NCBI RefSeq assembly: GCF_014805525.1
Contig: NZ_JACFSZ010000004.1
Span: 1 to 64,000, forward strand
Source of the DNA: Rhabdothermincola sediminis
Lineage (GTDB): Bacteria > Actinomycetota > Acidimicrobiia > Acidimicrobiales > Acidimicrobilacustridaceae
Length of the DNA stretch: 64,000 bases
Direction of reading: 5' to 3'
The notes under the pieces are model-generated. The model searched no databases. It had not been told where the DNA came from and saw only the letters and a program-made list of their open reading frames with translations. Shown in pieces: positions 1-64,000 of the stretch (its first letter is position 1; every line of letters starts with the position of its first letter). The position numbers and the translations under genes are program-made.

Positions 1-2
1 GG

Positions 3-116
3 AACGAGAACCCGACCCCGTTCGTGTGGACCAAGACCGCAGACGAGATCCTCGACAAACTCGCCCGCTACTGCACCGCAGTCACCAACACCGAATATGA
101 CGGCGCTTCAACCTGA
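3..116 (+). mobile_element. C-terminal end of an IS630-family transposase (partial)
   Basis: Frame 3 is open from the window edge and reads NENPTPFVWTKTADEIL, then a Leu-Ala-Arg-Tyr-Cys stretch, to a TGA at 114-116. This matches the conserved tail of IS630-type DDE transposases, where the FVWTKTADEIL segment follows the catalytic core. Only about 37 residues are visible, so I cannot say whether the upstream part is intact. It lies 73 bp before the excisionase-like gene, at the left of the integrated element, and may mark an insertion into that element. Confidence 0.75.
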
Positions 117-189
117 CAGGACACTAGAGACGGATCAATTTTCGCGGCGCCCGTGGGCGGCGCGGACCCACCCTCAGGAGACACCCCTC

Positions 190-408
190 ATGGACATCGA
201 CACCCTGCCCGACATGCTCCGGGTCGACGAGGCCGCGGCGGTGCTGCGGATCAGTCGCAGCCGGGCCTACGACGAGGTCGCCGCATTCCAGCGCACAGGC
301 GGCGCCGAGGGCTTGCCCTCGATTCGCATCGGCCGCACGCTGCGGATCCCCAAGCGGGCGTTGCTCGCATGGATCGACGCGCAGCTCGGCACCACCGATG
401 CTGCCTGA
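190..408 (+). CDS. Excisionase-like MerR/Xis-type DNA-binding protein
   Basis: A 72-residue protein made almost entirely of one helix-turn-helix of the excisionase/MerR type: a LRVDEAAAVLRISRSRAYD segment followed by the wing motif SIRIGRTLRIPKRALLAWID. Such proteins act as recombination directionality factors or as small regulators in integrated elements. I prefer the ATG at 190 because an AGGAG lies about 9 nt upstream; an in-frame ATG at 97 would overlap the transposase tail. Its stop overlaps the next gene by 11 bp, so the two are probably translationally coupled. With the integrase at 7665-8810 it fits an excision role, but a transcriptional role cannot be excluded. Confidence 0.75.
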   Translation: MDIDTLPDMLRVDEAAAVLRISRSRAYDEVAAFQRTGGAEGLPSIRIGRTLRIPKRALLAWIDAQLGTTDAA

Positions 409-808
409 GCGTCGCCAGCTTCTGATCGACCTCGACACCGCCGCCGTGGTGCACGCTCAGGCCGGACCGATCAGCTGGCTCGTGCTCGAGGCCATCGCCG
501 CGGACGCGCCACCCGGTCGTGCGGTGGTCGAGGTGCGGTGCAGCTCGCGGTCGCTCGCCGGGATCGTTGGCGTGTCGAAGGACTCGGTGGCGCGTGCGTT
601 CCGGTGTCTCATCGACGCGGGGATCGTCGAGCGCGTCGACCACCGCGAGGAACGCTCCGGTCGGTTCTCGTCAACGACCTACCGCGTGGATCTCGCATCT
701 GCGGGCCTCACCGTCGTCACCGTGTCGCACCACGCCGCCCCGGTAGCGACCGCCTCAGATCTGCCGCGCACTCCCGGTGACCAGCTCAGCCTCCTGGGCC
801 CGGCGTAG
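398..808 (+). CDS. Winged-helix DNA-binding protein of the integrated element
   Basis: 136 residues with a clear winged helix: a CSSRSLAGIVGVSKDSVARA segment, then LIDAGIVERVDHREE and a beta-rich TYRVDL strand, at about residues 45-110. The C-terminal 25 residues look disordered and end in a short QLSLL motif. It starts 11 bp inside the excisionase-like gene and is followed by 193 bp before the relaxase. By position it could be a regulator of transfer or a replication accessory protein; no replication-initiator motif is visible. It is not recognisable as a named family. Confidence 0.6.
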   Translation: MLPERRQLLIDLDTAAVVHAQAGPISWLVLEAIAADAPPGRAVVEVRCSSRSLAGIVGVSKDSVARAFRCLIDAGIVERVDHREERSGRFSSTTYRVDLASAGLTVVTVSHHAAPVATASDLPRTPGDQLSLLGPA

Positions 809-1001
809 CCACCCCTCGACGCGCTCCCGCTGCCACCTCGCGTCGAGCGTCGCCTCCCTTCGGTCCCGACGCCGTCCCAGACCCCCGAAGAACAGCCACG
901 AACTTGCATCCCGATGCCGGGACCGTCCCGCTCCCGCGTCGCCTGCTCCGGCCAGGGCGTTGTGCGCCACGGCCGGGACTGACCTGAAAGGAGCACGCCT
1001 C
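809..1001 (+). other. Non-coding stretch before the relaxase; candidate oriT region
   Basis: These 193 bp hold no convincing gene. A perfect 6-bp inverted repeat round one base (CGGGAC-C-GTCCCG, 918-930) lies about 70 bp before the relaxase start. MobF relaxases often nick close to their own gene, so oriT may lie here, but there is no direct evidence of a nic site. Confidence 0.25.
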
Positions 1002-4000
1002 GTGCTCTCCCTCGGCAAGATTCAGCTCTCCGGCGAGAGCTACTACCTCAACGCCGTCGCCGACGGCATCGACGAGTACTACCGCGGTGTCGGCGAAGCA
1101 CCAGGTCGTTGGGTCGGCACCGCGAGTCACTCCCTCGACCTCGCTGGCGAGGTCGAAGCGAGTGACCTGCACGCCATCTGGGCCGGCCAGAACCCCGCCA
1201 CCGCGGATCCGCTGGGGCGTTTCCCGAACCGCAAGGTCGCCGGGTTCGACCTCACCTTCCGCGCCCCGAAGTCCGTGTCGCTTCTCGCCGGACTCGGCGA
1301 TCCCGACACGGCCCAGGTTGTACGCGAGTCACACGACACAGCCGTCGACGCGGCGTTCGCGTACATCGAACGCGAGGCAGCCCGATCCCGTACCGGCAAG
1401 AACGGCGTCAACCAGATCGAGGTGAACGGGTTGGTTGCCGCCGCGTTCCGGCACCGCACCAGCCGCGCTGGTGACCCGCATCTCCACACGCACGTCCTCG
1501 TCGCGAACATGGCCGAAGGTGCCGATGGGGCCTGGCGGACCCTCGACGGGCGATGGCTGTACCTACACGCGTCGACCGCCGGCTACCTCTACGAAGCCCA
1601 CCTCCGCCACGAGCTCACCGTCCGCCTCGGTGTCGAGTGGGGACCGATCAAGGAAGGCATCGCCGATGTCGTCGGGATCGACGACGACGTGCGAGACCAC
1701 TTCTCGGATCGCCGCAAGGAGATCGAGGAACACCTCGACGAGGTCGGGTTCCGCACCGCCCGAGCGGTCCAGCTCGCCACCCTCGCCACCCGTAAGGCGA
1801 AGAAGGCGACCCTCGACGAAGGGTCGATGCGCGACGTGTGGGAGGCGAAGGCCGCCGAGATCGGCTGGGACCCCGCCGATCTTGCCCTGGCTCTCGATCG
1901 GGTCCCGCGGGCCGCCGTCGAAGCCGACCTCGGAGAACTCGCCGACGACCTGATGAGCGCCGACGGCCTCACGAAGCAGGCATCGTCGTTCGACCGTCGA
2001 GACGTCCTGCGAGGCATCTGCGGCCGGCTCCCAGCAGGCGTGACCGTCGCCGAGATCGAGGCCATGGCGGACCGGGTCCTCGACCGGACCGAGGTCATCC
2101 GACTCGTTGAGACCGACGGGCCCGGCCTGTTGTCGTCGAACGTGATCCGCCGAACTGACGGCACGATCGTCGCCGCGTCGGGGGTCGGCGACATCCGCTG
2201 GTCGACGGCCGAGTTGATCGGGATCGAACGCCACGTCGTCGGCCGAGCCACCGCCCGGACCGACGAAGGCATTGCCATCGTGCCCGACGAGGTGCTCGCC
2301 GACGTGATGGAACGACGCCCGACGCTGGCCGCGGAGCAGGCCGAGATGGTCACCCGACTGTGTACGAGCGGCAACGGGATCGATGTCGTGTGCGCCGCCG
2401 CCGGGACCGGCAAGACCTACTCGCTCGACGCGGCCCGCGAGGCCTGGGAGGCCAGCGGCCACCGCGTGATCGGCGCCGCCCTGGCCGGGATCGCCGCGCA
2501 GGAGCTCCAGTCGACCGCTGCCATCGAGTCGATGACCCTCGCGATGCTGCAGATCAACCTCAACGCCAACCGTATCCGACTCGACGACCGCACCGTGGTC
2601 GTGATCGACGAAGCCGGGATGGCGGGGACCCGCAACCTTGCCCCCATCCTCAACGCCGCCGACGAGGCCGGCGCCAAGGTCGTGCTCGTCGGCGACCCTC
2701 ACCAGTTGCCCGAGATCGACGCCGGAGGCGTGCTCAGCGGACTCGCCAAGCGGCTCGACCCCATCGAGCTGACCGAGAACCGCCGCCAACGCGCGCACTG
2801 GGAACGCGATGCGCTCGACGAGCTGCGCTGCGGCGAAGTCGACTCCGCGTTCGCCGCGTACCGGGACAACGACCGGATCGTGCAGGCACCAACGGCGATC
2901 GATGTCCGCCGGGCGATGGTGGCCGACTGGTGGTCACACCGACTGGCCGGCGACACCGTCGCCATGACCACCTACCGCCGCAACGACGTCGACGACCTCA
3001 ACGGCCGAGCCCGCGCCTACCTCGTCCGATCCGGTGACGTGTCGGGCCCCGAACTCGTGCTCGACGACCGCCCGTACCAAGCCGGTGACCAGATCGTCTG
3101 CCTCAAGAACAACCGCCGGCTCGGCGTCTGCAACGGCACCCGAGCGACCGTCGAGGCGGTGGATCCCGATCGCGGGACGCTCACCATCACGCTCGACGAC
3201 CGGCGCGTTCTGCTGCCCCGGGAGTAGCTCGACGAAGGCAACATCGCCCACGGATACGCCACCACCATCCACAAGACGCAGGGCGCCACCGTCGACCGCG
3301 GGTTGGTGTTGGGCACCGACGAGCTGTTCCGCGAACGCGGCTACGTCGCCCTCAGCCGCGGCAGGATCACGAACCACCTCTACCTCATCGGCGCGACCGA
3401 GATCGACGACTCGACCGGCCACGGCCCGCCACCTCTCACCGACGATCCCGTCGAGGTCGTCCAACATGCACTCCACCGCCAAGGCGACAAGCGCCTTGCC
3501 ATCGACACCGGCGAACCCCTCGCGTTCTGGCCCATCGAGGATCTCGTCGCCGAGAAGCAACGCCTCTCTGCCGTGCTCGCCGCCTGCCCACCCGAGCGCA
3601 GCCATGACGTCACCGCCCTCAGCACCCGACGTGAGGAGGTCCAAGGCGAGATCGAACCACTCGTCTACCGGTACAACGAACTCGCCGACCGCAAGCTCCG
3701 AGGTCCCGGCACCCGCAGCGAGATGCGCGACCTACGGGACCGGATCCGCGAGCGGTCCGACGGCCTCGACCGCCTCACCGCCGAACTGGACGACGCTCGC
3801 AGCGGGATGCGTGAGCGCGAGCAGTTCGAGACGGACCACGCGCATGAGGCTGGCTTCCTCGACGCCGTCGACCACGAGCTCGACCGGCAACTGCGAAGCC
3901 GGGCGTGGCGGACCGCCGCCGATCCGACCGACTACCACCTTCACATCCTGGGACCGGTGCCCACCGACCCTGAGCACCAGGCCATCTGGCTGCGCGGCGC

Positions 4001-4190
4001 CACCATTCTCGATCGCCACTACCTCGGCCTCGACCGGGACCCGACCCGGCGAGACCGCTCGTCCCTCCTCGGCGGCCCACGGGAGAAGGCCGAGATGATG
4101 GCCCGTCTCGAAGTCATGGCCATCCCCCGGGAACGAGAACCCGTCCAGCGCACGATCGAGCACGACCTCGGCCTGGACTTGTTCGGGTGA
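1002..4190 (+). pseudogene. MobF (TrwC/TraA-like) relaxase-helicase interrupted by an in-frame TAG
   Basis: A conjugative relaxase fused to a RecD-like helicase, 1063 codons in one frame but with TAG at codon 742 (3225-3227). The GTG start at 1002 has GGAG 8 nt upstream. N-terminal tyrosines (residues 14/15, 26/27) and the metal-binding motif DPHLHTH (His160, His162, His164) define the relaxase domain. Walker A AAGTGKT (Lys471) and Walker B VVVIDEA (Asp536) define the helicase. After the stop the same frame continues with GYATTIHKTQG (about 751-761) and YVALSRGR, i.e. the last helicase motifs, then a coiled, charged tail. Homologues usually read PREYL at this point, so TAC to TAG is the simplest lesion. 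The first 741 residues could still be made and keep the whole nicking domain. Confidence 0.85.
3225..3227 (+). other. In-frame amber codon inside the relaxase helicase domain
   Basis: TAG follows the RVLLPRE segment, and the reading frame stays open for 320 further codons with conserved helicase motifs on the far side. No frame change is needed. The ATG at 3303 could restart only a fragment lacking the GYATTIHKTQG motif. Confidence 0.85.
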
Positions 4191-4211
4191 CGCCGTGGGA
4201 GGCTGATCGAC

Positions 4212-4724
4212 GTGGACACGGCTGCCGGCTTCACCATCCATGCCACCAAGAAGCTCCTCGATCGGGTGAAGCAGCCCGTCGGTGATCCGGTCCAGCCGGC
4301 CACCGAGCTGGTGAACTGGTACGCCACCGCCTTGTTCTGGAAGCCCCAGGTGGCGCTCCTCGTCAACGAGCGCACGCTGCTCCCAGTGTTCATGCCTCTC
4401 GCACCTGCCACCACGCTGGCTCGACGGTTCCCGGGCGAGCTTCGGCGTGTGCTCGACGCTCACGGCATCGATCCGCGGTTCGTCGATCACGAGATCCGAT
4501 CGATGGGTGAGGGCCACTACGCCAAGACCGCGAGCCGGAGTCTGCTCGGCGTCATGAACGAGTTCACCTTCCTCGGCAAAGTCCACCGCGAGGATCACGG
4601 CGCCGAGGATGACCTGGTCGCGCTCTCGGTCCGCTTGGCCGAGACCCCGATGAGCCCGCTCTACAAGAGCCACATCAGCCCCGACCACGAACTGAAGGCA
4701 CTCGTCGAAGGGGCGATGCACTGA
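4212..4724 (+). CDS. DUF6933-like small protein
   Basis: 170 residues with a GTG start 21 bp after the relaxase frame ends. The order of features is KKLLDR near residue 13, then NWYATALFW, VALLVNERTLLPVFMPL, and near residue 115 the RSLLGVMNEF segment. This is how I remember the DUF6933 family, which is scattered in bacteria and has no known function. It has no signal peptide, membrane segment or catalytic motif that I can name. It is convergent with the four-gene operon that ends at 4774 and is probably accessory cargo of the element. Confidence 0.55.
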   Translation: MDTAAGFTIHATKKLLDRVKQPVGDPVQPATELVNWYATALFWKPQVALLVNERTLLPVFMPLAPATTLARRFPGELRRVLDAHGIDPRFVDHEIRSMGEGHYAKTASRSLLGVMNEFTFLGKVHREDHGAEDDLVALSVRLAETPMSPLYKSHISPDHELKALVEGAMH

Positions 4725-4773
4725 ATCGACGAATCTGAGGATCTTCCTAAGATTCATCGACTTCGATCACCAG

Positions 4774-5019
4774 CTACTCGTCGTAGAGGTCCGCTGCTTC
4801 CCCCTCGGCAGTCATCTCATCAAGAGCAGCGCTCGCCGCCGCGTCAGACCGTTCGCGGAATGCCAGGACTTCGGCCGTGTCCAGGCAAGGGTCAACCCCA
4901 GCAGCCCCAGCCCCAGCGCCGTGCTGCCGCAGAGTCCCGCCTTCGATCAGCTCCGAGACGAAGGACGGCCTTACGTTGAGCAACTCTGCCGCTTCCTCGA
5001 TGGTGAGTAGATCGTTCAC
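4774..5019 (-). CDS. Excisionase-type antitoxin-like protein (orphan)
   Basis: 81 residues with a GTG start. The N-terminus LLTIEEAAELLNVRPSFVSE is an excisionase-type helix-turn-helix, and the C-terminus AEVLAFRERSDAAASAALDE ends in DLYDE. This layout is typical of small antitoxins that precede PIN-domain toxins in actinobacteria. Here no PIN gene follows; the next gene (4212-4724) is convergent. It is the last gene of a four-gene minus-strand operon, 16 bp after its neighbour. A glycine/alanine-rich insert (about residues 34-42) replaces the usual wing sequence, which may weaken DNA binding. Its partner, if any, is unknown. Confidence 0.6.
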   Translation of the reverse strand: MNDLLTIEEAAELLNVRPSFVSELIEGGTLRQHGAGAGAAGVDPCLDTAEVLAFRERSDAAASAALDEMTAEGEAADLYDE

Positions 5020-5035
5020 CCTCGCAGTTCCCGCT

Positions 5036-5788
5036 CTACGCGACTGCGGCCCGACCGGGCCCGGGGCCGGGCTCGCCGGGTCGCTGCAGAAGTTCGATCA
5101 TGGTGCCGTCGCCGAAGTGGAACTCGACCACGAGCGGATTCGACTTCGGTATGACGACGTCGGCGATCTCCTTGCCGATCACCTCCTCGATTCGAAAGCC
5201 GATCTCGGGCGACCGCAGGGAGTCGAGCCTTGCCAGAGCGAATCGCAGCTGTGCGCGGACCTCGTTGGACACGCACGCAAGCCTGGCGATGTCCAGACGA
5301 TCGAGCGTGCAGCGGTAGGTGAGGTCGACAACCGCCTCGGGCACCAGCCCGTCGTCGCTGGCGGGGACCGGCAGGTAGCCCAGGATCCTCCCAGCCATGA
5401 GGTTTCCATGATCCACGTCGAGGTCCGCTGGGTCGAGCAGCGGGCTCGCGGTGAACGTCCGGTCCAGTGTCTCGTCTGCTTCGGCGAGGTCAATCGCCGA
5501 AGCCTCGTCGTACCCGTCCTTCATCAACTGCCGGACTCGCCGATTCCACTCCTTGTCGAAGTGGCAATCGTGTGATGTGACCATCACGAGCGCATGCCCC
5601 GCGGCAAGGTTCAGCGGAGGACGGGACGGGCTGTCACCCGGGACCTCGAGGTGGTGCTCGTCGAGAGCGTCCCACGCGGCTGGTGTGAAGCGATCGGGAG
5701 CAATTAGCCGGCTCACACCGGCGAAGAGGATGTCGCCCTGCTTCGGTGGTCCGTCGGCCGTCGCGTAGAAACGCTCGGAAGGCATCAT
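5036..5788 (-). CDS. Hypothetical protein of the TIGR04255 operon
   Basis: 250 residues, not recognised. An N-terminal KQGDILFAGVSRLI strand and the central VMVTSHDCHFDKE segment resemble a pattern (GDI, then xSxDCD) seen in several uncharacterised mobile-element proteins, but I cannot assign a family. The middle is acidic and helical (KDGYDEASAIDLAEADETLD), and the C-terminus ends in a Gly/Pro/Ala-rich tail. It is soluble by inspection. Its ATG overlaps the stop of the preceding gene (ATGA), so it is translationally coupled to the helix-turn-helix protein upstream. The Cys and two His residues of the SHDCHF motif could bind a metal; that is inference. Confidence 0.7.
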   Translation of the reverse strand: MMPSERFYATADGPPKQGDILFAGVSRLIAPDRFTPAAWDALDEHHLEVPGDSPSRPPLNLAAGHALVMVTSHDCHFDKEWNRRVRQLMKDGYDEASAIDLAEADETLDRTFTASPLLDPADLDVDHGNLMAGRILGYLPVPASDDGLVPEAVVDLTYRCTLDRLDIARLACVSNEVRAQLRFALARLDSLRSPEIGFRIEEVIGKEIADVVIPKSNPLVVEFHFGDGTMIELLQRPGEPGPGPGRAAVA

Positions 5789-6489
5789 CGGTATCCGCGT
5801 CTCCTCAGCGTGACGTCCTGGTCAACTTCCTCGAAGAGGCGTGCATCGTCAGGTTCGATCTCGTACGTGTCCTCGGGACGCAGCGTCGGTCGACGCTCTG
5901 GCGCAGTGAGCTTCCCTGCGAGAAGGGCGGCTAGAGCCGGTTCGTACAGCGAACGTCGTGTGGGACGTCGAGTCGTCACTTGGATCGAGTGCTGTGGCTC
6001 GCCTGCCACCCGGCTGCGCCAGTTGGCGGCGTCGGCGAGCCTTCCATCGGCAATAGCGTTGAACAGTGGCTCGCCACTTCCCGTACCGAGAAGGACATCG
6101 CGCGTTCGTCCCGGGAACTCGTTGTCGATCTCCTCGACGAGGTGCCACAGGAATCGCAAAGCCTCCACGCGTTCCTGGGTCGGCCTAATTGTGCCGTTCG
6201 CCCAACCCGTCAGTGATCTCCGATCAACGCCCAGGCAGCGCGCGACCTGCTGTCGGGTCAGCCCTCCACGAAGGCAGATGAGGTCGCGGAGCTCGACAAC
6301 TTCGTCGCTGAGTTCCCGGCTCAGTCCCCGTGGCGCAGTTTGAGGCGCCCCGCCCGTCACGAAGAAGAGGCTCTCCGCTCGGAAGTCCTCCGTGAAGCCG
6401 GCTGAGGCCGACGTGCCGAACGTCGTTGCAAGGAGCAACGGTGTTGCCAGAAGTACCTTTCCGGTGCGGGTTTGGACGAGCTGCGTCAC
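5785..6489 (-). CDS. Helix-turn-helix protein with a hydrophobic N-terminus (TIGR04255 operon)
   Basis: 234 residues with a GTG start overlapping the previous stop by 4 bp (GTGA). Residues about 12-30 (VLLATPLLLATTFGTSASA) are hydrophobic and look like a signal peptide or single membrane anchor, unusual ahead of a DNA-binding domain. Residues about 75-110 form a helix-turn-helix (LTRQQVARCLGVDRRSLTGW). The rest is helical and charged. It could be the repressor that recognises the inverted repeat before the operon, a membrane-tethered sensor, or a member of a toxin-antitoxin-like unit. The true start might instead lie inside, which would remove the hydrophobic part, but the GTGA coupling favours the long form. 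Confidence 0.7.
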   Translation of the reverse strand: MTQLVQTRTGKVLLATPLLLATTFGTSASAGFTEDFRAESLFFVTGGAPQTAPRGLSRELSDEVVELRDLICLRGGLTRQQVARCLGVDRRSLTGWANGTIRPTQERVEALRFLWHLVEEIDNEFPGRTRDVLLGTGSGEPLFNAIADGRLADAANWRSRVAGEPQHSIQVTTRRPTRRSLYEPALAALLAGKLTAPERRPTLRPEDTYEIEPDDARLFEEVDQDVTLRRRGYR

Positions 6490-7295
6490 AGCTTGCCTCC
6501 GTGCTCAATGAGGAAATCATCCGTCACGGCCCATCGGAAGTACCGATAGATCCGTTCGCAGAAGATTCTGCTTCGTTCGACCAAGGTTTCGGGAGACCAC
6601 TCCACCGGTTCAGTGGAGTACGCGTCCAGATCGAGAACCCAGCTTGCACTGTCCGCTGGCTCGATGCCGGGATCGAAAGTCGCTCCGGGCGGAACGAAGC
6701 CCCAGCGAGCGTGCAGCGCGGATTCGTCATGCAATCGGTAGAGGTGATCTGACAAGGCGTGCAGCTCTTCCACTGACGGCTCGCCCAGTCCCACGCGGGC
6801 CGCGCCCCGGATCGGTTCGTTCACGAGCCGATCGATCGAGGCGAGCTTGCCGTCGTCGGTAAGCCTGTCGACGTAGCGGATTCCCAGCCGAGTGCAGACC
6901 TTCGGTCCGATCGTGTCATCGAGCGCCACCAATAGACGCCTTAGACGGCTGAGGAAGTCGCCCCGGCTGGTGTACTCGTGGCTGGTGAGCGCGATGAAGT
7001 CCTTCGTCAGCGCTACCTGCCAGCCATCCTTGGGTTGGGAGAATCGCCAGACCCGATGACGCTCCCGCTGCACCGGGCCCTCGGCGCCGATCAGCACGGC
7101 GCTCTCCTCAACCTGATTGAGGATCGGGTACTCCTCGCGGATCAGTTCCTGGAACGAGGCGATGAATGCTTCGTTCGTCTCGATCGAGATGATCTGCGGG
7201 AACCGGACCTGCGCGAGGGCAAGCACGAGAGGCGTCCCTGGTAGCGGGATCTCCTCGACAGCGGGACCGAACGGAGTTTCGACATAGCTCGTCAT
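6486..7295 (-). CDS. TIGR04255 family protein
   Basis: 269 residues matching the sporadically distributed TIGR04255 family: an opening ALAQVRFPQI segment, then FQELIREEYPI, WRFSQPKDGWQVALT, and the hallmark near residue 140 reading RLGIRYVDRL. The family is about 250-270 residues, so this copy is full length. Function is unknown; members occur in mobile elements and genomic islands and are usually paired with regulatory or hypothetical genes. It is the first gene of the operon, its ATG is only 2 bp from a large inverted repeat, and it is translationally coupled to the next gene. No transmembrane segment or nuclease motif is visible. Confidence 0.85.
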   Translation of the reverse strand: MTSYVETPFGPAVEEIPLPGTPLVLALAQVRFPQIISIETNEAFIASFQELIREEYPILNQVEESAVLIGAEGPVQRERHRVWRFSQPKDGWQVALTKDFIALTSHEYTSRGDFLSRLRRLLVALDDTIGPKVCTRLGIRYVDRLTDDGKLASIDRLVNEPIRGAARVGLGEPSVEELHALSDHLYRLHDESALHARWGFVPPGATFDPGIEPADSASWVLDLDAYSTEPVEWSPETLVERSRIFCERIYRYFRWAVTDDFLIEHGGKL

Positions 7296-7297
7296 CA

Positions 7298-7345
7298 GTT
7301 CCCACTTTACTTCCCTTCGTCAAGGATGGGAAGTAAGATGGGAAG
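7298..7345 (-). promoter_or_regulatory. Imperfect 18-bp inverted repeat before the TIGR04255 operon (candidate operator)
   Basis: Arms 7298-7315 and 7328-7345 match at 15 of 18 positions when one is reverse-complemented; the core is TTACTTCCC. The spacer is 12 bp and the inner arm ends 2 bp from the start codon. The position suits an autoregulatory operator overlapping a promoter with a very short or absent leader. Confidence 0.6.
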
Positions 7346-7354
7346 TGCTCCATC

Positions 7355-7380
7355 TGGGGCGGGGGAAGCCCCCCGCCCCA
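7355..7380. terminator. 11-bp GC-only hairpin, possible terminator
   Basis: TGGGGCGGGGG (7355-7365) pairs perfectly with CCCCCGCCCCA (7370-7380) round a 4-nt loop. There is no T-tract. It could stop minus-strand transcripts entering the TIGR04255 operon from the integrase side, or lie in the leader of the small gene at 7478. Confidence 0.4.
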
Positions 7381-7477
7381 GCGGAAGCGGAAGGTACCGC
7401 TTGCTTGGTGAGACGAGCAGTCTGCGACACCGCCGCCTCCGCTGCAAGGACTCGGGAGCGGGAAGGAGGTGATCGCC

Positions 7478-7612
7478 ATGGCAAGGAACACCCGTCAGAC
7501 GGGCACGAAGGCCGCCTCGGCCGCTGGCAAGGTTCTGTCGAACCCCAAGAGCACGAAGACCGAGAAGCAGGCCGCGGCCAGCGCGCTCGCGCAGGCTCCC
7601 AAGAAGAAGTGA
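7478..7612 (+). CDS. Small basic Ala/Lys-rich protein of integrated elements
   Basis: 44 residues: it starts MARNTRQTGTKAAS, continues with AGKVLSNPKSTKTEKQA and ends in a Lys-Lys-Lys tail. The Shine-Dalgarno sequence is exceptionally strong (GGAAGGAGGT at 7461-7470, 7 nt from the ATG). Very similar small proteins occur in actinobacterial islands close to integrases; the function is unknown. It is likely a soluble, nucleic-acid-binding helix by composition, which is inference. It is convergent with the integrase and separated from it by a 12-bp-stem hairpin. Confidence 0.7.
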   Translation: MARNTRQTGTKAASAAGKVLSNPKSTKTEKQAAASALAQAPKKK

Positions 7613-7618
7613 CCCCTT

Positions 7619-7655
7619 GGGGGCGGTGGCAGGCGTTGCCGACGCCACCGCCCCC
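7619..7655. terminator. Bidirectional hairpin terminator between the small gene and the integrase
   Basis: GGGGGCGGTGGC (7619-7630) pairs perfectly with GCCACCGCCCCC (7644-7655), a 12-bp stem starting 7 bp after the small gene's stop. The integrase stops at 7665 on the other strand, so the hairpin can serve both genes. Confidence 0.65.
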
Positions 7656-7664
7656 GATGGACCA

Positions 7665-8810
7665 TCATCCGCTCGTCGTCGCCCCTTCCGTTCCCGTCGG
7701 GCGCTGCTTGAGCTTTGCCTCGATGAGGCCGTTGAGCGCGTCGGCGATCTCGTGGTCGCGGCCCTGGGTGGCGTGCTGGTAGATGAGGGCCGCACGCGAG
7801 GTCGACTGACCGAACCTCGCCATCAGCTCCTTCGTGCTCGCGCCCGTCATCGCGGCGAGCGTGTTGCCGGTGTGGCGGAGGTCGTGGGGCTTCATGCCCT
7901 CGATGCCCAGCTCGGTCATCGTTCGGTTCCACGCTGAGTACCACGTTGCCCGGCGCAGCGGCTGCCCGTTCGCTCCACAGAACACGAGGCCCTTCTTGCC
8001 CGGCGCTGCGTAGGTGGCGAGGTGCGCCTCTAGTTCGGGCTTGAGCATCGCTGGGATGGCCACGGTGCGGATGCCGGCGTCGGACTTCGGCGGGCCCAGG
8101 ATGTGCGTGCCGTCCTTCAGTTCCTGGTACTGCTCGACCACCTTGATGCGGCCGTGTAGCAGATCGATCCGCTCGCGGGTGAGCGCCAGCATCTCGCCGA
8201 GGCGCAGCCCGACGAAGGCACCGACGAGCACCATCGCCCGGAAGCGTGGCTCGATCGTGTCGGCGATCTCGAACACCTGGGGGATCGAGGCGATCGGCCG
8301 CTCGGGTGCCTTCTCCTGGCCGGCGCCCTTGATCACGCACGGGTTCCGCACGAGCAGCTCGTCGGCCACCGCCGTGTTCAGGATGGCGTGTAGCAGCCGG
8401 TAGCACTTTGCCACCGTGGTCGGGCCCGGCTTGCCGGCCTTGAGCATCCCCGAGTGCCAGTCCCGCACCTTGCTCGGCGTGATCTTCGCCAACTCGAGGT
8501 CGCCGAGCACTGGGAGGATGTGAAGCCGCAGCTCGCCCTCGTACAGCTCGACGGTGCGAGGTCGAAGATCCGGTCGTTGCTCCAGCCACTTCGTCGAGTA
8601 CTCGCGAAGCGTCACCTTCCCGGCGATCGGGTTCACCCACGTCCCGCGCTCCATGTCGGCTCGCACCGTCGATAGGTACGCCTCGGCATCGCGCTTGGTC
8701 CGGAACGTCGTCGGCGCGGCGGCCATCTTCCCGTCGACCCGGTAGCGCGCCTGGTATCGCCCGGACGGCAGCTTGCGCACGCTGCCCCACGACGCCTTGG
8801 CCTTTGTCAT
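7665..8810 (-). CDS. Tyrosine recombinase (phage-type integrase)
   Basis: 381 residues from the ATG at 8810 (an ATG at 8846 would add 12 residues). An N-terminal arm-binding domain (WGSVRKLPSGRYQARYR) and a SAM-like core-binding domain (about 65-155) precede the catalytic domain. Catalytic residues visible are Arg203 (GLRLGE), Lys242 (PPKSDAG), His309 and Arg312 (HDLRHT) and the nucleophile Tyr344 (ALIYQH). The second His position (usually GHSS) reads GQST, so it is Gln335. It lies 122 bp from the tRNA-Gly gene, the usual arrangement for integration into a tRNA 3' end, and would cut and rejoin the att sites of this element. Confidence 0.9.
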   Translation of the reverse strand: MTKAKASWGSVRKLPSGRYQARYRVDGKMAAAPTTFRTKRDAEAYLSTVRADMERGTWVNPIAGKVTLREYSTKWLEQRPDLRPRTVELYEGELRLHILPVLGDLELAKITPSKVRDWHSGMLKAGKPGPTTVAKCYRLLHAILNTAVADELLVRNPCVIKGAGQEKAPERPIASIPQVFEIADTIEPRFRAMVLVGAFVGLRLGEMLALTRERIDLLHGRIKVVEQYQELKDGTHILGPPKSDAGIRTVAIPAMLKPELEAHLATYAAPGKKGLVFCGANGQPLRRATWYSAWNRTMTELGIEGMKPHDLRHTGNTLAAMTGASTKELMARFGQSTSRAALIYQHATQGRDHEIADALNGLIEAKLKQRPTGTEGATTSG

Positions 8811-8880
8811 GCGCCCGATCATGGCACGGCCGAAGCGGTGTGGCACGCATGTGGCACATGACCGCCGAAGACGACGAAAC

Positions 8881-8921
8881 CCGCAGGCTGGAGACCTTCA
8901 GAAAGTGCCTCTGACCTGCGG
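8881..8921. repeat. Inverted repeat between integrase and tRNA-Gly
   Basis: CCGCAGG (8881-8887) is repeated inverted as CCTGCGG (8915-8921) across a 27-bp gap, directly after the tRNA 3' end. It may be part of the att/arm-site region or a weak terminator for the tRNA transcript; the sequence does not decide. Confidence 0.35.
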
Positions 8922-8931
8922 ATTTCTAGCG

Positions 8932-9002
8932 AGCGGGTGACGGGAATCGAACCCGCGTTCTCAGCTTGGGAAGCTGATGTTCTGCCTCTGAACTACACCC
9001 GC
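8932..9002 (-). tRNA. tRNA-Gly (anticodon CCC)
   Basis: The minus strand folds into a complete cloverleaf: acceptor GCGGGTG with CACCCGC, anticodon stem TCAGC/GCTGA round the loop TTCCCAA, and T-loop TTCGATT. The anticodon is CCC. CCA is not encoded; the base after the acceptor is T and the sequence then leaves the tRNA. The integrated element with the integrase begins at its 3' end, so this gene is the likely attachment site. Confidence 0.95.
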
Positions 9003-9132
9003 AGAGCCCGCCCATAGTAGGCGCCCCGCTCCCCTACCGACCACGCCGCCCGCGGGTGCTGCCCGTCACCGGCACCGGAGTTCGGCGCTCAGCCGTGCTC
9101 CGCCGCCGCCGAGTGGCCGAGCGGCGGTCCAC

Positions 9133-9138
9133 TAGCCT
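9133..9138 (+). promoter_or_regulatory. -10 box TAGCCT of dcd, leaderless
   Basis: TAGCCT lies exactly 7 nt before the GTG start of dcd and no Shine-Dalgarno sequence is present, as expected for a leaderless transcript. Confidence 0.6.
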
Positions 9139-9145
9139 CGCCGCC

Positions 9146-9709
9146 GTGATCCTGTCTGACCGCACCATCCGTGAGGAGATCGAGGCCGGCCGCATCGTCG
9201 TCGACCCCCTCGATCCGTCGTGCATCCAGCCCAGCTCGGTCGACCTGCACATCGACCGCTACTTCCGGGTGTTCCGCAACCACACGATGGGGTTCATCGA
9301 CGTGAAGCAGAACCTCGAGGACCTCACGGAGCTGGTCGAGATCGGCGAGGATGACGTCTTCATCCTCCACCCCGGCGAGTTCGTGCTCGGAAGCACCAGC
9401 GAGCGTGTGGCCCTACCGAACGACCTGGTGGCGAGGCTGGAGGGCAAGTCGTCGCTCGGTCGCCTGGGCCTGCTCATCCACTCCACCGCCGGCTTCGTCG
9501 ACGCCGGCTGGGACGGCCAGCTCACCCTGGAGCTGTCCAACGTGGCCAACCTGCCCATCACCCTCTACCCGGGCATGAAGATCGGCCAGATCTCCTTCAT
9601 CCGCATGACCACCGAAGCGGAGAACCCGTACGGCTCGCCGGCCGTGGGCTCGAAGTACCAGGGCCAGAAGGGCCCCCGCCCGAGCCGCTACTGGGAGAAC
9701 TTCGGCTGA
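9146..9709 (+). CDS. dcd: dCTP deaminase (possibly dUMP-forming)
   Basis: 187 residues from the leaderless GTG at 9146. It converts dCTP to dUTP, or directly to dUMP in the bifunctional form common in actinobacteria, feeding thymidylate synthesis. The signature [17 protein letters not shown] (about residues 107-123), followed by [12 protein letters not shown], carries the catalytic and nucleotide-binding residues; the C-terminal [16 protein letters not shown] lid is complete. Length is normal. The region before 9146 that is also open (from 9056) is not conserved and is excluded. It is followed at once by the tandem palindromic repeat. Confidence 0.95.
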
Positions 9710-9726
9710 CCTCCCTCGCCGATCCC

Positions 9727-9923
9727 CGAACTGGCAGGGGGTTCGCGTGCTGGGGCACGCGTTTGACCTGCCGGTTCGCAAAGACCACCGAACTGGCAGG
9801 GGGTTCGCGTGCTGGGGCACGCGTTTGACCTGCCGGTTCGCAAAGACCACCGAACTGGCAGGGGGTTCGCGTGCTGGGGCACGCGTTTGACCTGCCGGTT
9901 CGCGGAGGCCGCCGAACCGGCAG
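9727..9923. repeat. Three tandem 62-bp units, each a long imperfect hairpin, plus a partial fourth
   Basis: Units start at 9727, 9789 and 9851, with an 11-bp stub at 9913. Units 1 and 2 are identical and unit 3 differs only in its last 12 bp. Each unit holds the hairpin GAACTGGCAGG, then CGCGTGC, a TGGG loop, GCACGCG and CCTGCCGGTTC, with a 5-bp internal mismatch. The tail GCCGGTTCG and the core GCGTGC-TGGG-GCACGCGTTTGAC are shared with a second locus at 35471-35577. The block lies between convergent genes and could also end transcription. Confidence 0.9.
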
Positions 9924-9932
9924 CGGAAGGGA

Positions 9933-10388
9933 TCAGCCGGTGGCGAGCTGCTCGGCGCGGAACGCGGCCCGCTCGTCAGGGGTGCGGGTGAACACCGCGT
10001 ACAGCTCGTTCACCAGGTCGTCCGCGTGGAAGGGGCGCACCAGCAGCCCATCCGCCCCCGCCTGCCAGACCCGGTCCCGGTCGTAGCGGGACGCGGCGAC
10101 CACCACCACGGCCACGTCGGCGACCTCGGGTCGCCGACGCACCTCCTCGAGCACCCCGAGAGCGGTTTCGGTGCCGGCGCCGACGAAGTCCAGCACCAGC
10201 GCCGTGAACGGGGGTTGCCCACCCACCAGCGCGCTCATCGCCTCTTCGGCGGAGTGGGCCCGGGCCGCACCCCAGCCGGCCGACTCGATGATGCGGGCCA
10301 CGAGCTCGCAGGCATCGGGATCGTCGTCGACGACCAGCACCCGGGTGGGGCCGTGCGCGGCCTCGTCAGTCTTCGATCGCCGCAGCAC
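9933..10388 (-). CDS. Stand-alone receiver-domain protein with an atypical active site
   Basis: 151 residues, a single CheY-like receiver. The acidic pocket VVDDDPD (Asp21-23) and phospho-acceptor Asp67 (ALVLDF) are present, but the invariant Lys of the KP motif is Arg118 (LLVRPF) and the usual switch Thr/Ser lies in an altered AAS stretch. There is no output domain. Its start overlaps the end of the EtfD-like gene by 23 bp, so it is co-transcribed and probably coupled to it. It may be phosphorylated poorly or act constitutively. The partner kinase is not in the window. Confidence 0.85.
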   Translation of the reverse strand: MLRRSKTDEAAHGPTRVLVVDDDPDACELVARIIESAGWGAARAHSAEEAMSALVGGQPPFTALVLDFVGAGTETALGVLEEVRRRPEVADVAVVVVAASRYDRDRVWQAGADGLLVRPFHADDLVNELYAVFTRTPDERAAFRAEQLATG

Positions 10389-12612
10389 CGACCTGCTCGC
10401 TCCCCCGGTCGCGCTTCTCGATCGCTTCGAGCACGTGCATGGCGATGTCGGCCACCTTCACTTGATCGTCGTCGAGGCCCTCACCCTTCACCCCGTCGTC
10501 GATCATGATGTAGCAGAACGGGCAGGCAGTGGCGATGCGGCCGGCGCCGGTGCGGATCAGCTCCTGCGAGCGTTCCACGTTGACCTGCTTGCCGACGTGC
10601 TCCTCCATCCACATGCGTGCCCCGCCGGCACCGCAGCACATGCCCTTGGTGCCGTTGCGGCTCGCCTCGACCACCTCCACCCCGCCGAGGGAGCCGATGA
10701 CCTTGCGGGGCGCGAGGTACACGTCGTTGTGCCGGCCGAGGTAGCACGAGTCGTGGTACACGATGCGCTCGTCAAGGCGGGCGTCGGTGAGATCCAGCTT
10801 GCCGCTCTCGATGAGCCACTCCAGGAACTGGCTGTGGTGCACCACCTCGTAGGTGCCGCCGAGCTGGGGGTACTCGTTGGCCAGGGTGTTGAAGCAGTGC
10901 GGGCACTGGGTGACGATCTTGCGCACGCCCATGCCGTTGAGCGTCTCGATGTTCTGCATGGCCAGCATCTGGAAGATGTACTCGTTGCCCGAACGGCGGG
11001 CAGGGTCACCGGTGCACATCTCGGCCGGCCCGAGGATGGCGAAGTCGATGTCGGCCCGTTTCATGAGCTGGGCCATGGCCTGGGTGACCTTCTTGTTCTT
11101 GTCGTCGAAGGAGCCGGCACAACCCACCCAGTAGAGGTACTCGGCCTCCAGCGGGCTGGACCCGTCGACGATCTGGATGCCGTCGAGCTTCGCCGTCCAG
11201 TCAGCCCGCTCCCCTTGGCTCATCCCCCAGGGGTTGCCGCTGTTCTCCATCGAGCGGTAGGCGTTGCCGAGCTCGGTGGGGAAGTTCGACTCCATCAGCG
11301 ACAGGTAGCGCCGCATGTCGAGGATCTTGTCGAGGATCTCGATGTTCACCGGGCAGTTCTCGTCGCAGGCCTTGCATGAGGTGCAGGCCCAGATCTCCTC
11401 GGGGGTGATGCGCTCAAACACCGAGTCGGCCGACACCGTGATCTCCGGATCGACACCGATGGGCGGCGAGACCGCCGGCGAGCCCGTGGCTGCCATCACC
11501 TCACCGGTCTTGAGCACGATCTCACGGGGGTCGAGCGGCTTGCCCGTCGCGTGCGCCGGGCACACCGACGTGCAGCGACCGCACATCGTGCAGGCGTCGG
11601 TGTCGAGCAGCTGCTTCCAGGTGAAATCCTCGATGGTGGAGGCGCCGAAGGTCTCGAGCTCGGTTTCCATCAGGTTCGGCATGGGCTTCATGGCGCCCTT
11701 CGGCCGGTCCCGGTCACGCAGGTACATGTTCAGCGGCGAGGTGAACATGTGACGCAGCATGGTGACCGGCAGGATGGCGAGGAACGCCAGGAACACGACC
11801 ACGTGCACGATCCACCAGGTCTGGTGCCATCCGGCGAGGTGTGAGGTCCCGTCGACGAGCTGCGCGATCGGGTACCCGACGAAGGACCACTTCTCGAACT
11901 CGGGCGAGCCTTCCGCGGCGATCCGGTACCCCTCTGCCAGGAAGCCCGTGACGGGCAGGGCGAGCAGCACGCCGAGGATCACCGCGTGCTCGGGCTTGGA
12001 CTTGATGCGGATGCGGTACGGCCGCTGCACGTAGCGGCGCACGATGGCCCACACCACACCGATGGTCAGGGTGACCCCGGCCGCGTCGCCGACGAAGGAG
12101 TACGCCTGGTACACCTGCCCGTGCAGGAACTTGAGCCCCTCGGGGAGCTGGTGGTTGATCTCGAGGATCATCGTGACCGCCAGCAGCACCAGGAAGCTGA
12201 AGTAGATGAGCGAGTGCATGATGCCCGCCGCCGGGTCCCGCAGCAGGGTCTGCATGTAGACCCCGGCACGGAAGTCGGCGAGGCGGCGCTTGACGTTCTT
12301 CGGGGTCGTCGCCCGGTTGTCGGGCTTGCCCCGCTCCCAGTTGCGGGTGCGGAACGAGAAGAGCACCGCGCCGTAGACGAGCAGGACCGGCACCACGATG
12401 TAGAAGGCCACCTTGAGCACGCTCGGGATCCCCCCGAACACCTCCCGGGTGATCGGGGAGTCGTCGTGCTGGTTGAACACCGCAGACGCCACGCCGGACA
12501 GGACGGTGAACACACCGATCAGGATCCCGATCGCGACGACGGCGTTGGACGCCTTGACGCGCGTGGAGGAGGTGCCCGCTGGGACGTCGCGTTCGCTGGT
12601 AGAGGCGCTCAT
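10366..12612 (-). CDS. Membrane iron-sulfur reductase, EtfD/HdrD-like
   Basis: 748 residues. The N-terminal third has about six membrane segments resembling the nitrate-reductase gamma/HdrE heme b subunit. Two ferredoxin-type clusters follow, CTMCGRCTSVCP and CTSCKACDENCP, then two CCG-type domains (YWVGCAGSFDD and CCGAGGARMW) of the heterodisulfide reductase type. This architecture matches mycobacterial EtfD (Rv0338c-like), which passes electrons from electron-transfer flavoprotein during fatty-acid oxidation to the quinone pool. No etf genes are nearby, so the donor is inferred. It overlaps the receiver gene downstream. The name EtfD is likely rather than proven. Confidence 0.8.
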   Translation of the reverse strand: MSASTSERDVPAGTSSTRVKASNAVVAIGILIGVFTVLSGVASAVFNQHDDSPITREVFGGIPSVLKVAFYIVVPVLLVYGAVLFSFRTRNWERGKPDNRATTPKNVKRRLADFRAGVYMQTLLRDPAAGIMHSLIYFSFLVLLAVTMILEINHQLPEGLKFLHGQVYQAYSFVGDAAGVTLTIGVVWAIVRRYVQRPYRIRIKSKPEHAVILGVLLALPVTGFLAEGYRIAAEGSPEFEKWSFVGYPIAQLVDGTSHLAGWHQTWWIVHVVVFLAFLAILPVTMLRHMFTSPLNMYLRDRDRPKGAMKPMPNLMETELETFGASTIEDFTWKQLLDTDACTMCGRCTSVCPAHATGKPLDPREIVLKTGEVMAATGSPAVSPPIGVDPEITVSADSVFERITPEEIWACTSCKACDENCPVNIEILDKILDMRRYLSLMESNFPTELGNAYRSMENSGNPWGMSQGERADWTAKLDGIQIVDGSSPLEAEYLYWVGCAGSFDDKNKKVTQAMAQLMKRADIDFAILGPAEMCTGDPARRSGNEYIFQMLAMQNIETLNGMGVRKIVTQCPHCFNTLANEYPQLGGTYEVVHHSQFLEWLIESGKLDLTDARLDERIVYHDSCYLGRHNDVYLAPRKVIGSLGGVEVVEASRNGTKGMCCGAGGARMWMEEHVGKQVNVERSQELIRTGAGRIATACPFCYIMIDDGVKGEGLDDDQVKVADIAMHVLEAIEKRDRGSEQVGAAAIED

Positions 12613-12712
12613 AGCAGGCCCGAAACTACTCGCCGGTAGGCTCGGTCACCGCATTCCCGGGGTGCTCGCCCGCCGCTCGCGCTGGGGGAGCAGGCCGGCT
12701 GGGCGCGGGGCG

Positions 12713-13135
12713 TCAACCGTAGGCTTGCTGGTCGAGCGCCCGGATGGTCTGTGCCATAGAGGCCATCAGCTTGTGGGCCAGGCCGGGCAGTTCGTCGAGC
12801 ACGCCGTTGAACTCACGCTGGCCGAGCACGAGCAGCGTCATCGGGGTGTCGGCCACCACCGTCGCGGTGCGGGGACCGCCGTCTAGCAGGGCCAGTTCAC
12901 CGAAGTGGTCACCCGGCCCGAGGGTCGCTACCTTCCGGCCGTTTCGCTTGACGGTGGCGTGGCCGTCGATGATGACGAACGATTCCCGGCCCGTGGTGCC
13001 CTCCTCGACGAGCACCCGCCCGGCCTCCACCTCCACCTCGTCGGAGGCCTTGGCGATCTTCTGCAGGTCCCGCCTGGAGAACGAGGAGAACAGCCGGATC
13101 TGGGCCAGGTGGTCGAGGTACGACGAGCGTGCCAT
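12713..13135 (-). CDS. Cyclic nucleotide-binding domain protein
   Basis: 140 residues from the ATG at 13135; an ATG 28 codons further upstream is possible, but the -10 box TAAGCT sits exactly 7 nt before 13135. It is a single cNMP-binding fold: an IRLFSSFSRRDLQKIA helix, then GRVLVEEGT, and the phosphate-binding cassette GDHFGELALLDGGPRTATV (about residues 83-101) with the Glu and Arg that contact cAMP in Crp-type proteins. There is no helix-turn-helix, so it is not a Crp regulator. It may be a small cAMP-responsive or pseudo-sensor protein. It is divergent from the GlnR-like gene. Confidence 0.85.
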   Translation of the reverse strand: MARSSYLDHLAQIRLFSSFSRRDLQKIAKASDEVEVEAGRVLVEEGTTGRESFVIIDGHATVKRNGRKVATLGPGDHFGELALLDGGPRTATVVADTPMTLLVLGQREFNGVLDELPGLAHKLMASMAQTIRALDQQAYG

Positions 13136-13142
13136 GCGCGGC

Positions 13143-13148
13143 AGCTTA
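13143..13148 (-). promoter_or_regulatory. -10 box TAAGCT of the cyclic nucleotide-binding gene
   Basis: On the minus strand TAAGCT lies 7 nt before the ATG at 13135, the same leaderless spacing as at dcd, gpmA and the ABC transporter gene. Confidence 0.55.
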
Positions 13149-13225
13149 GGTCTCGGCTGGGTGCGTGCGGCTGACTCGACGGTGAAGCTCATCGTGCTGC
13201 TCCCATCCCGATCGTTCACGAACCC

Positions 13226-13257
13226 GAAACCGTGCGGAAACGCCGGTTCCGTACGGT
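13226..13257 (+). promoter_or_regulatory. GlnR-box-like GAAAC repeat and -10 box before the winged-helix regulator
   Basis: GAAAC at 13226-13230 and again at 13237-13241, 11 bp apart, match the a/b half-site spacing of actinobacterial GlnR boxes. The -10 box TACGGT (13252-13257) lies 8 nt before the GTG start, suggesting autoregulation. Confidence 0.5.
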
Positions 13258-13265
13258 CGCTCGCC

Positions 13266-13826
13266 GTGGACGTGGTCCTCCTGCGATGGCCGCTGGAGCG
13301 GGAAAGGCGTGCTCACCTCGAGCGAGAGGGCCGGCCGCGACTGCTGCTGCTCGACGACGGGGTGGCTCCCCCGGCACCCGTCGATTGCCTGGAGGACTGG
13401 GTTCGGGTGCCTGCGGCGGCGGAGGACTTGCGCTCGAGGGTCGATGCCCTCGCCCAGCGCTTCCGGGCACATCACCGCGCCTCGCCGACGCTCGATGGCG
13501 ATGGAGTCCTGCGTTGTGGCGAGCAGTGGGTGCTACTGCCTCCGGTCGAAGCCAGGCTGGTGGGCGCGCTGCTCGAGCGCATGGGCGCCGTCGTGAGCCG
13601 CGAACAGCTGTCGAGGGTGGGCTGGCCTGGTGGCTCGCCCGGGCGCAACGCGCTCGATGTACACGTGCTGCGCTCGCGGCGGCGCATCGCCCCGCTCGGC
13701 CTGGCGATCCGCACCGTGCGCTCCCGCGGCTACCTGCTGGAGCTCGGCCCCGGCGTAACGGCAGCCGGCGGCGAGGACGGATCGACGGCGTCAGATCCGT
13801 GTCAGGAAACCGTGCGGAACGCGTAA
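13266..13826 (+). CDS. GlnR-like winged-helix (OmpR-type) regulator
   Basis: 186 residues from the leaderless GTG at 13266. The C-terminal half is an OmpR-type winged helix: LLPPVEARLVGALLERMG, then VVSREQLSRVGWP, the NALDVHVLRSRRRI recognition helix and the IRTVRSRGYLLEL wing. The first 75 residues are too short and too altered to be a normal receiver; no phospho-acceptor pocket is visible. GlnR of Streptomyces is likewise an orphan OmpR-type protein with an atypical receiver. It lies immediately upstream of amt-glnK, and GAAAC-type repeats flank it on both sides. A role in nitrogen control is therefore likely but inferred from context. Confidence 0.7.
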   Translation: MDVVLLRWPLERERRAHLEREGRPRLLLLDDGVAPPAPVDCLEDWVRVPAAAEDLRSRVDALAQRFRAHHRASPTLDGDGVLRCGEQWVLLPPVEARLVGALLERMGAVVSREQLSRVGWPGGSPGRNALDVHVLRSRRRIAPLGLAIRTVRSRGYLLELGPGVTAAGGEDGSTASDPCQETVRNA

Positions 13827-13865
13827 CGGATCTCGCATCACCGGGAAACACCCCGTTCCTACCGT
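13806..13865 (+). promoter_or_regulatory. amt promoter with GlnR-box-like half-sites
   Basis: GAAAC (13806-13810) is followed 11 bp later by GAACG (13817-13821), then GTAAC (13823-13827) and GAAAC (13845-13849); the -10 box TACCGT is at 13860-13865. The first 16 bp (GAAACCGTGCGGAAC) nearly repeat the block before the regulator gene, pointing to a shared protein. Confidence 0.5.
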
Positions 13866-13909
13866 CGCAGCGTGGTCTCCGACGGGCCACTCGACAGTGA
13901 GGAGGACAC

Positions 13910-15343
13910 ATGCGAAGAAGGCTGCTCGCCGCTGCGGCGGTGATCGCGACCGTGCTAGCGATCAGCGCTGCGCCGGCACTCGCGCAGGAGGGCAACGAGG
14001 TGGTCGCGGAGCCGCTCACCGCCGATGCCGTCCAGGTCGCGCTCGACAACATCTGGGTGCTCATCGCCGCGGTGTTGGTGATCTTCATGCAGGCGGGCTT
14101 CGCGCTCGTCGAAGCCGGCCTCACTCGGGCCAAGAGCGTCGCCAACATCATGATGAAGAACCTGATGGACTTCTGCGTCGGCGTGCTGGCCTTCGCCGCG
14201 GTCGGGTTCGCGATCGCGTTCGGCACGGGCAACGATCTGTTCGGCACGTCGGGCTGGTTCCTCGATTCAGCGGAGTTCACCAAGAACTACCTGGCCGAAT
14301 CGACGCTGAGCCTGCCGACGTTCTTCATCTTCCAGGTGGCGTTCGCCGCCACGGCGGCCACCATCGTGTCGGGGGCGATGGCCGAGCGGACCAAGTTCAA
14401 GAGCTACTTCGTGTACAGCTTTCTGATCACCGCCCTGGTGTACCCGGTGGTCGTGCACTGGACCTGGGGCGGTGGCTGGCTGGCGAACCTCGACACCCCC
14501 TACATCGACTTCGCCGGCTCCAGCATCGTCCACATGGTCGGGGGCATCGCGGCGCTCGTCGGTGCCGCCTACCTGGGTCCACGCATCGGGAAGTACGGCC
14601 CGGACGGCAAGCCACGGGCCATCCCCGGGCACTCCATCCCCTTCGCCATCATCGGGGTGTTCATCCTGTTCATCGGCTGGTTCGGGTTCAACCCCGGGTC
14701 GCAGCTCGCGGCTGACGGCGTCGTGCCCGCGGTGGCGGTCACCACGCTGATCGCCGGTGCCGCCGGCGGGGTGGCGGCGATGGCCGCCATCTGGCTGAAG
14801 ACCGGCAAGCCCGACGTGGCCATGACGGGCAACGGGGTGCTTGCCGGACTGGTCGGCATCACCGCCGGCACCGCGCACGTCAACAATTGGGGCGCGGTGG
14901 CCATCGGAGCGATCGCCGGTGGCATTGTGGTCGCGGCGGTGCTGTTCTTCGACAGGGTCCGTATCGACGACCCGGTGGGGGCGGTGTCGGTGCACGGGGT
15001 TTGCGGAGCGTTCGGAGCCCTGGCGGTCGGGCTCTTCGCCACCACCGACGGCTCCCCACTCGGCGCCGACTCGGTCGACGGCCTCTTCTACGGAGGTGGG
15101 GCCAGCCAGCTCGCCACCCAAGCCATCGGCGTGGTGGCGATCGCGGCGTTCGTGGCGGTGACGATGGTCATCGTGTTCGGTGGGATCAAGCTGGTCCTCG
15201 GGCTGCGGGTCCCCGAGGAGGAGGAGCTCGCGGGCCTCGACGTCGCCGAGCACGGTGCGCCCGGCTACGGCCCGGACGTGCTCGGTGGCTCAGGGATCGG
15301 CGACTTCTCGCTGGTCGGTGTGCCCGTCCCGGCAGGAAAGTAG
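13910..15343 (+). CDS. amt: Ammonium transporter
   Basis: 477 residues with a signal peptide (MRRRLLAAAAVIATVLAIS, cleavage near ALA-QE at about 25) and eleven membrane segments of the Amt/MEP/Rh family. Family motifs are visible: QAGFALVEAGLTRAKS, the AGSSIVHMVGG segment with the first pore His, and the second-half VSVHGVCGAFGAL with the twin pore His. It moves ammonium inward and is gated by GlnK, whose gene follows directly. The SD GAGGAGG precedes the ATG. Expression is probably controlled by the GlnR-like protein upstream. Confidence 0.95.
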   Translation: MRRRLLAAAAVIATVLAISAAPALAQEGNEVVAEPLTADAVQVALDNIWVLIAAVLVIFMQAGFALVEAGLTRAKSVANIMMKNLMDFCVGVLAFAAVGFAIAFGTGNDLFGTSGWFLDSAEFTKNYLAESTLSLPTFFIFQVAFAATAATIVSGAMAERTKFKSYFVYSFLITALVYPVVVHWTWGGGWLANLDTPYIDFAGSSIVHMVGGIAALVGAAYLGPRIGKYGPDGKPRAIPGHSIPFAIIGVFILFIGWFGFNPGSQLAADGVVPAVAVTTLIAGAAGGVAAMAAIWLKTGKPDVAMTGNGVLAGLVGITAGTAHVNNWGAVAIGAIAGGIVVAAVLFFDRVRIDDPVGAVSVHGVCGAFGALAVGLFATTDGSPLGADSVDGLFYGGGASQLATQAIGVVAIAAFVAVTMVIVFGGIKLVLGLRVPEEEELAGLDVAEHGAPGYGPDVLGGSGIGDFSLVGVPVPAGK

Positions 15344-15694
<351 letters not shown>

Positions 15695-15735
15695 CCGGTC
15701 GGGTACACCGGACTGCCGAATTCTCGATCCCCCGA

Positions 15736-15774
15736 CGGCGGAGGGACCCGACACTCAGCCGGGTCCCTCCGCCG
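15736..15774. terminator. 15-bp perfect hairpin between glnK and gpmA
   Basis: CGGCGGAGGGACCCG (15736-15750) pairs with its exact complement at 15760-15774 round a 9-nt loop. It sits between convergent genes and has no T-tract, as usual for terminators in high-GC actinobacteria. Confidence 0.8.
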
Positions 15775-15823
15775 CGTGCGGGTGTACAAGTGGTTCCGAC
15801 CGCCTGCCGACGGCAGGTTCGCC

Positions 15824-16582
15824 TCAGCCGGCCTGGCGCGCCACCGCCTCGGCCGCCGCCTTGGCTGCCTCCACATCGCCCACCACCCGCTCCAGCACGG
15901 GCACGTCACGGGTGGGTCGCAGCGCCTCGTCGAGCTCGTAGAGCAGTGGCTTGCCCGTGGGGAGGTTGAGCTCGGCGATGTCGGAGTCGCTGATGCCGTC
16001 GAGGTGCTTGATGAGCGCTCGCAGGCTGTTGCCGTGGGCCACCACCAGCACGGTCGCCCCCGTTCGCAGATCGGGCACGATCGCGTCGTACCACCACGGC
16101 AGCATGCGGGCGACGACGTCTCTCAGGCACTCGGATGCGGGGAGCACATCCGGGGGGAGGTCCCGGTAGCGGGGGTCGAAGCGGGCGTGGCGCTCGTCGT
16201 CCCAGTCGAGCGGGGGCGGGGGCACGTCGTAGCTCCGGCGCCAGATCTTCACTTGCTCCGCGCCGTAGCGCTCGGTGGTCTCTCGCTTGTCCAGCCCCTG
16301 GAGAGCGCCGTAGTGCCGCTCGTTGAGCCGCCATGAGCGCCGCACCGGGATCCACAGCCGGCCCAGTTGGTCGAGGGCCAGGTTGGCGGTGCGGATGGCC
16401 CGGGTCTGCACGGAGGTGTGCACCACTTCGGGCTCGAGCCCTGCTCCGGCCAGGTCCTGCCCGGCCTGTACCGCCTCCTCCCGACCCCTCTCGGAGAGGT
16501 CGGCGTCGAACCACCCGGTGAACAGGTTGGCCTTGTTCCACTCGCTCTCGCCGTGGCGGAGCAGCACCAGCGTGTGCGTCAT
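15824..16582 (-). CDS. gpmA: 2,3-bisphosphoglycerate-dependent phosphoglycerate mutase
   Basis: 252 residues from the ATG at 16582, preceded by the -10 box TAGCGT with a 7-nt gap. It interconverts 3- and 2-phosphoglycerate in glycolysis. [10 protein letters not shown] (phospho-acceptor His10) opens the protein; ERHYGALQG and [12 protein letters not shown] carry the remaining catalytic residues (the second Arg/Glu and His). Length is typical of the cofactor-dependent enzyme. It is divergent from dnaK, so the HAIR-like operator of dnaK lies only about 40 bp upstream of its start and could also affect it. Confidence 0.95.
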
Positions 16583-16589
16583 GGGTCCG

Positions 16590-16595
16590 ACGCTA
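16590..16595 (-). promoter_or_regulatory. -10 box TAGCGT of gpmA
   Basis: On the minus strand TAGCGT is 7 nt before the ATG at 16582, indicating a leaderless transcript. Confidence 0.55.
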
Positions 16596-16619
16596 GGGAA
16601 CAAACTCGTCGGCGGCCAA

Positions 16620-16649
16620 GTTGATAACTATGCACTCAACTTTTATCGT
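16620..16649 (+). promoter_or_regulatory. HAIR-like HspR operator and -10 box of the dnaK operon
   Basis: GTTGATA-N7-ACTCAAC (16620-16640) has the 7-7-7 layout of the HspR-associated inverted repeat (consensus CTTGAGT-N7-ACTCAAG). It sits where the -35 region of the -10 box TATCGT (16644-16649) should be, as expected for a repressor site. hspR is the last gene of the operon. Confidence 0.75.
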
Positions 16650-16748
16650 TGGGGTGAGTGAAGATCTCGGTGGCTCCCGCCACCCACCCTCGCGGTGACC
16701 AGTCGTAACCGGCCCCCGCGGCCGCCCCGGAACACAGGAGACGAGCAC

Positions 16749-18580
<1,832 letters not shown>

Positions 18581-18581
<1 letters not shown>

Positions 18582-19198
18582 TGGAGCCGGCTGCCGGCGC
18601 GCCCGAGGGCCCGCTCGGCCCGGCCGAGGCCGCGACTGACGATGAGCTGCTCGAAGCGGCGGCGGTGGCGGAAGGTGAGCCGGCCGCCGCAGCCGCCCCG
18701 AGCGAGGAAGCCGAGGCCCCCGCAGCGGTGAGCGGCGCACCATCGGAGGGGGAGGAGGAGGCAGCTTTCGTCGATGGAACGGTCGGCCGGTCGGACCTCG
18801 CTGCCGAGCGCGACGAGTACCTCGAGGCCCTACAGCGGGTGAAGGCCGAGTTCGACAACTTCAAGCGGCGCACGTCGAAGGAGCGGGTGGAGCTGATCGA
18901 TCGAGCCAACGCGCAGCTCGTCGACAAGCTCCTCCCGGTCCTCGACGCGTGCGAGGCCGCGCTGGGCCACGGCGCGGAGAGCGTCGAGCCCATCTACAAG
19001 TCGTTGCTCGACACCTTGGAGAAGGAGGGGCTCGAGCGCATGGAGCCGGTCGATCGCCCGTTCGATCCGAACTTGCATGAGGCCGTGTTGCACGAGCAAG
19101 GCGATGGCGGCGAGCCGGTGGTCGTGGAGTCGATGCGCACCGGTTACCTCTGGAAGGGTCAGGTGCTCCGCCCGGCGATGGTGAAGGTCAGGGACTGA
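18581..19198 (+). CDS. grpE: Nucleotide exchange factor GrpE
   Basis: 205 residues from the ATG at 18581, one base into the dnaK stop (a GTG three bases earlier is also possible). The first 65 residues are acidic, Ala/Glu-rich and probably disordered. The long coiled coil includes [16 protein letters not shown], and the C-terminal beta domain reads [10 protein letters not shown] followed by [16 protein letters not shown]. It releases ADP from DnaK. The long disordered head is common in actinobacterial GrpE. Confidence 0.95.
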
Positions 19199-19205
19199 GA
19201 CGTCG

Positions 19206-20327
19206 ATGGCGCCGCAGCGTGAGTGGTTCGAGAAGGACTACTACCAGATCCTGGGGGTGCCGGAGAGCGCGTCCCAGAAGGAGATCACGCGCGCCTACCG
19301 CAAGCTGGCTCGCGAGCTGCACCCGGACGCCAACCCGGACAACCCCAAGGCGGAGGAGCGCTTCAAGGAGGTGTCCGCGGCCTACGACGTCATCGGCGAC
19401 GAGGCCAAGCGCAAGGAGTACGACGAGGTCCGCAAGCTCGGCCCACTCGGGGGCATGGGTTTCGGGGGTCCCGGCGGCGCGGGCGGGGCGACGTTCGACT
19501 TCGGGGCCACGGATCTCGGGGATCTGCTGGGCGGGCTGTTCGGCCGTGCCCGCCGCCCCGGCGGTCCCGGCCGGGGCACGGGCCCCCGACGGGGCGCCGA
19601 TCTCGAGACGGACCTGCACCTGTCGTTCCGCGAGGCCGTGAAGGGCGTCACCACGACCGTTCCCCTCGTCAGCGATGCGCCCTGCTCGACCTGCCACGGC
19701 TCGGGCGCTCGCCCGGGCAGCGCCCCTCAGATCTGCCCGCAGTGCCACGGGCGTGGAGTCCTCGAGGAGAACCAGGGCCTGTTCTCGTTCTCCACTCCCT
19801 GCCCGGCCTGCGGCGGTCGGGGGACGATCATCGCCGACCCCTGCCCGACCTGCTCGGGGACCGGCGTGGAGCGTCGACGTCGGGAGGTGCGGGTCCGCAT
19901 CCCGGCCGGGGTCGACGACGGCCAGCGCATCCGCCTGAAGGGTCGCGGTGGCCCGGGCCGTAACGGCGGGCCGCCGGGAGATCTCTTCGTCCGGGTGCAC
20001 GTGGAGCGCGATCCGCTCTTCGGGCGGGCCGGTCGCAACCTCACCCTGACCGTGCCCATCACCTTCGACGAGGCGGCGCTCGGCACTCGCCTGACGGTGC
20101 CGACGCTCGACGGTGAGAAGGTGACGTTGAAGATCCCAGCGGGCACACCGTCGGGCAAGGTCTTCCGGGTGAAGGGTCGTGGGGTACCGGACCGCAAGGG
20201 CGTCGGTGACCTGCTGGTCACGGTGCAGATCGCGGTGCCCACCAAGCTCTCGCCCGAGCAGCGCGAAGCCGTGGAGGCCTTTGCGGCGGCGTCCTCGGGG
20301 TCTCCGCGCGAGCACCTGGGGGTGTGA
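19206..20327 (+). CDS. dnaJ: Chaperone DnaJ
   Basis: 373 residues, type I DnaJ. The J domain (about 10-75) has [14 protein letters not shown] with the HPD triad that stimulates DnaK. A Gly/Phe-rich linker ([14 protein letters not shown]) and an Arg/Gly segment follow. Four zinc repeats are complete ([32 protein letters not shown]), then two beta-barrel substrate domains. It starts 7 bp after grpE, has no obvious promoter of its own, and is followed by hspR in the order dnaK-grpE-dnaJ-hspR known from Streptomyces and Mycobacterium. Confidence 0.97.
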
Positions 20328-20362
20328 GTCATCATGAAGGACATGAGGCGGAGGGGTGACCG

Positions 20363-20773
20363 ATGAGCGCCGGCCGCGCCGGCCGTCGCGCGGATGGCCG
20401 AGCCGTCTACGTCATCTCGGTGGCGGCCGAGCTCGCCGGCGTGCACCCGCAGACGCTTCGCATCTACGAGCGCAAAGGCTTGCTGGAGCCGGCCCGCACC
20501 GAGGGTGGCAGCCGCCGCTACAGCGACGAGGACATCCGCCTGCTGCGCCGCATCCAGGACCTCACCGACGAGGGCCTCAACCTGGCCGGCGTGAAGCGGG
20601 TGCTCGAGCTGGAGGCCCGGATCGCCAGGCTCGAAGCCGAACTCGAGGAGGTGCGCCGCGAGGCCCACGCGGCCGTCGAGCGCACCCACAAGCAGTACCG
20701 GCGCGAGCTGGTGCCGATGCGCCAAGCGGTCGTGCGCTTCGGTGACGCTCGCCGCATCTTCGGGACGGGCTGA
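20363..20773 (+). CDS. hspR: Heat-shock repressor HspR (MerR family)
   Basis: 136 residues. A MerR helix-turn-helix, VYVISVAAELAGVHPQTLRI, is followed by YERKGLLEPARTEGGSRRYS (about 14-55), then a coiled coil (VLELEARIARLEAELEEV) and a basic tail. HspR represses dnaK and clpB by binding HAIR sites, with DnaK as corepressor in Streptomyces. HAIR-like repeats are present before dnaK (16620-16640) and clpB (25325-25345) in this window, so autoregulation and a two-site regulon can be read directly. The Gly/Arg-rich head is not conserved; a later start is possible. Confidence 0.95.
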   Translation: MSAGRAGRRADGRAVYVISVAAELAGVHPQTLRIYERKGLLEPARTEGGSRRYSDEDIRLLRRIQDLTDEGLNLAGVKRVLELEARIARLEAELEEVRREAHAAVERTHKQYRRELVPMRQAVVRFGDARRIFGTG

Positions 20774-20821
20774 TCCCGCAGCCCCGGAAGGGTCGGGCGC
20801 TCGGCGACCGAGGCCGGGCCG

Positions 20822-21802
20822 TCAGGCGTCGGCCAGCGATGACAGCGACACCGCGAAGTTGCCCGCGGGGTCGGTGAACCAGCGATCGAGTCGCAGGCCT
20901 GCAGACGCCAGTTCGGCGGTCACCCCGGCGCGGCGGAACTTGGCGCTGATCTCGGTGCGCATCAGCTCGCCGGCCGTGAACGGCACTTCGAGGTCGAGCG
21001 CGGCGATCCTCACGGTCTGCCCGCGGGTGGACCGGAGGTGCATCTCGATCCACTCGGCGCCGGGGTCGAAGAAGGCCACGTGCTCGAACGCATCGAAGTC
21101 GAAGTCGGCCACCAGCTCCCGGTTCAGGACCCGCAGCAGGTTGAGGTTGAACTCGGCGGTGACACCCTGGGGATCGTTGTAGGCGCGCTCGAGGCGCTCG
21201 GGGTCTTTCACCAGATCGGTGCCGAGCAGCAGTGAGTCGCCGGGACCCATCACCCCGGCCAGTTCGGACAGGAACTGCCTGCGCTCGAGCGGGGCGAAGT
21301 TCCCGATGGTGCTGCCGAGGAAGGCGATCATCCGCCGGCCGTCTCGGGGAAGCGCGGCGAGGTGGCGTTCGAAGTCCCCCACGACCCCGTGGACCTGCAC
21401 GCCCGGGTAGTCCTGGATGATCGCGTCCGCGGCGGCGCGCAACGTGGACTCGTTCACCTCGAACGGCACGAACCGCTCGAGCCGACCTTCCCGCACCATG
21501 GCATCGAGCAGGGTGCGGGTCTTGTCCGAGGTGCCTGAACCCAGCTCGACGAGGGTGTCCGCCGCACTGGTGGCGGCGATCTCGGGGGCGCAGGCCCGCA
21601 GGATCGAGCGTTCGGTCTCGGTGGGGTAGTACTCGGGAAGGCGGGTGATGGCGTCGAACAGCTCGCAGCCCCGGTCGTCGTAGAACCACTTGGGTGGCAC
21701 CGCCTTGGGCATGGCGGTCAACCCGGTGCGGACGTCGTCCCGCAGGGCCCGAGCCAGATCGGCAGGCGAGAGCAGCACTTCGATCTGCGGTCCCGCGCTC
21801 AC
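20822..21802 (-). CDS. egtD: Histidine N-alpha-methyltransferase EgtD
   Basis: 326 residues from the GTG at 21802, which overlaps the egtC stop by 4 bp; the frame remains open upstream but without similarity. It trimethylates histidine to hercynine using S-adenosylmethionine. The SAM site [16 protein letters not shown] (near residues 73-88), [10 protein letters not shown] with the histidine-binding Asn, and the [16 protein letters not shown] segment are all present. Fourth gene of egtABCD; convergent with hspR. Confidence 0.95.
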
Positions 21803-22527
21803 CAGCGGTCCTCCCTGACGCAGCGGTCGGCGACGGTCAGCACGGTGCCGTCGGGTACCGGGGTCCATGCTCGGTCGTCGAGCGGTTCTGACGAGACGGT
21901 CACGCCGTCGCCTTGATGGACGTAGAGCGTCGTGCCGAGCCGGGTGGCGACCAGCGCCTCGGGGGTCATCAGCAACACGTTGTACCGGCCGCCCAGCTCG
22001 TGTTCGATCTCGGCCAGCACCCCGACGGCTTCGTTGGGCGGTTCGCCGGCTGCCAGGCGATCGAGCACCAGGGCGAACAGCACCTCGCTGTCGGTGTCAC
22101 CCTCCACCATCGCCGCCCGCTCCGGCGAGAGTCGCGACCGCAGCAGGTCAGCCACCCCGTCGTGGAAGCCGGGCACGAACCCGTTGTGCGCGAAGAACGT
22201 GGCTGCGCCGTCCCAGAACGGGGCGCTGCCCGTCGGGTGCGTGGCGGCGCCGGGCGTCTTCTGGCGCACGTGCACCAGGAACCGCCCCGACGACACGGCT
22301 CGCAGGAGCTCCTGGCCCGAGACGTCCTCGGTCATGGGGAGCGCGCTGCGGTAGCGCCGGCCCTCGCCGGTGCCCTCGTTCCAACCGAACCCCCACCCGT
22401 CGAGGTTGTCACAGCCCCAGGGCATCTCGCGTGCCGCCTCGCACTGCACGAGCAGCGAGTGCGGTGCCTCCAACGCGACCCCGGCGAGCGGGCGGGCGGG
22501 ACCCCAGTAGGCGGCGTGACGGCACAC
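21799..22527 (-). CDS. egtC: Gamma-glutamyl-hercynylcysteine sulfoxide hydrolase EgtC
   Basis: 242 residues, a class II glutamine-amidotransferase-type Ntn hydrolase. The nucleophile is Cys2 of [24 protein letters not shown] and [11 protein letters not shown] are family motifs. It removes glutamate from the sulfoxide intermediate after EgtB acts. It starts 6 bp after egtB and overlaps egtD, consistent with one operon. Confidence 0.93.
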
Positions 22528-22533
22528 GGTCGC

Positions 22534-23844
22534 TCAGGCGTCCCGGGCGCAGCGGAATCCGGCGAAGATCTGCCGGCGGATCGGGTGGTCCCAGTTTCGA
22601 AAGGTGCCCCGCACCGCGAGCGGATCGGCCGCCCACGAGCCACCGCGGAGCACCTTGTAGTCCCCGCCGAAGAACACCTCCGAGTACTCAGGGTACGGGA
22701 ACATCTCGTAGCCGGGGTACGGGACGAAGTCCGAGGAGGTCCACTCCCACACGTCGCCGATGAGCTGGTGGACCCCCGCTGCGCTGGCGCCTGAGGCCGT
22801 CGTGCCTGCTGGACAGGGCCCGTCGACGTGACAGCCCAGGTTGGCCCGGTCGGGGTCGGGGTCCTGGTCGCCCCACGGGTAGCGGGCCTTGGTGCCGCCG
22901 GGGTGCCAGGTGGCCGCCTTCTCCCACTCGGCCTCGGTGGGGAGGCGCTTGCCGGCCCAACGGGCGAAGGCGTCCGCCTCGAACCAGCACACATGCTGCA
23001 CGGGGTCGTCGAGGTGCTCGGCGAGGTCGATCCTCCGGCCGAAGCGCAGGATCGACCAGGAGTTCGCCCCGTCACGCTGCCAAAACAGAGGATGCTCGAG
23101 CCCCTGTTCGCAGCGGAACGCCCAGCCCCGGGGGTGCCAGAGCTGCTCGTGCTGGTACCCCCCGTCGTCGATGAAGGCCAGGAAGTCCCGGTTGGTGACG
23201 AGGGTGCGGTCGAGGTGGAACGGAGGGACCTCGACCAGGTGGACCGGCCGCTCGTTGTCGTAGCTCCAAGGCTCGGAGGTGGTGCCCATGACGAACGGTC
23301 CACCGTCGATGAGCACCTCGCCGCTCGGGACGCGGGCCCGCTGGCCGAGCACCGGTCGGGCCCCGGGGACGCCGGGCGCCCGCTCCCCCATGAGCTGCCG
23401 GGTGGCGAGCATGGTCTCGTCGTGCTGGTGCTCGTGCTGGAGCACCATGCCGTAGACGTACCCGCCGCGAAGCAGCTCTGGTGCGTCCAGCTCGTCGACG
23501 GTCGCCAGCAGCCCGAGCGTCTCCTCGCGAACCGTCGCCAGGTAGGAGCGCGCGGCGACCGGATCGAGCAGCGGGAGGGTAGGTCGAGTCGAGCGTGGGT
23601 GCTCGAACGCGTCGTAGAGCCAGTCGATCGTCTCGTCGAGGGGTGGGCGACCGTCGAGTGCCCGTAGCAGCCACCGCTCCTCGTAGTTCCCCACGTGGGC
23701 CAGGTCCCACACCAGCGGGGACATGATCGGCGAGTGCTGCGCGCACTGGTCGCCGTCGCTCAGGTCGTCGACCAGCGAGAGCGTGCGCGCCCGTGCCCGG
23801 GCCAGCTCGCGCCTGATCGCATCCCGGTCGAAGCGCGAGGTCAC
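22534..23844 (-). CDS. egtB: Hercynine oxygenase EgtB (sulfoxide synthase)
   Basis: 436 residues. The N-terminal DinB-like domain supplies the three-histidine iron site: LVWDLAHVGNYEERW and LQHEHQHDETML. The C-terminal half is a formylglycine-generating-enzyme/C-type-lectin fold (FVMGTTSEPWSYDNERP at its start, RVLRGGSWAADP-like YKVLRGGSW near the end). It joins hercynine to gamma-glutamylcysteine with oxygen. The ATG overlaps egtA by 4 bp. Length and domain order are normal. Confidence 0.95.
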   Translation of the reverse strand: MTSRFDRDAIRRELARARARTLSLVDDLSDGDQCAQHSPIMSPLVWDLAHVGNYEERWLLRALDGRPPLDETIDWLYDAFEHPRSTRPTLPLLDPVAARSYLATVREETLGLLATVDELDAPELLRGGYVYGMVLQHEHQHDETMLATRQLMGERAPGVPGARPVLGQRARVPSGEVLIDGGPFVMGTTSEPWSYDNERPVHLVEVPPFHLDRTLVTNRDFLAFIDDGGYQHEQLWHPRGWAFRCEQGLEHPLFWQRDGANSWSILRFGRRIDLAEHLDDPVQHVCWFEADAFARWAGKRLPTEAEWEKAATWHPGGTKARYPWGDQDPDPDRANLGCHVDGPCPAGTTASGASAAGVHQLIGDVWEWTSSDFVPYPGYEMFPYPEYSEVFFGGDYKVLRGGSWAADPLAVRGTFRNWDHPIRRQIFAGFRCARDA

Positions 23845-25112
23845 GGCAGCACCGCCGAGAGGTCGAGGTCCTCCGCGTAGGGCACCGGTGAGGCTCGCGG
23901 CGGCCAGAAGGTGCCGTCCCGGTGCCAGGCATCGAGACGGTCATCGGCGGGTGAGCGCCCTCGAGCCACCCAGCGGTCGTGATAGGCCGCCGCCACGCCG
24001 GCCAGGGTGTCGGCCCGCTGGCGCTCCAGCGACTCGATGGCCAGCTCGAAGCACTGGCGCGCGGCCGACGCGAGGAGTGGATGGCCGAGTCCGAGTTGGG
24101 CGGCCTCGAGCCACAGGCCAGCGGTGCCGGCAACCGCCTCGCCGGCCGCCGCCGCGGTGTCGGGGTCGTCGAGCAGGGCCACCGCCACGGCGGTGGCCAC
24201 GTGCCAGAACGGGGTCGGCAACGCGTCGAACATCCGCAGTTCGAGCCAACCCTTCGGGCGGACCGGGGGGAACAGTGTCGTGAGGTGGTACACGAGGTCG
24301 TCGATGGTGGGGAACCCGAGCTCATGGCCCTGATCGAGCCACTGGCCGAAGCTCATCGGGCGGCGCAGTGCCTGGAAGTCGTCGTCGCCGACCCGGATGA
24401 GCATCACCCGGGCATCGAGGGCGTAGCGGAGCCAGCGTTCGGCTGGGTCGCCGTCGATCGGGACGGGCGCCGACCGGGACGGGTCGAGCGTCCACCAGGT
24501 GCGCAGCCGGCTCGACTGCCAGCCGGTCGGTGCGCCGTCGGCGAACGGCGAGTTGGCGAAGGCGGCGATCAACGCGGGGCCGATCTGGTGGGCCAGCCGC
24601 CAGCGCTCCACCTGTTGTGCCGGATCCCCCAGGCAGAGGTTGATCTGCAGGGCGGCGGTGTTGCACATCATCGTGCGCCCGGCCGGCCCCAGGGCGTCGA
24701 AGTAGGACTCCATGGCCCGGTACCGGGGCGCGGTGACCACCCGTTCAGGGGCTCGCGTGGGGTCCTGCCCGAGGGCCACGAGCCCGATGCCGCGGGCCGT
24801 GCAGGCCTGGTCGAGGACGAGCAGGTCCGCGGCGGCTGCCGCGCAGGCCAGCGCCGCGTCGGGGAAGGGGGAGGTGCTCAACTCGATCTGACCGCCGGGT
24901 TCAAGCGAGAGGTGCCCGCCGGTGATGCCCGGGCTCGCCTCGGCGATGACGGCTTCGGCGTCCTCCAGCCGTAGCCGCCGGCCGGATGGGTCGAGGGTGA
25001 GCCATTCGAGCTCCAGCCCGACGGTCGTGGCCCGCCGGCCCTCGGCGAAGTCGTGCTCGCGGCAGTGGCGGGCGACCTGGTCTCGGCTCAGGCAGCGCTG
25101 CGGAGCGGGCAT
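23841..25112 (-). CDS. egtA: Glutamate-cysteine ligase EgtA
   Basis: 423 residues from the ATG at 25112, which has a GGAGGG Shine-Dalgarno sequence; the open frame upstream is not conserved. It makes gamma-glutamylcysteine for ergothioneine (GCS2 family). GLELEWLTLDPSGRR, HLSLEPGGQIELSTSPFPD and MMCNTAALQINLCLG contain the metal and substrate residues. First gene of egtABCD; it is divergent from clpB across a 300-bp gap that also holds the clpB operator. Confidence 0.93.
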   Translation of the reverse strand: MPAPQRCLSRDQVARHCREHDFAEGRRATTVGLELEWLTLDPSGRRLRLEDAEAVIAEASPGITGGHLSLEPGGQIELSTSPFPDAALACAAAAADLLVLDQACTARGIGLVALGQDPTRAPERVVTAPRYRAMESYFDALGPAGRTMMCNTAALQINLCLGDPAQQVERWRLAHQIGPALIAAFANSPFADGAPTGWQSSRLRTWWTLDPSRSAPVPIDGDPAERWLRYALDARVMLIRVGDDDFQALRRPMSFGQWLDQGHELGFPTIDDLVYHLTTLFPPVRPKGWLELRMFDALPTPFWHVATAVAVALLDDPDTAAAAGEAVAGTAGLWLEAAQLGLGHPLLASAARQCFELAIESLERQRADTLAGVAAAYHDRWVARGRSPADDRLDAWHRDGTFWPPRASPVPYAEDLDLSAVLP

Positions 25113-25324
25113 CAGTCCCTCCGGCCGGTCCGTGGAGGAGGAGGGGTGGTTGGGGTACGGGATGGGCAATGGTGCATCGCTCGATCCTCCATGCCCTCGA
25201 TGGGCCGGCTCGGCACCCGGCTGATCGCGTGGTCACGGTACCGGGTGGGACCGGGGATGTCTCTGTTGGGAGGTGGGGCGGCAAGCGGATCGTGGGCGGC
25301 GGGAATGGATGAGCTCGCCGTAAA

Positions 25325-25345
25325 GTTGATACACTTGCTATCAAG
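25325..25345 (+). promoter_or_regulatory. HAIR-like HspR operator before clpB
   Basis: GTTGATA-N7-TATCAAG has the 7-7-7 layout of HAIR, and its left arm is identical to that of the dnaK site. It lies 68 bp before the clpB start and includes a possible -10 box TACACT (25330-25335). The rest of the 300-bp egtA-clpB gap shows nothing else I can name. Confidence 0.7.
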
Positions 25346-25413
25346 TTTTCTGAGTCATTCCTCTCGGCACCTGCCGGTGCCGCCATCCGTCACCACAGGA
25401 GCACCGAGATCCC

Positions 25414-27894
25414 ATGCCCCTTGACCCGAACCGCTGGACCCTCAAGACCCAGGAGGCCTTCAACACCGCCCTGAGCGCGGCCCGAGGCAACAGCAACCCC
25501 GAGGTCACGCCCGACCACCTCCTGCTGGCACTGCTCTCCCAGGAGGAAGGGGTGGTCCTGCCGATCCTGCAGCGGGTCGGGGTGGCGCCGTTGACCCTGC
25601 GTAACCGGGCGGAGGAGGCGGTGGCGAAGCTGCCGAAGGCCTACGGCGGCGAATCCCGGCTCGGCCGCCAGCTCACGGAGCTGCTCGACGCGGCGGATCG
25701 CCAGCGCGCCGAGCTGCGCGACGAGTACCTCTCCACCGAGCACCTGCTGCTCGCACTGGCGGACCACATCGGGGTGGACCGGGAGGATCTGCTCGCCGCG
25801 CTGGCCCAGGTCCGGGGCAGCCACCGGGTCACCAGCCAGAACCCGGAGGAGCAGTACCAGGCGCTGGAGCGCTACGGGCGGGACCTGACCGAGGCCGCGC
25901 GGGCCGGCAAGATCGACCCGGTCATCGGCCGTGACGACGAGATCCGCCGGGTCATCCAGGTGCTCAGCCGACGTACGAAGAACAACCCGGTGCTCATCGG
26001 TGAGCCGGGCGTGGGCAAGACGGCGATCGTGGAGGGTCTGGCTCGGCGCATCGTCGAGGGGGACGTCCCCGAGAGCCTGCGCAACAAGCGGCTGATCGCG
26101 CTGGATCTCTCGTCGATGGTGGCCGGCGCGAAGTACCGAGGCGAGTTCGAGGAGCGGCTGAAGGCGGTGCTCAAGGAGATCACCGACTCCGAGGGCGAGG
26201 TCATCACCTTCGTCGACGAGATGCACACCATCGTCGGTGCCGGCGCGGCCGAGGGCGCGATGGATGCCGGGAACATGATCAAACCGATGCTGGCCCGGGG
26301 CGAGCTGCGGATGATCGGCGCCACGACCCTCGACGAGTACCGCAAGTACGTCGAGAAGGACCCCGCGCTCGAGCGGCGGTTCCAGCCGGTGTACGTGGAC
26401 CAGCCCTCGGTGGAGGACACCATCGCCATCTTGCGAGGCCTCAAGGAGCGCTACGAGGTGCACCACGGGGTGCGCATCCAGGACGCGGCACTGGTGGCCG
26501 CGGCGGTCCTCTCCGACCGCTACCTCACCGGCCGGTTCCTGCCCGACAAGGCCATCGACCTGATCGACGAGGCCGCCAGCAAGCTGCGCATCGAGATCGA
26601 CTCGATGCCGACCGAGATCGACGTGGTCGAGCGGCGTATCCGCCAGTTGGAGATCGAGCGCGTGGCCCTCGCCAAGGAGACCGACCCCGCCTCCCAGGAG
26701 CGGCTCGCCGCCCTCGACGAGGAGCTCGCCAACCTCCGCGAGCAGGCCGCGGGTATGAAGGCCCACTGGCAGTCCGAGAAGGAAGCGATCACCCAGATCC
26801 AGGCCCTCAAGGAGCAGCTCGAGAACAAGCGGCTGGAGCTCGAGCGGGAGACCGATCTCGAGCGCGCCGCCGAGATCCGCTACGGGCAGATCCCCGAGCT
26901 CGAGCGGCAGGTCGCCGAGGCCAGCAAGCGGCTCGAGGACCTGCAGTCCCAGCAGAAGATGCTCAAAGAGGAGGTCGACGAAGAGGACATCGCCGAGGTC
27001 GTCAGCCGCTGGACCGGGGTTCCGGTCAGCCGGCTCATGGAGGGCGAGATGGCCAAGCTCGTCCGGCTGGAGGACGTCCTGCACGAGCGGGTCATCGGTC
27101 AGGACGAAGCGGTGACCGCGGTGGCGAACGCCATCCGCCGGAGCCGAGCCGGGCTCTCCGACCCGCACCGACCCATCGGCACGTTCCTCTTCATCGGCCC
27201 GACCGGTGTCGGCAAGACCGAGCTGGCCCGCTCGTTGGCGGACTTCCTGTTCGACGACGAGCGGGCGATGGTCCGCATCGACATGTCGGAGTACATGGAG
27301 AAGCACGCGGTGAGCCGCCTCATCGGTGCACCACCGGGCTACGTCGGCTATGAGGAGGGCGGCCAGCTCACCGAAGCGGTGCGCCGGCGCCCCTACTCGG
27401 TGGTGCTGCTTGACGAGATCGAGAAGGCGCACCCCGACGTGTTCAACGTGCTCCTACAGCTCATGGACGACGGGCGCCTCACCGATGGGCAGGGCCGCAC
27501 GGTTGACTTCACCAACGTCGTGTTGATCATGACCTCCAACCTGCCGGGCGATCCGCGGGACTTCTTCAAGCCGGAGTTCATCAACCGGATCGACGACATC
27601 GTCCGCTTCCGGGAGCTCACCGAGGAGGACCTGAACCGCATCGTGCGCATCCAGCTCCGGGCGCTCGAGCAGCGACTCGCCGGCAAGCGCATCTCGCTGG
27701 TGGTCACCGATGCGGCGGCCGACGCCCTCGCTCGGGAAGGGTTCGATCCCGCCTACGGGGCCAGGCCGCTGAAGCGGGTGATCCAGCGCGAGCTGGGTGA
27801 TCGCCTCGCGCTGGCGTTGCTCGAGGGCCGCTACTCGGAGGGCGACACGATCACTGTCGACGTGGATCCGTCCGGCGCCGTCGTGCTGAGCTGA
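25414..27894 (+). CDS. clpB: Disaggregase ClpB (Hsp100)
   Basis: 826 residues. The N domain ([16 protein letters not shown]) is followed by AAA-1 with Walker [18 protein letters not shown] and Walker [11 protein letters not shown], the coiled-coil M domain (about 400-530), and AAA-2 with [17 protein letters not shown] and [16 protein letters not shown]. Sensor-2 [13 protein letters not shown] closes the protein. It rescues aggregated proteins with DnaK. It is somewhat shorter than the usual 850-870: the loop after IMTSNL runs straight to [15 protein letters not shown], lacking the helical segment usually found there. A HAIR-like site puts it under HspR control. Confidence 0.97.
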
Positions 27895-27922
27895 CAGCGC
27901 CGGCGGGGGGCCGCGGAAGGAG

Positions 27923-27938
27923 TGCCTGCCGCGGCAGG
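27923..27938. repeat. Perfect 16-bp palindrome after clpB
   Basis: GCCTGCCGCGGCAGGC is self-complementary without a loop, 29 bp after the clpB stop, in a GC-rich stretch with a second short dyad (CTGCGGCCGCCGCAG). It may help end the clpB transcript. Confidence 0.4.
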
Positions 27939-28030
27939 CCTGCGGCCGCCGCAGCACCTGCGGGCCGGACGCGGCAGGGTCGGGGACCCGTACCGACTAC
28001 GCTTGCCGTGCAAGACGACGCCTCAGTTGA

Positions 28031-30548
<2,518 letters not shown>

Positions 30549-30552
<4 letters not shown>

Positions 30553-30998
30553 AGGTCGCCGTGCTGATGGGATCCGCGTCCGATCAGGACAAGATGCGCC
30601 CCGCATCCGAGACCCTGGCCCGCTACGGCATCGAGGCCGACGTGCGCGTGCTCTCCGCTCACCGGAACCCCGATCAGGTGGTCGAGCTGGTGTCGTCTGC
30701 CCGGGAGCAGGGCTACGTGGCCTTCATCTGCGGAGCTGGGATGGCCGCCCACCTGGCTGGTGTGGTGGCCGCGCACACCACGCTGCCAGTGGTGGGGGTG
30801 CCGCTGTCGGGAGGCGCGCTGAACGGCGTCGACGCGCTCTACTCGACGGTGCAGATGCCCAAGGGCATCCCGGTTGCCACCGTCGCGGTCGATGGGGCGA
30901 TGAACGCCGCGTTGCTCGTGGTCGAGATGCTCGCCATCCGTGATGCGGAGTTGGCCGAGAAGCTGGCGGAGCACAGGCGGGAGATGGCGGGAGGGTGA
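30549..30998 (+). CDS. purE: N5-carboxyaminoimidazole ribonucleotide mutase
   Basis: 149 residues. VAVLMGSASDQDKM (phosphate loop), VRVLSAHRNPDQV with the catalytic His, and the GAGMAAHLAGVVAAHTTLPV loop are conserved. It makes CAIR from N5-CAIR. purK, its usual partner, is not in the window. The ATG overlaps purD by 4 bp. Confidence 0.96.
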
Positions 30999-31033
30999 GC
31001 GCGGCGAAGCCGTCGGGTCCGTGTTGTCGGTTC

Positions 31034-31399
31034 TCAGAACGCGACGCGTTCGCCGGAGCTCGGCAGGTGCTCCTCCAGCCAGTCCGGGGCCGCCGGCGCG
31101 CCCGGGCGGTCGGGGATCGACCAGTCCACCTCGACCGGCTTCACCTCCACCTTCTGCTTGGCCCTGGCTCGCTCCGCCTTCTGCCGCTCCTTGAGCCGCC
31201 GCTTGATCTCCCGCTTGGGTCGCGGAGGGTACGCCGCGTTCGATCGCACACCGGATGCGGCGAGCGCGCACGGCACGCAGTAGGGCGGTTGCTCGCGACC
31301 GAACGAGTAGACGAGGCACTCAGCGCAGAACTCGTAGCCACAGTTCCGGCACAGATCGACCGCCGCTTCGAACTGGTGGCGCATGCATCGCTCTTCCAT
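31034..31399 (-). CDS. Small B-box-like zinc-finger protein
   Basis: 121 residues, convergent with purE. The N-terminus is a cysteine/histidine cluster of the B-box type (C-x2-H near residue 5, then LCRNCGYEFCAECLV and PPYCVPCAL), likely binding two zinc ions. A highly basic helix with KREIKRRLKERQKAERARAK follows, then a Pro-rich tail. Such proteins are widespread in actinobacteria next to various genes; the function is unknown. The basic helix suggests nucleic-acid or membrane-surface binding, which is inference. Confidence 0.75.
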   Translation of the reverse strand: MEERCMRHQFEAAVDLCRNCGYEFCAECLVYSFGREQPPYCVPCALAASGVRSNAAYPPRPKREIKRRLKERQKAERARAKQKVEVKPVEVDWSIPDRPGAPAAPDWLEEHLPSSGERVAF

Positions 31400-31590
31400 A
31401 CCGCTCGACCTCTCGGACCGGCTCCGGAACGTTCCTTCGGCGGCTGCTCACACGCAGCCGTCCCTCCATCTCCAGCTTCGACCAGTGACCGGTCCCTCTT
31501 TACGGTTCGACCTCGCTCCAGCCACAAATGGGCTGAATGGCCTATGCCGTGGCGGCCAGTGATGACGCTGCGTGGCGAGGGAGGCGGTCG

Positions 31591-33015
31591 GTGAGCGAGG
31601 TCCCCAACGTCCTGGCAGCCCGCTATGCCAGCCGGCCGTTGGTCGAACTGTGGTCTCCGCGCCAGAAAGTCGTGCTGGAGCGCGAGCTGTGGCTGGCCGT
31701 GCTGACCGCGCAACGTGATCTGGGAGTCGAGGTTCCCGACGAGGCCATCGAGGCCTACCGGGCGGTCATCGACCAGGTCGACCTCGAATCGATCGCCGAG
31801 CGGGAGCGTCGAACCCGCCACGACGTGAAGGCCAGGATCGACGAGTTCACCCAGCTCGCGGGCTACGAGCACATCCACAAGGGCATGACCTCCCGCGACC
31901 TGACCGAGAACGTGGAGCAACTGCAGGTGCGGCGCTCGCTGGAGCTGGTGCGGGACCGGGCGGTCGCCGCTCTCGCTCGCCTGGCCGAGCTCGCCGGTGA
32001 GCACGCCGCACTCGTCATGGCAGGGCGCAGCCACAACGTCCCCGCGCAGGCCACGACCCTCGGCAAGCGGTTCGCCAACGTCGGTGAGGAGCTGCTGGTG
32101 GCCTTCGAGCGGCTCGAGGCGCTCATCGAGCGGTATCCCCTGCGCGGCATCAAAGGACCGGTCGGCACCCAGCAAGATCAGCTCGAGCTGTTCGGTGGTG
32201 ATGCCGCCAAGGTTGCCCAGCTCGAGCAGCTCGTCGCGCGTCACCTCGGTTTCGAGCGGGTGCTGGCCAACGTCGGCCAGGTCTACCCGCGCTCGCTCGA
32301 CCTCGACGTGGTGTCCTGCCTTCTGCAGCTCGTGGCCGCGCCCTCGAGTCTGGCGCTCACCATCCGGTTGATGGCCGGCCACGAACTCGTCACCGAGGGA
32401 TTCCGAGAGGGACAGGTCGGGTCGTCCGCCATGCCACACAAGATGAACACCCGATCCTGCGAACGCATCAACGGGCTGACCACTGTGCTGCGCGGCCACC
32501 TGACGATGGTGGCGGCCCTCGCCGGCGATCAGTGGAACGAGGGGGACGTCAGCTGCTCGGTGGTGCGACGGGTCGCGCTCCCCGATGCGTTCTTCGCCAC
32601 CGACGGGGTGTTCCAGACTCTGCTCAACGTGCTCGAGGAGTTCGGCGTCTACCCCGCGGTCATCGAGCGTGAGCTGCGACGGTACCTGCCGTTCCTGGCC
32701 ACGACCAAGGTCCTCATGGCGGCCGTCCAGCGCGGGGTGGGGCGGGAGCAGGCACACGAGGTCATCCGTGAGCACGCGGTGGCCACGGCACTGGCCATGC
32801 GACAGCAGGGTGCACAGGCCAACGATCTGCTCGACCGGTTGGCCGGCGACGATCGTCTCCGTCTGGCGCCGGCCGACCTGGAGGCGGTGCTGGCGGAACC
32901 GCTGGCGTTCGTGGGTGTCGCGCCGCAACAGGTGGCGGCCTTCATCGCAGCGGTCGAGCCGATCGTCAGCCGCTTTCCCGGCGCCACCGGATACCGACCG
33001 GACCCCATCTTGTGA
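31591..33015 (+). CDS. purB: Adenylosuccinate lyase
   Basis: 474 residues from the GTG at 31591 (SD GGGAGGCGG); the frame is open from 31537. It cleaves SAICAR and adenylosuccinate in two steps of purine synthesis. DLTENVEQLQ and AGRSHNVPAQATTLGKR contain catalytic residues, and the signature GSSAMPHKMNTRSCERI carries the flexible catalytic loop. Followed 25 bp later by purC. The longer type here (about 470) is the one common in actinobacteria. Confidence 0.95.
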   Translation: MSEVPNVLAARYASRPLVELWSPRQKVVLERELWLAVLTAQRDLGVEVPDEAIEAYRAVIDQVDLESIAERERRTRHDVKARIDEFTQLAGYEHIHKGMTSRDLTENVEQLQVRRSLELVRDRAVAALARLAELAGEHAALVMAGRSHNVPAQATTLGKRFANVGEELLVAFERLEALIERYPLRGIKGPVGTQQDQLELFGGDAAKVAQLEQLVARHLGFERVLANVGQVYPRSLDLDVVSCLLQLVAAPSSLALTIRLMAGHELVTEGFREGQVGSSAMPHKMNTRSCERINGLTTVLRGHLTMVAALAGDQWNEGDVSCSVVRRVALPDAFFATDGVFQTLLNVLEEFGVYPAVIERELRRYLPFLATTKVLMAAVQRGVGREQAHEVIREHAVATALAMRQQGAQANDLLDRLAGDDRLRLAPADLEAVLAEPLAFVGVAPQQVAAFIAAVEPIVSRFPGATGYRPDPIL

Positions 33016-33040
33016 GCAGGGCATCAGCGGAGGAGGACCC

Positions 33041-33931
33041 GTGACCGAGCTCAGACATCTCTACAGCGGCAAGGTCCGCGACATCTACGAACTGGACGAG
33101 GATCGCTTGCTGCTCGTCACCTCGGATCGGATCTCCGCGTTCGATGTTGTCATGGCCGAGCCGATCCCCGACAAGGGCCGGGTGCTGACCGCGATGTCGG
33201 CCTTCTGGTTCGAGCATTTCGCCGACGTGGTTCGCAGCCACCTGATCTCCACCGCGCTCGACGACCTTCCGCCTGAGTGTCGCAAGCCTGAGTGGGAGGG
33301 CCGCACGATGTTGTGCCGCCGCGCCGACATGCTGCCGATCGAGTGCATCGTTCGGGGCTATCTCACCGGGTCCGCTTGGAAGGAATACCGCAGCGCGGGA
33401 ACCATGCATGGCACGCCACTGCCCGACGGGCTCCTCGAGTCCTCGCAGCTCCCGGAGCCGGTGTTCACCCCATCGACGAAGGCCGAAGAGGGGCACGACG
33501 TCAACATCTCGTTCGACGATGCCGTGGCTCTGGTCGGAGCCGAGCTGGCGGAGCGTGCCCGGGCCATCTCCCTCGAGCTGTACTCGAGGGGCGCAGCGTG
33601 GGCGGCGGAGCGCGGCATCATCATCGCCGACACCAAGTTCGAGCTCGGTCTCGTCGACGGCGAGTTGGTGGTGGCCGACGAGGTGCTCACCCCCGACTCA
33701 TCCCGCTTGTGGCCCGCCGATCAGTGGCACCCAGGATCGGCTCCCCCGTCGTTCGACAAGCAGCCGGTGCGCGATTACCTCGACGCGCTCGACTGGGACA
33801 AGCAACCGCCGCCGCCCCCGCTGCCTGATGACGTGGTGAAGGCGACCCGCGACCGCTACGTCGAGGCCTACGAGCGCATCACCGGCCGGTCGTTCGATGA
33901 TTGGCCCGGGGTGAGCCGGGTGGGAGACTGA
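33041..33931 (+). CDS. purC: SAICAR synthetase
   Basis: 296 residues from the GTG at 33041 with AGGAGGA just upstream; the open frame extends back through purB but only as a shadow. It adds aspartate to CAIR. LYSGKVRDIYELDEDRLLLV, then SDRISAFDVV, IECIVRGYLTGSAWKEY and the IIADTKFELGLVDGELVV segment are canonical. Its length matches the eukaryote-like long PurC (about 300). Confidence 0.96.
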   Translation: MTELRHLYSGKVRDIYELDEDRLLLVTSDRISAFDVVMAEPIPDKGRVLTAMSAFWFEHFADVVRSHLISTALDDLPPECRKPEWEGRTMLCRRADMLPIECIVRGYLTGSAWKEYRSAGTMHGTPLPDGLLESSQLPEPVFTPSTKAEEGHDVNISFDDAVALVGAELAERARAISLELYSRGAAWAAERGIIIADTKFELGLVDGELVVADEVLTPDSSRLWPADQWHPGSAPPSFDKQPVRDYLDALDWDKQPPPPPLPDDVVKATRDRYVEAYERITGRSFDDWPGVSRVGD

Positions 33932-33935
33932 GCGC

Positions 33936-34202
33936 ATGCTGTTCTCGGTGCAGGTCGAAGTCCGGTTACGGGACGGGATCGCCGACCCGCAAGGCGCCAC
34001 CATCGAACGGGCGCTTCCCACGCTGGGTTTCCCGGGGGTGCGTGACGTGCGGGTCGGCAAGAGCATCCGTTTCGTCATCGAGTCGGTGGATGAAGCCGCG
34101 GCGCGAGCCGAGGTGGAGGACATGTGCCGGCGGTTCCTCACCAATCCGGTCATCGAGGATTCGTCGATCCACCTGGAGCCGGTGGGGGTGACGACGGCGT
34201 GA
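33936..34202 (+). CDS. purS: FGAM synthetase subunit PurS
   Basis: 88 residues. FSVQVEVRLRDGIADPQGAT and the FPGVRDVRVGKSIRF strand define PurS, which bridges PurL and PurQ for ammonia transfer. It starts 4 bp after purC and overlaps purQ by 4 bp (GTGA). Confidence 0.93.
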   Translation: MLFSVQVEVRLRDGIADPQGATIERALPTLGFPGVRDVRVGKSIRFVIESVDEAAARAEVEDMCRRFLTNPVIEDSSIHLEPVGVTTA

Positions 34203-34912
34203 GCGCCCGGGTGGGGGTGGTGCTGTTCCCCGGGTCCAACTGCGAGCAGGACGTCGTGGAGGCAGTGGAGGCCCTGGGTGGCCGAGCCGACATCCTGTGG
34301 CACGGCGATCCGTCGTTGCACGGCGTCGATGCGGTCGTGGTGCCCGGGGGCTTCGCCCACGGCGACTACCTGCGGCCGGGCGCCATCGCCCGCTTCTCAC
34401 CGGTGATGTCAGCGGTGCGCGAGTTCGCCGACGCCGGTGGGCCGGTGGTGGGTATCTGCAACGGCTTCCAGGTGCTCACCGAGGCCGGGCTGCTGCCGGG
34501 CGCGTTGCAGAAGAATCGGGGACTCAAGTTCCTCTGTCGCATCGTGGAGCTGCGGGTCGAAACCACGAATTCGGTGCTGACGTCTGCGGGGGAGGCGGGT
34601 GCGGTGCTCCGGGTGCCGATCAACCACTTCGAGGGCAACTACACCTGCAGCCCGGAGACCCTGGCCGAGCTTCGGGGCGAGGACCGCGTGATCCTTCGTT
34701 ATGTCGACAACCCGAATGGTTCGATCGACGACATCGCGGGTATCTGCTCGGCCGGGCGAAATGTGGTGGGGCTGATGCCTCATCCGGAGCGGGCGAGCCA
34801 CCCGCTGCTCGGGAGCACCGACGGAGTGTCCTTGCTGCGCTCGTTGCTCGATGCGGCCGAACGGATGAGTTCGACCGCATCGAGCGGTGCTCTCAGGACG
34901 AGCCGCGGGTGA
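34199..34912 (+). CDS. purQ: FGAM synthetase glutaminase subunit PurQ
   Basis: 237 residues from the GTG at 34199. A class I glutaminase: VVLFPGSNCEQDVV, then PGGFAHGDYLRPG, the nucleophile Cys in GICNGFQVLTEAGLLPG, and the His/Glu pair in GLMPHPERAS. The C-terminus overlaps the convergent neighbour by about 20 bp. Together with PurS and PurL it replaces the single-chain PurL of proteobacteria. Confidence 0.96.
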   Translation: MSARVGVVLFPGSNCEQDVVEAVEALGGRADILWHGDPSLHGVDAVVVPGGFAHGDYLRPGAIARFSPVMSAVREFADAGGPVVGICNGFQVLTEAGLLPGALQKNRGLKFLCRIVELRVETTNSVLTSAGEAGAVLRVPINHFEGNYTCSPETLAELRGEDRVILRYVDNPNGSIDDIAGICSAGRNVVGLMPHPERASHPLLGSTDGVSLLRSLLDAAERMSSTASSGALRTSRG

Positions 34913-35312
34913 TGCCGGCCGCCTGCAGCGTGGACGTGGGCACGCCGAGCTCGCGCCAGGCTGCGTAGCTGATCCCTTTTCGCTCCGAGTAGTCGCGGGC
35001 GACGGCCACGAAATCGGCTTCGAGCGCCGCGAGGTCGACCTTCTGATCGGCGGCCTCGAGCTGCTTCTGCAGGTTGAGACGCTCCTGCACGAGCTGCAGG
35101 CGCTTCAGCGGGTCGGCCGACGGCAGGGCACGTTCGATCTGCTCGAGCCGCTTTTGCATGGACTCGGTCGTCCGCTTGCGACCACGCTTGGGCTTGTTCG
35201 CCTCGAGGGCTTCGAGATATCGCCGGACCTTTCTTCCCTGTTCCCGCCCTTCTGCCAGCGCGGCCTTGTGGGTATCCGACATCTTCTTCGAGGCCTTCTT
35301 TGATGGTGGCAT
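34893..35312 (-). CDS. Conserved actinobacterial basic protein
   Basis: 139 residues, a family I recognise from many actinobacteria but cannot name. A Lys/Arg-rich head (KKASKKMSDTHKAALAEGRE) is followed by YLEALEANKPKRGRKRT, a coiled segment (RLEQIERALPSADPLKRLQL), and the C-terminal ERKGISYAAWRELGV with ITRGSS at the end, which looks like a small DNA- or RNA-binding fold. No catalytic motif. It is convergent with purQ and divergent from purL. Confidence 0.8.
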   Translation of the reverse strand: MPPSKKASKKMSDTHKAALAEGREQGRKVRRYLEALEANKPKRGRKRTTESMQKRLEQIERALPSADPLKRLQLVQERLNLQKQLEAADQKVDLAALEADFVAVARDYSERKGISYAAWRELGVPTSTLQAAGITRGSS

Positions 35313-35714
35313 TTCACCATCGAAGCAGACCAGTCAATAGAGAGCAAGCACCCGGCGCCATACCAATTGGGGATCGTCACACGTGGTATGACCGATGGCT
35401 TGGCATGTCGAGGTGGGGACCCCACGCGGTCACCCGAGTGTCATCCCTCCAGCCAGCTCACCATCGTTCTGGCATGTCAAACGCGTGCTCGGGCACGCGT
35501 TTGACATGCCGGTTCGCTCGTGTCGCCGTCCTGGCATGTCAAACGCGTGCTGGGGCACGCGTTTGACATGCCGGTTCGGGAGGTGTCCGGTTCGGGAGGA
35601 TGTCGCCGCTTTCGTCGCCCGCCGCCTTCGTGACCCCGGACGCCGGGGTCTCGGGCCGCGTCGGGGAGCCGGTAGCGTGCGGGCCAGGCGACGTCCGCGC
35701 ACCGGGGAGCAGAC
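35313..35714. other. 402-bp gap between divergent genes, holding the second palindrome locus
   Basis: No gene is visible. The stretch contains two copies of the dispersed palindrome (35471-35577) and, near its right end, a -10-like TAGCGT (35673-35678) with a GGGGAG ribosome site for purL. The left 150 bp (35313-35460) show no signal I can name. Confidence 0.6.
35471..35577. repeat. Two copies of a perfect 18-bp-arm palindrome
   Basis: GGCATGTCAAACGCGTGC pairs perfectly with its complement round a 4-nt loop: copy A at 35471-35510 (loop TCGG) and copy B at 35533-35572 (loop TGGG). The distance between copies is 62 bp, the same period as the tandem array at 9727. Both copies end in CCGGTTCG like the units there. 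Here the arms are perfect whereas at 9727 five bases of the left arm do not pair. Confidence 0.9.
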
Positions 35715-37952
35715 ATGGCTGAATCGATCCATCGCTCGTTGGGCCTGACCGACGGGGAATACGACGAGATCGTGCGCATACTCGGGCGGGAGCCGAACCA
35801 CCTCGAGCTGGCCATGTACTCGGTCATGTGGTCGGAGCACTGCTCCTACAAGTCCTCTCGCATCCACCTGAAGCGGCTGCCGACCGAGGGTGAGGCGGTG
35901 CTGGTGGGACCGGGCGAGAACGCTGGCGTGGTCGACGTGGGCGACGGCATCGCGGCCGCCCTGCGCATCGAGAGCCACAACCACCCCTCCGCCATCGAGC
36001 CCTACCAAGGGGCGGCCACCGGGGCGGGCGGCATCCTGCGGGACATCTTCACCATGGGGGCTCGGCCGATCGCCCTCATGGACCCGCTGCGCTTCGGCTC
36101 CCTCGACGACGCCCGGAGCCGCTGGATCGCCGAAGGGGTGGTGAGTGGCATCTCCGGCTACGGCAACTCCGTGGGCGTGCCCACCGTGGGAGGCGAGACC
36201 GTCTTCGACGAGACCTACTCCGAGAACCCGCTGGTCAACGTGCTGTGCTTGGGGCTGCTGCCGGTCGACAGACTGGTCCTCGGCCAGGCGACGGGGGTCG
36301 GCAACCTCGCCGTGCTGCTCGGGGCGACCACCGGCCGTGACGGCATCGGTGGCGTCAGTGTGCTCGCCTCGGCGGGCTTCGGCGATGCCGAGTCGGATGC
36401 GGCGAAGCGCCCGAGCGTCCAGGTCGGCGACCCGTTCGAGGAGAAGCGCCTGATCGAGGCCTGCCTGGAGCTGCTCGACCGGGGTCTGGTCGTCGGTATC
36501 CAGGACCTCGGCGGCGCGGGGCTGACCTGCGCGACGAGCGAGACGGCGTCGCGCGGCGGCATGGGCATGGATGTCGACGTCCGGTCGGTGCCGCTGCGCG
36601 AGGAGGGTATGGCGCCCTTCGAGATCATGACCTCCGAGTCCCAGGAGCGGATGCTGGCCATCGTCGAACCGGAGCATCTCGACGAGGTCCTCGAGATCTG
36701 CAATCGCTGGGAAGTGCGGGCCAGCGTGGTCGGCAAGGTCACGCCCGGGCCTGCAACCGGGGCCCGCGACGGCGGCCGTCTCCGGATCCTCGACGGCTGG
36801 GATGGGGAGGTCCTCGCCGACATCCCCGCCGCCTCCCTCCATGAGGACGCCCCCCTCTACGACCGGCCGTGCACGGCGCCGGGCTCTTTCGACGAGAACC
36901 TCCGGGTGCGCTCGGCCGCGCCGCTGCCGGACTCCAAGGACCCGGCCGGTGACCTGCTCGATCTGCTCACCGACACCTCGTGGGTCTGGACCCAGTACGA
37001 CCACCAGCTCTTCCTCAACACCGTCGAGGGTCCGGGCGGTGACGCCGTGGTGCTGCGCCTGAAGCACCCCCGCACCGGTGTCGACACCGGCCGGGGGCTC
37101 GCGCTCACCACCGACGGGAACCACCGTTGGTGCGCGGTGGACCCCCGCGCCGGGACAGCGCTGACCGTCGCCGAGTCGGTGATGAACCTGGCTTGCGTCG
37201 GGGCCCGCCCGGTGGCGGTGGTCAACTGCCTCAATTTCGGCAACCCCGAGCATCCCGAGGTGATGTGGCAGTTCTCCGAGGCGGTGGACGGCATGGCGGA
37301 GGCATGCCGTGCGTTCGGGCTGCCGGTGATCGGCGGGAACGTGAGCTTCTACAACGAATCCAGCGGCGCCGACATCGACCCCACCCCGGTCATCGGGATG
37401 CTCGGGTTGATCGATCGCCTCGACCGCCGGCCGCCCGGCGTGGGATTCGTCGAAGGGGGGCGCCTGCTCGTGGTCGGCGTCACCCAGCCTGAGCTGAGCG
37501 GCAGCGCGTGGGCGCGGGCCAAGGGACACCGTGGCGGGCACCTGCCTGCTCTCGACCACTCCCACCACCTGGCGGTGGCCGCGGTGGTGCGCACCCTGGT
37601 GGCCGGTGGCCTGCTGGCGGGGGTGCACGACGTGTCCGGCGGTGGCCTGGGGCTGGCCCTGGCGGAGATGGCGGTGCGCTCGGGCATCGGTTTCCAGGCG
37701 GCTCGGATCGCTGATCATCGGGAGCTGTTCAGCGAGTCACCGTCGAGGGCGGTGCTGTGCGTCGTCCCCGAGCTGGTGAGCGCGGTCGAGAACGTGTGCG
37801 CCGAGGCCGGCGTCCCGGTGCAGCGGGTCGGCGTGGCCACGGGCGACCGACTCTCGGTGAAGGGGTTGTTCGAGGTGGGCCTGGAGGAGGCGACCGGTGC
37901 GTGGCGAGACCGCCTCCCGGTCGCCCTGGGCTCAGGCACGACCCAGGGCTGA
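35715..37952 (+). CDS. purL: FGAM synthetase large subunit PurL (small type)
   Basis: 745 residues, the short PurL that works with PurS and Pur[20 protein letters not shown] and the [20 protein letters not shown] segment carry the catalytic His and ATP site; [16 protein letters not shown] is the first-half loop and [17 protein letters not shown] its second-half counterpart. It makes FGAM from FGAR. It is separated from purSQ by the reverse-oriented gene and the palindromes, so it has its own promoter. Confidence 0.97.
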
Positions 37953-37959
37953 GGCCGCC

Positions 37960-37965
37960 TATGCT
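37960..37965 (+). promoter_or_regulatory. -10 box TATGCT of purF
   Basis: TATGCT ends 6 nt before the GTG at 37972 and only 8 bp after the purL stop, so purF has its own leaderless promoter. Confidence 0.55.
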
Positions 37966-37971
37966 GGACGG

Positions 37972-39552
37972 GTGAGCCAGCCCGCCCATGACGCTCTCGC
38001 TGAGGACGGCGCGCTCTCCAGCTCCGACTGCGACGGCGACACGCCGAAGGAGGCGTGCGGCGTGTTCGCCGTGTACGCACCGGCTCAGCCGGTCGCCCAC
38101 CTGTCCTACCTCGGTCTCTACGCCCTCCAGCACCGCGGCCAGGAGTCTGCCGGCATGGCGGTCAGCGACGGCCAGACCATCACCGTGGTGAAGGACATGG
38201 GGCTGGTGTCGAACGTGTTCGACGAGCGCACCCTGGCGGCTCTCGACGGCCACCTGGCCATCGGCCACACCCGGTACAGCACCACGGGTTCGAGTACGTG
38301 GCGCAATGCCCAGCCGGTGTATCGCGATGTGGGCGAGCACACGTTCGCACTGGGGCACAACGGCAACCTGGTGAACACGGAGGCGCTCGCCGAGGGAGCT
38401 GGCATGCTGCCCGGCACGGTGACCAGCGACAGCGACCTGGTGGCCGAGCTGGTCGCCGCCGAGCTGGCCCGGGAGCCCTACCAGTCCTCCGATGGCCGAG
38501 CCCTGGAGCGGGCGCTGACGAAGGTGCTGCCCAGGCTCCGCGGCGCCTTCTCGTTCGTCCTCATGGACGAAGGTCACGTCATCGGGGTCCGAGACCCCAA
38601 CGGCTTCCGCCCGCTGTGCCTCGGCAAGCTGGACCACGGCTGGGTGCTCGCCTCGGAGACCCCTGCGCTCGACGTGGTGGGCGCCCACTTCGTCCGTGAG
38701 CTCGAACCGGGCGAGATGGTGGTCATCGACGCCACCGGCTGCCGGTCGGTCCGGGTGTTCCCGCAGGAGGAGATCGACCCGAAGCTCTGCCTCTTCGAGT
38801 TCGTGTACTTCGCCCGCCCCGACAGCATGCTGTACGGCCAAGGCGTGCATGCGGCTCGGGTTCGCATGGGCGAAGAGCTGGCCGACCAGGCTCCCGTCGA
38901 AGCCGACATGGTCATGGGTGTTCCCGAGTCGGGCCTGCCGGCGGCCGAGGGCTACGCACGGCGCAGCGGCATCCCCTTCGGTCAGGGGCTGGTGAAGAAC
39001 CGCTACATCGGCCGCACCTTCATCGCGCCGAACCAGTCGATGCGCGCTCTCGGGGTGCGCATGAAGCTGAACCCCCTGCGTGAGAACATCGCCGGCAAGC
39101 GCCTGGTGGTGGTCGACGATTCGATCGTGCGCGGCACCACGACCCGGGCGATGGTGCAGATGCTGCGCGAAGCGGGGGCCAAGGAGATCCACCTGCGGGT
39201 GTCGTCGCCTCCCTACAAGTGGCCGTGCTTCTACGGGATGGACACCGGCCAGCGCGGCGAGCTCATCGCGGCGAGCCTGAGCGTGGAGGAGATCCGCGAC
39301 TACATCGGCGCGGACACGCTCGCCTACCTGTCGCTCGATCGGCTCATCCACGCAACGGGTGCGGTGGGGGCGGGGTTCTGCACGGCATGTCTCACCGGTG
39401 TCTACCCGGTTGCGGTCCCCGACCAGCTCACGAAGACCGTGCTCGAGCCGGCGACGCTGGCCGCCCCCGAGCCGCAGGCGGTGACCCTCGGTGCGGTCTT
39501 CGAGTCCGATGTCGGCCTTCCCGCCAGGCAGGCGGCGGGCATCGAGGAGTGA
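37972..39552 (+). CDS. purF: Amidophosphoribosyltransferase
   Basis: 526 residues from the leaderless GTG at 37972. The propeptide ends before the nucleophile Cys in KEACGVFAVYAP (about residue 29); ALQHRGQESAGMAV and GHTRYSTTGSSTWRNAQP are glutaminase motifs, and VVVDDSIVRGTTTRAMVQML is the PRPP site. FCTACLTGVYPV near the end probably binds the iron-sulfur cluster, as in Bacillus-type PurF. It catalyses the first committed step of purine synthesis. Its stop overlaps purM by 4 bp. Confidence 0.97.
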   Translation: MSQPAHDALAEDGALSSSDCDGDTPKEACGVFAVYAPAQPVAHLSYLGLYALQHRGQESAGMAVSDGQTITVVKDMGLVSNVFDERTLAALDGHLAIGHTRYSTTGSSTWRNAQPVYRDVGEHTFALGHNGNLVNTEALAEGAGMLPGTVTSDSDLVAELVAAELAREPYQSSDGRALERALTKVLPRLRGAFSFVLMDEGHVIGVRDPNGFRPLCLGKLDHGWVLASETPALDVVGAHFVRELEPGEMVVIDATGCRSVRVFPQEEIDPKLCLFEFVYFARPDSMLYGQGVHAARVRMGEELADQAPVEADMVMGVPESGLPAAEGYARRSGIPFGQGLVKNRYIGRTFIAPNQSMRALGVRMKLNPLRENIAGKRLVVVDDSIVRGTTTRAMVQMLREAGAKEIHLRVSSPPYKWPCFYGMDTGQRGELIAASLSVEEIRDYIGADTLAYLSLDRLIHATGAVGAGFCTACLTGVYPVAVPDQLTKTVLEPATLAAPEPQAVTLGAVFESDVGLPARQAAGIEE

Positions 39553-40595
39553 CACCCGCCGGGATGGGGGAGACCTACGAGTCCGCGGGCGTGAGCATCG
39601 ACGCGGGCGAGGAGGCCGTCGAGCGCATCAAGGACAAGGTCCGCTCCACGTTCCGTGCCGAGGTGATCGGGGACATCGGTGGCTTCGGCGGGCTGTTCGC
39701 CTTCGACCCGTCCCGCTACCGCCAACCGGTCCTGGTCTCGTCCACCGATGGCGTGGGCACCAAGGCGCTGGTGGCCCGGGCCGCCGGCCGCTTCGACACC
39801 ATCGGTGTCGACCTGGTCGCGATGTGCGTCGACGACCTGGTCTGCCAGGGTGCCGAGCCCCTCTTCTTCCTCGACTACATCGCGGTCGGCAGGCTCGACC
39901 CCGATCACATCGAGCAGCTCGTCGAGGGCGTGGCGGAAGGCTGCCGCCAAGCAGGGTGCGCACTCATCGGCGGTGAGATGGCCGAGCACCCCGGCGCGAT
40001 GGAGCCCGGCGAGTTCGACCTCGTCGGTTTCGCCGTCGGGGTGGTCGATCGTGACCTGCTCGTCACCGGCGAGCGCATCGAGCGCGGCGACGTGCTCATC
40101 GGATTGCCGTCGACCAACCTGCGCTCCAACGGCTACTCGCTCGCTCGCCGCATCCTGTTCGAACGTGCGGGCCGAACGCTCACCGACCCCGCCTTCGACG
40201 GTGCGCACCACTCGGTCGCCGACGAGTTGTTGAAGCCTTCGGTGATCTTCGCGCCGGCGGTGCGGGCACTGATCGGGGCGGTCGATGTGCGGGGCGTGGC
40301 CCACGTCACCGGCGGCGGCATCCCGGGAAACCTGGCTCGGGTGCTCCCCGACAACGTCAGCGCCGTCGTCGAGCGGGGGGCCTGGGAGCCACCACCGATC
40401 TTCGCCGAGCTGCAGCGCCTCGGCGAGGTCAGCGATGCCGAGATGGCGAAGGTCTTCAACCTCGGCATCGGCATGATCGTCGTGGTGCGGGAGCAGGACG
40501 CGTACCGGTCACTCGATGTGCTGCGGTCGTTCGGGCACCGGGCGTCGATCATCGGCCAGGTCGTCGCCGGCGACGGCTCGGTCGAGCTCGTCTGA
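39549..40595 (+). CDS. purM: AIR synthetase
   Basis: 348 residues from the GTG at 39549 overlapping purF (an ATG at 39564 is an alternative). YESAGVSIDAGEEAVERIKD opens the protein; LVSSTDGVGTKALVA, CVDDLVCQGAEPLFFLDY and GCALIGGEMAEHPG line the ATP site, and the HVTGGGIPGNLARVLP loop is present. It closes the imidazole ring. Last of the pur run; a convergent zinc-ribbon gene follows after 45 bp. Confidence 0.97.
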   Translation: MTPAGMGETYESAGVSIDAGEEAVERIKDKVRSTFRAEVIGDIGGFGGLFAFDPSRYRQPVLVSSTDGVGTKALVARAAGRFDTIGVDLVAMCVDDLVCQGAEPLFFLDYIAVGRLDPDHIEQLVEGVAEGCRQAGCALIGGEMAEHPGAMEPGEFDLVGFAVGVVDRDLLVTGERIERGDVLIGLPSTNLRSNGYSLARRILFERAGRTLTDPAFDGAHHSVADELLKPSVIFAPAVRALIGAVDVRGVAHVTGGGIPGNLARVLPDNVSAVVERGAWEPPPIFAELQRLGEVSDAEMAKVFNLGIGMIVVVREQDAYRSLDVLRSFGHRASIIGQVVAGDGSVELV

Positions 40596-40640
40596 GCCCA
40601 CCCCCGACCGTCTCCAGCCGAGGAGGTGCCCCCAGATCGG

Positions 40641-40940
40641 TCAGCCGTTCCAGTCGATGGCGCACCACTGGTGGCGGTGGCACGCGGGGCAGCGCATCCA
40701 GTGCGGGTGCCGGCGGGCCGGCAGCCAGACGGAGATGCTGAGCAGGCGGACGCCGACGTCGATGAGGCTCACCCGGGTGCGGGCCAGGCACGAGGAGCAG
40801 GCCACGACCACGGTGCCCACCTGCCTCGGGCCGCTGGAGTACAGCGCTGCTCGCCCTTCCTTCTGGTTCCCGGGACCGAGTTGATCGCGGGCGGCCTGGA
40901 CCGGAGCGGAGAAGAGAGCGTGCTTGCCGGTGGGGTCCAT
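40641..40940 (-). CDS. Small zinc-ribbon protein next to parA
   Basis: 99 residues from the ATG at 40938-40940. It begins MDPTGKHALFSAPVQAARDQ and includes LGPGNQKEGRAALYS. Two pairs of cysteines (CSSCLARTR and MRCPACHRHQWC) are spaced as in a zinc ribbon. The sequence looks strongly conserved in style (few low-complexity stretches), and I believe orthologues lie beside ParA in related bacteria. It starts 38 bp after the parA stop on the same strand. Function unknown. Confidence 0.75.
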   Translation of the reverse strand: MDPTGKHALFSAPVQAARDQLGPGNQKEGRAALYSSGPRQVGTVVVACSSCLARTRVSLIDVGVRLLSISVWLPARRHPHWMRCPACHRHQWCAIDWNG

Positions 40941-40978
40941 GCGCCGGTCGCTGTGAGGCCTTCGAGTGCCGTCCACGG

Positions 40979-41740
40979 TCAGTGCACCGCGGCGGCGAGG
41001 AGTTGGGGAGCGAGCTCGCGGTAGGCACCGGCCACCTTCGAGGACGGCGCGTGGGTGAGGATCGACGCGCCGAGCGCGGGGGCTTCGGCGACGCGCACCG
41101 ACTTGGGGACCGGCGGATCGAGCACCCGCAGGCCGTAGTGCTCGCGCACCTCGTCGACCGTGCGACCCGCCAGCTTGGTGCGCCCGTCGTACATGGTGGC
41201 GATCACACCCAGGATCCGCAGGTCCGGGTTGGTGTAGGCCCGTACGTCTTCGATGGTCTGGAGCAGCTGGCCGACGCCACGGTGGCTGAGCGTCTCGCAC
41301 TGCAGGGGGACGAGCACGTCGTCGGATGCCGTGAGCCCGTTGATGGTGAGGATGCCGAGCGAGGGTGGGCAGTCGATCAGCACGACGTCGTAGTCGTGCT
41401 GCACCGACGAGAGCGCGCGGCGCAGCACGTACTCCCGGCCGGTGCGGGAGAGCAGGTGGATCTCCGCTCCGGCGAGATCGATCGATGACGGGAGGAGGTG
41501 GAGGTCACCGACCTTGTGCAGGGCCTCGGCGACGGAGGTTCGCTCGAGCATCACGTCGTGCATCGACAGCGGGAGCGAGTCCGGGTCGATGCCGTTGGAG
41601 AACGTGAGGCAGGCCTGAGGGTCGAGATCGGCCAGCAGCACGCGCTGTCCCTGCTCGGCGAGGGCGACGCCGAGCGCGTGCGCCGAGGTCGTCTTGGCGA
41701 CGCCGCCCTTCTGGTTCGCCAACGCGATGACCCGTGCCAT
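40979..41740 (-). CDS. ParA/Soj-type ATPase (orphan)
   Basis: 253 residues. The deviant Walker A ANQKGGVAKTTSAHALGVAL with the signature Lys, the VLLADLDPQACLT switch, and Walker B YDVVLIDCPPSLGIL are complete. It is a full ParA-type ATPase of about 250 residues, like Soj. No parB or parS-like repeat is adjacent; the only same-strand partner is the zinc-ribbon gene. It may position cargo other than the chromosome, such as a chemotaxis or carbon-metabolism complex, or work with a distant ParB. Confidence 0.9.
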   Translation of the reverse strand: MARVIALANQKGGVAKTTSAHALGVALAEQGQRVLLADLDPQACLTFSNGIDPDSLPLSMHDVMLERTSVAEALHKVGDLHLLPSSIDLAGAEIHLLSRTGREYVLRRALSSVQHDYDVVLIDCPPSLGILTINGLTASDDVLVPLQCETLSHRGVGQLLQTIEDVRAYTNPDLRILGVIATMYDGRTKLAGRTVDEVREHYGLRVLDPPVPKSVRVAEAPALGASILTHAPSSKVAGAYRELAPQLLAAAVH

Positions 41741-41819
41741 GTCTTCGGGAGTGTATGAGCGTCCCCTGGAGAATCACAGTGTGGAGGCGCGTTCTGAACG
41801 GCCCCGCGATCACGCTTGG

Positions 41820-41825
41820 TAGCGT
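41820..41825 (+). promoter_or_regulatory. -10 box TAGCGT of pyrE
   Basis: TAGCGT lies 8 nt before the ATG at 41834 with no Shine-Dalgarno sequence, suggesting a leaderless transcript. This spacing decides the start over an ATG at 41816, which would lie upstream of the box. Confidence 0.55.
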
Positions 41826-41833
41826 CGACCGCG

Positions 41834-42394
41834 ATGCGTGGTTCCGCCGAACATGACGCACTCGTCAGGCACCTGCTCGAGTACTCGGTCAAGCGCGGGA
41901 CCTTCACGTTGAAGTCCGGTCGGGTCAGCAGCTGGTTCATCGACTCCAAGCAGACGATCTGCCGTCCAGAGGGCATCGCGTTGATCGCGGACCTGGCACT
42001 GCCGCTGATCGACGATGACGTCACCGCCATCGGAGGCTTGACCCTCGGGGCGGATCCGGTCGCCTACGGCGTCGCCGCCATCGGCGCCACCCGAGGCCGT
42101 CGGTTGCGGTCGTTCACCATCCGCAAGGAGGCCAAGGACCACGGCATCGAAGGGCGGTTGGCCGGGCCGCTGCTGCCGGGGGACCGGGTGGTCGTCACCG
42201 AGGACACGGTGACCCGCGGCACGTCGCTCCTGGAGGCCGCTCGGGTGGTCCGTGAGCTCGGCGCTGAGCCGGTTATGGCCTTGGCGGTGGTCGACCGGGG
42301 CGGCACCTGCGCGGCGATGGCCGCCGCCGAGGGGATCCGATTCGAGGCGCTGGTCACCGCACCGGAGCTGGGTTTCGACTACGAGGGCGGCTGA
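41834..42394 (+). CDS. pyrE: Orotate phosphoribosyltransferase
   Basis: 186 residues from the ATG at 41834. FTLKSGRVSSWFIDSKQTIC, RSFTIRKEAKDHGIEGRL and the PRPP loop RVVVTEDTVTRGTSLLEAAR are visible. The PRPP motif has TEDTVTRG where VEDVVTTG is usual, a tolerated variant. It makes OMP in pyrimidine synthesis. Followed 46 bp later by the malic enzyme gene, which has its own -10 box. Confidence 0.9.
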   Translation: MRGSAEHDALVRHLLEYSVKRGTFTLKSGRVSSWFIDSKQTICRPEGIALIADLALPLIDDDVTAIGGLTLGADPVAYGVAAIGATRGRRLRSFTIRKEAKDHGIEGRLAGPLLPGDRVVVTEDTVTRGTSLLEAARVVRELGAEPVMALAVVDRGGTCAAMAAAEGIRFEALVTAPELGFDYEGG

Positions 42395-42427
42395 GGGACC
42401 GGTTGGGGAGCGACCGGGCGGCTCCGC

Positions 42428-42433
42428 TACCGT
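42428..42433 (+). promoter_or_regulatory. -10 box TACCGT of the malic enzyme gene
   Basis: TACCGT is 7 nt before the GTG at 42441; the in-frame GTG at 42435 is only 1 nt away and so unlikely to be the start of a transcript. Confidence 0.5.
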
Positions 42434-42440
42434 CGTGAGG

Positions 42441-43853
42441 GTGTCCGAGACTCCGACCGCTGCGTTCTCGCTCCGCATCCGCGTGCGCTTGGCCAACCAG
42501 CCTGGCACGCTCGGCCGGCTGGCGGTGGCGATCGGCGAGGTAGGGGGGAACATCGCCGCGCTCGAAGGTTTCGAGGCCAAGCAGAGCCACCTCGACGAGG
42601 ACATCATCGTCAACTGCTCCTCCGAGGCTCACCAGCAGGCGGTGCTGGAGCACATCCGGGGTCTCGAAGGCATCGAGGTGCTGGAGTACGACGATCGCAC
42701 CTTCGCCATGCACCAGGGAGGCAAGATCGAGGTCCTTCCGCTGATGGCCGTCGGCGACCGTGACGACCTCTCCATGGCGTACACCCCCGGCGTGGCGAGG
42801 GTGTGCAAGGCCATCGAGGCCGATCCGTCGCTGGCACACGAGCTGACGATCAAGAAGAACACCGTCGCCATCGTGAGCGACGGAACCGCGGTGCTCGGCT
42901 TGGGCAACATCGGCCCGCAGGCGGCCATGCCGGTCATGGAGGGCAAGGCGCTGCTCTTCAAGGAGTTCGCCGGTGTCGACGGGTTCCCCATCTGCATCGA
43001 CACGTCCAGCGCGGACGAGATCGTCGAGACCGTCCAGCGCATCGCCCCCACCTTCGGTGGCATCAACCTCGAGGACATCGCCGCCCCGCAGTGCTTCGAG
43101 GTCGAGGAGCGACTCAAGGAGCTGCTCGACATCCCGGTCTTCCACGACGACCAGCACGGCACTGCGGTGGTGGTGCTCGCGGCGCTGAACAACGCCCTCA
43201 AGATCGTGGACAAGAAGATGGCCGACATCAGTGTGGTCATCGCCGGGGTGGGAGCCGCCGGGGTGGCGTGCGCCAAGATCCTGATGGAGGCCGGTGTCGC
43301 CCAGGTGGTGGGTGTCGACCGCAAGGGCGCGATCTGGGCCGGTCGCGACGACCTGAACCCGGCGAAACGCTGGTTCGCCGAGCACACCAACCCCGACAAG
43401 TTGCAGGGCACCCTCGCGCAGGTCCTGCCCGGGGCGGACGTGTTCATCGGCGTGAGCGGCCCGAACCTGATCACCCGTGACGAGCTGGCCACGATGGCCC
43501 ACGATCCTGTGGTCTTCGCCCTCGCGAACCCCGACCCGGAGATCCGCCCGGAGCAAGCCGCGGGGATCGCGGCGGTGATCGCCACCGGGCGCAGCGATTA
43601 CCCCAACCAGATCAACAACGTGCTCTGCTTCCCGGGCATCTTCCGTGGCGCCCTGGATGCCGGGGCTACTCAGATCACCGAAGGCATGAAGCTGGCCGCT
43701 GCCGACGCGATCGCCTCGGCGGTCGGCGACGGCGAGCTGGCGCCTGACTTCATCATCCCGTCGGTGTTCGACAAGCGGGTCGCTGTGCTCGTGGCTCGCG
43801 CAGCTGCCGAGGCCGCGGTGCGCGACGGAGTGGTGCGCCCAGCCCGCGCATGA
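42441..43853 (+). CDS. NAD(P)-dependent malic enzyme with N-terminal ACT domain
   Basis: 470 residues from the leaderless GTG at 42441. Residues about 9-85 are an ACT domain (RIRVRLANQPGTLGRLAVAI), an amino-acid-sensing module. The malic enzyme core follows: MAYTPGVARVCKAI, TVAIVSDGTAVLGLGNIGP, the DIAAPQCFEVE segment with the metal ligands, FHDDQHGTAVVVLAALNNAL, and the nucleotide-binding VVIAGVGAAGVACAKIL. It converts malate to pyruvate. The ACT fusion suggests feedback by an amino acid. Its stop overlaps the HAD gene by 4 bp. Confidence 0.93.
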   Translation: MSETPTAAFSLRIRVRLANQPGTLGRLAVAIGEVGGNIAALEGFEAKQSHLDEDIIVNCSSEAHQQAVLEHIRGLEGIEVLEYDDRTFAMHQGGKIEVLPLMAVGDRDDLSMAYTPGVARVCKAIEADPSLAHELTIKKNTVAIVSDGTAVLGLGNIGPQAAMPVMEGKALLFKEFAGVDGFPICIDTSSADEIVETVQRIAPTFGGINLEDIAAPQCFEVEERLKELLDIPVFHDDQHGTAVVVLAALNNALKIVDKKMADISVVIAGVGAAGVACAKILMEAGVAQVVGVDRKGAIWAGRDDLNPAKRWFAEHTNPDKLQGTLAQVLPGADVFIGVSGPNLITRDELATMAHDPVVFALANPDPEIRPEQAAGIAAVIATGRSDYPNQINNVLCFPGIFRGALDAGATQITEGMKLAAADAIASAVGDGELAPDFIIPSVFDKRVAVLVARAAAEAAVRDGVVRPARA

Positions 43854-44587
43854 TCGGGCCCGTCGACGTCGTCACGTTCGACTTCTGGAACACGCTCGTC
43901 GTCGCGCAAACCCAGGGCACCCGTGAGCGGCGGCGCTCCTCCCTGCTCGCCGTGCTGATCGAGCACGGCTATGACGAGATCTCGGAGGAGACGCTCGACG
44001 GGGTGTTCGACCAGACGGTGCGAGCGTTCAACGAGGCCTGGCGCTCGAACCGGCAGTTCACCGCGCGCGATGCTGCTGAGCACGTGGTCGGGTCGCTGCC
44101 GCGCGACCTCTCGACTCAGGCCCGCCTGGCCCTCATCGAGGCATTCGTGGAAGCGGGCAGCGGTGTGGACGTCCAGCTCGCGCCCAACGTGGCGGCGACG
44201 CTGGCCACGCTCGACGACGCTGGTGTCCGGCTGGGCATCATCTGCGACGTGGGCATGACGCCCTCGACCGTGTTGCGCTCCTACCTCGAGCGCCATGGCG
44301 TGCTGCGCCACTTCGACCACTGGTCCTTCTCGGACGAGGTCGGGGTCTACAAGCCGGATCCTCTGATCTTCCGGCATGCACTCGAGGGGCTCGGCGAGGT
44401 CGATCCCTCCCGAGCGGCGCACGTCGGAGACCTGCGGCGCACCGACGTGCGGGGTGCGAAAAGCATGGGCATGACGGCCGTGCGATACCGGGGGGTGCAG
44501 GACGATGCCGGTGACGACGCGCACGAGATCGAGGCCGACCACGTGCTCGACGATCACGCGGAGCTGCCGTCGGTGCTGGGCCTCTAG
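43850..44587 (+). CDS. HAD-superfamily protein with altered nucleophile motif
   Basis: 245 residues. Motif I reads VTFDFWNTLVV, so the general-acid Asp two residues after the nucleophile is Trp. Motif II is LGIICDVGMT, the motif III Lys is in VGVYKPDPLIFRHAL and motif IV is AHVGDLRRTDVRGAKSMGM. The cap is helical (about 20-110). The DFWNT variant is known in a HAD subgroup often annotated as putative phosphatases, but the missing Asp argues for a weak or different activity. The start overlaps the malic enzyme stop (ATGA), so the two are co-expressed; the substrate is unknown. Confidence 0.85.
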   Translation: MIGPVDVVTFDFWNTLVVAQTQGTRERRRSSLLAVLIEHGYDEISEETLDGVFDQTVRAFNEAWRSNRQFTARDAAEHVVGSLPRDLSTQARLALIEAFVEAGSGVDVQLAPNVAATLATLDDAGVRLGIICDVGMTPSTVLRSYLERHGVLRHFDHWSFSDEVGVYKPDPLIFRHALEGLGEVDPSRAAHVGDLRRTDVRGAKSMGMTAVRYRGVQDDAGDDAHEIEADHVLDDHAELPSVLGL

Positions 44588-44603
44588 GGGCCCGAGTGTC
44601 GTG

Positions 44604-44679
44604 TGGTGGTCGGGACCGGCGTCGATCCGGTGACCTTCCGCTTTTCAGGCGGACGCTCTGCCAACTGAGCTACCCGACC
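44604..44679 (-). tRNA. tRNA-Phe (anticodon GAA)
   Basis: The minus strand gives a full cloverleaf starting GGTCGGGTAGCTCAGTTGGC, with anticodon stem TCCGC/GCGGA round CTGAAAA (anticodon GAA), an acceptor that closes on CCCGACC and an encoded CCA at 44604-44606. Confidence 0.95.
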
Positions 44680-44708
44680 GTGCCTCCGTAGGGCGGTGCC
44701 CACGGTGG

Positions 44709-44786
44709 TGGCGGTCCCGACGGGATTTGAACCCGCGACCTCCGGCTTGACAGGCCGGCGTGCACTCCAAACTGCACCACGGGACC
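44709..44786 (-). tRNA. tRNA-Asp (anticodon GTC)
   Basis: Minus-strand cloverleaf beginning GGTCCCGTGGTGCAGTTTGG; the anticodon stem CCGGC/GCCGG surrounds CTGTCAA (anticodon GTC). The acceptor closes on CGGGACC with discriminator G, and CCA is encoded at 44709-44711. Confidence 0.95.
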
Positions 44787-44803
44787 TCGATGTGGAGGCC
44801 TTG

Positions 44804-44876
44804 CACCCCCAACGGGATTCGAACCCGTGTTACCTGCGTGAAAGGCAGGCGTCCTAGGCCGCTGGACGATGGGGGC
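44804..44876 (-). tRNA. tRNA-Glu (anticodon TTC)
   Basis: Minus-strand cloverleaf starting GCCCCCATCGTCCAGCGGCC; the anticodon stem CCTGC/GCAGG surrounds CTTTCAC (anticodon TTC). The T-arm is GGGTTCGAATCCC. CCA is not encoded. It is the promoter-proximal gene of the three-tRNA cluster. Confidence 0.95.
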
Positions 44877-44976
44877 TCCGCTTCCCTTGAGGGCCGAGTC
44901 ACCATAGCAGCCGCTCCGGGTGCCCCCTCAACGAGAAGCGGTGTTGGCTACGGTGTAGCGACCTCCCGGGAGCACC

Positions 44977-46497
44977 ATGAGCGACCAGCAACCCCTTCCG
45001 CCGTTCGATCCGCTGACGGCGCCACCCGAGATCGGCGGGGTCGTGCCTCCGGTGCCCGGATCCCCTCCGGCGGTGCCGGCGGGCGAGGGAGGCGGCGGTG
45101 GGCCCCGGTGGCTCCTGCTCGGGTTCGCGGTGCTCCTGTGGGGCGTCGTGGCGGGGGGCGCGGTCCTCGGGTGGCTCGCGCTGCGAGAGGAGGCACCTGC
45201 CTACCCCGACGCCTGGGACGACCGGGTGGTGGCCATAGCGGCGTTCGTCGAAGACGAGCGAGGGCTCGATTTCGAGCATCCCGTGTACGTCGACTTCCTC
45301 CCCGAGGACGAGTTCCGGGAGAAGGTCACGACCTCGAAGGAGGAGCTCACCGACGATGATCGGAAGGAGATCGAGCAGGCCACCTCGCTCCTGCGTGCGC
45401 TGGGGCTCGTCGAAGGCGACCTCGACCTGTTCGAGGAGCAGAACCAGCTCAGCGGCGACGCGACCCTCGCGTTCTACGACCCCGACACCAAGCGGGTGAC
45501 CGTCCGTGGCACGGAGCTGACCCCGTCGGTCGAATCCACGCTGGCCCACGAGCTCACCCACGCCCTCCAGGACCAGCATTTCGACCTCGAGACAGTGAGT
45601 GAAGAGGCGGGCGAGGACCGCACCCTGGTCTACCGGGCCTTGGTGGAAGGCGACGCCATGAACGTCCAGCAGGCGTTCAACCAGTCCGAGTTGACCCGCA
45701 CCGAGCGGCAGGAGGTCGAGCGGAAGGACCAGGAGGCGGGCGATCGCGCTTATAGCGACCGGGAGCCTGCGCTGGTCGCCTTCATGGCCGCGCCGTACGC
45801 CATCGGACCGACGTTCGTCTCGCTCGTGGAGGCCGATGGTGGGCGTCGGGCATTGGACCGCTTGTATCGGGAGGGGCTTCCCCACGAGGTCGCCCTGCTC
45901 GACCCCACCCGCCTCGAGGACGAACCGCGGGAGGTCGAGCTCCCCTCGGTCCCCGACGGCGCGGAGATGATCGACGACGGAGAGTTCGGCGCGTTCGGCT
46001 GGTTCGTGGTGCTCGCGGCGCGGCTGGACGCGCAGGCGGCGCTCGCCGCGATCGACGGGTGGGGTGGGGACTCGTACGTGAGTTACGACGACGGGGGGCG
46101 AGTGTGCGTCGAGGCTCGCTACCGAGGCACGAATCGGAAGGTCACCGAGGCGATGGAAGGTCTGCTCGACGAGTGGGCGGCATCGATGCCGAGTGGGGCT
46201 GCGTCCGTGGGCTCCTCGGGCGACGTGGTCGAGTTGCGGTCCTGCGATCCCGGTGGGGACTCCACGGCCGAGCCCAACGACGTCGTGGAAGCACTGCAGT
46301 ACCCGGTGGGCAGGTTGGTCACCGCCCGGCAGCTGCTCGATCAGTACGGCGGGCAGTTCGATCTCGACCAGGTGTGGTGTGTATCGAAGCGGATGTTCGA
46401 CGAGCTCACGATCGAGCAGCTGAACAGCACGACGCCTGACCCCGAGGTGATCCGAGAGGTGCAGAACCTCACCCTCTCGTGCCTTCGCGGTGGCTGA
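44977..46497 (+). CDS. Membrane-anchored HExxH protein (putative zinc protease)
   Basis: 506 residues. A Pro/Gly-rich cytoplasmic head (1-43) leads to one membrane helix (about 44-70, WLLLGFAVLLWGVVAGG), then a large extracytoplasmic domain. The motif TLAHELTHALQDQHFD (about residues 190-205) is the zinc-binding HExxH of gluzincin-like proteases; an Ala-Leu-Val-Glu-Gly-Asp stretch about 25 residues later (YRALVEGDAMNVQQ) could supply the third ligand Glu. Four Cys residues (CVEAR, RSCD, VWCV, LSCL) suggest disulfides. The family recurs in actinobacteria without a known substrate. Confidence 0.8.
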   Translation: MSDQQPLPPFDPLTAPPEIGGVVPPVPGSPPAVPAGEGGGGGPRWLLLGFAVLLWGVVAGGAVLGWLALREEAPAYPDAWDDRVVAIAAFVEDERGLDFEHPVYVDFLPEDEFREKVTTSKEELTDDDRKEIEQATSLLRALGLVEGDLDLFEEQNQLSGDATLAFYDPDTKRVTVRGTELTPSVESTLAHELTHALQDQHFDLETVSEEAGEDRTLVYRALVEGDAMNVQQAFNQSELTRTERQEVERKDQEAGDRAYSDREPALVAFMAAPYAIGPTFVSLVEADGGRRALDRLYREGLPHEVALLDPTRLEDEPREVELPSVPDGAEMIDDGEFGAFGWFVVLAARLDAQAALAAIDGWGGDSYVSYDDGGRVCVEARYRGTNRKVTEAMEGLLDEWAASMPSGAASVGSSGDVVELRSCDPGGDSTAEPNDVVEALQYPVGRLVTARQLLDQYGGQFDLDQVWCVSKRMFDELTIEQLNSTTPDPEVIREVQNLTLSCLRGG

Positions 46498-46513
46498 GAC
46501 CCACTCGCGGTGG

Positions 46514-46975
46514 TCAGTCGATGCTGAGCGCCTGCACGATCCGTGCGAGCAGGGCTGAGAGCACGTCGTAGGCGAGATAGGCGCCGTAGTCAGGATCGTC
46601 CTCGTCGATGTCGGGGCGCCAGTCGTCCTCGGTGATGTCGAGGCGGGTCCCGAGCACCAGGCGCAGGGCGTTCACCGCGGTCATCCACTGTGACAACTCA
46701 TCGGCCGACAGCGTCGATGCGTTCGCCGTCTGCTCGATGGTCCGGAGCGCCGCGAGGTGCCTCTCTCGCAGCTCGTCGCGCACCATCTGTTGGTAGAAGG
46801 CCTCTCGTTCCGCGTCGTGCGGGTACGCCGTGGGGAACAGCCGGCGGAGGAGGAGATGGTCGGTCCCCCGGGTCATCAGCTCTCGTAGCTCCCCGCACAG
46901 ACCGATCAGGAACCGGCGTTCGACCGCGCTGGCGAGGAGATCGAAGTTCCCGTCGGGGCGTGCCACGAGCAGCAA
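46514..46975 (-). CDS. DUF2017 protein
   Basis: 153 residues from a TTG 6 bp after the clpS stop (a GTG three codons later is an alternative). ERRFLIGLCGELRELMTRG and the YDVLSALLARIVQAL helix near the C-terminus fit DUF2017, an actinobacterial family regularly encoded directly after clpS. The function is unknown; the location suggests work with the Clp proteolytic system. A HDAEREAFYQQMVRDEL segment and the LRLVLGTRLDITEDDW strand are the most conserved-looking parts. No signal peptide or membrane helix. Confidence 0.85.
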   Translation of the reverse strand: MLLVARPDGNFDLLASAVERRFLIGLCGELRELMTRGTDHLLLRRLFPTAYPHDAEREAFYQQMVRDELRERHLAALRTIEQTANASTLSADELSQWMTAVNALRLVLGTRLDITEDDWRPDIDEDDPDYGAYLAYDVLSALLARIVQALSID

Positions 46976-46981
46976 AGCCGG

Positions 46982-47281
46982 TCAATCCTGCTGCATGGTG
47001 GCCCACAGGCCGTGTTCGTGGAGGCGGAAGACGTCCAGCTCTGCCTTCTCTCGCGAGCCACTCGACACCACGGCCTTGCCCTTGAAGTGGACATCGAGCA
47101 TCAACTTCTCGGCCTTCTCGTGCGAGTAGCCGAAGAGCTTCTGGAACACGTAGGTGACGTAGTCCATCAAGTTGATGGGATCGTTCCACACGATCACGAC
47201 CCACGGGCGGTCGACCTCGATCTCGCCGCCCAGGTCCGGCTCGTCGACCTCCACCGGCGCGGTCAGCGGTGCCGGGCTCAT
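46982..47281 (-). CDS. clpS: ClpS N-end-rule adaptor
   Basis: 99 residues from the ATG at 47279-47281, which overlaps the ctaA stop by 4 bp. The core [20 protein letters not shown] (about residues 26-45) with WNDP and the [20 protein letters not shown] segment are the ClpS signature; the Asp-Pro and Met/Val pocket residues bind N-terminal Leu/Phe/Tyr/Trp. The protein hands these substrates to ClpC/ClpA-ClpP. Followed by the DUF2017 gene. The acidic head (about 1-22) is flexible. Confidence 0.95.
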
Positions 47282-48243
47282 CCTCGGATGGCGGCCGGGT
47301 GCGCCCGCATCGGAAGACCGGCTCGGAGATCGAGGTCCCTGAGAGGGGTGGGCTCTGCCGGGGCGAACAGCGCGAGGTGGAAACGCAGGGTGGCGACCCA
47401 CACCACGACCGCGCCGAGGACGTGCAGCCCCACCAGCAGCGGCGGCACGCCAGTGAAGTACTGCGTGTAGCCGATCACGCCCTGGATCACGATCGCGCCG
47501 ACGAGCACGGCGCCCCGACGGCGCACCCCGGTGGGTACCCCGGAGCGGTAGGCACGCCACAGCATCGTCATCGCGAGGACGAGGAACAACCAGGCGGCGA
47601 TGGCATGGAGCCGGGTCACCTCGGAGATCTCGAGCTGCAGGCGTTCGGCCCGCTCGTCGCCGCCGTGCGGACCGGTGGCAGTGACGATCGTTCCCGCCAC
47701 CACGACCGCGAGAGCCGCGGCGACGGTCGCTCGGCCGAGTGCGATCGTGCTCGTGGGGACGAGTGGACGGGTGGCAGGCGCGGGATTCGATGCCCGCTCG
47801 TGGAGCACCACTGCGTTCCACAGCAGCACGATCGAGAGCAGGAAGTGCCCGATCACCGACAAAGGCGCGAGATGGAGGAGGACCACGATCCCACCGAGCA
47901 CGATCTGCGCCAGCACGCCAGCGACGAGCCCTAGCGACCACCAGGTGAGATCTCGACGTCTCGGCTCGCGCGCCAACGAGCCGAGCACGGCCAGGATCAC
48001 CGCGACCGATACCACCCCGGTGATCGTGCGGTTCACGAACTCGACCATCGCGTGGTATTCGAGTGGTGCGACGAGTCGTCCCTGCTCGCAGGTCGGCCAA
48101 TCCGAGCACCCCAGCCCTGAGCCGGTCAGGCGCACGGCGGCGCCGGTCACGACGATGAACGCCAGCGCCAGCAGGGCGAGCAGCGTGATGCGCTGATAGG
48201 CCCGCGGCGACAGTCGAGGCAGGCGCCGGAGCGGTGCGTACAC
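47278..48243 (-). CDS. ctaA: Heme A synthase (CtaA/Cox15)
   Basis: 321 residues from a leaderless GTG at 48243 with TAGCAT (48250-48255) 6 nt upstream. Eight membrane helices; the functional motifs are [16 protein letters not shown] with the Cys pair, [15 protein letters not shown] with the first heme-ligand His, [12 protein letters not shown], and the second-half [10 protein letters not shown] and [10 protein letters not shown] histidines. It oxidises heme O to heme A for the oxidase cluster downstream. It is divergent from ctaB, which makes heme O. Confidence 0.93.
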
Positions 48244-48375
48244 GTCCCGATGCTACGGCTCGGGAGCGGCGAGCCCAAAGCCCCGGGCGTGTCGGGATCA
48301 CCGGCCTTCCGGGATCGGGCCGGGCCGGCAGGCGGTTTCGCCGTGAGGGATGGACCGCTCTACGCTCGGGGAGCC

Positions 48376-49284
48376 ATGGCCACCACCGCCGCTCCCCCGG
48401 CCAGCCTCACCTGGCAACGCCGTGTCGGGGCGTACGTGGCGCTGACCAAGCCACGCATCATCGAGCTCCTGCTCGTCACCACCGTTCCGACCATGATCGT
48501 GGCCGAGCGGGGCCTGCCATCACTGGGGCTGATCGTCGCCACGGTCGTCGGGGGCACACTGGCGGCGGGCGGGGCCAACGCCGTCAACATGTACGTTGAT
48601 CGCGACATCGACGCGGTCATGCAGCGGACCAAGAACCGCCCACTCGTCACCGGGGCGGTGGCACCGCGTCAGGCTCTGGGTTTCGCGGTGGCGATCGAGG
48701 CGGTCGCCTTCTTCTGGCTGTGGGGGCTGGTGAACCTGCTGAGCGCGGTGCTGGCGCTCGCTGCCTGTCTCTTCTACGTCTTCGTCTACACCCTCTGGCT
48801 CAAGCGCACCTCGACCACCAACATCGTCATCGGCGGCGCGGCCGGCGCCGCTCCGGTCCTCATCGGCTGGTCCGCGGTGACCAACCAGCTCTCCTGGGCC
48901 CCTCTCGTGCTGTTCGGTGTCATCTTCTTCTGGACGCCGCCACACTTCTGGGCCCTGGCCATCCGCTACCGCGACGACTATGCCTCGGCCGAGGTGCCCA
49001 TGCTGCCGGCCGTCCGCTCACTCCACGCCACCGCGGTGCGGATCGTCGTCTATGCGGTCGCGGTCTGGGTCCTCACGCTGGTGTTCGCCCCGGTCGCGGG
49101 CATGGGGACGGTCTACACGATCGCCGCGGTCGTCCTCGGCGCCCTGTTCACCGGGCTCTCCGTGGGCGTGCTGCGCACCGAGTCACCCTCGGTGGCGATG
49201 CGGTTGTTCTCGTTCTCGATCTCCTACGTCACGCTGCTGTTCGCGGCGATCGCGGTGGACGTGCTGGTCCGGTTCGGCCTGTGA
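48376..49284 (+). CDS. ctaB: Heme O synthase (protoheme IX farnesyltransferase)
   Basis: 302 residues from the ATG at 48376; the -10 box TACGCT (48361-48366) lies 9 nt upstream, so the longer open frame from 48250 is not used. UbiA-family prenyltransferase with nine membrane helices; [20 protein letters not shown] holds the Asp-rich farnesyl-diphosphate site and [20 protein letters not shown] the second Asp motif. It farnesylates heme B. ctaA lies divergently 133 bp away. Confidence 0.95.
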
Positions 49285-49461
49285 GCGGACGCGGTGACGG
49301 AGCAGCCCACGAGGCACGGTTCCGTTCGTTTTTCGCCCCGATTGGCAGGTGTGTAGAGTCCCGAGCCGTACTGTCGTTCCGGGAGGAGGCGTTCGCGCCC
49401 TGACGCCGACGCCCGTGTGCCGAGGTGCACGGCTGTCACCGTCGCGAGCTCACGAACTGAG

Positions 49462-51054
49462 ATGGCGATCACCGAGACCAGACCCGAAACCGCCACCGAG
49501 ACGCACACCAACCCCTGGGACACCGGCGAGGAGTACCCGGCGGTGGCGGTGGTGCTCGGGACCGGCGACCACAAGACCCTGGGCCGCTTCTACATCGGCT
49601 TCGCCCTGCTGTTCGGCATCGTGGCCTGGGTGCTCCAGGGCCTGATCACCCTCGATGCCGCTGGCACCGACGTCCTTGGTGCCGACACCGCGTCGCAGGT
49701 CTTCACACTCGGACGGCTGAGCCTAGCTCTGCTGTTCGCCATCCCACTGCTCGTCGGTGTCGCGACGGTGGTGGTACCTCTCCAGGTTGGGGCGTCCACC
49801 ATCGCCTTCCCGCGCGCTGCGGCCGCCGCCTTCTGGACCTGGCTGCTCGGCTCGGTGCTCCTCCTGATCGCCTACTCGGTGAACGGTGGTGTCGGTGGCG
49901 GGCGCCCGAAGGGTGTCGATCTCGCCTACCTGGCGATCGGCGTGACGATCGTGGCCCTGCTCCTGGCCTCGATCTGCGTCATGACGACGGTCGTCGCTCT
50001 CCGGGCTCCTGGTATGTACCTCGACCGGGTTCCGATGTTCTCGTGGGGGATGTTCGTCGCTGGTGCCATCTGGCTGCTCAGCCTGCCGGTGTTCCTCGCC
50101 AACGTGCTGTTGATCTACGTCGACCACCATTTCGGTCGGCCCACGGATTTCGGCGTCGCGCTCAACCAGTGGCCGCAGCTCGGCTGGCTGTTCGAGCAGC
50201 CTCAGGTGTTCGCGTTCGCCATCCCCGTGCTCGGCGCGCTCGGCGACATCGTCGCCACCTCAGCCGGGGTCCGGCAGCGGAACCGGGGCTTTCTGCTGGC
50301 CGCGATCGGCGCGTTCGGGATCCTGTCGTTCGGTGCATTCGCCCAGCCCTACTTCAACGAGGACGTCTGGGAACAAGTCCTGTTCGTGGTGGTGGGCGTG
50401 GTGTTGCTCATCCCGCTCCTGTTGCTGATCGCCGGCTGGGCCACCACGATGACGCAGGGCCGGCCCCGGATCACCACCGCCAGCGTCGGCGCCTTGCTCG
50501 CTGCCCTGGTCCTGATCCTGGCGGCCCTCGGCAGCGCCCTCTACGTCATCCGTCCACTGCGACTGCAGGCGAACGACCGCCTCGATCTCCCACTGGCGAA
50601 CGCCTTCCAGACGGGAATGCTGGCGCTGGTCGTCGGCGCGGTGAGCGTGGGCGCCATCGCCGCGCTGCACTTCTGGTCCCCGAAGGTCACGGGCCGGCTG
50701 GCCAACGACGGCCTCGGCAAGATCCTGGTCCTGGTGGGTTTCGCCGGCTCGGTGCTGGCCGGGCTGCCGCTGTGTGTCCTCGGTTTCGCCAACCGCTGGG
50801 ACCGGCTGGCGGACGCGGCCGACGCCCTGTACCTGGTGTCCACCGCGGGCGCTGCGTTGTTGGCCGTCGCCGTGCTCCTCGCCGGGTTGAACATGCTGGC
50901 TGCCAGTCGTGGACCCCGGGCGGAGGAGGATCCGTGGGGTGGGCAGACCTTGGAGTGGGCAACCCCTTCACCCCCACCCACGGGCAACTTCGGTGAGCTC
51001 CCGCCTATCGAGTCCGCCGAACCGCTGCTCGACGTCAAGGAGGCTGGGTCCTGA
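49462..51054 (+). CDS. Degenerate heme-copper oxidase subunit I homologue lacking all metal ligands
   Basis: 530 residues from the ATG at 49462, about 12 membrane helices. It aligns along its whole length with the CtaD of the same cluster: SQVFTLG with VVPLQVGASTIAFPRA (CtaD NQVYTMH with LMPLQIGARDVAFPRI), and the tail LEWATPSPPPTGNF (CtaD IEWMVPSPTPEWNF). Every ligand is gone: the low-spin heme His of YTMHG is Gly84, GHPEVY is EQPQVF (CuB His to Gln246, cross-linked Tyr to Phe250), the AHH pair is absent and HFHY reads AFQT. It cannot bind heme a, a3 or CuB in the known way. The hydrophobic frame is intact, so it is a maintained protein, perhaps structural or for assembly. Confidence 0.85.
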   Translation: MAITETRPETATETHTNPWDTGEEYPAVAVVLGTGDHKTLGRFYIGFALLFGIVAWVLQGLITLDAAGTDVLGADTASQVFTLGRLSLALLFAIPLLVGVATVVVPLQVGASTIAFPRAAAAAFWTWLLGSVLLLIAYSVNGGVGGGRPKGVDLAYLAIGVTIVALLLASICVMTTVVALRAPGMYLDRVPMFSWGMFVAGAIWLLSLPVFLANVLLIYVDHHFGRPTDFGVALNQWPQLGWLFEQPQVFAFAIPVLGALGDIVATSAGVRQRNRGFLLAAIGAFGILSFGAFAQPYFNEDVWEQVLFVVVGVVLLIPLLLLIAGWATTMTQGRPRITTASVGALLAALVLILAALGSALYVIRPLRLQANDRLDLPLANAFQTGMLALVVGAVSVGAIAALHFWSPKVTGRLANDGLGKILVLVGFAGSVLAGLPLCVLGFANRWDRLADAADALYLVSTAGAALLAVAVLLAGLNMLAASRGPRAEEDPWGGQTLEWATPSPPPTGNFGELPPIESAEPLLDVKEAGS

Positions 51055-51647
51055 TGGCGGTCACGCATGCACTCCCACCGGCGCCTCCGCTCCAGCGGCC
51101 GCGGGTGTTGATGGTGGCGTCGGGGTTCGCGTCCGCCGCGGCGCTGATGCTGTTCGGGGGGCTGCTCGGCATCTACCTCACCCGGCGAGCGGAGTTGCTC
51201 CAAGCGGGGGACACCTGGCTGCCCGAAGGGGTGACCATCCCGCTCCAGCAGCCGAACGTGATGCTCTTCACCCTCCTGGCCTCGGCCATCACCATGCAGT
51301 GGGCGGTCTACGCGGTGGCCCGTGACGATCGAGTCAACACCTACATCGCGCTCGGGCTCACGTTCGTTTTCGGCATCGCGTACGTCAACATGCAGTCGTA
51401 CCTCTACACGTTGATGAAGTTCGATGTCATCGCGAACCAGCAGGCGGTGCTCGTCTACACGATCACCGGAGCGCACCTCGCCATGCTCGTTGCCGCGATG
51501 ATCTTCACGGCCGTGATGGCGTTCCGCGCTCTCGGCGGCCGGGAGACGAGCCGCCAGCACGACGGTGTCTCCGCTGCCGCATTGTTCTGGCACGCCATGG
51601 TCGTGGCGTACGCCATCCTCTGGTACGCGATCTACATCACCAAGTAG
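51054..51647 (+). CDS. Oxidase subunit III-like membrane protein
   Basis: 197 residues, about five membrane helices. The pattern fits COX3: ALMLFGGLLGIYLTRRAELL, the SAITMQWAVYAVARDD helix, TGAHLAMLVAAMIFTAVMAF and the C-terminal AALFWHAMVVAYAILWYAI, which resembles the YWHFVDVVWI ending of the normal subunit III at 55924. It starts on the last base of the preceding gene (ATGA-type junction), so it forms a unit with the ligand-less subunit I. It is more divergent than the ctaE copy and is probably its companion. Confidence 0.7.
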   Translation: MAVTHALPPAPPLQRPRVLMVASGFASAAALMLFGGLLGIYLTRRAELLQAGDTWLPEGVTIPLQQPNVMLFTLLASAITMQWAVYAVARDDRVNTYIALGLTFVFGIAYVNMQSYLYTLMKFDVIANQQAVLVYTITGAHLAMLVAAMIFTAVMAFRALGGRETSRQHDGVSAAALFWHAMVVAYAILWYAIYITK

Positions 51648-51652
51648 GCGCC

Positions 51653-52546
51653 ATGCTCTCCTTCGTCCGCTCCCGCATGTTCACGACGGCGTTCCGGTTC
51701 TTCGCCGCGCTCGCCGTGTTCGGCTGGCTGGGCGCGCTCACCCAGGCGTTCACCAGCGGTCAGTCCGTCATCAATGCCGTCGTCGGGCCGCTGTCCATCG
51801 GCTGGAAGGGTGGGGTCGGCAACCACTTCACCTATACCGTGCTGATGTCGCTGACGCTCGTGGCAGCAGCTATGGCGGTGCTGCTCATCGCCTTCCGCGA
51901 CGCCGACCCCGAGGCAGAAGCCCAGGTCCTGCACGCGGAGAGCGTCCCGCTGACCCGCGCTCCGTCGGGAGCCAACTTCATCCCGATGGTGGGAGCGTTC
52001 GCGGTCGGCGTCCTGGTGATCGGGCAGATCACCAACAAGTACGTGACCCTCGCGGGTCTGGGTTTGTTGGCGGCGGTCATCGGCGTGTGGATGCTTCGTG
52101 CCTGGGCCGAGCGGGCCACGGGTGACGATGAGGTCAACCGCGAGATCTACCAGCGCTTCATCGAGCCGTTCCGGGTACCCATCCTCGCGGCGATCGGTAT
52201 CGCCATCGTGGTCCTCGCCCTCTCGCGGGTGTTGCTCGCGGTCAGCGAGACCGCCTCGGTCGCGGTCTTCGCGGGCGTCGGCGCGGTGTTCCTCCTCGGC
52301 ACGGCACTGATCGCCGCCCGCCCGCAGATCAGCAGGAACGCCATCACGCTGCTCCTGTTCTTCGCCGCCATCGCGGTGATCGTCGGTGGGATCGTGGCGG
52401 CCGTGCAGGGCCAACGTGATTTCGAGCATCACAGTGGCGAAGAGAATGGCGCGGTCACCGAGAGCGGCGCCCACTCGACGAGCGGTGAGAGCGAGGGCAG
52501 CCTCGGTCCTGTGGTCGCTGAGCCCCGAGGACAGGCCGACGCATGA
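51653..52546 (+). CDS. Membrane protein of the degenerate oxidase module
   Basis: 297 residues, not recognised. About seven membrane helices (for example FRFFAALAVFGWLGALTQAF, FTYTVLMSLTLVAAAMAVLL and the paired helices 175-245), then a His/Glu/Ser-rich hydrophilic C-terminal tail (HHSGEENG). It starts 5 bp after the subunit III-like gene and ends about 90 bp before ctaC. No heme-ligand or copper motif stands out. The position suggests a subunit or assembly factor of the ligand-less module or of the caa3 oxidase. Confidence 0.65.
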   Translation: MLSFVRSRMFTTAFRFFAALAVFGWLGALTQAFTSGQSVINAVVGPLSIGWKGGVGNHFTYTVLMSLTLVAAAMAVLLIAFRDADPEAEAQVLHAESVPLTRAPSGANFIPMVGAFAVGVLVIGQITNKYVTLAGLGLLAAVIGVWMLRAWAERATGDDEVNREIYQRFIEPFRVPILAAIGIAIVVLALSRVLLAVSETASVAVFAGVGAVFLLGTALIAARPQISRNAITLLLFFAAIAVIVGGIVAAVQGQRDFEHHSGEENGAVTESGAHSTSGESEGSLGPVVAEPRGQADA

Positions 52547-52638
52547 TGCCTCGGTCCTGCGCCCTCGCTCCGCCCGCCGAGCTGGCAACGCGCCCGCTGG
52601 CCGCGGGACACTGCGTCTCGATAGGTCGAGGAGACTGA

Positions 52639-53856
52639 ATGCCCCGTCGCTCGCTCTTTCTGAAGGTCTTCGGAACGGCGTCCTTCACCATCGTCGCCGT
52701 CCTGTACGTGGCCCTGATCGTCGCCGTCTTCCGGAACGACGACAAGCCACTGACCACGCTCGCCCCGAAAGGGGTCAATGCCCAGACCATCCAGAACCTC
52801 GTCGCGCCGGTGTTCGGCGTGGCCGGGGTCATCTTCGTAGCGGTCTTCGGAGCGGTGCTCTACATCACCTGGCGCTTCCGGGACCGTGACGACGACACCC
52901 CGATGCCGAGCCAGGTGCACGGCAACTCCGTGCTGGAGGTCGGCTGGACGGCCTTGCCCGCACTGATCCTGGCAGCGATCGCGGTGTTCACCGTCATCAC
53001 CATCATCAAGCTCGAGCAACGGTCCGATGACGCCCTCGCGGTCCGCGTGTACGGCCAGCAGTGGTGGTGGAGCTACCAGTACGACGTCGACGGCGACGGC
53101 AGCTACGACGGTCAGGGCGACATCACCACCGCGAACGAGCTGGTCATCCCCGCTGGGCGTGAGGTGTCGTTGACCATCAGCTCGCACGATGTCATCCACA
53201 GCTTCTGGATCCCGGCCCTGAACGGCAAGAAGGATGCGGTGCCGGGCATGGACAGCCACTGGAAGATCGAAGCGGATCAACCGGGTGTGTACATGGGGCA
53301 GTGCACCGAGTTCTGCGGTCTCTCGCACGCCAACATGCGCATGGTGGTGCGGGCATTGGATCCCGCCCAGTTCGACGAGTGGGTCGCCAATCAACAGCGT
53401 CCTGCTCGATCGCCGGAGCCGGGCTCCCTCGCCGCAGCCGGTGAGGCCCAGTTCGGCAACCTCTGCGCGCAGTGCCACGTCGTGAACGGCAAGTTCGAGA
53501 AGGCCGAGGAGACACCGCCACCATTGCTCTCGGGCGTCGCGCCGAACCTCACCCATCTCATGACCCGTGGCACGTTCGCCGGCTCCATCTTCAACCTCTA
53601 CTACCCCCAGCAGCCCGGCGCCCCCGTTCCGACGCCGGGGGACCCGACGGACGCGTCGACACCCGGTGATCCGGGTGACGCGCTCTTCGGGGGAACGAGC
53701 GCGTACCCGGTCAATCGGGTGACGCTCGAGGCATGGCTCCGGAACCCGCCGGCGATGAAGCCTGCTGCCGCCACGCAGAAACGGGGCATGCCGAACCTCG
53801 GCCTGAGCGAACAGCAGATCGACGAACTGGTCGCGTACCTCGAGACCTTGAAGTAG
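52639..53856 (+). CDS. ctaC: Cytochrome c oxidase subunit II fused to cytochrome c (caa3 type)
   Basis: 405 residues. Two N-terminal membrane helices, then the cupredoxin domain: VYGQQWWWSYQYD, SSHDVIHSFWIP and the CuA loop GQCTEFCGLSHANMRM with both Cys, His and Met ligands. A linker leads to a C-terminal cytochrome c (about 275-405) with CAQCH and a likely axial Met in KRGMPNLGLS. It accepts electrons from cytochrome c or the bc complex and passes them to CtaD. There is no lipobox. First gene of the ctaCDEF block. Confidence 0.95.
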   Translation: MPRRSLFLKVFGTASFTIVAVLYVALIVAVFRNDDKPLTTLAPKGVNAQTIQNLVAPVFGVAGVIFVAVFGAVLYITWRFRDRDDDTPMPSQVHGNSVLEVGWTALPALILAAIAVFTVITIIKLEQRSDDALAVRVYGQQWWWSYQYDVDGDGSYDGQGDITTANELVIPAGREVSLTISSHDVIHSFWIPALNGKKDAVPGMDSHWKIEADQPGVYMGQCTEFCGLSHANMRMVVRALDPAQFDEWVANQQRPARSPEPGSLAAAGEAQFGNLCAQCHVVNGKFEKAEETPPPLLSGVAPNLTHLMTRGTFAGSIFNLYYPQQPGAPVPTPGDPTDASTPGDPGDALFGGTSAYPVNRVTLEAWLRNPPAMKPAAATQKRGMPNLGLSEQQIDELVAYLETLK

Positions 53857-53897
53857 CGCCCACATGACGAACGACACCGCCGTCCCGGAGCAAGATC

Positions 53898-55931
53898 ATG
53901 GCCCTCACTGAGTCCCGCCCGCTCGCCCTGCCCTCAGGCGAGCCGACCGAGGTGGAGTTCCATCCGATCGGTGTGTTCGAGCGCCCCAAGTCCAAGCGGG
54001 GTTGGCGTTCGTGGTTGACCACCGTCGATCACAAGAAGATCGGCATCATGTACGGCGCCGCGGCGCTGTTCTTCCTGCTCATCGCGGGGAGTGAAGCCCT
54101 GCTGATCCGGGCGCAGCTGTGGTCCCCACGCGGCACGCTGCTCTCGGCGGATGCCTACAACCAGGTGTACACGATGCACGGCACGACCGCCGTCTTCTTG
54201 GTGGTGATGCCGTTGGGCGCGGCGTTCGCCAACTACCTGATGCCGCTGCAGATCGGCGCCCGGGACGTCGCCTTCCCGCGCATCAACGCCTTCAGCTTCT
54301 GGTGCTTCCTCGTCGGTGGCATCTTCCTGAACACGTCGTGGTTCCTGGGTGGCGGCGCCGATGGTGGCTGGTTCATGTACGCACCGAACAACGGCGTGCT
54401 CTACTCGCCGAGCCACGGGATCGACTTCTGGAACCTGGGCCTCATCATGACCGGCATCGGTTCGCTGACCGGCGCCATCAACCTGATCGTCACGGTGCTC
54501 AACATGCGGGCACCCGGCATGACGCTCATGAAGATGCCGGTCTTCACCTGGATGACGCTGGTCACGCAGTTCCTGCTGCTCTTCGCCATCCCCGTGCTCA
54601 CGACCGCGCAGTTCCTGCTGCTGTTCGATCGGCTCTTCGATGCCAACTTCTTCAACGTGGCGCAGGGTGCGAACCCGTTGCTGTGGCAGCACCTCTTCTG
54701 GATCTTCGGGCATCCCGAGGTGTACCTGATGATCCTGCCGGCGTTCGGCCTCGTCTCCGAGATGCTGCCCGTGTTCTCCCGCAAGCCGATCTTCGGCTAC
54801 CCGTTCATCGTCTTCTCCGGTGTCGCCATCGGCTTCATGGGCTGGGGCGTGTGGGCTCACCACATGTTCGTGTCCGGTATCGGGCCGATCTCGGTGACGA
54901 CCTTCTCGCTGACCACGATGTTCATCGCGGTTCCCACCGGGGTGAAGATCCTGAACTGGACCGCCACCATGTGGGGCGGGAAGCTCCGGTTCACCTCGCC
55001 GATGCTCTTCTCCATCGGGCTGATCCTCATGTTCACCCTCGGAGGGCTGTCCGGCGTCAGCCACTCGATCGCACCGGCCGACACTCAGCAGACCGACACC
55101 TACTACATCGTCGCCCACTTCCACTACGTGCTCTTCGGCGGAGCCTTCTTCGGGTTCATGGGTGCGCTCTACTTCTACTGGCCGAAGGTGTTCGGCTACA
55201 TGCTCGACGAGCGCATCGGCAAGGCGAACTTCTGGCTGCTGCTCGCCGGCTTCAACCTCACGTTCGCACCCATGCACGTGCTCGGCCTCCAGGGCATGTC
55301 GCGGCGGGTGTACACCTACGACGCGGGCTTCGGCTTCGAGATCTGGAACAAGGTGGCGACGATCGGGGCCTTCACCATCGCTACGAGCGTTCTGCTCTTC
55401 ATCGTGAACATCTTCCTGAGTCGCAAGCGTGCCAAGGACCTGCCGCCCCCGGGGGCAGATCCGTGGGATGCCCGGACGATCGAATGGATGGTGCCCTCCC
55501 CGACACCCGAATGGAACTTCGATCCGATCCCCACGATCGAGCGGGTGGACGACTTCTGGTACCGCAAGTACGGCGAGGACGAGAACGGCAACCTGGTTCG
55601 GGTCGCGGAGACCGACGAGGTGGTGCAACACAGCGACGGCAAAGGCGTGCACCTGCCCTCCCCCTCCTACTGGCCGCTCGTCACCGCGCTCGGCCTACCG
55701 ATCATCGGCTACGGGCTGCTCTACACGTGGTGGCTCTGCCTGATCGGTGGTCTCGTCGTCGTGGCCGGTCTCTACGGCTGGGCGATGGAGCCACCCGACG
55801 ACCCGGATGCCGCTCACGGCGATGAGCACGGCCCGGACGACGAGACCCTCGAGGGCGCCGAGCTGCCCACCCGGGAGCCCGCTGCGGTCGCGGCGGCGGT
55901 CGAAGAGCAGGAGGCCGAGACCGTTGGCTGA
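53898..55931 (+). CDS. ctaD: Cytochrome c oxidase subunit I
   Basis: 677 residues; SD GGAG 7 nt before the ATG. All ligands are present: His94 (YTMHGT) and His409 for heme a, His272 (GHPEVY, with Tyr276), His321 and His322 (AHHMF) for CuB, and His407 (AHFHYV) for heme a3. The SKRGWRSWLTTVDHKKIGI head is normal. After the usual 12 helices, a hydrophilic linker (about 520-580) leads to two more helices (WPLVTALGLPIIGYGLLYTW and a following one), a C-terminal extension usual in actinobacterial CtaD. It ends in an acidic tail overlapping ctaE. Confidence 0.97.
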   Translation: MALTESRPLALPSGEPTEVEFHPIGVFERPKSKRGWRSWLTTVDHKKIGIMYGAAALFFLLIAGSEALLIRAQLWSPRGTLLSADAYNQVYTMHGTTAVFLVVMPLGAAFANYLMPLQIGARDVAFPRINAFSFWCFLVGGIFLNTSWFLGGGADGGWFMYAPNNGVLYSPSHGIDFWNLGLIMTGIGSLTGAINLIVTVLNMRAPGMTLMKMPVFTWMTLVTQFLLLFAIPVLTTAQFLLLFDRLFDANFFNVAQGANPLLWQHLFWIFGHPEVYLMILPAFGLVSEMLPVFSRKPIFGYPFIVFSGVAIGFMGWGVWAHHMFVSGIGPISVTTFSLTTMFIAVPTGVKILNWTATMWGGKLRFTSPMLFSIGLILMFTLGGLSGVSHSIAPADTQQTDTYYIVAHFHYVLFGGAFFGFMGALYFYWPKVFGYMLDERIGKANFWLLLAGFNLTFAPMHVLGLQGMSRRVYTYDAGFGFEIWNKVATIGAFTIATSVLLFIVNIFLSRKRAKDLPPPGADPWDARTIEWMVPSPTPEWNFDPIPTIERVDDFWYRKYGEDENGNLVRVAETDEVVQHSDGKGVHLPSPSYWPLVTALGLPIIGYGLLYTWWLCLIGGLVVVAGLYGWAMEPPDDPDAAHGDEHGPDDETLEGAELPTREPAAVAAAVEEQEAETVG

Positions 55932-56565
55932 GACCGTCACCCACCACCGCGAGCTGCTCGCCGAGCGGGACGCTCACGCGCCGGTCGCCCACCCCGACCA
56001 CGCCACGAACACCGGCATCTCCAACACCAAGTTGGCGATGTGGCTGTTCCTGGCCTCCGAGTGCCTGCTGTTCGGCGGGCTCATCACCACCTACTTGCTC
56101 TACAAGCACCCGCTCCCCGGCTCGGGACCGGGGCCACACGACGTGTTCGACATCCCGTTCACCTCCGCGAGCTCGTTCGTGTTGCTGATGAGCTCGCTCA
56201 CGATGGTGCTGGCGGTCTCCGCCATCGAGCGGGGTGACCATCACCGGCTGCGGGTCTGGCTGGTGGGCACGGCCTTGCTCGGAGCCACCTTCATCGCCGG
56301 TCAGGTCTACGAGTTCACCGTCTTCTACAACGAGGGGCTCGGTTACACGACGAGCCGTTTCAGCTCGGCCTTCTACACCCTGACGGGCTTCCACGGGGTC
56401 CACGTGACGGTGGGCATCATCATGCTCGTCTCGCTGGTGCTGCTCTCCCTGCGGGGGCGGTTGCCGGAGCATCGATCGGAGACCGTCGAGATCGTCGGTC
56501 TGTACTGGCATTTCGTCGACGTCGTGTGGATCCTCATCTTCGCCGTCGTCTATCTGATCCCGTAG
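55924..56565 (+). CDS. ctaE: Cytochrome c oxidase subunit III
   Basis: 213 residues from a TTG at 55924 inside the end of ctaD (8-bp overlap). Five helices; NTKLAMWLFLASECLLFGGL, the GQVYEFTVFYNEGL segment, YTLTGFHGVHVTVGI with the conserved His pair, and YWHFVDVVWILIFAVVYLI are canonical. The TTG start is chosen because the conserved part begins at once and the upstream frame lies in ctaD. Confidence 0.93.
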   Translation: MAETVTHHRELLAERDAHAPVAHPDHATNTGISNTKLAMWLFLASECLLFGGLITTYLLYKHPLPGSGPGPHDVFDIPFTSASSFVLLMSSLTMVLAVSAIERGDHHRLRVWLVGTALLGATFIAGQVYEFTVFYNEGLGYTTSRFSSAFYTLTGFHGVHVTVGIIMLVSLVLLSLRGRLPEHRSETVEIVGLYWHFVDVVWILIFAVVYLIP

Positions 56566-56576
56566 GAGTTCATGCC

Positions 56577-56972
56577 ATGGCCGCGGTGACGCCGGAACCG
56601 ACCGATCAGCCGATCCCCACCCAGGCCCTCGACGGCGCGGTGGCCGAGTACCCCCGTGACCGGCTCTACGTGATGACCGCCGTGTTCCTCGCCATCGTCA
56701 CCGCGGTGGAGATCGCGACCTACGTGTGGCCGGAGCTCCCGGTGTGGAGCTGGGGCCACGAGAGCAACGTCGGCATCATCGCCGCCCTGATGGTCCTGAT
56801 GGCGATCAAGTTCTTCACCGTGGCCTGGGTGTTCATGCACCTCAAGTTCGACAAGCCGTTGCTGAACCGGCTCTTTGCTGCCGGCTTGATCCTCGCGATC
56901 TCCGTCTACCTCGCGGTCATGGCGGCGTTCCGGATGTTCTGGGCCGGCGACGAGATGGTCAGGCGAGGCTGA
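56577..56972 (+). CDS. Cytochrome c oxidase subunit IV (prokaryotic)
   Basis: 131 residues from the ATG at 56577; an earlier ATG at 56572 is out of frame. Three helices: LYVMTAVFLAIVTAVEIATY, IAALMVLMAIKFFTVAWVFM and the LFAAGLILAISVYLAVMAAF helix, with the MHLKFD motif of the COX4_pro family between the last two. Last gene of the oxidase block; convergent with the ABC exporter genes. Confidence 0.88.
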   Translation: MAAVTPEPTDQPIPTQALDGAVAEYPRDRLYVMTAVFLAIVTAVEIATYVWPELPVWSWGHESNVGIIAALMVLMAIKFFTVAWVFMHLKFDKPLLNRLFAAGLILAISVYLAVMAAFRMFWAGDEMVRRG

Positions 56973-56999
56973 GGACTCCCGGCCGGCTCGAGCATCCGA

Positions 57000-57728
57000 T
57001 CATTCCCAACGGAACGACCTGGCCGCGACCAGCGGCATGGCGATCGCCCAAGCGGCGAGCACGGCCCACGCCTTCGTGGAGGCGGTCGCTGCGGCGCTGA
57101 ACGCCCCGAGCACGGTCTCGCTCAACGCCGCGGCGGGAAGCACCTCCGCGATGGCGCGCACCCCGCTCGGCAGCCGGTCGACCGGCACCACCATGCCTCC
57201 CAGCAGGAGCAGCAGCAGGTAGAGACCGTTGGTCGCTGCCAGGTTGACCGTGCCACCGAGCGTCCCGGCGAGGAGGAGGCCGAGTCCCGCGAAGGCGGCT
57301 GTTCCCAACACGAACGCCGGTAGGGTGGCGGTGACGCTCCCGCTCGGCCGCCAGCCGAGTGCCAGGGCTGCCGTGACCAGGACCACGACCTGGATCAGCT
57401 CCAGCACGAGCACCATGGAGATCTTGGCGGCGACCAGCCGGCCGCGCCCCAGAGGCGTGGCGCCGAGGCGTTTCAACACGCCGTACTGGCGCTCGAAGCC
57501 GGTACCGATCCCCAGGCTCACCATGGCGCTGGACATGATGGCCAGTGCCAGGACGCCGGGCGCGAGGAAGTCGACGGCCCTCGCGAAGCCTTCGGGGATG
57601 GGCAGCACGCCGGTCAGGGAGAAGAACACCAGGATCAGCAGTGGGATGCCGATGCTGACCAGGAGCTGTTCGCCCTGGCGGAGGCTGAGCATCAGCTCGG
57701 TGCGCACCTGCATCCGGTAGGCGTTCAC
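57000..57728 (-). CDS. ABC-2 type exporter permease
   Basis: 242 residues, six membrane helices with the ABC-2 pattern: a cytoplasmic head (MQVRTELMLSLRQGEQLL), FLAPGVLALAIMSSAMVSLG, ERQYGVLKRLGATPLGRGR (coupling region) and the GGMVVPVDRLPSGVRAIAEV segment typical of drug or lipid exporters. It overlaps the ATPase gene by 4 bp. The substrate cannot be read; the ATPase and permease resemble daunorubicin/linearmycin-type exporters. Confidence 0.9.
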   Translation of the reverse strand: MNAYRMQVRTELMLSLRQGEQLLVSIGIPLLILVFFSLTGVLPIPEGFARAVDFLAPGVLALAIMSSAMVSLGIGTGFERQYGVLKRLGATPLGRGRLVAAKISMVLVLELIQVVVLVTAALALGWRPSGSVTATLPAFVLGTAAFAGLGLLLAGTLGGTVNLAATNGLYLLLLLLGGMVVPVDRLPSGVRAIAEVLPAAALSETVLGAFSAAATASTKAWAVLAAWAIAMPLVAARSFRWE

Positions 57729-58654
57729 GGCCGACCCTCTCGGGTGAGCCGCAGGAAAACGTCCTCGAGCGTGCCGCGCCCGGCCCGGAGGTCGCTAAGG
57801 GGGATGCCGTGCTCCGCCAGCCAGCTCGTGAGCGCAGCGACCGCGTCCGGCGTGGCCTCGGCATCCACCAGGTACTCGCCGGGCTGCTCCTCGACCACCG
57901 TCGAGCGGAGGTGAGCGCTGAGCGCGACCGTGTCGATGCCGCTGGGCGCGGCGAAGCGGATCTGCGGGGACTGGCCCGCGGCCATGAGCTCGGCCGGCGT
58001 GCCGCTGGCGAGGAGCCGTCCGTGATCGATGATCAGCACCCGGTCGGCGAGGCGCTGCGCGTCGTCGAGGTCGTGGGTGGTGAGCAACACCCCGACGCCC
58101 TGGTCACGTAACTCGGCCACCACCCGGCGGATGATCTGGCGTCCCGCGGGATCGATGCCGGCAGTCGGTTCGTCCAGGAAGACCACCCGTGGCCGACCCA
58201 CCAGCGCGAGCGCCAGCGAGAGGCGCTGGCGCTCACCACCGGACAGGTGCCGCCACGTGGTGCGAGCCCGGTTGGTGAGCCCGACCTGTTCGAGCAACTC
58301 GCCGGGATCGTGGGGGTGCTCGTAGTAGCTGGCGTAGAGCCGCAGCATCTCGATCGGGCGGATGCCCGTGTACACCCCACCCTCCTGGAGCATGACCCCG
58401 ATCTGCGGAACCAGCCGGCGGTGGGCCCTCACCGGGTCGAGGCCCAGGACACGCACGACGCCCCCGTCGGGCCGCCGGAACCCTTCGAGGGCCTCGACCG
58501 TCGTGGTCTTGCCCGCACCGTTAGGGCCGAGCAGGGCGGTCACCGCGCCCATCGGGGCGTCGAACGAGAGCCCGTCGACGGCCACCGTGTCACCGAAGCG
58601 CACCACCAGCTCGGTGACCTCCACCGCCCGTTCCGATCCTGGCTGCACTGCCAC
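57725..58654 (-). CDS. ABC exporter ATP-binding protein
   Basis: 309 residues from the leaderless GTG at 58654 (TAGCTT 7 nt upstream), not from the ATG at 58696. Walker A LLGPNGAGKTTTVEALEGF, signature LSGGERQRLSLALALVGRPR, Walker B VVFLDEPTAGIDP and the H-loop LLTTHDLDDAQRL are complete. The last 85 residues form the accessory domain of the DrrA/CcmA type. Pairs with the permease that follows. Confidence 0.95.
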   Translation of the reverse strand: MAVQPGSERAVEVTELVVRFGDTVAVDGLSFDAPMGAVTALLGPNGAGKTTTVEALEGFRRPDGGVVRVLGLDPVRAHRRLVPQIGVMLQEGGVYTGIRPIEMLRLYASYYEHPHDPGELLEQVGLTNRARTTWRHLSGGERQRLSLALALVGRPRVVFLDEPTAGIDPAGRQIIRRVVAELRDQGVGVLLTTHDLDDAQRLADRVLIIDHGRLLASGTPAELMAAGQSPQIRFAAPSGIDTVALSAHLRSTVVEEQPGEYLVDAEATPDAVAALTSWLAEHGIPLSDLRAGRGTLEDVFLRLTREGRP

Positions 58655-58661
58655 GTTGCGG

Positions 58662-58667
58662 AAGCTA
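58662..58667 (-). promoter_or_regulatory. -10 box TAGCTT of the ABC exporter
   Basis: On the minus strand TAGCTT lies 7 nt before the GTG at 58654. It is nearly a mirror of the serS promoter 54 bp to the right. Confidence 0.55.
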
Positions 58668-58720
58668 GCTCCGCTCGGAGTCCCTACGGTGCGCATGGCT
58701 GTGCCCCCGCGGGGCGCGGC

Positions 58721-58726
58721 TAGCTT
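58721..58726 (+). promoter_or_regulatory. -10 box TAGCTT of serS
   Basis: TAGCTT is 8 nt before the serS ATG, with no Shine-Dalgarno sequence, indicating a leaderless transcript divergent from the ABC exporter. Confidence 0.55.
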
Positions 58727-58734
58727 CTGCGAGC

Positions 58735-60027
58735 ATGCTCGACGTCCGCCGAGTGCGCACCGACTTCGACTCCGTCCTCGCTGCGCTGGAGCGCCGGCAC
58801 GATCCCTCGCTCCCCGCGCAGCTCGAGCGGGTTCGTGATCTCGACGCTCGCCTGCGGGAGCTGGTGGGTGAGCGTGACGAGCTGCGATCCCGGGTGAAGG
58901 AGCTCTCCAAGCAGGTCGGCACGCTGCATCGAGACGGCAGGACCAGCGAAGCCGAAGCGCTGCAGGACGAGAGCCGACGGCTCGGCGAACGTGAGCACCA
59001 GCTCGACGCCGAAGCCGATGCGGTCGGGCAGGAACTGCGAGGACTGCTCCTGCGGATCCCGAACGTGCCGGCCGATGACGCGCCCGACGGCCGTAGCGAC
59101 GAGGACAACGTCGTGGTCCGGGTGGAGGGGTTCGATCCGAACGGGTATGCCGAGCACCAGCGGGTTCCCCACTGGGACGTGGGCGCCCAGCTCGGCATCC
59201 TCGACCTGGAACGGGCGGTGAAGATCTCCGGCGCCATGTTCACCATGTTCCGCCGGCAGGGGGCAACCCTGGCTCGGGCCCTGTGCCAGCTCGCGCTCGA
59301 TCGCAACGCCGATGCCTTCGAAGAGGTGCGCCCACCCAGCCTGGTGTCGTCCTCGACCCTCACCGCCACGGGCCAGCTCCCCAAGTTCGCCGACGATGCG
59401 TACCACGTTGAGCGCGACGACCTGTGGTGCATCCCCACCGCGGAAGTGCCGCTGACCTCGATCGCCAAGGATGAGATCCTCGCCGAGGAGGACCTTCCCA
59501 TGCGGCTCATGGCCTACACCCCCTGCTTCCGGCGGGAGGCGGGTTCCGCGGGGCGTGACACCCGGGGCCTGCTGAGGGTCCACGAGTTCGACAAGGTCGA
59601 GATCCTTGCCTACACGACGCCTGAGCAGGCACCAGCCATGCTCGAGGAGTTGCTCGCCCGAGCCGAGGGGACCATCGCCGCGCTCGGGCTCGCCTACCGG
59701 GTCCTCGACATCTGCACCGGCGATCTCGGGCAGTCCCACCACCGCTCGTTCGATCTGGAGGTGTACGCCCCCGGCGTCGACCGCTGGCTCGAGGTCTCCT
59801 CCGTGTCGTGGTTCAGCGACTACCAGGCTCGCAGGGCCAACATTCGCTACCGCCCGACCGGGGAGAGGCGAATCGAGATGGTCCACACCCTGAACGGCTC
59901 GGCGCTCGCCGTGCCCCGGGTGTGGGCAGCGCTCGTGGAGACCTACCGCCAGCCGGACGGATCGGTGGTGCTCCCGGACGTGCTGGCCCCTTACCTGCGA
60001 GGGGGCACCGTCATCGAGGCCCGCTGA
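58735..60027 (+). CDS. serS: Seryl-tRNA synthetase
   Basis: 430 residues. The N-terminal antiparallel coiled coil (LRELVGERDELRSRVKELSK, about 25-105) grips the long variable arm of tRNA-Ser. The class II core follows: FTMFRRQGATLARAL, PTAEVPLTSIAKDEILAEED, YTPCFRREAGSAGRDTRGLL (motif 2) and the motif 3 region LNGSALAVPRVWAALVETYR. Leaderless start at 58735. The two SdhC/D-like genes follow after 3 bp. Confidence 0.97.
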   Translation: MLDVRRVRTDFDSVLAALERRHDPSLPAQLERVRDLDARLRELVGERDELRSRVKELSKQVGTLHRDGRTSEAEALQDESRRLGEREHQLDAEADAVGQELRGLLLRIPNVPADDAPDGRSDEDNVVVRVEGFDPNGYAEHQRVPHWDVGAQLGILDLERAVKISGAMFTMFRRQGATLARALCQLALDRNADAFEEVRPPSLVSSSTLTATGQLPKFADDAYHVERDDLWCIPTAEVPLTSIAKDEILAEEDLPMRLMAYTPCFRREAGSAGRDTRGLLRVHEFDKVEILAYTTPEQAPAMLEELLARAEGTIAALGLAYRVLDICTGDLGQSHHRSFDLEVYAPGVDRWLEVSSVSWFSDYQARRANIRYRPTGERRIEMVHTLNGSALAVPRVWAALVETYRQPDGSVVLPDVLAPYLRGGTVIEAR

Positions 60028-60030
60028 GCG

Positions 60031-60396
60031 GTGGCGAAGCCGCCGCCGCCGCCGGGACCGTCGCCGTCGGGATCGGCCACCGTCGCGGCGTTCGTACTCT
60101 ACGGGTGGGTGCTCGTCTGGTCGGCGGCGATCGCAGCAGCGGGGTTCGACGTCTCGATCTTCAACGGGCTGTGGCGGCTGGCCGGCACCCTCGGTGGGCG
60201 GATCCTGCTGTGCCTGGTGGTGGTGTGCGCGCTGTTCCACACCGTCGATGGGCTGCGCCGATTGGTGCTCGATGGCGCTCGGGATGTGGCCCGCTGCGAT
60301 CTGGCGGCGCGACTGGCAGCGGTCTTCCTCACCGCGGCGCTGGGCGTCCCCGCGAGCCTGGTGATCCTCTGGCCCGCTCTCGGAGGTCAGCGGTGA
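60031..60396 (+). CDS. Succinate dehydrogenase cytochrome b subunit-like protein (SdhC)
   Basis: 121 residues from a GTG, 3 bp after serS. After a Pro-rich head there are three helices: AFVLYGWVLVWSAAIAAAGF, ILLCLVVVCALFHTVDGLRR and FLTAALGVPASLVILW. The FHTVDGLRRLVLD motif matches the SdhC pattern HxxxGLRxxxxD, where the His binds heme b. Length is typical. No sdhA or sdhB lies nearby, which is unusual. The assignment rests on this motif and the paired gene that follows. Confidence 0.65.
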   Translation: MAKPPPPPGPSPSGSATVAAFVLYGWVLVWSAAIAAAGFDVSIFNGLWRLAGTLGGRILLCLVVVCALFHTVDGLRRLVLDGARDVARCDLAARLAAVFLTAALGVPASLVILWPALGGQR

Positions 60397-60749
60397 GCGC
60401 ACCGGTCGAGCGGCCGGTCGCACCGTGGAGCTGGCACCTGGGTCGCGCTTCGGCCATCGTGCTCGCCGTACTGTTGCCGGTCGAGCTGGTGTCCTGGCTG
60501 ATCGTTCCCGACGTGGCCCGATGGGATGCGGTGCGGCTGGCCGCGCGCTGGGAGAGCCCGGTGTGGAGGGTCGCCGACTGGTCGTTCCTCGTGCTGGGAC
60601 TGCTGCACGCCACGCTCGGGGCGCGTGAGCGGCTCGGTCGGGCCCTCCGGCCCGGTGCGGCGCTGGCGCTGGCCGACGCCGCGGTCCTCTGCGCCGGTGT
60701 CGCTCTGGGGCTGCTCGGGACCCGCACCGCGTTCACCTTGGGGCTGTGA
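60393..60749 (+). CDS. Succinate dehydrogenase membrane anchor-like protein (SdhD)
   Basis: 118 residues from a GTG overlapping the previous stop by 4 bp. Three helices; WSWHLGRASAIVLAVLLPVE opens the protein and WSFLVLGLLHATLGARERL contains the His expected of SdhD-type anchors. It probably forms a membrane pair with the SdhC-like protein. The catalytic flavoprotein and iron-sulfur subunits must be elsewhere. A minus-strand LLM gene follows. Confidence 0.55.
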   Translation: MSAPVERPVAPWSWHLGRASAIVLAVLLPVELVSWLIVPDVARWDAVRLAARWESPVWRVADWSFLVLGLLHATLGARERLGRALRPGAALALADAAVLCAGVALGLLGTRTAFTLGL

Positions 60750-60783
60750 GCGCTCGTCGCGCCAGGGCGGCTGACCGCGCTGC

Positions 60784-61725
60784 TCAGGGGAGCAGGCGTA
60801 GGACCTGCTCGCCGAGGAGCCTCAGGTGGTCCAGGTCGTCGAAGTCCAGCACCTGTAGGTAGATGCGGTCGGCGCCGGCTTCGGCGTAGTTGGCGATCCG
60901 ATCGAGCACTTCAGCGGGTCGACCGGCGAGGTGGTTCTCGCGCAGCTCCTCGACGCTTCGGCCGATGTTGCCGGCTCGGCGCGCCACGTCTTCATCGTCC
61001 TCGCCGCAGCACACGGTGAGGGCGGCGGAGAAGCGCATCGAGTCGGGATCACGCTCGGCGGCCTCGCACGCAGCGCGCACCCGTTCGCGCTGGGTCACGA
61101 ACACCTCGATCGGGGCGAAGGGGACGTTGAACTCGGCGGCGTAGCGGGCTGCCAGGCGGGGTGTGCGCACCTCGCCGAACCCACCCATGATGATCGGTGG
61201 GCCGTTGATCTGGAGCGGTTTCGGGAGCGCCGGCGACCCGACGACGCCGTAGTGGCGGCCCTCGAACGTGTACTGCGAGTCGGGCGGGCAGTGCCAGAGA
61301 CCCGTGATGACCTCGAGCTGCTCCTCGAGCAGGTCGAAGCGGTCGGCGAGAGCGGGGAAGGGGATGCCGTAGGCGACGTGCTCGTCGCCGTACCAGCCGG
61401 CTCCGAGCCCCAGTTCGACCCGGCCCCCGCTCATCTGGTCGACCTGGGCCACCGCGACCGCGAGCGGCCCCGGGAGGCGGAAGGTCACCGAGCACACCAG
61501 TGTGCCGAGCCGGAGACGGGACGTCTCGCGAGCCAGGGCACCGAGGGTGACCCAGCTGTCGGTGGGGCCGGGGTTGAGCGCGGTCTCGCTCAGACCGGGG
61601 ATCTTCAGCCAGTGATCCGATCGGAAGAAGCCCTCGAAGCCCTCGGCTTCCGCGACCTGAGCCATCGCCAGTTGCTGGTCGTAGGTCGCTCCCTGCTGAG
61701 GTTCCACCATGATCCGGAGGTCCAT
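60784..61725 (-). CDS. LLM-class (probably F420-dependent) oxidoreductase
   Basis: 313 residues from the ATG at 61725, preceded by TAGGGT with a 7-nt gap; a GTG three codons upstream is less likely. The luciferase-like barrel shows AQVAEAEGFEGFFRSDHWLK, LGTLVCSVTFRLPGPLAVAV, GGRVELGLGAGWYGDEHVAY (cofactor loop) and INGPPIIMGGFGEVRTPRLA. The TIGR03560-like pattern and the actinobacterial setting favour F420 over FMN. The substrate is unknown. Confidence 0.88.
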   Translation of the reverse strand: MDLRIMVEPQQGATYDQQLAMAQVAEAEGFEGFFRSDHWLKIPGLSETALNPGPTDSWVTLGALARETSRLRLGTLVCSVTFRLPGPLAVAVAQVDQMSGGRVELGLGAGWYGDEHVAYGIPFPALADRFDLLEEQLEVITGLWHCPPDSQYTFEGRHYGVVGSPALPKPLQINGPPIIMGGFGEVRTPRLAARYAAEFNVPFAPIEVFVTQRERVRAACEAAERDPDSMRFSAALTVCCGEDDEDVARRAGNIGRSVEELRENHLAGRPAEVLDRIANYAEAGADRIYLQVLDFDDLDHLRLLGEQVLRLLP

Positions 61726-61732
61726 GGGAGGC

Positions 61733-61738
61733 ACCCTA
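61733..61738 (-). promoter_or_regulatory. -10 box TAGGGT of the LLM oxidoreductase
   Basis: On the minus strand TAGGGT lies 7 nt before the ATG at 61725 and supports that start. Confidence 0.45.
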
Positions 61739-61761
61739 GGGCGTGGACAGGTGATCGGTCG

Positions 61762-62631
61762 CTACGACCCCTGGTCGACCCGTGACCGCCGGGCGAGGGC
61801 GGCGGTCACGGTGGCGGCAATCGCCAGGGCGAGCAGCAGCCCGATCCGCACCGGCCCCACCTGCTGGATCCAGTTGCTGATCCGGGCGTTGAGATCGAAC
61901 ACGAAGCCGGCCACGGCGCCGCCGCCGGTGGCACCGGAACGGATCCGCAGCTCGTACCACCCGTAGTACGCCACATACACCCCTGCAAGGAGGAGCAGCG
62001 CGCCGGAGACCCGGTTCACGTACGGGAGGAACGACCGCATGCGGCGCACCATCCCCTGCCGGGCGAGCGCCGTGGCGAGCGTCAGGACCATGAGCACGAG
62101 TCCCATGCCGAGCCCGTAGGCGAGGAAGACCGCGATCCCGGAGGCGGCGTTGGCGGTGTCGAACACGCCGGCGACCGCGGCGAGGAAGGTGGGTAGGGTG
62201 CACGACAGCGACACGAGGGCGTACGAGATGCCGAACAGGAACACCGACCAGAGCTCCTGGCGATCGGCGCCTCTCGCCATCTTCAGCAGGTTGAGGGAAA
62301 CGGTCCGGCCGGCCAGCAGGGCGACGCCCAGCCCGGCCAGTACCGCACCGAGCAGGATCGTGAGCCACGGCAACCGCTCCTGCACCGCGTCGAGGACCGG
62401 ATCGAGCACGATGCCGAGCAGTCCGAACACGACCAGGAAGCCAGCGGTCATCGCCACTCCCACCGCGAGCGCTCGGAGCACGTTCGCCTGCGGAGGATCG
62501 TCGGTGGTGGGTCGGGAGCTCTCCAGCCCGAGGAAGTACGACACGTAGGCCGGCAGCATGGCGAAACCGCAGGGGTTGAAAGTGGCGACCATGCCGACCC
62601 CGAACGCGTACGCGACCGGCGCGTCGATCAC
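61762..62631 (-). CDS. ccdA: CcdA/DsbD-type thiol-electron membrane transporter
   Basis: 289 residues from the GTG at 62631, overlapping the TlpA gene stop by 4 bp. Six or more helices with the two signature cysteines in ATFNPCGFAMLPAYVSYFLG and LVSLSCTLPTFLAAVAG. The extra C-terminal helices (about 205-280) exceed the minimal CcdA. It carries reducing power from cytoplasmic thioredoxin to the outside, probably to the TlpA-like protein encoded just upstream, for cytochrome c or CuA assembly. Confidence 0.9.
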   Translation of the reverse strand: MIDAPVAYAFGVGMVATFNPCGFAMLPAYVSYFLGLESSRPTTDDPPQANVLRALAVGVAMTAGFLVVFGLLGIVLDPVLDAVQERLPWLTILLGAVLAGLGVALLAGRTVSLNLLKMARGADRQELWSVFLFGISYALVSLSCTLPTFLAAVAGVFDTANAASGIAVFLAYGLGMGLVLMVLTLATALARQGMVRRMRSFLPYVNRVSGALLLLAGVYVAYYGWYELRIRSGATGGGAVAGFVFDLNARISNWIQQVGPVRIGLLLALAIAATVTAALARRSRVDQGS

Positions 62632-63260
62632 GACAGGAGCTCCTCGTCGATGATCCGCCGGAGTTCGGTGGCGTCGAGTTTCCCGGCATGCACCCGAGCC
62701 ACCGTGCCGTCGGCTCGCACGAACACCGTGGTGGGCATCGCGACCCCACCGAATGCCCGCAGCAGATCCCCGGTGGGGTCGCGCCCGGTGTCGTAGGTGA
62801 TGCCCGTGCGGGCGATGAGTGCCCGGGCGCTGGCGGGCTGCTCGGTGACGTTCAGCCCGAGGAACGCCACCCGGTCGCCGAGGCTTGCGTGGACCCGTTC
62901 GAACTCGGGCATTTCGTCGACACACGGGGTGCACCAGGATGCGAAGAAGTTCACCACGAGGGGTGCGCCCTCGTAGTCCGTGAACGAACCGGTGCCCCCG
63001 TCGAAGCGCTCGAACGACTCGTCCGGCACCCGTTGGCCGGTGACCTCCCGCCCTGCCAGACCGGTGGGCGCCGGTGCGTTCGGATCGAGGCGGGTCACCC
63101 CGCCGTCTCCCGGCGCGGTGAATGCCGCGACGGTGGCGATGGCGAGCAGCACCGTGGCGAGGGCGAGCGCCCACCACAGCATGCGGGCCCGGCGAGCACG
63201 CCCGGTGTCTGGAGCCGGGGGGTCTGTGGCGTGGCTCCGTTCGGTCGGGGGGGAATCCAT
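62628..63260 (-). CDS. TlpA-like membrane-anchored thioredoxin
   Basis: 210 residues from the ATG at 63260. One N-terminal membrane helix (about 27-48, MLWWALALATVLLAIATVAA), then a thioredoxin fold with NFFASWCTPCVDEMPEFERV (active Cys pair WCTPC) and the cis-Pro loop VAMPTTVFVRADG. Located outside the membrane. It overlaps ccdA by 4 bp, so the two form a reductant relay. A role in the caa3 oxidase or its cytochrome c domain is inferred. Confidence 0.92.
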   Translation of the reverse strand: MDSPPTERSHATDPPAPDTGRARRARMLWWALALATVLLAIATVAAFTAPGDGGVTRLDPNAPAPTGLAGREVTGQRVPDESFERFDGGTGSFTDYEGAPLVVNFFASWCTPCVDEMPEFERVHASLGDRVAFLGLNVTEQPASARALIARTGITYDTGRDPTGDLLRAFGGVAMPTTVFVRADGTVARVHAGKLDATELRRIIDEELLS

Positions 63261-63307
63261 GGGGTGCGCCCGACGGTACCGCCACCGCTGCGGAACACGC
63301 ACGACAG

Positions 63308-63341
63308 GAGCGGCCCGCCCCGGGGGGAGGGCGGGCCGCTC
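63308..63341 (-). terminator. 13-bp perfect hairpin after whiB
   Basis: GAGCGGCCCGCCC (63308-63320) pairs with its complement at 63329-63341 round an 8-nt loop. It lies between whiB (stop at 63512) and tlpA, both on the minus strand, and would separate the two units. Nothing else is visible in 63342-63511. Confidence 0.65.
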
Positions 63342-63511
63342 CGCTGTCGGCGGGGACCATCGACAGGTCCGGGATCGCACGTCGAGCGGAGGGGGAAGCC
63401 GCTCGGGCTGTCACCCGGGCTGTGTGGGATGGCCCGATGTCGGCCTCCGGGTGGGGGATCTCGCCCGGCGCCGGGATGATGGCGCCTTCGAGCCGGCCGG
63501 ATCGGTGCCGA

Positions 63512-63856
63512 TCAGGCGGTCCGGAGGTGCGTCCGGAGGTGTGCCGGTACCGGGATGTCGGGCAGCTGGTCCTCCGGGCGGGGGTGCTTCGGGGGGCGTC
63601 CCCGACGCCGTTTGGTGGCCAGGATCTTGCCGTTGAGGAACAGCTGCCCACCCCACACACCCCACGGTTCGCGGCGGGCGATGGCGCCTTCGAGGCATTC
63701 GAGGATCACCGGGCACTCCGAGCAGATGGTCTTCGCTCGGGCGATGTCCTGCAGCTCCTCCGAGAAGAAGACCGCCGCGAGCGAGGCTTCGCCGTCACGG
63801 CAACGGGCCTCGCCCCACCAGTCCTCGATGATGCTCCCGCTCAGCTGGGCGAGCAT
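63512..63856 (-). CDS. WhiB-family iron-sulfur transcription factor with AT-hook-like tail
   Basis: 114 residues from the ATG at 63856, which has a GGAAGGA SD; the open frame upstream (to 63961) is not conserved. Four cysteines bind the [4Fe-4S] cluster: one in GEARCRDGEA and three in TICSECPVILECLEG (C-x2-C-x5-C). The GVWGGQ turn is intact. The C-terminal KRRRGRPPKHP resembles an AT-hook and probably contacts the minor groove. WhiB proteins regulate with the primary sigma factor in actinobacteria. I cannot decide which WhiB subgroup this is. Confidence 0.93.
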   Translation of the reverse strand: MLAQLSGSIIEDWWGEARCRDGEASLAAVFFSEELQDIARAKTICSECPVILECLEGAIARREPWGVWGGQLFLNGKILATKRRRGRPPKHPRPEDQLPDIPVPAHLRTHLRTA

Positions 63857-63961
63857 GTGGTCCTTCCCCTTCGTCGAACCACCGGCCTCTTCGGCGGTGG
63901 CGGTGTGTGTCAGGTGCGTCGGTGCAGTCAGGCGTGGGTGCAACGGTTCTCCGAGATGCAA

Positions 63962-63989
63962 GAAGGCCGCCGGTTTCCCGGCGGCCTTC
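63962..63989. terminator. 12-bp perfect hairpin at the right edge
   Basis: GAAGGCCGCCGG (63962-63973) pairs perfectly with CCGGCGGCCTTC (63978-63989) round TTTC. It is upstream of whiB and probably ends a gene beyond the window. Confidence 0.65.
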
Positions 63990-64000
63990 GGAGCGATCCT

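Follow-up and report, generated by a model that had tools for sequence, protein, structure and literature searches.

Our analyses show that the gene at 49462-51054 of the window (the whole stretch of 64,000 nucleotides of Rhabdothermincola sediminis DNA that we analysed) codes for a full-length oxidase subunit I without any of the six ligand histidines, and that it stands at the head of a three-gene module, I'-III'-IV', located directly upstream of the ctaCDEF genes of a caa3 oxidase. We propose that this pseudo-oxidase module is a putative structural partner of caa3, a reading of the sequence data to which we give roughly an even chance. The first-pass annotation of this DNA had offered an assembly scaffold or structural partner of caa3 among its readings of the single gene, and the operon linkage makes this a good one; it had overlooked the paralogues of subunits III and IV (III' and IV') and the existence of relatives that still carry heme ligands. 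The usual gene order is ctaB - I' - III' - IV' - ctaC - ctaD - ctaE - ctaF, with ctaA often divergent. In the window, the genes are as follows.

47278..48243, minus strand: CtaA, heme A synthase, divergent (often, not always, so in relatives)
48250..49284, plus strand: CtaB, heme O synthase, the upstream neighbour in 59 of 60 loci
49462..51054, plus strand: I' (pseudo-CtaD), ligand-free subunit I paralogue, 530 aa, 12 predicted membrane helices
51054..51647, plus strand: III', module subunit III paralogue of the COX3 family (Pfam COX3), 197 aa
51653..52546, plus strand: IV', module subunit IV-like protein, likely start 51677 by family alignment
52639..53856, plus strand: CtaC, subunit II, CuA domain and fused cytochrome c (caa3 type)
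53898..55931, plus strand: CtaD, working subunit I of caa3, all ligands present, C-terminal Cyt_c_ox_IV domain
55747..56565, plus strand: CtaE, caa3 subunit III (the listed frame overlaps ctaD)
56526..56972, plus strand: CtaF, caa3 subunit IV (COX4_pro)

The real start of CtaE probably lies just after 55931. In the working caa3 CtaD, the Cyt_c_ox_IV domain (PF12270) is fused at the C-terminus of subunit I. Since ctaB precedes I' on the same strand, with a gap of 177 bases, I' is the first gene of the oxidase cluster, as originally described, only if ctaB is left out. The window's own genome has three COX1 genes: I', the caa3 ctaD and an aa3-type ctaD on another contig, near which Caa3_CtaG, a COX2 protein and cytochrome b are encoded.

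The I' frame is intact and stop-free over its 530 residues, as read in the window, and the protein passes the sequence cut-off of the COX1 superfamily (Pfam COX1, 5.9e-48, 164.2 bits against a cut-off of 34.8, profile positions 2-434 of 436). Its nearest solved chains are mycobacterial CtaD chains (about 4e-49 over residues 30-524) and the COX1 C-tail motif is present, in agreement with the alignment along CtaD down to the tail that had been noticed at first. The more specific oxidase profiles are missed: TIGR02891 gives 230.4 bits, below its curated cut-off of 670.75, which the window's working CtaD passes with 677, and NF050116 gives 211.4 bits against a cut-off of 880 that the working CtaD also misses (591.4). 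On the alignment with CtaD, none of the six ligand histidines is found; in their places stand G (heme a, TM2), Q, Q and P (CuB), M (a3) and A (a), the exact letters in the TM10 region being alignment-dependent, and the cross-linked tyrosine is replaced by F. The original description of a full-length subunit I fold stripped of its six histidines is thereby borne out. Ligands shifted and hidden by misalignment were considered and rejected on CtaD alignments of the I' rows. Among 41 aligned rows of the window's type (L109 and L110 omitted as identical to L035 and L023, L048 representing L017), 35 keep no ligand histidine, four keep one and two keep two; the D-channel Asp, the D-channel Asn and the K-channel Lys are absent from all 41, and the D-channel Glu is kept by one. 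The position of the cross-linked tyrosine is still Y in 26 of the 41, so that its reported loss holds for the window copy and some others, not for the family. One clade of I' sequences (L024, L025, L028, L040 and relatives, some of them Candidatus Poriferisocius) is without the cytoplasmic C-tail DPWxGxTLEW...SPPPxGNF that most others keep.

An AlphaFold2 model of I' (mean pLDDT 83.7, pTM 0.89) keeps the 12-helix COX1 fold and matches the CtaD chain 6adq_F with TM values of 0.84/0.81; six of the 31 rows of its input alignment were canonical CtaD, which may help the fold. Conservation was scored in 24 diverse window-type rows at residues invariant in 21 working CtaD/CtaD2 rows, the sides of the membrane being assigned from the model's helices and the known COX1 orientation, which we take to apply to I'. 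Averaged over these residues, the share of rows that keep them is highest in the C-tail (0.88) and the cytoplasmic loops (0.73), intermediate in the middle and cytoplasmic helix thirds (0.45-0.48), and lowest in the periplasmic loops (0.27) and the periplasmic helix third (0.19). In mid-membrane, conservation is highest at Pro, Gly, Trp, Leu and Ala positions; in these 24 rows the middle third of the helices holds no strongly conserved charged residue, and likewise no strongly conserved Ser, Thr, Asn, Gln, His or Tyr. This pattern speaks for a retained docking face and against conduction or redox chemistry. Compared with the actinobacterial aa3 CtaD (bcc-aa3 type, 6adq chain F), I' shares homology over residues 30-524, the predicted fold, the cytoplasmic motifs and the C-tail, whereas the window protein is without the heme, CuB and proton-channel residues and its periplasmic half has strongly diverged.

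The two companion genes resemble other subunits of the same oxidases, III' matching actinobacterial aa3 CtaE and IV' weakly matching CtaF. The ATG of III' overlaps the TGA of I' (TGATG), with GGAGG just upstream, and its protein matches Pfam COX3 (3.5e-15, 57 bits, over the cut-off of 23.8) and subunit III chains of the PDB (2.6e-16). In contrast to CtaE as defined by NCBIfam, it stays far below the cut-off of NF050119 (aa3_CtaE_Actin; 59.8 bits against 190), which the working caa3 CtaE also misses (139.6). The III' proteins form a clade of their own (SH-aLRT 99). IV' is more composite. Its single sequence finds no confident family match, and its N half resembles actinobacterial CtaF: a profile of the IV' family matches the PDB entry 'Cytochrome c oxidase polypeptide 4' (CtaF chains) weakly, at 9.2e-4 over positions 6-130, and PF12270 matches three of 13 IV' members (best 1.3e-4), the window IV' alone being unmatched. 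Unlike CtaF, IV' has a second membrane part in its C half, homologous to the membrane portion of a cupredoxin protein encoded downstream in caa3 operons of other Actinomycetota; the cupredoxin domain itself is absent from the window IV'. The IV' model has low confidence (pLDDT 62), and its structure matches (VIA-align) are mixed helical proteins, among which an M. tuberculosis CtaF chain, 8hcr_H, ranks 35th (Z 6.3); the model is weak and unusable alone. The module shows no subunit II paralogue. In nine caa3 operons of other Actinomycetota (L094, L095, L096, L098, L099, L100, L101, L106 and L107), the membrane-anchored cupredoxin protein usually comes after ctaG. In three IV' of family f2 (L052, L053, L105), the C-terminus is an extension that stands where the cupredoxin domain would be and has no C..H..M copper motif.

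I' homologues occupy the same operon slot across the order of the window's genome. A pattern scan of a collection of genome contigs recovered 24 loci, all of the ligand-free I' kind, under titles naming Acidimicrobiia, Acidimicrobiales, less defined Actinomycetota and 'bacterium' MAGs; a survey of 148 genomes of the window's class gave 18 I' matches at E 1e-60, including two canonical CtaD (L014, L015) and one heme-ligand-keeping protein (L017). Across 60 loci with readable I' and IV', IV' always lies downstream on the same strand and III' always between the two (57 by frames, three by tblastn), ctaB is upstream of I' in 59, and a script found ctaC downstream in 58; of the remaining two, L049 has ctaC on separate reading and L159 has none following. 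The distance to ctaC varies: in several heme-ligand-keeping relatives 0.5-1.2 kb lie between IV' and ctaC, G134 has a thioredoxin/redoxin-like gene there (L048:8591-9232), and in G492 and G726 (L102, L158) about 5 kb of other genes separate the two.

The same linkage appears at the level of whole genomes. In a survey of 148 genomes of the order, with the window-type ctaD (E 1e-190) as marker of caa3 and IV' (E 1e-12) as marker of the module, ctaD was found in 88, IV' in 97 and both in 87. The contig of the single caa3-only genome ends 224 bases upstream of ctaD. Seven of the 10 IV'-only genomes were inspected (G675, G716 and G739 were left out) and all lead into caa3 genes, six with ctaC or ctaD cut by the contig end and one, G683, with an apparently interrupted ctaD; in that locus (L149), I' and IV' are open. 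All 79 pairs of IV' and ctaD on the same contig have the same strand, IV' upstream and a distance within 8.5 kb. The two markers lie on different contigs in eight genomes; in G744, module and caa3 are on separate contigs and no ctaC occurs within 2 kb after IV'. The Fisher value of 4e-28 for this co-occurrence ignores descent and should not be taken for a probability; the counts are inflated by common ancestry, and operon linkage plus co-occurrence do not prove a single complex. Outside the order, genomes of other orders and classes with a related caa3 gave matches to the C half of IV' only, and ten caa3 operons (L094-L101, L106, L107) had no module in the 0-2 kb visible upstream of ctaC, which implies that caa3 as such does not need it.

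The loss of ligands is graded within the family. Our ligand survey comprised 63 loci, 61 of them with a readable I' (L160 and L166 have no subunit I frame because of a contig end, and L022 has no IV'); its counts refer to loci, not to independent lineages, and include the identical copies L109 and L110. No CuB histidine is present in 58 of the 61 and one in three, never more than one of the three. The histidine pair of heme a is kept in 17 loci, nine of which also keep the a3 histidine, and a histidine at the a3 position without the heme a pair occurs in two. The K-channel Lys is lost in all module rows read and the D-channel Asp is kept in one (L168). In trees of chosen subsets (63 and 57 rows for subunit I, 50 of 140 for subunit III), the module subunit I forms one clade (SH-aLRT 100) on which heme a, a3 and copper each require at least four changes. 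The module joins the aa3 side of the subunit I tree with an SH-aLRT of 84 only, and the subunit III tree, in which long branches meet, leaves its origin unresolved.

Despite the ligand loss, the module remains under selection. The dN/dS of I' is 0.13-0.27 (Nei-Gojobori, 10 pairs, some of which share a sequence and one of which is of the heme-ligand-keeping type), compared with 0.06-0.18 for ctaD in eight of the same pairs; evolution is faster in the module than in CtaD. The 18 class-survey matches contain no stop, and the I' frames span 519-673 aa in 40 aligned rows. Together with the order-wide retention, the dN/dS values, a check that had been suggested at the outset, uphold the initial view that the gene is selected for something other than oxygen reduction. 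Neither of the two outcomes singled out beforehand as fatal to that view was found: the ligands are not shifted, and the homologues occur beyond this genome and show no decay.

The linkage to caa3 outlasts the known cofactor sites, which favours a non-redox role. We suggest that the I'-III'-IV' module would have a single origin from a real heme-copper oxidase, probably one of the actinobacterial aa3 type that had come to lie beside caa3. All members read have lost the CuB site and the K-channel Lys, and all except L168 the D-channel Asp; branch-wise losses of heme a3, heme a and the cupredoxin copper may have followed, in an order that we reconstruct only provisionally. I', III' and IV' would come together in the manner of subunits I, III and IV, and the cofactor-free module may dock on CtaCDEF as a second, inert protomer. 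Once docked, it might stabilise caa3, aid its assembly, or link caa3 to another complex.

The main rival, in our judgement unlikely, is that the module acts as an assembly or cofactor-delivery factor that holds heme A (from CtaB/CtaA) and copper or hands them to nascent CtaD and CtaC, and then leaves; early members would have carried heme and copper, and the window version would have kept only the docking. The nearly constant ctaB neighbour fits this idea, as does the stabilisation of CtaB suggested for an Acetobacter protein (in passages of PMC10715153). So does the joint occurrence, in relatives, of the heme a pair and the C..H..M motif of a C-terminal cupredoxin domain in IV': among 60 loci, 15 have both, 41 neither, two the pair only and two the motif only. 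However, a tree-aware test of heme versus copper loss finds three to four independent pairs and is not significant, so that this association is suggestive, not proven. SURF1 offers a further lead, and a lead only: it is missing in three of four heme-ligand-keeping genomes and present in 20 of 20 other module genomes, ligands having been read in 18 of these 20 (G589 and G635 are without ligand reading). On the other side, all 40 genomes tested have Caa3_CtaG and all 20 window-type module genomes have SURF1, so that the module replaces neither in the latter and both replacements were rejected; moreover, an assembly factor would not need full subunit III and IV partners. In the SURF1 examination, which took in G134, G597, G492 and others, SURF1 was also recorded in G075, and it was absent from all eight genomes of the order without the module.

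A second alternative, which seems to us improbable, is that the module forms a membrane complex of its own, expressed together with caa3 and not belonging to it, with a novel role in transport, ion conduction or sensing. The complete 12-helix fold and the two partner subunits, kept by purifying selection, would suit such a complex; against it, the linkage is tight and to one oxidase type, the oxidase channel residues are gone, and the middle helix thirds have no strongly conserved polar or charged residue. This last result also tells against the new ion-conducting protein put forward by the first-pass annotation. Still less probable is a remnant of redox activity based on different ligands or cofactors, such as a heme bound by residues other than histidine. 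The heme a pair of the 17 relatives could be read in its favour, and the replacements are not random, with Tyr at the TM2 heme a position in 18 of the 41 window-type rows, Asn at the second TM10 position in 17, and Gln at one former CuB position in 30, which argues against fully free ligand loss. Yet these replacements vary from branch to branch and add up to no conserved combination of known ligands (the window protein shows G, Q, Q, P, M and A), and the propionate arginines are kept in only three (first) and 17 (second) of the 41 rows. That the module is a slowly decaying relic hitch-hiking in the operon is hardly credible: fast evolution, long branches, repeated loss of the cupredoxin domain and internal stops of IV' in three order-survey rows (G741, G675, G666) would fit, but decay of I' is disfavoured by open frames, a dN/dS well under 1 and order-wide retention after deep divergence.

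Returning to a structural partner of caa3, the observations can be joined in a broader reading, possible in our view and rather less probable than that role taken by itself. The modules would represent an undescribed branch of the heme-copper oxidase superfamily in which a CuB-less I'-III'-IV' is, within one bacterial order, an obligate partner of caa3. The less derived modules would form a cupredoxin-to-heme-a unit unable to reduce oxygen in the known way, which may hold electrons, heme or copper for caa3; the most derived, such as that of the window, would be a cofactor-free protomer giving rise to an asymmetric oxidase with one live and one dead core. The module itself amounts to a natural experiment: step by traceable step, cofactor sites disappear from the core of a respiratory proton pump, and selection still maintains the protein. 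It would show that an oxidase subunit I can act as a non-catalytic building block, and it predicts a caa3 architecture or assembly path that is so far unknown. It also implies that counts of COX1 genes overcount oxidases. Intermediates that retain the heme a pair, lack CuB and carry a cupredoxin open both the sequence of losses and the abilities of a heme-only core to direct testing.

The initial statement that no family of this kind had been described does not hold as worded. In Acetobacter, a 'deranged' COX1-like protein encoded beside ctaB is reported to lack all conserved metal-binding residues (Matsutani 2014, cited in PMC10715153), and a structural role has been proposed for it. Loss of the metal-binding residues, clustering with ctaB and the proposed role are common to both cases; by contrast, and as far as can be compared from description only, the Acetobacter protein comes from taxa without the parent cytochrome c oxidase, whereas here a I-III-IV module stands beside a working caa3 across an order. 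The same passages describe a non-functional bc1 complex in acidophilic Acetobacteraceae that lost its cofactor ligands and for which a structural role is proposed, like the module in these two respects and different in complex and setting (PMC10715153). A ligand-free COX1-like gene beside ctaB had therefore been reported already; what appears new is the module described here, since our literature searches found no description of it and the passages of PMC9145763 on oxidase assembly proteins make no mention of Acidimicrobiia. As for alternative complex III as a partner, the gene cluster around the NrfD match of the window's own genome encodes the Fe-S and molybdopterin proteins separately. This locus (L146; G000:C9, about 102-110 kb) groups an ArsA-type ATPase, an Fe-S protein, the NrfD-like membrane protein and a molybdopterin oxidoreductase.
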